Of a stretch of 24,114 nucleotides of DNA, positions 1 through 24,114 are shown in pieces. The position numbers and the translations under genes were made by a program. The first letter of the stretch is position 1, and the number at the start of each line of letters is the position of its first letter. A model generated the notes under the pieces. The model saw nothing but the letters and a program-made list of their open reading frames with translations, made no database searches and was not told the origin of the DNA. This DNA comes from a virus, in the IMG/VR virus record IMGVR_UViG_3300029955_000138, positions 1 through 24,114 of that record. The stretch is one strand, 5' to 3'.

Positions 1-1
1 C

Positions 2-82
2 TGGGAAATCTGGTATTCTGGGGAGGTTGTGGGGTTGTGCTGGGGAGTATCTGGGGTTGTTGTGGGATCTTTCGATCCCTAA
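2..82 (+). CDS. Possible 3' end of a small upstream gene (partial)
   Basis: An open frame enters from the left edge and stops at TAA 80-82, directly before the SD of the next gene. The visible 26 residues are rich in Gly, Val and Trp, a composition like the Trp-rich small proteins that follow. Another frame is also open here, so the assignment rests only on the position of the stop and the tight spacing. No function can be inferred. Confidence 0.3.
   Translation, partial: WEIWYSGEVVGLCWGVSGVVVGSFDP
64..79 (+). promoter_or_regulatory. RNA hairpin before the first W/Y-rich gene
   Basis: GGGATC-TTTC-GATCCC is a perfect 6-bp stem with a 4-nt loop. It ends 5 nt before the SD GGAGGA (85-90) of the gene at 98. 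No T-tract follows, so it is not an intrinsic terminator. It may stabilise or process mRNA or affect initiation. The paralogous gene at 2207 has a hairpin in the same relative place. Confidence 0.5.
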
Positions 83-97
83 GCGGAGGATGGGGTT

Positions 98-262
98 ATG
101 TATGTTTGGTATTGGACCGACGGCGAGCTTTGTTGTTATAATGACTTGCTGGCGCATGGGACTTGGGCTGTTTACGCTTGGGAGTCTGGGGCTTGGTGCA
201 ACCCCGGCGAGTCATGCTGGCGAGTGCCGAACGCGCCGGGGGATTGGGGAGTGGAGGACTAG
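98..262 (+). CDS. Small Trp/Tyr/Cys-rich protein, paralog A (54 aa)
   Basis: The start ATG at 98 sits 7 nt after a strong SD, GGAGGA at 85-90. The protein begins MYVWYWTD and ends with WRVPNAPGDWGVED. It has eight Trp and four Cys in 54 residues and no membrane segment. The same beginning and end (MYV.YW.D ... W.VPN.PGDW.V) recur in the 45-aa gene at 2207, so the two are paralogs. I do not recognise the family. The conserved VPNxPGDW tail and aromatic content suggest a small folded domain that binds a partner, perhaps a host protein. Both gene copies sit in the small-gene region typical of phage early factors. The start is secure because of the SD and the agreement with the paralog. Confidence 0.7.
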   Translation: MYVWYWTDGELCCYNDLLAHGTWAVYAWESGAWCNPGESCWRVPNAPGDWGVED

Positions 263-265
263 GCT

Positions 266-391
266 ATGTGGCGAGTGTGGTATGAACTGGACCGGCTCGC
301 GGCGTTGCCGTGGTGGATACCGGGAGTGTTAGTGTTAGGTATCGCCGCGGTGGTAGTGGGTGGATGCTGGCGCAAGGGGGATTGGTTATGA
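266..391 (+). CDS. Single-pass membrane microprotein (41 aa)
   Basis: ATG at 266 lies 3 nt after the stop of the previous gene, and TGA is at 389-391. Residues 1-14 are polar/aromatic and contain Arg and Asp. Residues 16-33 form one hydrophobic segment (WWIPGVLVLGIAAVVVGG), followed by CWRKGDWL. Positive charge flanks the segment on both sides, so topology is unclear. A GGAG-like SD at 251-256 lies in the end of the upstream gene. The start of the next gene overlaps its stop (ATGA), a sign of coupled translation. Function unknown; small phage membrane proteins of this type often affect host envelope or superinfection, but nothing here shows that. Confidence 0.55.
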   Translation: MWRVWYELDRLAALPWWIPGVLVLGIAAVVVGGCWRKGDWL

Positions 392-483
392 GGAGATTGG
401 TGATGATCGAGGCGTTGCAAATGGTTATCATCCTCGGTCCGGCGGTCGGGTTGAGCCTGTGGCAAATGGTTAGGGGAGAGTGA
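388..483 (+). CDS. Membrane microprotein (31 aa)
   Basis: ATG at 388 overlaps the stop of the preceding gene as ATGA, and TGA is at 481-483. The product starts MRRLVMIEAL and has a hydrophobic stretch at about residues 9-26, followed by a charged end (RGE). With the 41-aa gene before it, it forms a coupled pair of tiny membrane proteins. It is supported by the overlap pattern, the hydrophobic segment and the next gene starting 2 nt after its stop. Function unknown. Confidence 0.45.
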   Translation: MRRLVMIEALQMVIILGPAVGLSLWQMVRGE

Positions 484-484
484 G

Positions 485-688
485 ATGGGCAAGCCGCATC
501 CTGAGCATGAGTACCATAATAAGACTAACCCCGCGCTGAGTTATATCATCGGCGATGCTGACGCGGCTAGGTTGGCCTGCCGTGGTGATTATATTAACCC
601 CGCGATTGAGATTAAATACCTCACGCAAATCACTACGGCGTCAGCCATTCTGTTATGGCGTTATGCCAAGGACCAGCGGCGCGATTGA
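485..688 (+). CDS. Hypothetical protein (67 aa)
   Basis: ATG at 485 follows an SD-like GGGGAGAG at 473-480. The N terminus is His/Asn-rich (MGKPHPEHEYHNKTN), then a mixed helical region with a mildly hydrophobic end (TTASAILLWRYAK). No known domain is recognised. The stop TGA (686-688) lies inside the -35 box of the promoter at 685-713, so this gene ends one transcription unit exactly where the next begins. Confidence 0.6.
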   Translation: MGKPHPEHEYHNKTNPALSYIIGDADAARLACRGDYINPAIEIKYLTQITTASAILLWRYAKDQRRD

Positions 689-713
689 CAACCCGGCGGC
701 GATCGGTTATATT
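685..713 (+). promoter_or_regulatory. sigma70 promoter (TTGACA-17-TATATT)
   Basis: The -35 box TTGACA at 685-690 is a consensus match. The spacer is exactly 17 nt and the -10 box TATATT at 708-713 has one mismatch. Transcription should start near 719-721, giving a leader of about 32 nt before the gene at 752, which has SD AGGAG at 741-745. The promoter would be read by host RNA polymerase. Confidence 0.8.
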
Positions 714-729
714 GGATCAATCGCCGCCG
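694..729 (+). promoter_or_regulatory. Inverted-repeat operator centred on the -10 box
   Basis: CGGCGGCGAT (694-703) and ATCGCCGCCG (720-729) are a perfect 10-bp inverted repeat with a 16-bp centre that holds the -10 TATATT. The centre of symmetry (711.5) almost coincides with the -10. The predicted start site falls at the edge of the right arm, so the mRNA would carry only one arm. The repeat therefore acts as DNA, most simply as an operator for a dimeric repressor. The ribbon-helix-helix protein at 5487-5654 is one candidate binder, by inference only. Confidence 0.6.
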
Positions 730-751
730 AGGCGATTAACAGGAGACTAGC

Positions 752-940
752 ATGATTGAGCCCTTTGGTTCCGAACACTCTGCCACAATCAATGATCTCG
801 CTAAAGAGGGAAAGATCAAGCCTGTGTCTTTCACGGTCAATGGCGAACAGCACGAGGCTAATTCCCTCTGGGCGGCGACTGATTGGCTCAAGGCTAACGG
901 TCATTACGCCAAAAATAGCGTAGTCGTCTGGGATTTGTGA
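752..940 (+). CDS. Hypothetical protein (62 aa)
   Basis: ATG at 752 has SD AGGAG six nt upstream and is the first gene after the promoter at 685-713. The sequence is mixed and soluble: IKPVSFTVNGEQHEANSLW, then AATDWLKANGHYAKN. It looks like a small alpha/beta protein. Being first behind a near-consensus promoter, it is probably made early and strongly. It is followed by a 103-nt stretch with two hairpins. I do not recognise the family. Confidence 0.65.
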   Translation: MIEPFGSEHSATINDLAKEGKIKPVSFTVNGEQHEANSLWAATDWLKANGHYAKNSVVVWDL

Positions 941-941
941 T

Positions 942-993
942 CTTGTGAGTCAGGCCAAGGGGTAGTCACTCACCCCTTGTACGGCCTCACAAG
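942..993 (+). promoter_or_regulatory. Long RNA hairpin between genes
   Basis: Three stem blocks pair in order: CTTGTGA (942-948) with TCACAAG (987-993), GGCC (953-956) with GGCC (983-986), and AAGGGGT (957-963) with ACCCCTT (972-978). The loop is 8 nt. A 4-nt internal segment lies on the left side and a 4-nt bulge on the right. That gives 18 bp within 52 nt. No U-tract follows, so it is not a classical terminator. It could be an RNase III site, an mRNA stabiliser or a small structured RNA. Confidence 0.6.
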
Positions 994-1003
994 CCGAGCG
1001 TCA

Positions 1004-1024
1004 GGGATGGTCTCTGCGTATCCC
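1004..1024 (+). promoter_or_regulatory. Second small hairpin upstream of the 110-aa gene
   Basis: GGGAT (1004-1008) pairs with ATCCC (1020-1024) across an 11-nt loop. It lies 11 nt downstream of the long hairpin, and an SD-like CGGGAG at 1030-1035 follows. It is weak alone but forms a structured leader together with 942-993. Confidence 0.35.
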
Positions 1025-1043
1025 CTAACGGGAGTTTAACCCC

Positions 1044-1376
1044 ATGCCGAATTGTTTCTCACTCACAAAGAAAGGCGCAACCACGCCAAGCCTGCTCTCG
1101 GATATAGACGAGGAGCTTTGCGCGCTTCTTGGCAAGCCGGTCCACCCTACCAATTATGTCATCGGTTGGGTTGATAGCATCGGCTTCGCTCTGGCCTGTG
1201 GCAGGGATTGGGCTTGGATCAGAGAGAAATTCCAATCCTACTCTGACGCCGGAGAGGATTTAACCGAGGACCATAAAGTCCTTGACTACCTCGAAGCCAA
1301 CTACACCCCCGATGCTTGGGCAGAGATAATAGGAGGCCGGAGGCGAACCGATCGCAAGATCGGCGGGTTACACTAG
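1044..1376 (+). CDS. Hypothetical phage protein (110 aa)
   Basis: ATG at 1044 follows a GGGAG SD at 1031-1035. The product contains a segment I associate with small uncharacterised phage proteins: LCALLGKPVHPTNYVIGWVD then SIGFALACGRDW (residues about 26-57). An acidic helical part follows, and the C terminus is basic (GGRRRTDRKIGG). No catalytic motif is seen. The end of the gene encodes an RNA hairpin, CCGATC-GCAA-GATCGG, with a GNRA loop near 1349-1364. The 95 nt after the stop contain no gene and only weak pairing. Confidence 0.7.
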   Translation: MPNCFSLTKKGATTPSLLSDIDEELCALLGKPVHPTNYVIGWVDSIGFALACGRDWAWIREKFQSYSDAGEDLTEDHKVLDYLEANYTPDAWAEIIGGRRRTDRKIGGLH

Positions 1377-1471
1377 CTCGCAATCGGTCGCCTTCGCGTC
1401 TCTTGGTGCTGGATCAAACACTGACCCCATGCCTATGAAGTTACCTATCACTCTTTCAAAGGACTAAACCT

Positions 1472-1684
1472 ATGCGCCAAGTTACCACGACAACCCTTTC
1501 CTTTGACAACATCGAAATCCTCGACCTACTCCGGCAGGTTTATGACATTCCCGAAGATGCCGACATTCGCATCGACGACGACGGCGTGGCTGTGACCTAT
1601 ACCAAAGACCTCTCCGAGGATGAGCCTGAGGTTATCGCCGACCATGCCGCCTTGGATGAGATCGTCGCCGGTCGCCGCGCCTAA
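1472..1684 (+). CDS. Small acidic hypothetical protein (70 aa)
   Basis: ATG at 1472 follows AAAGGACT at 1457-1464. The protein is strongly acidic: the middle reads YDIPEDADIRIDDDGVAVTY and continues with KDLSEDEPEV. It ends in a short basic tail, GRRA. A predicted beta hairpin (ADIRIDDDGVAVTYT) follows a helix (NIEILDLLRQVY). High negative charge is common in phage DNA-mimic or host-protein inhibitors, but that is only a possibility. It is followed by two short genes with 17- and 5-nt gaps. Confidence 0.65.
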   Translation: MRQVTTTTLSFDNIEILDLLRQVYDIPEDADIRIDDDGVAVTYTKDLSEDEPEVIADHAALDEIVAGRRA

Positions 1685-1701
1685 CCCAAAGGACACAACC
1701 C

Positions 1702-1872
1702 ATGAACACCCTCGCCATTATTAACCTCGCCCGCCGCTATGCCAAGAACAACGTGGCCAAGAACCACCCCGAACTGTCCAAGACCGAGGCAATCGCCAAG
1801 GGCAAGGCGATCCTGCCCAAGTTCATGCCGATCGCCCGGATCAACTACGCCAAGGCCCAAGCAAAAGGATAA
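1702..1872 (+). CDS. Small basic hypothetical protein (56 aa)
   Basis: ATG at 1702 follows AAAGGACA at 1688-1695. The 56 residues contain 12 Lys and 3 Arg, giving a strongly basic helical protein. Blocks include ARRYAKNNVAKNHPELSKTE and AIAKGKAILPKFMPIARINY. It could bind nucleic acid. Notably it directly follows a very acidic 70-aa gene. No family recognised. The stop codon lies 5 nt before the next gene. Confidence 0.6.
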   Translation: MNTLAIINLARRYAKNNVAKNHPELSKTEAIAKGKAILPKFMPIARINYAKAQAKG

Positions 1873-1877
1873 AACCA

Positions 1878-2153
1878 ATGAAAGCTTTTATCACACAATC
1901 CGGCGGGCATTGGTCTGTGGTTTTTCGTGACTGCGACCTCAATGAAATCCCATCAATCGAAATCACTCTTAGTGTAAAGGACCAGATCCAAGCAACGGCG
2001 ATAGCAATGGCCTTCAACGATCCGCCGGAATATGACAAGGATAAGATCAGCGCCTATGCTGCGCTTAATGAAGCATGGAACCGCCTTGGCTGTTCACAAG
2101 ACTACGAGCAGTTCATTCGTGATATTGCCCACAAGGCTATTATCCCGAACTAA
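1878..2153 (+). CDS. Hypothetical protein (91 aa)
   Basis: ATG at 1878 is preceded by AAAAGGAT at 1864-1871. The N-terminal half looks like a beta-rich fold (MKAFITQSGGHWSVVFRDCD), followed by helices with two Cys in the protein. No recognised domain and no membrane segment. The following 53-nt gap holds a hairpin and the SD of the second W/Y-rich paralog. Confidence 0.65.
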   Translation: MKAFITQSGGHWSVVFRDCDLNEIPSIEITLSVKDQIQATAIAMAFNDPPEYDKDKISAYAALNEAWNRLGCSQDYEQFIRDIAHKAIIPN

Positions 2154-2165
2154 CCCACAACAAGG

Positions 2166-2194
2166 GCGAGCCGGAGGCCACTCCTGCGGTTCGC
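2166..2194 (+). promoter_or_regulatory. RNA hairpin before the second W/Y-rich gene
   Basis: GCGAGCCG (2166-2173) pairs with CGGTTCGC (2187-2194) over 8 bp with one G-U. An inner GAG/CTC helix closes a small loop. The hairpin ends 2 nt before the SD GGAGG (2197-2201), so it may affect ribosome access. It is comparable in position to the hairpin at 64-79 upstream of the paralogous gene. Confidence 0.5.
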
Positions 2195-2206
2195 TTGGAG
2201 GTTCCG

Positions 2207-2344
2207 ATGTATGTAGTTTATTGGGCAGATGTCTATTGGGTTTATCAACCCTTTAGTTTAGCCAGCGAACCAAACTGGGAGCACGACGAAACTGTTACCT
2301 ATTGGCTAGTCCCTAACCCGCCGGGAGATTGGAATGTCAACTGA
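2207..2344 (+). CDS. Small Trp/Tyr-rich protein, paralog B (45 aa)
   Basis: ATG at 2207 has SD GGAGG at 2197-2201. The protein starts MYVVYWADVYWVY and ends YWLVPNPPGDWNVN. It matches the 54-aa protein at 98-262 at both ends (MYV.YW.D and W.VPN.PGDW.V), while the middles differ in length and sequence. It lacks the four Cys of paralog A. The last 11 nt overlap the start of the next gene. It is probably a diverged duplicate of paralog A, function unknown. Confidence 0.7.
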   Translation: MYVVYWADVYWVYQPFSLASEPNWEHDETVTYWLVPNPPGDWNVN

Positions 2345-2543
2345 ATCTGAATCCAAGCCCAACTTGACCTATACTCAACTCATTGCCGCCCTGCAAACGG
2401 CGGTTAAGGAAAACCCCAACCTCGGAGACAAGTACGCAGTCATCTACCAAACTGACAATTGGGCAAGACAAGTCTCCCATATTCAAACAGGCTGTGGCGG
2501 AGATTTCATCGGAGCCACAAAGACTTGGAGCGGTGCACAATGA
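2334..2543 (+). CDS. Hypothetical protein (69 aa)
   Basis: ATG at 2334 overlaps the end of paralog B by 11 nt, with SD GGGAG at 2323-2327 inside that gene. It reads MSTESESKPNLTYTQLIAAL, then helical and beta segments (DKYAVIYQTDNWARQVSHIQ) and a Gly-rich end (GCGGDFIGATKTW). It looks soluble, with no known domain. Its stop overlaps the next start as ATGA, so translation of the trio 2207-2893 is likely coupled. Confidence 0.6.
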   Translation: MSTESESKPNLTYTQLIAALQTAVKENPNLGDKYAVIYQTDNWARQVSHIQTGCGGDFIGATKTWSGAQ

Positions 2544-2893
2544 ATCGCTATCAACTCGCCTATGCCGAAGGCTATGACGCCTACCTCGCCGGAGTCGCGC
2601 TGATCTCCAACCCCTACCGCGTCTGGTCCGAACAATCTTCAGGCTGGAACAACGGCTGGAACGACGCGGCCAAGCTTAACCCCCCCACAAACCAAGGAGA
2701 CGCCAAGCGAGAAATTCTCGAAACCGGCTTGACAAACCCGCCGACTCGTGCTAGTATGTTACCCATGATGAGTCGTCGGTTTCGACCCTCATCACTGTGG
2801 TTAGTCACTGACCTAAGCCTGCGGAGCGAATTGGATATGAAAGACCAATGCGTGTCGGCTAATAGGAAATGTAATATCAAGGCCATGCCTTGA
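2540..2893 (+). CDS. RMF-like (ribosome modulation factor family) protein, 117 aa
   Basis: The start at 2540 overlaps the preceding stop (ATGA). An upstream in-frame ATG at 2459 is less likely because it would overlap that gene by 85 nt. Residues 7-44 carry an RMF-like pattern: AYAEGYDAYLAG (7-18), NPY (24-26), then GWNNGWNDAA (35-44). Bacterial RMF has an equivalent order of GYxAGxxG, a Pro-Tyr pair and WxxGWxEA, and binds 70S ribosomes to form inactive dimers. A phage copy could slow or bias host translation; that is inference. The 70-residue tail has no RMF counterpart and overlaps the promoter at 2729-2757 and a structured leader, so its sequence may be constrained by regulation rather than protein function. 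Confidence 0.6.
   Translation: MNRYQLAYAEGYDAYLAGVALISNPYRVWSEQSSGWNNGWNDAAKLNPPTNQGDAKREILETGLTNPPTRASMLPMMSRRFRPSSLWLVTDLSLRSELDMKDQCVSANRKCNIKAMP
2729..2757 (+). promoter_or_regulatory. sigma70 promoter (TTGACA-17-TAGTAT)
   Basis: TTGACA (2729-2734) is followed by a 17-nt spacer and TAGTAT (2752-2757), two mismatches from consensus. It lies inside the RMF-like gene. The expected start is near 2764, giving a leader of about 200 nt before the 208-aa gene at 2966. CGACTC (2742-2747) and GAGTCG (2770-2775) are inverted around the -10 region, a possible but short operator. Confidence 0.65.
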
Positions 2894-2960
2894 GCTAACT
2901 ACAAACCCCGCATGACTCTGGGCGGTTAACCGAGTCGCCTCTCACAAGCCAGAAAGGCTT
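2766..2960 (+). promoter_or_regulatory. Structured 5' leader of the 208-aa gene
   Basis: Four stems are visible. The first is TGATGAG (2766-2772) with CTCATCA (2788-2794), containing an inner GTCG/CGAC. The second is GGTTAG (2799-2804) with CTGACC (2808-2813), with one G-U. The third is GACTC (2914-2918) with GAGTC (2932-2936) around the palindrome CGGTTAACCG. The fourth is AAGCC (2946-2950) with GGCTT (2956-2960). The last stem encloses the likely SD, AGAAAGG (2951-2957), six to nine nt before the ATG at 2966. This could control translation. It does not match a riboswitch class I know. Confidence 0.45.
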
Positions 2961-2965
2961 ACCCA

Positions 2966-3592
2966 ATGACTGCTCTTAACATCCCCGTTACCAAAGCCGG
3001 AAACGCTACCATCACCGTGGAAACGGACCAACTCCCGGAACGGATCTACGTCTCGGCCCTGACCAAGGGCCTCCACACTCTCATCAACGGCGGCGCTACC
3101 AAGCTCGCCAATGTCAAGGACGCCAAGACCGACGAAGAAAAGGCTGAGTTCGCCAAGCTGGCCACGGAGAAGGCTCAGGAACGTGTCGCCGCCATGTACT
3201 CCAATACCCTGAAGCTCGGTCGTGAGGCCGCAGTCAAAGGCCCGTCCGGTGCTGTGATGACCGAAGCCCGCCGCATTGCCAGAGACCTGATCAAGCAGAT
3301 GATCAAGGACTCCGGCGGTAAAGTCTCCCACTACGCCGCCTCGGAGATCACCAAGGCCGCGAACGAACTCCTTGCCGACCCCGCCCAAGGCCCTGGCTAC
3401 ATCGCAATGGCCGAGGAAAACCTCGCCTCCCGTACCAAGAAAGGCATCGAGTTCGACCTCACCAAGCTCCACGAAGACCCGGCCCTCGTCGCCAAGACCG
3501 AGGAAGCCAAGCTCAAGAAAAAGGCTGGCGTCCTCTCCGCCGCTACCGCCGGAAAAGTCGCCCCGCGAGTCAGCCCGGCTGTGAAGCACTAA
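2966..3592 (+). CDS. Hypothetical helical protein (208 aa), probably well expressed
   Basis: ATG at 2966 follows AGAAAGG at 2951-2957. A short beta-rich N terminus (LNIPVTKAGNATITVETDQL) precedes a long Lys/Ala/Glu-rich helical body with several adjacent charged heptads. The end is basic and Ala-rich (EAKLKKKAGVLSAATAGK, then PRVSPAVKH). No enzyme motif or membrane segment is visible. Codons are strongly biased to C/G-ending forms compared with the small genes upstream, and it has its own promoter and a long leader. Both suggest an abundant early product, possibly DNA- or ribosome-associated. Identity is unknown. Confidence 0.7.
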   Translation: MTALNIPVTKAGNATITVETDQLPERIYVSALTKGLHTLINGGATKLANVKDAKTDEEKAEFAKLATEKAQERVAAMYSNTLKLGREAAVKGPSGAVMTEARRIARDLIKQMIKDSGGKVSHYAASEITKAANELLADPAQGPGYIAMAEENLASRTKKGIEFDLTKLHEDPALVAKTEEAKLKKKAGVLSAATAGKVAPRVSPAVKH

Positions 3593-3610
3593 GCCACAAC
3601 CCAACCCACG

Positions 3611-3634
3611 GTTAGGGGCAATCCTGCCCCTAGC
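3611..3634 (+). promoter_or_regulatory. Intergenic RNA hairpin
   Basis: TAGGGGCA (3613-3620) pairs perfectly with TGCCCCTA (3625-3632) across the loop ATCC. Two more pairs (one G-U) extend the stem to 10 bp. No U-tract follows, and the next SD (CGGAGAAAA, 3643-3651) lies 9 nt downstream. It is more likely an mRNA processing or stability element than a terminator, although partial termination is possible. Confidence 0.6.
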
Positions 3635-3654
3635 CTACCCCCCGGAGAAAACCT

Positions 3655-4293
3655 ATGACTTACGATAGCACCGCGCTTTCCCTGTCCGCTGATGAGTCCT
3701 CTGCCTATAAGGTTCTGACCGTCGCCGCCAATACCATCGCCCTTGTCGGAGAGTTGCGTACATACAACGATCGGTTGACTGCACAGGCCTTGACCGATCA
3801 AGAAACCATCGCCAACCTGACCGACTCCCGCAACTCTCTGGAAATCACCCTCGCCGAAGTCCGGCAGGCCCTCGCCGATGCCTTGGCTCGTGAGTCGGCC
3901 CTGCGGATCGAATACAACGAGACTCAGGCCAAGCTGGCGGAGGAACAGAAGCTCGCCGGTCAGCATTGGGATGACCTAACCGCAACCCGCACTACCCTGT
4001 CCCACACCGAATACAACCTCGCTGAAGTCACTATCGCCCTCGACGACACCAAGGCCGCGCTGACCGAGGCCGAAGGCAAGCTGGCCCGATTTCGGGAAAT
4101 ACTCGGCCTGCCTAACGAGGCCGTGGCTCGGCCTACCCCTACGCCTATCCCGACGCCTGTGGTCGATCCTGAGCCGCTTCCTAACATCCTTCACTTCTCC
4201 AACCCCGTAACCGAAACCATTGCCGAAAGCGAGGCCGAGCCGGAGGCTGTCAACCCTTTGCTTTCTATCTCAGGGCATCGTTGGGAATCCTAA
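3655..4293 (+). CDS. Coiled-coil hypothetical protein (212 aa)
   Basis: ATG at 3655 follows SD CGGAGAAAA at 3643-3651. Residues about 30-150 are a long coiled coil rich in Ala, Leu, Glu and Thr (for example NSLEITLAEVRQALADALAR). A Pro/Thr linker follows (ARPTPTPIPTPVVDPEPLP, about 160-178), then an acidic tail. No catalytic motif and no membrane segment. It is the last gene before the terminator at 4338-4366. The coiled coil suggests an oligomeric scaffold or regulator. Function unknown. Confidence 0.7.
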   Translation: MTYDSTALSLSADESSAYKVLTVAANTIALVGELRTYNDRLTAQALTDQETIANLTDSRNSLEITLAEVRQALADALARESALRIEYNETQAKLAEEQKLAGQHWDDLTATRTTLSHTEYNLAEVTIALDDTKAALTEAEGKLARFREILGLPNEAVARPTPTPIPTPVVDPEPLPNILHFSNPVTETIAESEAEPEAVNPLLSISGHRWES

Positions 4294-4337
4294 GCATCTT
4301 CTACTAACCCCTCTGACCCTTTGGCATTTTAACTCAA

Positions 4338-4366
4338 CCCCTGCCCTAATCCGGCAGGGGTTTTTT
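4338..4366 (+). terminator. Intrinsic terminator closing the first rightward unit
   Basis: CCCCTGCC (4338-4345) and GGCAGGGG (4353-4360) form a perfect 8-bp GC-rich stem with a 7-nt loop, directly followed by TTTTTT (4361-4366). Flanking AA/TT adds two pairs. This is a classical rho-independent terminator. The next promoter begins 82 nt downstream. Confidence 0.92.
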
Positions 4367-4447
4367 ATTGCCTGCTTTTGCCGTAATCGACCGTGGTTTT
4401 CCAATCTAGGGTCGGCAACAAAATCTGTACTATCTATAAAATCTAGC

Positions 4448-4476
4448 TTGAACTTTAACCCATTCTAGTGTATACT
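4448..4476 (+). promoter_or_regulatory. sigma70 promoter (TTGAAC-17-TATACT)
   Basis: TTGAAC (4448-4453), a 17-nt spacer and TATACT (4471-4476) follow the terminator at 4338-4366 in an AT-rich gap. It probably drives the dense gene array to about 13264. Short repeats of ATCTAG occur upstream and a weak 5-bp inverted repeat, CCATT/AATGG (4460-4464 and 4485-4489), is centred near the -10. These are possible but weak operator candidates. The remaining gap 4294-4447 contains no gene that I can support. Confidence 0.75.
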
Positions 4477-4485
4477 GTAATCACA

Positions 4486-4779
4486 ATGGAGCTTCGCCTT
4501 GGGAATGACCAAATGATTAACCGCCCCGCCCACGCTGTCTTACTTTGGACCGATGACGCCAACATCTATGCCGAAGTCCCTCTCGCTACCGGCCAAGGTT
4601 TCCAACGAATCACCTTCCCCGCCTCCTCCCTCGGCCTACACAAAGCCCTAAACCTACTCCGGGACCACCGCCCGACCGCGCGGCCACCTTCCATACCGCC
4701 CGCGCCCCACCCGCCTAAAGGCTATACTCCCAACCAAGCCCAAGCCGCCCTAGCAGTCTTAGGAAAGATCCGCAGATGA
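4486..4779 (+). CDS. Hypothetical protein (97 aa), first gene of the dense array
   Basis: The predicted transcript starts at about 4482-4485. An ATG at 4468 therefore lies inside the promoter and is excluded. ATG 4486 would give a leaderless mRNA; ATG 4513, preceded by a weak GGGAA, is the alternative (88 aa). The protein has a beta-rich first half (AHAVLLWTDDANIYAEVPLA) and a Pro-rich stretch (RPPSIPPAPHPPKGY) before a short helix with basic end (LAVLGKIRR). No family recognised. Its stop overlaps the next start as ATGA. Confidence 0.6.
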   Translation: MELRLGNDQMINRPAHAVLLWTDDANIYAEVPLATGQGFQRITFPASSLGLHKALNLLRDHRPTARPPSIPPAPHPPKGYTPNQAQAALAVLGKIRR

Positions 4780-4997
4780 CCACCGCCGCCCGCCGTTACT
4801 CCCGCCACCGTTGGTTAGTCTATGGCAAGATCGGTATGCTCACTGCTACCACCCACGCTCTCTCCGGCCTGTCTGATCTTGTCCCAGCCACCCGCCGCCA
4901 TGTTGACGAGGCTACGATCGCCCTCGACAACCTCCGCCTGATCCTGATCGAACACCTCCGCGAGATGAAAGCCACCGGGTCTTGGAGGAAGTTATGA
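4776..4997 (+). CDS. Hypothetical basic N-terminal protein (73 aa)
   Basis: The start overlaps the previous stop (ATGA at 4776). The N terminus is basic (TTAARRYSRHRWLVYGKIG), then helices with DEATIALDNLRLILIEHLRE. The first 20 residues could bind nucleic acid or membrane. No known domain. It is part of a chain of genes joined by 1-4 nt overlaps. Confidence 0.6.
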   Translation: MTTAARRYSRHRWLVYGKIGMLTATTHALSGLSDLVPATRRHVDEATIALDNLRLILIEHLREMKATGSWRKL

Positions 4998-5197
4998 CTT
5001 TCGACGAACGATACAACGCAGCTTTACGCAAGTACCCTCTTGCCCAAGCATTCGACTCCGCAGAAGATGAATTCGGCGCCGACAGATCAACCGAGTTTCT
5101 TATCGCAATAGTCTGTGATCGGAATGGTGTTGATATGGATGATGTAATCTCTGAACTCGCTGCTTTTTCCGAGGAAGTCGGAGAGCCAGACCAATGA
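4994..5197 (+). CDS. Small acidic hypothetical protein (67 aa)
   Basis: ATG 4994 is chosen over the in-frame ATG 4982 because it gives the usual ATGA overlap and is preceded by GGAGGAAG (4983-4990). The protein is helical and acidic (FDSAEDEFGADRSTEFLIAI, then DMDDVISELAAFSEEVGEPD). No domain recognised. Confidence 0.65.
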   Translation: MTFDERYNAALRKYPLAQAFDSAEDEFGADRSTEFLIAIVCDRNGVDMDDVISELAAFSEEVGEPDQ

Positions 5198-5487
5198 CCA
5201 CCACCGACGAAGTCATCGCCGAAATCACCGCCGCGGGTTTCCTCGTCAACAACCTATTCCAATGCAACACCGCCCAATGGCAAGCGAACCTCCGCAATGC
5301 CACCGGCCTTACTCAGTTCTGTATTGCGGCCACCCCAGCCGAAGCCTTGGAGGGTTGCCTTCTCCTGCTCAATGATCTCGTGCCACCAAGAGAGAACCTC
5401 GCCGGCTTCTCTATCGAAGCCCGCGCCTCTCTATCAGCCCTAATCAACAACCAACCCACCCGCAACCCAATCAACCGGCGGTTCTAA
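5194..5487 (+). CDS. Hypothetical protein (97 aa)
   Basis: The start overlaps the previous stop (ATGA). An N-terminal helix (TTDEVIAEITAAGFLVNN) is followed by WQANLRNATGLTQFCIAATP and EALEGCLLLLNDL, which resembles a small alpha/beta domain. The Asn/Pro/Arg-rich end looks disordered. No named family. Its stop TAA shares a base with the ATG of the RHH gene (TAATG). Confidence 0.6.
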   Translation: MTTTDEVIAEITAAGFLVNNLFQCNTAQWQANLRNATGLTQFCIAATPAEALEGCLLLLNDLVPPRENLAGFSIEARASLSALINNQPTRNPINRRF

Positions 5488-5654
5488 TGCGTATCACCTA
5501 CCCCCGGCGCCATCCTGATGGTAAGAAGCTCATAATCGAAATCTCCCTTCGCGTCCACGACGACACCTACGCTGACCTGAAACGCCGCGCCAAAGCCCTC
5601 GGGATCACCATGTCAGAACTCATCCGGCAGTATATAGCAAAGGCTATGGCATGA
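5487..5654 (+). CDS. Ribbon-helix-helix (CopG/Arc-like) DNA-binding protein (55 aa)
   Basis: ATG 5487 overlaps the previous stop as TAATG and TGA is at 5652-5654. The layout is that of an RHH domain: basic N terminus (RITYPRRHPDGKK), beta strand at about 15-22 (LIIEISLR), helix A at about 25-38 (HDDTYADLKRRAKALG), and a turn then helix B at about 41-53 (TMSELIRQYIAKA). RHH proteins dimerise, place the paired strands in the major groove and usually repress promoters, often their own. A target within the phage is likely. The inverted repeat at 694-729 and the promoter at 4448 are candidates by inference. At 55 aa it is the normal size for a minimal RHH factor. Confidence 0.8.
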   Translation: MRITYPRRHPDGKKLIIEISLRVHDDTYADLKRRAKALGITMSELIRQYIAKAMA

Positions 5655-6007
5655 CCGACAAAATCCTAACCCACCTCCGTGATGTTCAAATGCTTATGAA
5701 TGCAGGGCAGCTACTTCCGGCAGGGCGCAGCCTCACTGCCGCTATCGCTGGCGTGGAGAAGATGATTGCGGAACTTAGCGACCAGTCTGCCATAGCTGAC
5801 GACCAATTCAAGGACGCACAGAAGGCTTACGCTGAGCGCACCGCCGCCACCGCCCGCGCCGCCCTTGAAGCTGCGGAGAAAGTGCATGCCGAGAGCGTCA
5901 AGCCTTGGGCAGACAAAGCAGACGCGGCTCGCATCAAGGAGATCGAACGCGACGGCCATTGGTTTGACCGCCTTTCCGCCGCCTCTCACGAACCCACGAA
6001 GGAATAG
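5651..6007 (+). CDS. Helical hypothetical protein (118 aa)
   Basis: The start overlaps the RHH stop as ATGA. The sequence is almost entirely helical and Ala/Glu/Lys-rich, with a likely coiled coil over residues 30-90 (KAYAERTAATARAALEAAEK). A short end carries WFDRLSAASHEPTKE. No domain recognised. It may work with the upstream RHH protein, but only adjacency suggests this. Confidence 0.6.
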   Translation: MTDKILTHLRDVQMLMNAGQLLPAGRSLTAAIAGVEKMIAELSDQSAIADDQFKDAQKAYAERTAATARAALEAAEKVHAESVKPWADKADAARIKEIERDGHWFDRLSAASHEPTKE

Positions 6008-6011
6008 AGCA

Positions 6012-6167
6012 ATGACAGCCCTTGAGGACATTTACCAAGCAATAGCTGTCTGTGGGATCGGCATTATGGTGACGATCACACTTACCACGATCTGCATTTG
6101 CATCTGGCTCAGCCGCATCGCCGTGGCTCTTGATGTCCGCGCCAATATCACCAACCAATCGGAGTAA
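6012..6167 (+). CDS. Single-pass membrane protein (51 aa)
   Basis: ATG at 6012 lies 4 nt after the previous stop; GGAATAGAG precedes it. A hydrophobic span covers residues about 11-33 (AVCGIGIMVTITLTTICICI), with three Cys in it. R35 and a polar C terminus follow. There is no cleavable signal pattern. It is one of several tiny membrane proteins in the rightward arm. Function unknown. Confidence 0.6.
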   Translation: MTALEDIYQAIAVCGIGIMVTITLTTICICIWLSRIAVALDVRANITNQSE

Positions 6168-6171
6168 CCCA

Positions 6172-6375
6172 ATGGCCGTCCCTACCGAAGCCGAAGTCTA
6201 CACCCAAATGATGGAACACCTGCGCAAAGCCCAAGAATGCGCCGCTACCATCTCCCACCTCACCGGCTTGAACTCCGCCAAGCAAGCCACCACCCGCGGC
6301 TGGCTCGTCGTCTCGGAGCAACTCAAGGCCATGCAGCGCGCCATCACCGCGATCGCCGTGGGGAAGTTGCAATGA
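6172..6375 (+). CDS. Helical hypothetical protein (67 aa)
   Basis: ATG 6172 has SD GGAG (6161-6164) and a short gap after the membrane protein. It is helical throughout (EVYTQMMEHLRKAQECAATI, then KQATTRGWLVVSEQLKAMQR). No known family. It ends in an ATGA overlap with the next gene. Confidence 0.6.
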   Translation: MAVPTEAEVYTQMMEHLRKAQECAATISHLTGLNSAKQATTRGWLVVSEQLKAMQRAITAIAVGKLQ

Positions 6376-6569
6376 AACGCTATCTTGTTTTTGCTTATCA
6401 CGCATACTACCCCGGAGGTGGGTGGTGTGATTTCCGGAAATCATTTGACACAGAGGGTGAGGCGGTTACTTACGCCAATGAAATCACGCCCAATTTCAAC
6501 GGCGGTACGGAAGTAGTTGACCTTGAAACTGAGACCGATATTTACACTTACCCAACGGAAACATCATGA
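6372..6569 (+). CDS. Hypothetical protein (65 aa)
   Basis: The start overlaps the previous stop (ATGA at 6372) and its own stop overlaps the helicase start (ATGA at 6566). It reads MKRYLVFAYHAYYPGGGWCD and FRKSFDTEGEAVTYANEI, then an acidic end (VVDLETETDIYTY). A pattern of short strand, Gly turn and helix ending in EAVTYA is common in small phage proteins of unknown function. Base composition is more AT-rich than its neighbours, which may indicate separate origin. Confidence 0.65.
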   Translation: MKRYLVFAYHAYYPGGGWCDFRKSFDTEGEAVTYANEITPNFNGGTEVVDLETETDIYTYPTETS

Positions 6570-7999
6570 CCGAACACCACACCCCGACCCCCGAACAAAC
6601 CCACATCCTCGATCTCGTCCGCACCACCGACGCCAACCTCATGGTCAACGCCCTCGCTGGCACCGGCAAAACCGCCACCCTGAAAATGATTGAGGCTGAA
6701 GCCACCACCAAGCCCATCCTCTTCCTCGCGTTCGGAAAAAAGAACGCGGAGGACGGGCGCAAGACTATGGCCTCCACCACCAAAGTCTCCACCTTCAATT
6801 CCCTCGGTCACGGCATCTGGGCACAAGCCATCGGCCGGGGGTTCAAGCCCGATGTCCGCAAGACCGGGAACCTCTACCGCCAGATCATCGACGACGCCAA
6901 ACCCTCAGCCAAAGGCAAACTCTGGGAAGCTTACTGGACCGTGATCGAAGCCGTGGGTTACGCTAAATCCCTCGGTTATATCCCCTTCGCCCACGCCATG
7001 TCCTCCCGCCGCCTTGCCGACTGGCCCGCCGTCGCCGCGCGCCTCGATGAAGAACCCGATGACTTTATCCACAAGCAAGTCGATCTCGTTCTCAACCACT
7101 CCATCGCCGGGGCCTACACCGGCACCTGCGACTTCGACGACCAGATTTACATGCCTACACTCTTCGCCGGTACCTTCCCGAAATTCCCGCTTGTCATGGT
7201 TGACGAATACCAAGACCTCAACCCCGTCAATCACAAGATGATTGAGAAGCTCACCACCAACTCGCGCCTGATCGGAGTCGGCGACCCGAACCAATCCATC
7301 TACGCCTTCCGCGGGGCTTTCGCAAAAGGCATGGAGACGGCTGTTGAGGCTTTCCACATGACCGAGTGCGATCTCACCGTTTCCTTCCGCTGCCCTGAGG
7401 CCGTTGTTCGCAGCGTTCGCTGGCACGTCCCGAAGTTCCGCTGGTCCAACACCGGAGGCACCGTCCTTGATCTACCATCGCTTGAAATCGCCGCCCTCTC
7501 TGCCGGAGCTACTTTTATCTGCCGCAATAATGCTCCCTTGTTTTCTCTTGCTATGCGTTGTCTTAGCGCTGGTGTGGGGGTCAATGTTAGTGGGTCTGAT
7601 ATTGGCCCCCGCATCGTCCGGCAAATGAAGAAACTCGGCCCGGAAGACACCACCCGCGCCAGCCTCCTCGAACGCATCGCCGAATGGCAAGCTGGCAAGG
7701 AAGACCGTGGATCCAAAGTCGCCGCCGACCAAGCCGCTTGCATGAGGGTCTTCGCGGAGTCCGGCGATAACCTCGGCCAAGCCCTGCGCTACGCTGAGCA
7801 TCTGTTCGCCCAGACCACCGGGCAACTCTACTTCACCACCGGGCATAAAGCCAAAGGCCTCGAATACCCAGTGGTCATCCACCTCGATCACTGGCTCCTC
7901 GGCGAATCAGAACAGGATAGGAACCTTTCTTATGTCATCTCAACCCGGTCTTCGGACCAACTCTACCGAGTCAACTCCAATGATGTCAGGATAGATTAA
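6566..7999 (+). CDS. UvrD/Rep-type superfamily 1 DNA helicase (477 aa)
   Basis: All SF1A motifs are present in order: Q motif (PTPEQ, 7-11), Walker A ALAGTGKT (29-36), motif Ia (FLAFGKKNAED, 53-63), motif II VDEYQD (212-217), motif III GDPNQSIYAFRG (239-250), SFRCP (273-277), motif V TGHKAKGLEYPVV (425-437) and motif VI YVISTRSSDQLY (456-467, R461). It should be a 3'-5' ATP-driven DNA translocase. At 477 aa it is shorter than bacterial UvrD (about 700 aa), with reduced 1B/2B subdomains, typical of phage versions. It shares an operon with a RecB-like nuclease, a Sak4-like ATPase and an SSB, which points to recombination/repair or replication restart. It starts at an ATGA overlap with the previous gene. 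Confidence 0.92.
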   Translation: MTEHHTPTPEQTHILDLVRTTDANLMVNALAGTGKTATLKMIEAEATTKPILFLAFGKKNAEDGRKTMASTTKVSTFNSLGHGIWAQAIGRGFKPDVRKTGNLYRQIIDDAKPSAKGKLWEAYWTVIEAVGYAKSLGYIPFAHAMSSRRLADWPAVAARLDEEPDDFIHKQVDLVLNHSIAGAYTGTCDFDDQIYMPTLFAGTFPKFPLVMVDEYQDLNPVNHKMIEKLTTNSRLIGVGDPNQSIYAFRGAFAKGMETAVEAFHMTECDLTVSFRCPEAVVRSVRWHVPKFRWSNTGGTVLDLPSLEIAALSAGATFICRNNAPLFSLAMRCLSAGVGVNVSGSDIGPRIVRQMKKLGPEDTTRASLLERIAEWQAGKEDRGSKVAADQAACMRVFAESGDNLGQALRYAEHLFAQTTGQLYFTTGHKAKGLEYPVVIHLDHWLLGESEQDRNLSYVISTRSSDQLYRVNSNDVRID

Positions 8000-8196
8000 T
8001 GCTTGAGCCTCCCAAAGTAATCACCTGTGGTTATATTGGCTGCGATAAACCAGTGACCAACATTGCAGCTGGGCGCGTATCATCAAAAATACCGCGCTAC
8101 TTCTGTGAAGATCACGCACAGATTGTAGCCAACGAACAGGAGCCGGAATATGTTGTCTCTTGCCCCAACTGTGGTTGCCGATTTGGAGTAAATTAA
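7999..8196 (+). CDS. Small zinc-binding protein (65 aa)
   Basis: It starts in a TAATG overlap with the helicase stop. Two probable metal clusters are seen: C10-x4-C15 with C36-x2-H39, and C55-x2-C58-x-C60 (CPNCGC) near the C terminus. The second resembles half of a zinc ribbon. These suggest one or two structural zinc sites in a small nucleic-acid or protein binder. Its place just after the helicase suggests a role in the same DNA pathway, but this is inference. No named family recognised. Confidence 0.65.
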   Translation: MLEPPKVITCGYIGCDKPVTNIAAGRVSSKIPRYFCEDHAQIVANEQEPEYVVSCPNCGCRFGVN

Positions 8197-8507
8197 TGTC
8201 CCTACCGAACTCCCTCCATGCCTACATCTCCGAACTCGACGCCTTCGACCGGGCCTCGAAATCGGACAAAGGCATCCGAATCGAAATGCCCTCCTTCTCC
8301 AAGGCCCGGCACTACGCCAACCGCCTGAACTACGCGCGGAAACTCGACCGCACGGAGAACGCGAAAGTCCTCGACGAAGACATGCCGATGCACGGCAAGT
8401 CTGACTATGACTGCTTCATGGTCTCTGTCAAGGAAGACACCGCCGGTTGTTGGTGGGTGTATATCGAAAAGAACGACGTGATCCCGGGCGAGGTGGAGGA
8501 ACTCTGA
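8196..8507 (+). CDS. Hypothetical protein (103 aa)
   Basis: ATG 8196 is chosen over the in-frame ATG 8160 because it gives a TAATG overlap and avoids running through the zinc protein. The protein has helices (SLHAYISELDAFDRASKSD, FSKARHYANRLNYARKLD) and then strands (YDCFMVSVKEDTAGCWWVYI). The end is acidic. It resembles a small alpha/beta domain without visible catalytic residues. Unknown function. Confidence 0.65.
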   Translation: MSLPNSLHAYISELDAFDRASKSDKGIRIEMPSFSKARHYANRLNYARKLDRTENAKVLDEDMPMHGKSDYDCFMVSVKEDTAGCWWVYIEKNDVIPGEVEEL

Positions 8508-8731
8508 TGGCCATTGAAGACACACTGAAAACGATTTTGGAAGAAAACCATGACGACCCTGCTGCCGTCATGGTTTTCAACCACGTCATCGCTGAGATCA
8601 CCAAACTCCGCAAGCAGATCATCCTGCTCAAGGCCCGCGACGAAACCCTCAGCAAGCTCGAAGCTGCTGGCGTGGATAATTGGGAGGGCTACAGCGAAGC
8701 CTTTCAAGACGATGACGAGGATGAAGAATGA
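8507..8731 (+). CDS. Acidic helical hypothetical protein (74 aa)
   Basis: ATG 8507 overlaps the previous stop (TGATG). It has a coiled-coil-like central helix (VIAEITKLRKQIILLKARDE) and a very acidic tail (FQDDDEDEE). Such tails occur in SSB-like and DNA-mimic proteins, but no further evidence supports either. It ends in an ATGA overlap. Confidence 0.6.
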   Translation: MAIEDTLKTILEENHDDPAAVMVFNHVIAEITKLRKQIILLKARDETLSKLEAAGVDNWEGYSEAFQDDDEDEE

Positions 8732-8964
8732 CCGACATAATGACATGGACCGACGGACAGATCGACGACGTTACCCACAAGTTCGAAACCCTGATCCACG
8801 GTCCCGCCCCCACACGTAAGATCGGCTTCATCACCGTGATCTTCCCTGTTGAGGAAACCGCCCGAGCCAAACTCCTCTCCAACGTTGAGAAGCGCATGAT
8901 CATCAACGTCATGTACCAGCTTCTCAAGGCGTTGACCACCGAGGCGCCGGCCAATGGCGGATGA
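8728..8964 (+). CDS. Hypothetical protein (78 aa)
   Basis: It starts in an ATGA overlap. A segment with a hydrophobic strand (RKIGFITVIFPVEETARAKL) is flanked by helices (KRMIINVMYQLLKAL). No recognised family and no membrane span. Its last 11 nt overlap the next gene. Confidence 0.6.
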   Translation: MTDIMTWTDGQIDDVTHKFETLIHGPAPTRKIGFITVIFPVEETARAKLLSNVEKRMIINVMYQLLKALTTEAPANGG

Positions 8965-9202
8965 CCAATTCATCCTCAACGAAGAATCCCTGATGTCTCT
9001 CTGGGAACAAGCCACCAAGGAAGAGATCGGCCTGACCTTCGCCCTCGACAACCCCGCCGATGTGGATTGGCTTAAGCAAAAACTCTACCAACTCCGGCGG
9101 GATTTCTCGCCAGAGTCCCACCACGAATTCATTCTTCACGTCAACGACGATTGCAAAACCGTCATGATCTACCGCCGCGCATCCAAGGAAGCACTCAGAT
9201 GA
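8954..9202 (+). CDS. Hypothetical protein (82 aa)
   Basis: ATG at 8954 overlaps the previous gene by 11 nt, with GAGGCGCCGG just upstream. The acidic helical N-terminal part (EESLMSLWEQATKEEIGLTF) leads to HHEFILHVNDDCKTVMIYRR. No domain recognised. The following gene starts within its stop (ATGA). Confidence 0.6.
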   Translation: MADDQFILNEESLMSLWEQATKEEIGLTFALDNPADVDWLKQKLYQLRRDFSPESHHEFILHVNDDCKTVMIYRRASKEALR

Positions 9203-9426
9203 AACGCGAATCAATCGCCGAAACCACACTCCGCAAGCAAGTCGAACAGACCAACACACGCATCGACAGCTTGCGCATCGAAGCAAACACCATCGAGACG
9301 CAAATCACCACCCTCAAGCAAATGCGGGATAATTTTCTCTACGAAATATCCCGGCTGAGAGCGGCGCGCCTTGCACCCTCTATCCGCAACACAAAGAAAG
9401 GCCCCACCGATGACCTACCATTCTGA
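9199..9426 (+). CDS. Coiled-coil protein (75 aa)
   Basis: ATG 9199 overlaps the previous stop (ATGA). Residues 5-55 form a continuous coiled coil with regular heptads (TTLRKQVEQTNTRIDSLRIE, then ANTIETQITTLKQMRDNFLY). The C terminus is basic/polar (IRNTKKGPTDDLPF). It is probably an oligomer. Function unknown. Confidence 0.65.
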   Translation: MKRESIAETTLRKQVEQTNTRIDSLRIEANTIETQITTLKQMRDNFLYEISRLRAARLAPSIRNTKKGPTDDLPF

Positions 9427-9658
9427 CATCCACATCCTCGGCGGGCTTTCCGTCGGTATCGCGTGGGAATATGAAGGGGCCGATTGGTCCGTAGGTTGCC
9501 CGGGAGGCGTAGATGACTGGTACATCGAATCAATCAACGGCCGGAAAACCAAAGCCGACTTTCTCTATCCGCGCATCGACGCCACCCCCGGAGAAGAAGA
9601 TCGAATCATCCAAGCCCTCCTCGACGACCGAAGCACATGGGACCGAGACTATGAATGA
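9410..9658 (+). CDS. Hypothetical protein (82 aa)
   Basis: ATG 9410 overlaps the previous gene by 17 nt and follows AAAGAAAGG (9393-9401). It starts MTYHSDIHILGGLSVGIAWE, with a beta-rich Trp-containing core (GADWSVGCPGGVDDWYIESI) and an acidic helical end. No family named. Confidence 0.6.
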   Translation: MTYHSDIHILGGLSVGIAWEYEGADWSVGCPGGVDDWYIESINGRKTKADFLYPRIDATPGEEDRIIQALLDDRSTWDRDYE

Positions 9659-9878
9659 AACCCTCGACGAACCCACACTCAACGAACTCATGGACCGGAA
9701 CCCGCTGGACCTGACTCAAGACGACCTCACGCGCCTCGTTGCTCACTACCGCGCCCAGCGTGAAGCCGGCCCACGCCCGAAGAAAGAAACCGGCCCGACC
9801 GCGAAGATCAACCTTGCCTCGCTCGGCCTCAAAGCCCCGGAAGTCCCCGCGGGTTCCATTATCAAACGGAGGGTGTGA
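9651..9878 (+). CDS. Hypothetical protein (75 aa)
   Basis: ATG 9651 overlaps the previous stop by 8 nt. It reads MNETLDEPTLNELMDRNPLD, followed by DLTRLVAHYRAQREAGPRPK, a Lys-rich linker and KAPEVPAGSIIKRRV. A short acidic helix pair followed by a basic disordered tail suggests a peptide-like binding protein. Unknown function. Confidence 0.6.
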   Translation: MNETLDEPTLNELMDRNPLDLTQDDLTRLVAHYRAQREAGPRPKKETGPTAKINLASLGLKAPEVPAGSIIKRRV

Positions 9879-10189
9879 TGGCTTGGCTTCCTATGAAAGA
9901 TGCACCCAAGGATCGCCCCATCTTGGGTTGGTGCATTCATGAGGCAGATGCCTATCATGATGAGGGCAAGCTCACGTTGTATGCCGCTCATGTGGAGGGC
10001 ATGTCTCATGGCGAAGACGGCCCCAATGTTCTTGTGTGGGGCGGGAGCTATGACGACAGTTCATATGAAAATCCTACCGGCGGCTATCTTCCTGACTGGT
10101 GGCATCTCAAAGGTTCCGAAGATGAAGTAGCTGCCTACCCCGTTGCATGGATGCCGATTGAGGATTTCATACCGGAGATAGATAAATGA
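9878..10189 (+). CDS. DUF551-like protein (103 aa)
   Basis: ATG 9878 overlaps the previous stop (TGATG) and follows CGGAGGG (9867-9873). It opens with MAWLPMKDAPKDRPILGW, which matches the W.P...APKD..IL. signature I know from DUF551-type phage proteins. It ends in the usual second Trp motif (WWHLKG ... AWMPIEDF). The function of that family is unknown; it is common in phage and prophage small-gene regions. The gene has more T-ending codons than its neighbours. Confidence 0.7.
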   Translation: MAWLPMKDAPKDRPILGWCIHEADAYHDEGKLTLYAAHVEGMSHGEDGPNVLVWGGSYDDSSYENPTGGYLPDWWHLKGSEDEVAAYPVAWMPIEDFIPEIDK

Positions 10190-10248
10190 GATATCTCGCC
10201 CTCTTCCTCGACGTTTGCCGATCAATCGGAGGCCAACCCCATGGATGA
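10186..10248 (+). CDS. Possible 20-aa micro-ORF between DUF551-like and nuclease genes
   Basis: ATG 10186 overlaps the previous stop (ATGAG) and TGA is at 10246-10248, inside the start of the nuclease gene. CGGAG lies about 10 nt upstream. The product MRYLALFLDVCRSIGGQPHG is too short to judge. It may serve to couple translation of the nuclease to the gene before it, or it may be chance. Confidence 0.25.
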   Translation: MRYLALFLDVCRSIGGQPHG

Positions 10249-11236
10249 ATCCAACTTCACCTCCAAAGACACGCCGACCCAATCCCCATTCCTCCCCGGC
10301 ACCAATATTCAATACGCCATCGACTCAACCTCGATCGGCCTGATGAAGACTTGCATGAAGCTCTACCATTACAAAATGGTTCTCGGCTACCAGACCAAAA
10401 CCGAGAAGGTCGATCTGTACTTCGGCAGCGAATTCCATCAGGCCCTGCAAGAATACGACCTCAACATCGCCGCCGGGCTTCCGCACGAAGCCGCGCTGGA
10501 AGACGTGATCCGCGAACTCATGATCCGCACCAAGGACTTCGCCCCGGACACCTCGGTCAGGCCCGGTAAGTACAAGAACCGCGAGTCACTTATCCGGTCG
10601 GTGATTAACTACTGCGATCACCGGCGGTCCGATGTGATGCAGACTTACATCCTCTCCGACGGGCGCCCGGCAGTGGAACTGTCCTTCCGCTTTGAACTTG
10701 AGTTCGGCCCGGAAGCCGCTAACATCCTCGGCCGCCAGTCCCAACCCTACGTCCTCTGCGGCCACCTCGACCGCGTAGTCACCGACCCTTCCGGCGACCT
10801 GTTCATTGAAGACCACAAGACCACCACCTCGACCCCGGGTTCCTATTACTTCAACCAATTCGAACCCAACAACCAGATGTCCCTCTATTCCTTCGCCGGG
10901 AAAATCGTCCTCGACATGCCAATCAAAGGCATCATGATCAACGCGGTGCAGATGCTACTCACCGCGCCCTACAACAACTTCACCCGCGGGTTCACTTTCC
11001 GCAACAACGACCAACTCGAAGAGTGGCTATTCGACCTCGCCACTCACCTCCAAATGGCTGAGTGGTGCGCGACCAATGACATCTGGCCACAGAACGACAC
11101 GGCCTGCAACAAATACTCCGGCTGCGAGTTCCGCGCCGTCTGTGCCAAAGCTCCGAACGTCCGTCGTATCTATCTCAACTCGGACTTCGTACAACTTCCA
11201 CCGGAGGAGAGATGGAACCCGTTGAAGTCCAGATAA
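10241..11236 (+). CDS. PD-(D/E)XK nuclease, RecB/Cas4-like, with probable Fe-S cluster (331 aa)
   Basis: ATG 10241 follows SD GGAGG at 10229-10233. Nuclease motifs occur in the usual order: an N-terminal helix with C38 (MKTCMKLYHY), GSEFHQAL (62-69, H66), GHLDRVV (174-180, D177), IEDHKTT (189-195, E190-D-H-K193) and QMSLY (212-216). Three more cysteines, C289, C295 and C301, stand at the C terminus. Together with C38 they match the four-Cys iron-sulfur layout of AddB and Cas4-type nucleases. The enzyme should cut DNA ends, likely as an exonuclease. With the separate UvrD-like helicase upstream it could form a two-part helicase-nuclease; alternatively it works with the Sak4-like ATPase and SSB in recombination. 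No Cas genes or arrays are nearby, so an adaptation role is unlikely. Confidence 0.88.
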   Translation: MDESNFTSKDTPTQSPFLPGTNIQYAIDSTSIGLMKTCMKLYHYKMVLGYQTKTEKVDLYFGSEFHQALQEYDLNIAAGLPHEAALEDVIRELMIRTKDFAPDTSVRPGKYKNRESLIRSVINYCDHRRSDVMQTYILSDGRPAVELSFRFELEFGPEAANILGRQSQPYVLCGHLDRVVTDPSGDLFIEDHKTTTSTPGSYYFNQFEPNNQMSLYSFAGKIVLDMPIKGIMINAVQMLLTAPYNNFTRGFTFRNNDQLEEWLFDLATHLQMAEWCATNDIWPQNDTACNKYSGCEFRAVCAKAPNVRRIYLNSDFVQLPPEERWNPLKSR

Positions 11237-11394
11237 TCGAAGTCCCTGTCATCATCGCAACTGTGGAAAGCTACACTGATGGATACGTCAAATTCGACTG
11301 CTTCTCCGACGGGTTGCGGCTCGGTACAGAGTTCAAGCAAGGCCAACGAGTTCGGATCACTTTTACCAAAGATCACAAAGGAAGCCCTGCTTGA
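11212..11394 (+). CDS. Hypothetical protein (60 aa)
   Basis: ATG 11212 overlaps the nuclease gene by 25 nt and has a strong SD GGAGGAGAG (11203-11211) immediately upstream, with very short spacing. The protein is beta-rich (VEVQIIEVPVIIATVESYTD, then GQRVRITFTKDHKG), perhaps a small OB- or SH3-like barrel. No family recognised. The frame overlaps the following DUF6378-like gene. Confidence 0.55.
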   Translation: MEPVEVQIIEVPVIIATVESYTDGYVKFDCFSDGLRLGTEFKQGQRVRITFTKDHKGSPA

Positions 11395-11653
11395 CGCAGC
11401 TAAAGGCACGGTCGCCGATCGCGGGCTGAACTACGGCGCACCCGAGGATAACTTCGGCCGGATCGCGCGGCTCTGGAACACCCACCTGACCAACCGCCAC
11501 AACGGCCCGCTCACCCCCGCCGACGTGGCTCAGATGATGGTCCTCATGAAAGTCGCCCGCCTCGAAAACACCCCGGCCCACCTCGACTCATGGACAGACA
11601 TCGCCGGCTATGCTGCCTGCGGCGCCAATATAACCTGTAAGGCACCCGAATGA
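11279..11653 (+). CDS. DUF6378-like protein (124 aa from the ATG; start uncertain)
   Basis: The conserved part begins near residue 36: ALLDAAKGTVADRGLNYGAP, then NFGRIARLWNTHL, DVAQMMVLMKVARLE and DSWTDIAGYAACG. This matches a phage family I know as DUF6378, of unknown function, sometimes placed near nucleotide metabolism. The only in-frame ATG (11279) lies 116 nt inside the previous gene and adds about 35 residues of low-complexity Ser/Thr sequence. A CTG at 11387 preceded by AAGGAAG fits the domain boundary better. A +1 frameshift from the 60-aa gene is a third possibility. The domain call is firm; the start is not. Confidence 0.7.
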   Translation: MDTSNSTASPTGCGSVQSSSKANEFGSLLPKITKEALLDAAKGTVADRGLNYGAPEDNFGRIARLWNTHLTNRHNGPLTPADVAQMMVLMKVARLENTPAHLDSWTDIAGYAACGANITCKAPE

Positions 11654-12516
11654 CCTCCCTCGCCCAACACCATTCCAACAACCTCGTCAAACTCCTCCTC
11701 ATCGGCGACGCCAAATCCGGCAAGACAGGCTCGCTCGTCTCCCTCATCAAGGCTGGATACAAACTCCGCATCCTCGACATGGACAACCTGCTCGACATTC
11801 TCAAATACCTCGCCCTCCGCGAGTGCCCGGACAACCTCGACAACGTGGAGTTCCTCACCCTCCGCGACAAACGCAAGGCAACCTCCGAAGGCTCAGTCAT
11901 CGACGGACCCTGCCGGGCTTTTCCTGACGCCGTCAAAATGCTCGACCGCTGGAAATACAAAGACGAGAACGGCGAGCAGGTCGATCTCGGTACCCCAGCG
12001 GAGTGGGGCCCTGACTGCATCCTCGTAATCGACTCGTTCTCGCGGCTCTGCGATGCTGCCTATGACTGGCGGTTTTCGCTGAACCCCAAGAACGACGGCC
12101 GCGCGATCTACGGTGATGCCCAAGACGCAGTCGAGTCCCTCCTCGCCGGGCTCACTTCCAAATCCTTCGCGACCAATCTGATCGTGATCGCTCATGTTCA
12201 ATACATGGACCAACCCGACGGCACGAAGAAAGGTTTCCCGCAGGGCGTCGGCCAGAAGCTCTCGCCCAAGATCCCTCAGTACTTCCCATCGGTGGTACTC
12301 TACACCAACAAGAACGGCAAGCGTACGATGAGGACAACCTCAACCATGCTTGTCGATCTCGCGAACCCGGCGCCCTTCCTGATGGAACCCGAGTACCCGG
12401 CCGAAACCGGCTTGGCTCAGTTCTTCGGGGTGCTGCGTGACAACCCCACAACAACCGAGGAGCCTCCCACACCCAAACCAATCACCAAACTTAACTCCAC
12501 CATCACCCGTCGTTAA
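11650..12516 (+). CDS. Sak4-like RecA-fold ATPase / phage recombinase (288 aa)
   Basis: It starts in an ATGA overlap. Walker A is GDAKSGKT (19-26), followed by a short strand LRILDMDN (39-46), Walker B ILVIDSFSRL (124-133, D128) and a sensor strand LIVIAHVQY (177-185). Length and motif spacing fit the Sak4/AAA_24 group of phage single-strand annealing or RecA-like ATPases. The tail (DNPTTTEEPPTPKPITK) is disordered and may bind partners. It sits directly before a DUF669-like SSB, the usual Sak4 partner in phage genomes. Its role is probably ATP-dependent strand annealing or exchange during replication and recombination. Confidence 0.85.
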   Translation: MTSLAQHHSNNLVKLLLIGDAKSGKTGSLVSLIKAGYKLRILDMDNLLDILKYLALRECPDNLDNVEFLTLRDKRKATSEGSVIDGPCRAFPDAVKMLDRWKYKDENGEQVDLGTPAEWGPDCILVIDSFSRLCDAAYDWRFSLNPKNDGRAIYGDAQDAVESLLAGLTSKSFATNLIVIAHVQYMDQPDGTKKGFPQGVGQKLSPKIPQYFPSVVLYTNKNGKRTMRTTSTMLVDLANPAPFLMEPEYPAETGLAQFFGVLRDNPTTTEEPPTPKPITKLNSTITRR

Positions 12517-12535
12517 TCTTTAAGGAAACCAAACC

Positions 12536-12991
12536 ATGTCCAAGCCCAACTTCTCCTCAGTCCTCGACAAGCCCGCCACCGCTATCGCCCGCCCGAAACC
12601 CCTCCCCATCGGCACCTACCTCGCGGTGGTCGAGGGCCTTCCTCGCTACGACAAGTCCTCCAAGAAACAGACTGACTTCGTTGAGTTCTCCCTTCGCATC
12701 ACGGCTGCGGCCGACGACGTGGACCCGGATGAACTCGCCGAGATCGGCCTGACCCTCAAGGACGGTACCCCGCGGACGATGAAGAACACCTACTACCTCA
12801 CCGAAGACGCGGCGTGGCGCCTCAAGAAGTTCCTTGAGGATCTCGGCTTCGACTTCGAGGGCGACCTGACCATGCGCGAAGCTTGCGAGTCCGCCAGCAA
12901 CCGCGAGGTCTACATCACCGTCAAGCACGAACCTTCGATGGATGGCCAGTCCATCTTCGCGAAGATCGGCGATACGGCCAGCGTGGAGTAA
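12536..12991 (+). CDS. DUF669-like single-stranded DNA-binding protein (151 aa)
   Basis: ATG 12536 follows AAGGAAAC at 12522-12529. Residues about 23-60 fit the DUF669 N terminus (LPIGTYLAVVEGLPRYDKSS then DFVEFSLRI), an OB-like beta region. Then come NTYYLTEDAAWRLKKFLEDL and REVYITVKHE, also typical of the family. DUF669 proteins act as phage SSBs and are usually paired with Sak4-like ATPases, as here. It should coat ssDNA during replication and stimulate annealing. The strong C/G-ending codon bias and good SD suggest high expression. Confidence 0.82.
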   Translation: MSKPNFSSVLDKPATAIARPKPLPIGTYLAVVEGLPRYDKSSKKQTDFVEFSLRITAAADDVDPDELAEIGLTLKDGTPRTMKNTYYLTEDAAWRLKKFLEDLGFDFEGDLTMREACESASNREVYITVKHEPSMDGQSIFAKIGDTASVE

Positions 12992-12997
12992 TACAAC

Positions 12998-13225
12998 ATG
13001 ACTGAACAAACTTTTGGACAGAAGGCCGTAGGGCTTTCATTCAACCCGTCGAACGACAGCAGCGTGGACAATCTCAAGCGGCTCTATGCTGGCGTCATCG
13101 ACGTGCTGAACGCGCATCGTTCGGAGGCGTCCTCGCCCGAAGCCAAGCGCCTCGCCTCCATTGCCATCACTGAGGCACAGGGCGCGCAGATGTGGGCGGT
13201 GAAAGCCGTGACTTGGCGCGACTAA
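12998..13225 (+). CDS. Acb2-like protein, putative anti-CBASS cyclic-nucleotide sponge (75 aa)
   Basis: ATG 12998 lies 6 nt after the SSB stop. The product has the pattern FNPSND..VDNLKRLYAGVID (15-35), a short loop, then RLASIAITEAQGAQMWAVKA (51-70) and TW. From memory this two-helix hairpin matches proteins annotated as Acb2/Tad1-hairpin, especially the AQMWAVKA end. Acb2 of Pseudomonas phages forms oligomers that sequester cyclic di- and trinucleotides and so blocks CBASS immunity. The length (75 aa) is slightly below the usual 90 or so. The gene is the last before the terminator at 13235-13264 and close behind a well-expressed SSB gene, a good place for abundant synthesis. Ligand-binding residues cannot be assigned without an alignment. 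Confidence 0.65.
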   Translation: MTEQTFGQKAVGLSFNPSNDSSVDNLKRLYAGVIDVLNAHRSEASSPEAKRLASIAITEAQGAQMWAVKAVTWRD

Positions 13226-13234
13226 CCTCGCTGA

Positions 13235-13264
13235 GGGAGGGGGCTTCGGCTCCCTTTCTTTTTT
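13235..13264 (+). terminator. Intrinsic terminator with UUCG tetraloop
   Basis: Stem 13235-13244 pairs with 13249-13258 over 10 bp (three G-U) and is closed by the very stable C(UUCG)G tetraloop. A T-run at 13259-13264 follows. It ends the unit that contains the recombination genes and the Acb2-like gene. The polymerase gene starts 31 nt later without a promoter I can recognise, so some read-through or antitermination is likely. Confidence 0.88.
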
Positions 13265-13294
13265 CCTAACTTTCAGATCACGAAAAGTTGGTCC

Positions 13295-14398
13295 ATGAAA
13301 CCAATAATCCTCCTAGGCGAGTCCCCCTCCGCCGCCGAAGAAAAGCTAGGCATATCCTTCTGCTCCTCCGGCGGGCTTGAGCTCCTCAAGATGCTTGATG
13401 AGGCTGGGGTCATCACTCTCACCGCGGCCGACAACGATTACATCCGGCGGTACTGGAACGCCAACGACCCCCTGATGCTTGACATGGTCTGGCGGCTTCA
13501 CCCCGAAGTCACCCGGCTCAACGTCTTCCCCTACGCACTCCCCGGCAACACCATACTCAACGCTCTCGGCGAGAAACCCACCGCCATCCCCGGCTACCCT
13601 AATCTAGAGAAAGGCGCCCGCGGCTATGTCCAGAATGAATTCGCGCCAGCACTTCGCCAGTTGGAGCAGGCTCTTAATCACAGCGATGCTAACATCGTTG
13701 TTGCTCTTGGCAATACACCACTATGGGCGCTATGTGGTACCACAGGAGTATCAAAGCTACGAGGTACCGTCCGAACCTCCTCTCACACCGTTGCCGACTT
13801 TAAAGTCCTGTCTACCTACCATCCCGCTGCCGTTTGTAGACAGATCGAACTTCGGGCGGTCACGATCTTTGACCTTATGAAAGCAATGCGGGAGAACGAA
13901 TCCCCCGCGCTGATGTTACCCGAACGCGAAATCTGGGTCGAACCCACCATTAAAGACATCGAGGTGTTCTATGAACAATACATTAGAAGATCTACTCTCC
14001 TTAGTACAGACATTGAAACAGCTGGGAATCAGGTTACATGCATTGGCTTCGCACCCGACGCCGGACGTGCAATCGTCATTCCTTTCTATGACGCCCGGCG
14101 CAAGGGCCGCTCTTATTGGGGGAGCGCAAGCGACGAGTGTTATGTCTGGCGCATTGTCGGATCTATTCTTGCTGATCGAAGCATCCCAAAACTCTTCCAG
14201 AACGGACTGTACGATATTGCCTTTCTCTGGCGCGCAGTCCACCTCCCAACCTACGGCGCCCTCCACGACACCATGCTCCTCCACCACGCCCTCCAACCGG
14301 AGTCATTGAAGAGCCTCGACTTCCTCGGTTCAGTCTATACCAATGAGTCGGCGTGGAAGCGGGATCACCGGATGATGACGAACAAGAGGGATTCGTGA
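13295..14398 (+). CDS. UDG-like domain fused to the first part of a DNA polymerase 3'-5' exonuclease (367 aa)
   Basis: Residues 1-200 look like a uracil-DNA glycosylase superfamily domain: GESPSAAEE (8-16), NVFPYALPGN (76-85), VVALGNTPLWAL (135-146) and the late motif STYHPAAV (173-180). The four iron-sulfur Cys of family 4 UDGs are not evident. Such domains are fused to polymerase in some phages, for example SPO1. Residues 230-355 are a DnaQ-like exonuclease: Exo I STDIETAG (237-244, D239/E241), Exo II FQNGLYDIAFL (301-311, N303/D307) and LHDTMLLHHAL (323-333). The protein stops at SAWKRDHRMMTNKRDS, before Exo III, which is at the start of the polymerase gene at 14657. The exonuclease site is therefore split between two polypeptides. 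The SD is weak (GAAAAG). A terminator lies just upstream. Confidence 0.85.
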   Translation: MKPIILLGESPSAAEEKLGISFCSSGGLELLKMLDEAGVITLTAADNDYIRRYWNANDPLMLDMVWRLHPEVTRLNVFPYALPGNTILNALGEKPTAIPGYPNLEKGARGYVQNEFAPALRQLEQALNHSDANIVVALGNTPLWALCGTTGVSKLRGTVRTSSHTVADFKVLSTYHPAAVCRQIELRAVTIFDLMKAMRENESPALMLPEREIWVEPTIKDIEVFYEQYIRRSTLLSTDIETAGNQVTCIGFAPDAGRAIVIPFYDARRKGRSYWGSASDECYVWRIVGSILADRSIPKLFQNGLYDIAFLWRAVHLPTYGALHDTMLLHHALQPESLKSLDFLGSVYTNESAWKRDHRMMTNKRDS

Positions 14399-14610
14399 TG
14401 GACTTCAAAGAACTGTCCAACCCATTTGACTTTAATATGTGGGGTGCTTATGGCCTTAATATTAAATTCATTATCATTGAATTGGGTGGTGTTTATTCAA
14501 CATCATTTTGTGTGTATCCTAGTGATAAGGTAATCATGCTTAGTAAAGCGAGGTCACTAAGCGAAGCACAAAAACAATGTGAGCAAAAAGAAAAGGAACA
14601 CAACCAATGA
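14398..14610 (+). CDS. AT-rich small gene inserted in the split DNA polymerase (70 aa)
   Basis: ATG 14398 overlaps the exonuclease stop (TGATG) and has SD AGAGGG (14386-14391). Residues include NPFDFNMWGAYGLNIKFIII, a beta-rich ELGGVYSTSFCVYP, and a Lys/Glu/Gln-rich helix (SEAQKQCEQKEKEHNQ). By eye count, 14401-14580 has 64 G+C of 180 (about 36 percent), against about 57 percent in 14281-14340. This points to a foreign origin. No homing-endonuclease motif (LAGLIDADG, GIY-YIG, HNH) is seen. It ends in an ATGA overlap with the micro-ORF at 14607. Function unknown. Confidence 0.65.
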   Translation: MDFKELSNPFDFNMWGAYGLNIKFIIIELGGVYSTSFCVYPSDKVIMLSKARSLSEAQKQCEQKEKEHNQ

Positions 14611-14678
14611 GCAAGCTTAGAGACATTTACCTTGTACTGACCGGCCGCTGCCTACAATGCGGTGTGAAATGCGAATAA
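14607..14678 (+). CDS. Micro-ORF overlapping the polymerase start (23 aa)
   Basis: ATG 14607 overlaps the previous stop (ATGA) and has a good SD AAAAGGAA (14592-14599). The product is MSKLRDIYLVLTGRCLQCGV followed by KCE, with three Cys near the end. Its stop lies beyond both candidate starts of the polymerase gene (14657, 14669), neither of which has an SD. Ribosomes ending at 14678 could re-initiate on the polymerase ORF. It is best read as a translational coupler or a truncated gene. Confidence 0.4.
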   Translation: MSKLRDIYLVLTGRCLQCGVKCE

Positions 14679-16168
14679 TCAAATCCCACCTCCGCACCGA
14701 GGCCGACCTCAAAGGTGAGATCGGTGATTGGATTTACAACGGCCTTGACTGCTGCGTCACCCGCGAGGTATTCGATGTCATCCACTCCCAACTCGACCAA
14801 GCCACTGCCGCCACCTACGCGTTCTCGCGAGACCTTCAAGGCCCTGTTCTCGAAATGCGTTGTCGCGGAGTCCTTGTTGATACCCTACGACGTATGGAGG
14901 TTATCGACGAATACCACAACGACCTCGACCGCCTCGAAAACCAACTCGAATCCATCGTCCTCGACGGCTGCGGGCTCGAGTCCTTCAAATGGTCCTCACC
15001 CAAAGACCTCGCCAAGCTTTTCTACGAACATCTTAAAATCCCTCCGATCAAAAGCAAGGGCCGCGTATCAACTGACGTCAATGCTCTTGGCAAGATGCAA
15101 GCCTACCTCATCGCCCGGCCGATCGTTAACCATATACTTGGTATGCGAGAACTCGCCAAACGAATATCTGTCCTGCGTACTCCCCTCGACCCTGATGGCC
15201 GGATGCGATCATCTTATAATATCGCCGGAACTAACACAGGTCGTTTTAGTTCGTCCTTCTCCGAGTTCGGAACCGGCGGTAATCTACAAAATGTCGAAGA
15301 ACGGCTGCGGTCTATTTTCGTTGCCGACCCCGGAATGAAGTTCGCCAAGTGCGACGCAAAATCAGGAGAGAGTTATGTTGTTGGAGCGATCGAGTGGAAC
15401 CTGTTCAACGACCCCACTTACCTCGATGCGGTCGAGTCTGGCGACGTACACACAGCTGTAGCTAAGCTCTGCTGGGCTGACCTGCCCTGGACCGGTGATC
15501 TTAAACACGATAAGGAAATTGCCGAGACCCCATACTACCGACATTACTCTTACCGGTTCATGTGCAAAAAGCTTGGTCATGGTTCGAATTACGGTGGACA
15601 GCCCTTCACCCTGGCCACACAATCCCACCTTCCCATCGGAGTCGTTCAGCAATTCCAACCCACCTACTTCGCCGCCTTCCCCGCCCATCGACTTTGGCAA
15701 CAGTGGGTTGCCGATGAGTTATTTAAAACAGGCAATCTCACAACTCTCACAGGCCGTAAGCGCTGGTTCCACGGCCGACGTAACGATCCCTCAACCATAC
15801 GTGAAGCCATTGCTTACAATCCTCAAGGAAGCCTTGCGGATATAGTGAATACCGCGATGCTGAATATCTGGCGCGAGGGCCGGGTCCCGATAGTCATGCA
15901 CGACCACGATGCCTTAACCTTCATGTACCCAGAGGAGCAGGAAGATGAGATTATTCCTTGGATTATGGACCGTCTTGTGGTTCCTGTTCGGCTGGCTGGC
16001 GGGCGGGATTTACGTATCCCATATGATTGTAAAGTAGGCTGGAACAAAGGCGACTACGACGCCAAGAAAAACCCCGAAGGACTGAAAGATTATGAACCGC
16101 AAGATAGCCGGCGTCGGCAAAAGAAGCTTGGAATCTTGGATCGCCCGGTTTGTGGAAGTCACCGCTAA
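14657..16168 (+). CDS. Family A DNA polymerase, polymerase domain with the end of the exonuclease domain (503 aa)
   Basis: It begins with the missing Exo III motif, IYNGLDCCVT (26-35, Y27/D31). Then come TGRFSSS (194-200), NLQN (209-212), motif A KCDAKSGES (231-239, D233/E238), motif B RFMCKKLGHGSNYGG (300-314; R300, K304, Y312), YNPQGSLADI (387-396) and motif C MHDHDAL (414-420, D416). It copies the phage genome. Two oddities: motif B has His308 where E. coli Pol I has Phe762 and T7 has Tyr526, and motif C is HDH rather than HDE. Starts at 14657 or 14669 lack an SD; coupling to the 23-aa ORF is likely. The ORF is in the same frame as the exonuclease gene, as expected if one ancestral gene was interrupted. 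Its 3' end overlaps the helicase gene by 77 nt. Confidence 0.92.
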   Translation: MRCEMRIIKSHLRTEADLKGEIGDWIYNGLDCCVTREVFDVIHSQLDQATAATYAFSRDLQGPVLEMRCRGVLVDTLRRMEVIDEYHNDLDRLENQLESIVLDGCGLESFKWSSPKDLAKLFYEHLKIPPIKSKGRVSTDVNALGKMQAYLIARPIVNHILGMRELAKRISVLRTPLDPDGRMRSSYNIAGTNTGRFSSSFSEFGTGGNLQNVEERLRSIFVADPGMKFAKCDAKSGESYVVGAIEWNLFNDPTYLDAVESGDVHTAVAKLCWADLPWTGDLKHDKEIAETPYYRHYSYRFMCKKLGHGSNYGGQPFTLATQSHLPIGVVQQFQPTYFAAFPAHRLWQQWVADELFKTGNLTTLTGRKRWFHGRRNDPSTIREAIAYNPQGSLADIVNTAMLNIWREGRVPIVMHDHDALTFMYPEEQEDEIIPWIMDRLVVPVRLAGGRDLRIPYDCKVGWNKGDYDAKKNPEGLKDYEPQDSRRRQKKLGILDRPVCGSHR

Positions 16169-17315
16169 CCTTGAGTCTCCTGTCTTATTCCGCAAGTGGA
16201 CCGCCATCGCAACCATCGCGGCGGTCCTTGAACAGAAGGTGTGGATAACCACGTCCTCACCGATGTACCCGAACCTCTACACCTTTCTAGTAGCACCACC
16301 CGGCGGAGGTAAATCTCGTGCGATTGACTTGGCTCACGACCTACTCCACACGCTGCCAGATCCTTATGTCGCACCCACCTCGATCAATGCGGCTTCGATT
16401 ATCGATCACCTACTCGAATGTAAACGGATCATCATCCAACCGCAAATGGCCGCAATTGAATATCATGCTATGTCCATTCTCGTGGGTGAGTTCGGGACTT
16501 TCATGTCGTCTTATGACGATGACCTTATGGCCATCCTTACCGATTTCTACAACGTCAGACCTTACGGTCAACGCCGCCGCGGAGGAAATCTAAAGATCAA
16601 AATCGAACGACCCATGTTGAACATGCTCGTCGGCACAACCCCAAGCAACCTCATGCGATTCATGCCGGAGAATGCTTGGGGCCAAGGCTTCGCGTCCCGT
16701 ATCCTCTTTGTTTACGCCGACGACAAGGAAAGGATTGATGATTTCGCTGTTAAGAAAACAGAACTCGCCGCGGATCTTGTCTCCGACATAGCGCAGATCA
16801 ACACCCTCTGCGGGCAGTTCTCAGTCTCCGAAGACTACCGTACCGCCGTTAACAACTGGCGCGAGCTTGATGAGAACATTCCGCCGAAGCCTACTCATCC
16901 ACGGCTCCAACATTACAACTCACGGCGTAAGGAACATCTCTACCGGCTGTCTATGGTTTCGGCTGTGGATCGCGGTAACGCCCTGCTCTTAACCAAGGCC
17001 GACTTCAACCGCGCGATGTCTTGGTTGATTGAGGCTGAGCAAGCTATGCCGCGGATATTCCAAAGCTCTACCACAGACACCGGCGACTCAGCGGTGATGG
17101 ATGAAGCCGTGCACATGATCCAATCCCGCGGGGGCGCGGTAGAGGAAGGGCAACTCGTCCGGTTCCTTCGCCAGCGCGTACCATCTCATTCCGTCCTCCG
17201 TGTCCTTGAAGTCATGGAGCGGTCAAACCTAATCACCGAAGTCAAGCGAACTCGATTCGGTGTTAGGATTTTCGGTGCGGGGGAATTGGACTCAGACGCG
17301 CCGTTACCGGATTGA
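16092..17315 (+). CDS. DUF3987/YfjI-like replicative ATPase, putative helicase (407 aa)
   Basis: ATG 16092 follows GAAGGAC (16076-16082) and overlaps the polymerase gene by 77 nt. The family N-terminal pattern is ESWIARFVEVTANLESPVLF (14-33) then KWTAIATIAAVLEQ. Walker A is APPGGGKS (68-75), Walker B is ILVGEFGTF (129-137, acidic E133), a sensor region reads LVGTTPSNL (179-187) and a probable Arg finger lies in GQGFASRILFVY (197-208, R203). The C terminus looks like a winged helix (EEGQLVRFLRQRVPSHSVLR then LEVMERSNLITEVKR). DUF3987 proteins are common as phage replicative helicase or primase-helicase partners. It likely unwinds the template for the adjacent polymerase. No primase domain is seen. 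The gene ends 12 bp inside the convergent spanin-like gene. Confidence 0.8.
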   Translation: MNRKIAGVGKRSLESWIARFVEVTANLESPVLFRKWTAIATIAAVLEQKVWITTSSPMYPNLYTFLVAPPGGGKSRAIDLAHDLLHTLPDPYVAPTSINAASIIDHLLECKRIIIQPQMAAIEYHAMSILVGEFGTFMSSYDDDLMAILTDFYNVRPYGQRRRGGNLKIKIERPMLNMLVGTTPSNLMRFMPENAWGQGFASRILFVYADDKERIDDFAVKKTELAADLVSDIAQINTLCGQFSVSEDYRTAVNNWRELDENIPPKPTHPRLQHYNSRRKEHLYRLSMVSAVDRGNALLLTKADFNRAMSWLIEAEQAMPRIFQSSTTDTGDSAVMDEAVHMIQSRGGAVEEGQLVRFLRQRVPSHSVLRVLEVMERSNLITEVKRTRFGVRIFGAGELDSDAPLPD

Positions 17316-17540
17316 TTGGTCCGGGCGATACGCACAATGTTTCAAATCAGAAACTGTCTCGCGGAGGGCTTCGGTTTCGTTTTCAAGTTTAGCAAACCTG
17401 TCGTCAACCCCGCGGAAATATCTACTGATGTTCCAAATGATTTTAAAAGAAACCCATAAGCCTATAAACACACCACTGATTAAACCCCAAAGAGAATTAA
17501 TGCTGTCAAGGAAAGGGAGTGATACGCGGTCGGGGGCCAT
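17304..17540 (-). CDS. Spanin-like membrane/coiled-coil protein (78 aa)
   Basis: The start ATG at 17540-17538 has SD AGGAAA seven nt before it. Residues about 13-37 form one membrane span (SINSLWGLISGVFIGLWVSF), and 43-67 a coiled coil (GVDDRFAKLENETEALRETV). This is the plan of an inner-membrane spanin subunit (Rz type), though it is shorter than lambda Rz and no embedded Rz1 lipoprotein with a lipobox was found. An alternative is a small holin or antiholin. It is the last gene of the leftward lysis set. It overlaps the 3' end of the convergent helicase gene by 12 bp and is separated from the rest of the lysis genes by the hairpin at 17569-17591. Confidence 0.6.
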   Translation of the reverse strand: MAPDRVSLPFLDSINSLWGLISGVFIGLWVSFKIIWNISRYFRGVDDRFAKLENETEALRETVSDLKHCAYRPDQSIR

Positions 17541-17568
17541 GATTTTGTTTCCTGAAAGATCAAAAGGT

Positions 17569-17600
17569 GAGGGAGGCATTGTGCCTCCCTCTTTGTTTTT
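17569..17600 (+). terminator. Strong hairpin terminator, mainly for rightward transcripts
   Basis: GAGGGAGGCA (17569-17578) and TGCCTCCCTC (17582-17591) form a perfect 10-bp stem with a TTG loop, followed on the + strand by TTTGTTTTT (17592-17600). It stops the replication transcript after it has run past the convergent spanin-like gene. On the minus strand only a short TTTT follows two nt after the stem, so leftward termination should be partial. The T-tract overlaps the stop codon of the 147-aa gene. Confidence 0.9.
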
Positions 17601-18042
17601 AGGCCTGCGGCACAGGTTGCGTCGAAGTTTGCACCACCGCCTGAGCGATTGCGGCCGAGAGAGTTCCCTTAGCCGCCGCGATCTTTCCATGGGTCGTGTT
17701 CACCGCGCCGACAATCGCGACAAGTGAGTTGGCCGTATTGACCGAGTTCGCTGCTTTGTTGGCGGCTTGGTTCGCGGCGACCTGATGGACCACAGCATCG
17801 GCCTCGTCAGCCACCGTGACAGTGAGCGCAAGCGCTGCCGCCACCCCGGGGTTGGCTGCCGCAAGGGGCGCTGCGATCTGAGCCAAGCTCGCCAGTTCCT
17901 GCAACGCCTGATCGGCTAGCGGTGACATACTCGCAAGCCAGTTCTCAAAAGTCACAAAGTCAGCCCAGACCAGCTTCTCGTATTTGATGATCTTGGCGAT
18001 CACGTTCTGGACGTCGGTCTCGATGATGTTGATGATGGTCAT
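17599..18042 (-). CDS. Ala-rich helical protein in the lysis cassette (147 aa)
   Basis: The start overlaps the holin-like stop (ATGA, 18042-18039) and the stop is at 17601-17599. The first 40 residues are mixed (MTIINIIETDVQNVIAKIIK, WADFVTFENWLASM). The rest is Ala/Val/Asn/Thr-rich with amphipathic helices (PGVAAALALTVTVADEADAV, then QVAANQAANKAANSVNTANS). There is no clear long membrane span, signal peptide or Cys. Lying between a holin-like gene and a spanin-like gene, it probably acts in lysis timing or in the membrane. A virion-associated role is also possible. Family not recognised. Confidence 0.6.
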   Translation of the reverse strand: MTIINIIETDVQNVIAKIIKYEKLVWADFVTFENWLASMSPLADQALQELASLAQIAAPLAAANPGVAAALALTVTVADEADAVVHQVAANQAANKAANSVNTANSLVAIVGAVNTTHGKIAAAKGTLSAAIAQAVVQTSTQPVPQA

Positions 18043-18260
18043 TTGCTAGCCTGCTTCTCGAAAATAGGTTTGCCAGAAATGACAAAACCAACCACAGCAA
18101 CGAGCGCGGTAGCAGCATTGATCAACAGCGGATCAAGCTGCGGATTGATAACCCCGCCGAGATGAACACCCGCGAGGCTGATCCAAGTCACCCAAGTATT
18201 ACGCTCGGACAACCGATCCAATGCCCAACCTTCGACCCATTTAACAATATCACTTTCCAT
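18039..18260 (-). CDS. Holin-like protein with two membrane spans (73 aa)
   Basis: ATG at 18260-18258 has an excellent SD, AGGAGG (18272-18267 on the minus strand), overlapping the lysozyme stop. A polar N terminus (MESDIVKWVEGWALDRLSER) is followed by two hydrophobic segments at about 22-38 (TWVTWISLAGVHLGGVI) and 44-62 (PLLINAATALVAVVGFVIS), then a basic tail. This size and layout fit a class II-type holin that makes membrane holes to release the endolysin. The endolysin gene is directly upstream in transcription order. Sequence family not identified, so the call rests on topology and place. Confidence 0.7.
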   Translation of the reverse strand: MESDIVKWVEGWALDRLSERNTWVTWISLAGVHLGGVINPQLDPLLINAATALVAVVGFVISGKPIFEKQASK

Positions 18261-18270
18261 GACTTACCTC

Positions 18271-18696
18271 CTAGTGACCTTGGAATTGATAAAATTCACC
18301 CAACCGCCGGCCTTCCAACTCCGGCGGATGAACCCATAATTTAAACGCCTGTGCTGCTAAGTCCATCCGGCCGGCGTTGATGTAATGCACTACAGCTGAA
18401 TGACTTAATCCAGCGCAGCCGATGTTGTAGCCCAAGCTCACCAGCGCGTCGAACTGATATTGTTTCAGCGGTTGGTGAACACAGGAATTGATTGTGTCCT
18501 CGACGCTCTGTACGTCGTGCGCGAGGAGTTCCATGGATTTCTTCTCGGTGATCTGTTGCCCGCGGAACACGCGGAAGTAAGCATTGCTCAAATGCCCCAC
18601 GCCGATCGTCCACAACCCGCGAGAGTCGGGGTAGGCTTTAAGCCGTACCCCCTCGCGCGCCTCAAGTCGGGCTAACCCATTTATCGAAGTATGCAT
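18271..18696 (-). CDS. Endolysin, T4-type GH24 lysozyme (muramidase, 141 aa)
   Basis: ATG at 18696-18694 overlaps the stop of the large gene (TAATG). The catalytic E-D-T layout of GH24 is intact: E15 in AREGVRLKAY, D24 in YPDSRG and T30 in LWTIGVGH (28-35). Further family motifs follow: FDALVSLGYNIG and HYINAGRMDLAAQAFKLW. It hydrolyses the MurNAc-GlcNAc bond of peptidoglycan. There is no signal peptide or SAR segment, so export should depend on the holin-like protein downstream. At 141 aa it is compact; the C terminus (RRLGEFYQFQGH) is slightly shorter than in many phage lysozymes. Confidence 0.95.
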   Translation of the reverse strand: MHTSINGLARLEAREGVRLKAYPDSRGLWTIGVGHLSNAYFRVFRGQQITEKKSMELLAHDVQSVEDTINSCVHQPLKQYQFDALVSLGYNIGCAGLSHSAVVHYINAGRMDLAAQAFKLWVHPPELEGRRLGEFYQFQGH

Positions 18697-21600
18697 TAAT
18701 GCCTCCGTTGTAGTGTGCCGTGGGACAGGCCACGGACAACATCGCCTAGGTCAACTGGGTGTTCTGTGTTCGAATGAATTCCATACAAAAACTGCCCTGC
18801 CTTCGCGAGATGGTTAATTGGCAGCCCGGTGACCTCACTCCCAAAGAACGCCATATGTTTCTCGAACTGAGCTGCCCATGGTTTGGTCCAAGCTTTCTTT
18901 GAGGTCACATCACGCCCGATGTCGGTGAAGGATTTCAGCCCGGCCGTGATAAGGCTGCCTTCGGGATCATGCCCGGAGTAGATCGCTTGCACGATGTCGC
19001 GAATGATTGGTAGGGTCGAGCCGAAGGCATGAAGCGTTCCCTTCACTGCACGAGACATTATCCCTTCTTGTGGGTCACCTCCACCAGACACGGTCTCTTC
19101 GACCAATCCTGCTACAATCATGCGAGTAAAGATATTTGCGGCTCGGGTTGAGTTGTCCGTCGCGTTCTTAACCCCGGCCGCATCACCACCCCAAGCATCC
19201 TTCACACGCCAGTTCATTTCATAAAGCTTCTGGAACATTTCGTTGAAGAACCCATAGAACTGCGTCGTGGCTTTGGCGAATGGGTTGCTACTGCGCATGA
19301 CTTCTGGTTTATTCGTCAGCGCCGACGACCCATGCGCATCACGAACTGACTTATCTGCCAACTCAATCGCCCGCCCTACAGCCGCGGGGTCCGCTGCGAT
19401 TTGGCGTTTGTATTCAGCCAACCACGTCGGAACCGCCGAGGCAAGATCCGAGTAAGCCACACCCGAGGTGCCCCACTCACGGAAGTTCTGCCCAAGCTCT
19501 TTGGCCTTGCCCCATGGCGTAGCATCGGCGCCGGGGAACTTAAGACCATGCGATGTTTGCAATGCCTCGGGGGTTAGCCGCGATCTCCTCGCCAACTCAT
19601 CCGAACGATCCATCGCGAACTGCCACCAAGTCTTTCCTTTGATTGGCCCTTCGCTACCGGCCGTACGCACAGCATCAAGGAAATGCAACGGCCCTACTTG
19701 CAGCGCGGAGTTGCTCAACGCCGTCAGACCGTGCTTCGCTATAGTCGCCACGTTGAATCCAATCTCCGCCGCGGCTGTGTTCCGGAGCAGGGTGTGAATC
19801 AGGCCGTCAGCTTGGCTCAACACCACCGGATCAGCGTCGGCCGAGCCAGCAAGATCCCTCACCCACGGCTTGAACATGTCCGCGGCTTGGTCGCTGTAGT
19901 GAGCAGCAACCGCGGCCAGCACTCGCCGATCATTTATGATTTTGTTCGCCTCTATAATCGCCGGGCGCATCGCGATGTCATGAGCCATCTGCTTCATACG
20001 GAGCGGGATCACTGATGTATCCAGCAACACATTTCCGCGATAGTTTGTACGATCCTTTGCGTATCTCTGATCGGTCGTGGACTGAAACCGCTCCATTCCC
20101 TGTGCGCCACTTGGCGTGATCTCCGTGGGCAACCGATCCTCGCCGATCTTCGGGGTCTTGATCGCGCGCCGGTCGTAGGCAATCGGATTGTACCAGCCCT
20201 TGACATCGGCACCGTGCGGATTATCTACCACACCAAGCTTCAACTTCTTAATCCCAACCTCCGAAAGATCATAACTCATCCGGTCGGCTTGGTTAAACAG
20301 GCGCTCGAAGATGTCGCCGATCTTCTGCATCTTCTCCCAGTCTTCGGCAGTGGTATTCTTCCGGACCCACGCCTGAACTTCACCAGCATCGACCTTCCAA
20401 CCCTCAACCATCCGCGCGAAGTTATCGGCATTGCCCATATTCGCGAGGACCGCGATCACATTGTTCCGGGTCATTTTCATAAAGCCGGGTTCGCCGTCAG
20501 GCCGGGGGAAGAGTCTATTCTCAACTTCCTGATGGAGATCTTTGAAGTCCCCGATCTCATTAAGTTCTTTCGCGATCTGCTTAATCGCCCGGTCTTCGGC
20601 GTTAGCCGCAGCGATCAACGGCCGAGCCACGTATTTAGTAAACGGCCCGTCGAAATCACCATGGTCAAGTCTCCGGCAGATCGACTCGATGTTCACCGCC
20701 GACATAACCCTCGCCGACAACTGCTCGCGGAGCCCGGGCTTCTTTGGGGTCGCTGGGTAATCATTGGGTTTGGCTTTAACCGATCGCGCGGCAGCAATCA
20801 ATTCCTGCGCCACAACCTCGCGGTCGAACTGTTCGCCCGCCACAATGATCTTCTGCTCATCCCGTCCGTTCTTCTCCATGGCCTTCATGAAGTCCGCGAG
20901 TTGTTCAAACTCATCGGCCTTGATCGAGCTCATGTTCTCTTTCCAAGCAGGATCAAGCAAGAACTCCGGAACCGGAATCTGATGCCCATCATTGATCTTC
21001 TGCTGCAAGAAATCCTGCAGCCCACCATAGCCAGCCTTATCCATGTTGCTGGTGATATCAGCCCGGTCGCGCTTGATAGGCAACCCCAACCGATCCATAA
21101 CCGCATGAATTTGATCCGTGTACTCCTGCCGAACAGTTGGCTTTCCCAGATCGCCGATCACGCGTTCCTTGAACTTCTTCATTTGCTTGTCGAACTTGGC
21201 CTTGGTCCGCTCTATCTCCAACGCACGATTGGCCATGATCGACGCAAGGAACTTCCGCTGGCGGTCTGCGAAGGCAGCCTTGGGGTCCTCATGAAGAAGC
21301 TTGTCCTCGATCTTGTTGTTCAACCGATTGATCGCCGCGAGGATGTTATCGCTGTCGATCATGCTCAGCGGGGTGTTGTTGAACTTATCCCGCGTCGCCC
21401 CCTCGATCTCCTCCCGGCTCAGAGGCAGATCAAATCCATGCTCCTCCGCCATGGCTTTCAACTCAGCCGCCATGGAGTCCAGCGCGGTAGCTGGCACGAT
21501 CCTTTGCTTGGTCACGGCCTCAACCGCGTCCTTGAAAGTCCCATGCTCCTCTTCCATCCACCGTGCCGCGAGTTGATCCGCGATCCGCCGGGTGTATTCC

Positions 21601-23900
21601 ATTGGTTGCATTTTCCCGCGGTTGGCATGAAGCGCAGTCAGGTCATCAATCAGCGCTTGACCAGAGGTATGGCCGGTGTACCGCGCGATCTGATCCGGCA
21701 GGTGCCCATCCTTACCGTAGTAACTCCTCGGCAACACCGCCTTCTGTTCATCGGTCAAAGCATCCGAGGCGATCTTAAACTCGCCCGAAGACAACCCCTG
21801 ATCCGCGATAAACCGCGGCATCTCTTTCATTTCGTCAACGATCTTACTCCGGATCACTGCGAGCTTCGCTGCCCACTCCGGTGCCATCCGTTTCTTTTCC
21901 TCGGCCATGCCTTTCTTAAGCCGGCTCTCGTACTCAGCTTTGTTCTGGGCCTCGATGGCTTTTTGGTACAGGTCCCACTGGCCTTTGTTCATGCCGATGG
22001 CGCGCGGGTCCTTGAAGATCCGGATCTCTTCGGGGCGAGCCGTGATAGTGCCGCGAGCCGGAATTGGAAACGGCTCGATCGGCGAATCAAACCCGGCCTT
22101 GTTCCCGTTCCAGATACCCTTGATGAAGTCCTTAATCTCCGGCACGACGTCAACATGGCCGGTGACCTTCGCGTAGATTTCCTTCCAGACGTCAGCAATG
22201 CCCTTGAAGAATTTCTCAACCACGCCGGTAGGTTCTTCGGTCTTGGTTGCCCACCGCTGGACCTGTTCCGCGAACCATTCTGGGAAGGAACGCATATAGT
22301 TTTGATTCGCTGTGCTTGTGTTTTCAATGCGTATGCCATGGGCATCTTCCGGCACACTCAGCGGTCTGTTTTGCCCGACAGTTTCTTCTTTACCAAACTC
22401 CCTCCGCCAAGCATCGCGGACGGATGTCTGCACCTCAGGTCCAACATCCCGGAACCGCTGGAACTCGACCTGATGCCCGAGCTCGTGCAACGTCGTAGCC
22501 ACAGCCAGCTTTGGATCAAGCTTCTCATTTAGCACGATATGGCCTGTGGAAGAGGCGTAGCCGAAATGGTGATCAGGCCCGTACGCCGACCAAACCTTCG
22601 GCGTAACCGGCAACCCAAACTTCTCCGCAAGATCATCCACGATCTTCTGCAACGGCGCATGCCACTCCGGAGCCGCCGGATGCTCAGCATCGCGGTAGTT
22701 GAAGAACCCGGCTTGCTTGGTTACATTACCTTCCGGATACTTTGACTCGGCCCCTGACTCCGGAGGTACCGCATCCTTCTCGAACTTGGTCAGCGTCTCT
22801 GGGTCGACCCGGATCCCGTCTTCAATCGAATGGAAAACCTCCGGCGTGGCATTAGCCATCAAGTCCGCAATCGGCACCTTCACATCCGCGCCGGCGGCTT
22901 TGGCCAACTCAAGCTGGTTAGCCATATCCGGAACGAAGCCAAGGATCCCGTCGTCGCTGGCTGGAACCTTATCCCCATACAACGCTCGGACAACATCCGC
23001 GCTGATCCCGATGGTATCATCACCATGATGTTGCTCGGCGAAGTCTTTGAAGAACTCCGGGACGCGTTCGCGGGTGGCCGAAGACTGAGCATCCGAAAAA
23101 GCCTGCTTGATCGCGTCAACCTTCTCGTCAGCTACCTTATCACGCACCTTATCAATCTCAGGAAACTTCCCACGCTCCGGCGCCCGAGCCGCTTTGATAT
23201 AAGGCGCCATCTCAGCCGCGGCCACATGCCCGCCAGCTTCCCCGCCGGTCCGGAACATCTCATTCTCAACCATCCCACCGAGGTCGCGTTGGAGTTGCTC
23301 AGCGGTACCTAGACCGATCTTTGCTCCCGCAGCTTCCGCCCCCGAGGCCTTATACCCATAAGCCAACCCCGCGATACCAGCGTTAAGCACCTGCCCCGGA
23401 AGCGCGAACAGCCCGGTGAGATTATCAACATCCGGCACGATTGAGTTGTTAACGAATGATTTCCAATAAGGGCTATCGGAGAGATCCGCGAGGCGCTGGG
23501 CTTCCTTTGGGTCCGTGAGTTCGGGCTTCGCTTCATTCCAAGCATCAGCCACCGTCGAGAAGAAAGTCTTCTTCGGTACAGCTTCCGCGGCTTTGGAATA
23601 AGCATCGAGGTTGGCTAGATCATCACTCGAAACCTTAGCCTTCATCGGGTCAGAGATAACATAATCCCGGAGCTTCGGGTTGTTCTGAACAATATCCCCT
23701 GCGGCCCGTGTGTTAACCTGTGCCTTGAACCGATCCAGATCTATATTAATCGCCGCCGGGTTCACTCCGGTTTGTTTGCCGAGGTTCACTGCTTCGGCGG
23801 CTTTGTCAGGATTGCTGCCTACCGCCGCTGCCGTAATGGCGCGGGGATTTGGCATCATCGAAAAGGCAGACTCGAGGTCGCTCAGATCATTGTCCGGCAT
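18696..23900 (-). CDS. Giant internal-virion/polyvalent-type protein with zinc metallopeptidase motif (1734 aa)
   Basis: ATG at 23900-23898 overlaps the upstream gene by 14 nt. A zincin motif, TTLHELGHQVEF (470-480; H472, E473, H476), is followed by FPEWFAEQ (539-546), whose Glu541 or Glu545 could be the third zinc ligand. An amphipathic or hydrophobic stretch lies at about 162-182 (TGLFALPGQVLNAGIAGLAY). The middle is helical, charged and coiled-coil rich. The C-terminal third (SNALQVGPLHFLDAVRTAGS; FGSTLPIIRDIVQAIYSGHD) resembles the LPD-type domains at the ends of phage polyvalent proteins, from memory. Such proteins are packaged, injected with DNA and may cut or bind envelope components or host targets. 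It sits next to the lysis genes in the late arm. Similar giants occur in podoviruses. The domain assignment beyond the zincin is tentative. Confidence 0.8.
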   Translation of the reverse strand: MPDNDLSDLESAFSMMPNPRAITAAAVGSNPDKAAEAVNLGKQTGVNPAAINIDLDRFKAQVNTRAAGDIVQNNPKLRDYVISDPMKAKVSSDDLANLDAYSKAAEAVPKKTFFSTVADAWNEAKPELTDPKEAQRLADLSDSPYWKSFVNNSIVPDVDNLTGLFALPGQVLNAGIAGLAYGYKASGAEAAGAKIGLGTAEQLQRDLGGMVENEMFRTGGEAGGHVAAAEMAPYIKAARAPERGKFPEIDKVRDKVADEKVDAIKQAFSDAQSSATRERVPEFFKDFAEQHHGDDTIGISADVVRALYGDKVPASDDGILGFVPDMANQLELAKAAGADVKVPIADLMANATPEVFHSIEDGIRVDPETLTKFEKDAVPPESGAESKYPEGNVTKQAGFFNYRDAEHPAAPEWHAPLQKIVDDLAEKFGLPVTPKVWSAYGPDHHFGYASSTGHIVLNEKLDPKLAVATTLHELGHQVEFQRFRDVGPEVQTSVRDAWRREFGKEETVGQNRPLSVPEDAHGIRIENTSTANQNYMRSFPEWFAEQVQRWATKTEEPTGVVEKFFKGIADVWKEIYAKVTGHVDVVPEIKDFIKGIWNGNKAGFDSPIEPFPIPARGTITARPEEIRIFKDPRAIGMNKGQWDLYQKAIEAQNKAEYESRLKKGMAEEKKRMAPEWAAKLAVIRSKIVDEMKEMPRFIADQGLSSGEFKIASDALTDEQKAVLPRSYYGKDGHLPDQIARYTGHTSGQALIDDLTALHANRGKMQPMEYTRRIADQLAARWMEEEHGTFKDAVEAVTKQRIVPATALDSMAAELKAMAEEHGFDLPLSREEIEGATRDKFNNTPLSMIDSDNILAAINRLNNKIEDKLLHEDPKAAFADRQRKFLASIMANRALEIERTKAKFDKQMKKFKERVIGDLGKPTVRQEYTDQIHAVMDRLGLPIKRDRADITSNMDKAGYGGLQDFLQQKINDGHQIPVPEFLLDPAWKENMSSIKADEFEQLADFMKAMEKNGRDEQKIIVAGEQFDREVVAQELIAAARSVKAKPNDYPATPKKPGLREQLSARVMSAVNIESICRRLDHGDFDGPFTKYVARPLIAAANAEDRAIKQIAKELNEIGDFKDLHQEVENRLFPRPDGEPGFMKMTRNNVIAVLANMGNADNFARMVEGWKVDAGEVQAWVRKNTTAEDWEKMQKIGDIFERLFNQADRMSYDLSEVGIKKLKLGVVDNPHGADVKGWYNPIAYDRRAIKTPKIGEDRLPTEITPSGAQGMERFQSTTDQRYAKDRTNYRGNVLLDTSVIPLRMKQMAHDIAMRPAIIEANKIINDRRVLAAVAAHYSDQAADMFKPWVRDLAGSADADPVVLSQADGLIHTLLRNTAAAEIGFNVATIAKHGLTALSNSALQVGPLHFLDAVRTAGSEGPIKGKTWWQFAMDRSDELARRSRLTPEALQTSHGLKFPGADATPWGKAKELGQNFREWGTSGVAYSDLASAVPTWLAEYKRQIAADPAAVGRAIELADKSVRDAHGSSALTNKPEVMRSSNPFAKATTQFYGFFNEMFQKLYEMNWRVKDAWGGDAAGVKNATDNSTRAANIFTRMIVAGLVEETVSGGGDPQEGIMSRAVKGTLHAFGSTLPIIRDIVQAIYSGHDPEGSLITAGLKSFTDIGRDVTSKKAWTKPWAAQFEKHMAFFGSEVTGLPINHLAKAGQFLYGIHSNTEHPVDLGDVVRGLSHGTLQRRH

Positions 23901-24114
23901 TGGGTGCTCTCTTGGTTTGAGTCGCCTGATAAAGTCTTATGGCATGTAGGTGTTCAATTTCCTGATCGGTGGGATCGCGATCGTATTTCTTTTTAAGGAA
24001 ATCGCGTTCCTGATCCTGCTGCCCCTCAGGGATCGCATGCAATGGCATCCGGTATTCTGAGGTCCCGCCGAAGTTACTGCGGAGGATCCCCGAACCCGCG
24101 CGGACCTGAACCAG
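23887..24114 (-). CDS. 3' end of a late gene (partial, last 75 residues visible)
   Basis: An open frame enters from the right edge on the minus strand and stops at TGA 23889-23887. That is 14 nt into the 1734-aa gene, so the two are translationally coupled. The visible part reads LVQVRAGSGILRSNFGGTSE ... AIPEGQQDQERDFLKKKYDR and ends with LYQATQTKRAPNAGQ. It is polar, with a charged helical end. By location it is probably a virion structural or ejection protein. It cannot be identified from the fragment. Confidence 0.7.
   Translation of the reverse strand: MVQVRAGSGILRSNFGGTSEYRMPLHAIPEGQQDQERDFLKKKYDRDPTDQEIEHLHAIRLYQATQTKRAPNAGQ

Follow-up and report, generated by a model that had tools for sequence, protein, structure and literature searches.

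The gene for a family A DNA polymerase in a large group of phages from soil and freshwater was found to be cut in two inside its proofreading exonuclease domain, with the DEDD catalytic set (Exo I, II and III) complete, yet divided over two open reading frames (ORFs). We consider it likely (probability ∼0.8) that the two products make up a two-subunit, operon-encoded polymerase in which the exonuclease site would be shared in trans. Behind this reading stand a clade-wide split, invariant catalytic residues, purifying selection, inserts at the junction and recurrence of the cut in a sister group, all of which are observed at the level of sequence.

Organization of the polymerase locus

The window (i.e. 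the whole stretch of the virus record that was analysed, 24,114 bases) carries the polymerase gene as an upstream ORF, the N-half, and a downstream ORF, the C-half (Table 1). Pfam matches of the N-half were to uracil-DNA glycosylase (UDG; 2.5e-7) and to DNA_pol_A_exo1 (2.2e-4, just under the cut-off), and that of the C-half was to DNA_pol_A (2.4e-35). Against the DNA polymerase profile PHROG_17 the N-half covered positions 548-788 and the C-half positions 809-1248, so that the two ORFs are successive pieces of one polymerase profile. The read-through of a related locus, L003, matched the T. maritima UDG TM0511 (4.7e-7), and the N-terminal domain is family 4-like by sequence; the UDG-fused polymerase architecture is one that we take to be SPO1-type.

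Table 1. Positions of features at and around the polymerase locus of the window.
Feature	Position	Strand	Description
Terminator-like hairpin	13233-13260		strong; T run present; lies shortly before the N-half start (13295)
N-half	13295..14398	+	367 aa; UDG-fold domain and N-part of the 3'-5' exonuclease; C-terminal end ...AWKRDHRMMTNKRDS
Exo I D239/E241, Exo II N303/D307	within N-half, 13295..14398	+	motif reading
Small ORF 1, 70 aa	14398..14610	+	start overlaps N-half stop (TGATG)
Small ORF 2, 23 aa, MSKLRDIYLVLTGRCLQCGVKCE	14607..14678	+	ATGA overlap with small ORF 1
C-half	14669..16168	+	Exo III (YNGLDCCVT) and family A polymerase domain; mechanical ORF call at 14657
DUF3987/primase-like gene	16092..17315	+	77-nt overlap with C-half; order kept in 82 related loci
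1734-aa ORF	18696-23900	−	adjoins the replication module

A preliminary description of this DNA had placed Exo I and Exo II in the 367-aa protein and Exo III with the polymerase domain downstream, the two being parted by a spacer with two coupled small ORFs. Coordinates and motifs were confirmed, and every junction in the spacer was found to overlap, the last one (between small ORF 2 and the C-half start) by 10 nt. The same description began the downstream ORF at 14657. Its content of Exo III (Tyr and Asp of the motif are Y27/D31 in numbering from 14657) and polymerase domain stands, whereas the true start is most likely 14669 (MRIIKSHL...), since this start is common to L004, L007, L011 and others (shared MxII); the ATG at 14657 adds four residues that are absent from relatives.

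No homing-type endonuclease gene was found at the window's own cut: the 70-aa ORF had no family match, and a length of 23 aa leaves small ORF 2 too little room to encode such an enzyme. Both ends of the 23-aa ORF resemble those of a 105-aa junction ORF (MSKIQDIFRVL...CGVKCE) in L011, the window's nearest relative, and it is probably a shortened remnant of an ORF of that type.

Upstream of the N-half, the terminator-like hairpin suggests that the polymerase genes may have their own promoter; a scan with the sigma-70 consensus gave none. At the other end of the locus, the overlap of the C-half with the DUF3987 gene (16092-16168) has a similar length in most related loci.

Conservation of the split and inserts at its junction

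An IMG/VR scan with a C-half profile returned 343 relatives, 80 of which were kept; scans with the C-half of Caulobacter phage Kuura, the Kuura N-half and the C-half of L100 gave one, three and five loci, respectively. Among the 89 assessable loci (both halves readable), which include some duplicates of one contig, there are 75 distinct N-halves and 74 distinct versions of the C-half. In every one of the 89 the polymerase gene is cut at the same place and its halves are separate ORFs, exonuclease and polymerase thus not being encoded in one polypeptide. Klenow-like family A features are present (a DNA_pol_A domain with palm motifs). The cultured phage Kuura has the same split (gp29, N-half; gp26, C-half), and two loci beyond the 89, L100 and L101, are split likewise. 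In cellular genomes the closest match, L093, came from a Terriglobia (Acidobacteriota) MAG contig, which hints at this group as possible hosts.

The catalytic residues are invariant on both sides of the cut. D239, E241, N303 and D307 did not vary in any sequence that covers them (72-75 distinct N-halves), nor did the tyrosine and aspartate of Exo III in 74 distinct C-halves or the palm residues D229, H413 and D414 (numbering from 14669) in 73. Over three locus pairs, dN/dS was close to that of the polymerase domain on both sides of the cut: ∼0.1–0.2 in the exonuclease portion of the N-half, and likewise in the Exo III segment as far as it could be measured there. Because a lone half cannot be expected to form a DEDD site, assembly in trans would best account for this joint conservation. 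The first of three options raised in the preliminary description, that two polypeptides rebuild one exonuclease site, is thus strongly favoured by the invariant motifs and low dN/dS, although the motifs might conceivably be retained for something else, e.g. a role in DNA binding.

The distance between the halves varies widely. In 24 of the 89 loci there is no insert, Exo III lying 63-66 nt past the N-half stop and most junctions being an ATGA overlap; elsewhere up to 1.7 kb separates the halves, filled mostly by ORFs unrelated to each other. Nucleases of three unrelated classes occupy the Exo II/III junction in eleven relatives: HNH (L022, L080, L091 and L092, with L024 assigned by PHROGs and a weak HNH in L049), endonuclease VII (L027, L033 and L035) and LAGLIDADG-like (L064 and L048). 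One HTH protein and many short ORFs of no known family were also found, and most junction inserts are such small ORFs without a known family rather than nucleases. At the junctions of L100 (5980-6414) and L101 (6133-6525) lies a DUF1937/DUF4406 protein, which is not a nuclease, and at that of L095 (3157-3678) an RNase H-family protein (Pfam 6.7e-7). As a control, the N-half/C-half junction exceeded 100 nt in 54 of 82 loci, against 4 of 82 for the C-half/DUF3987 junction; the gap upstream of the N-half is also variable, so variability per se is not unique to the N/C junction. Homing endonucleases and other small ORFs use the junction as a landing site; the endonucleases lodge there and are the probable cause of some of the cuts.

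The cut site and its recurrence in a sister group

The L003 polymerase was modelled as a single chain in one frame, with its TAG read as Q (residue 370). A first AlphaFold model, built on few unpaired alignment rows, had poor confidence near the junction (pTM 0.50) and was superseded by an AlphaFold2 model whose alignment included fused relatives (mean pLDDT 91.3, pTM 0.87). Low confidence in the latter was confined to two segments, the four C-terminal residues and residues 360-371, a stretch that includes the stop codon. The model matched the Klenow fragment with a TM-score of 0.77 by target length over a span that includes both halves, and the polymerase of phage G20c was also matched; in sequence, the Klenow alignment continues past the cut and keeps both Exo II and Exo III aligned. 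From the low-confidence stretch of the model and this alignment, the cut site is therefore predicted to be a flexible loop between Exo II and Exo III. As a joined chain, the model indicates that the halves are compatible as one fold and is no proof that separate chains bind.

In the closest fused relatives the loop at the cut position is short (∼30 nt), and the proteins of the split family are longer here by some dozen residues or more, with additions at both new ends. The suggestion that unsplit homologs would lack exactly 14398-14668 thus holds roughly, but not to the nucleotide. The new ends are themselves conserved, the N-half tail as ...TxKRD and the C-half lead as M-x-I-I, the latter a predicted beta strand.

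Most members of a sister group carry a fused UDG-exo-pol gene. Six of them are cut at the Exo II/III place (L118, L144, L159, L166, L169 and L175), L118 and L159 with bare overlapping or adjacent halves and L175 by a lone TAG that could be an error. Two are cut between UDG and Exo I (L116 and L139), and eight just after the palm motif NLQNIP (L097, at 5162, and L140, L150, L153, L155, L160, L161 and L163). The insert between the UDG and exonuclease domains of L116 (1413-1650) and L139 (4157-4394) is HNH_3 (Pfam 2e-10); at the palm site, L153 and L161 carry inserts that on visual inspection resemble HNH-type homing endonucleases but had no Pfam match.

In a quick tree, with support given by SH-aLRT only, the window clade formed one group with full support and the six other Exo II/III cuts were scattered; a single clade for all Exo II/III cuts was rejected (p 2.9e-18). 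Family A polymerases are generally fused. Given this and the scatter on the tree, the simplest account would be about seven independent cuts at the Exo II/III place, some six of them beyond the window clade.

Origin of the split, alternatives and known systems

In the scenario that we favour, an ancestral single UDG-exo-pol gene would have been cut once, in the Exo II/III loop, in the ancestor of the clade, and the split then fixed. Both subunits would be produced from one operon via overlapping or adjacent stop and start codons and would associate such that the DEDD site forms at their interface, the N-subunit giving three acidic residues and the C-subunit the fourth together with its tyrosine. 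The 70-aa and 23-aa ORFs of the window would be passengers at the junction, interrupting neither protein. Physical association and active proofreading are, on this evidence, probable.

How the founding cut arose is a separate matter. A simple mutation (an indel, or a stop together with a new start inside the gene) at a loop that tolerates change, with homing endonucleases arriving later because a site between two cistrons is harmless, would be compatible with two subunits and has in our estimate a little less than an even chance of being the origin. Many loci have the ATGA overlap and no insert, the sister-group L118 and L159 have bare cuts, and the loop is the sole disordered internal stretch of the L003 model; against this, nucleases sit in recently cut genes (L166, and the UDG/Exo I and palm sites), as expected if homing had cut them. 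A bolder proposal, which we hold to be rather unlikely, is that the cut is adaptive: the C-subunit would be a non-proofreading polymerase that gains proofreading and uracil sensing when the UDG-exo subunit docks reversibly, with the TxKRD tail and the M-x-I-I lead as docking elements gained after the cut. Such docking would explain the absence of re-fusion throughout the clade and the repeated cutting (about seven times) of a single loop.

Turning from origin to function, the halves could act apart, the C-half as an exonuclease-deficient polymerase and the UDG-exo protein independently, with proofreading lost. The halves are indeed always separate genes, and the C-half alone contains the whole polymerase domain. 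The preliminary description had named always-separate halves with an unused Exo III as one of two findings that would refute it; the separation holds, but Exo III is invariant. Exo III serves no purpose in a C-half acting alone, and an N-half acting alone is one acidic residue short of the four; even so, every motif is kept and both regions are under purifying selection. Loss of proofreading conflicts with this pattern in both halves, and we regard it as improbable.

Less probable still is that the interruption is removed or skipped, whether by a group I intron, split intein, read-through, frameshift or ribosomal bypass, to yield one polypeptide. Introns and split inteins are known from phage polymerase genes, and the window ORFs share a frame, as had been pointed out in the preliminary description; over the 89 loci, however, the offset between the halves is random (28:29:32), so the shared frame of the window is chance. 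Furthermore, the 24 insert-free loci, mostly with an ATGA overlap, leave nothing to splice out, and where inserts occur they are mutually unrelated and the junctions are ORF-coupled. No intron RNA was found in the window spacer: Rfam gave no match even at E≤5, bar a chance one to an lncRNA, and the RNA structure was not unusual (fold z-score −0.45). There is no room for intein halves: the N-half ends ∼12 residues past a conserved WK, and the C-half starts ∼22 before Exo III. Lastly, the split could be an artefact of sequencing or assembly or a sign of gene decay, which was conceivable for what was at first sight a single contig and for one-off cases in the sister group (L175, one TAG). For the window clade this is refuted by purifying selection, by the split in all 89 loci and by contig L001 from a different metagenome, whose junction is identical (2 differences in 4,932 bases, neither at the junction), so that the stop at 14396 is genuine.

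Polymerases split in association with homing endonucleases have been described before. According to the accessible part of one report (PMC2988022), gene 43 of Aeromonas phages 25 and 44RR (43A/43B) and nrdA of phage Aeh1 are likewise divided into two ORFs, separated by either a homing endonuclease or untranslated sequence; gp43A and gp43B of phage 25 co-purify and are active, and the Aeh1 NrdA, split by a homing endonuclease gene, is active. These cases differ in being a family B polymerase or a ribonucleotide reductase in single phages rather than a whole clade, and a division of proofreading residues between chains is not described in that part of the source. PolA of the OM43 phages MEP401 and MEP402 and most group I relatives is also in two ORFs with a small ORF between; there the cut is inside the polymerase domain, ORF13 holding the exonuclease domain and the N-terminal part of DNA_pol_A, so that no exonuclease site is shared between chains, and the authors suspected an intron (PMC10580990). 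In the N4-like Vibrio phages JA1 and VchO139-I an HNH gene splits the DNA polymerase gene; it was read as possibly intron-borne, and the accessible text does not state the cut position (PMC3670811). The 'fractured' PolB gene of MIJ3 likewise has polymerase ORFs parted by an HNH gene, but intein halves rejoin the protein (PMC6892783), for which the window family has no room. The nearest unsplit relatives, the fused UDG-exo-pol proteins of Microcystis phage Mel-JY34, MW202489, vir526 and the IMG/VR sister group, share domain order, motifs, fold and PHROG_17, but are single polypeptides with a short loop at the cut place; the Klenow fragment has the same order, motifs and fold without UDG, also in one polypeptide. 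The literature searched, mostly open-access papers, contained no clade-wide or recurrent cut through the proofreading site between Exo II and Exo III, and a paper on phage DNA polymerase swapping makes no mention of such splits; within that literature, this cut is the new part.

The UDG-exo half is annotated as a 'hypothetical protein' (e.g. Kuura gp29), such that phages of this kind appear to be without proofreading. If the two-subunit reading is true, they would instead have a natural two-component proofreading polymerase, in which the exonuclease active site forms when two gene products come together and not otherwise; a large phage clade would have retained this arrangement, and it would have evolved more than once. 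Such a system could be used to study how essential genes are broken up by selfish endonucleases and how an active site can withstand a cut, and it might also provide a laboratory polymerase with separable, switchable proofreading.
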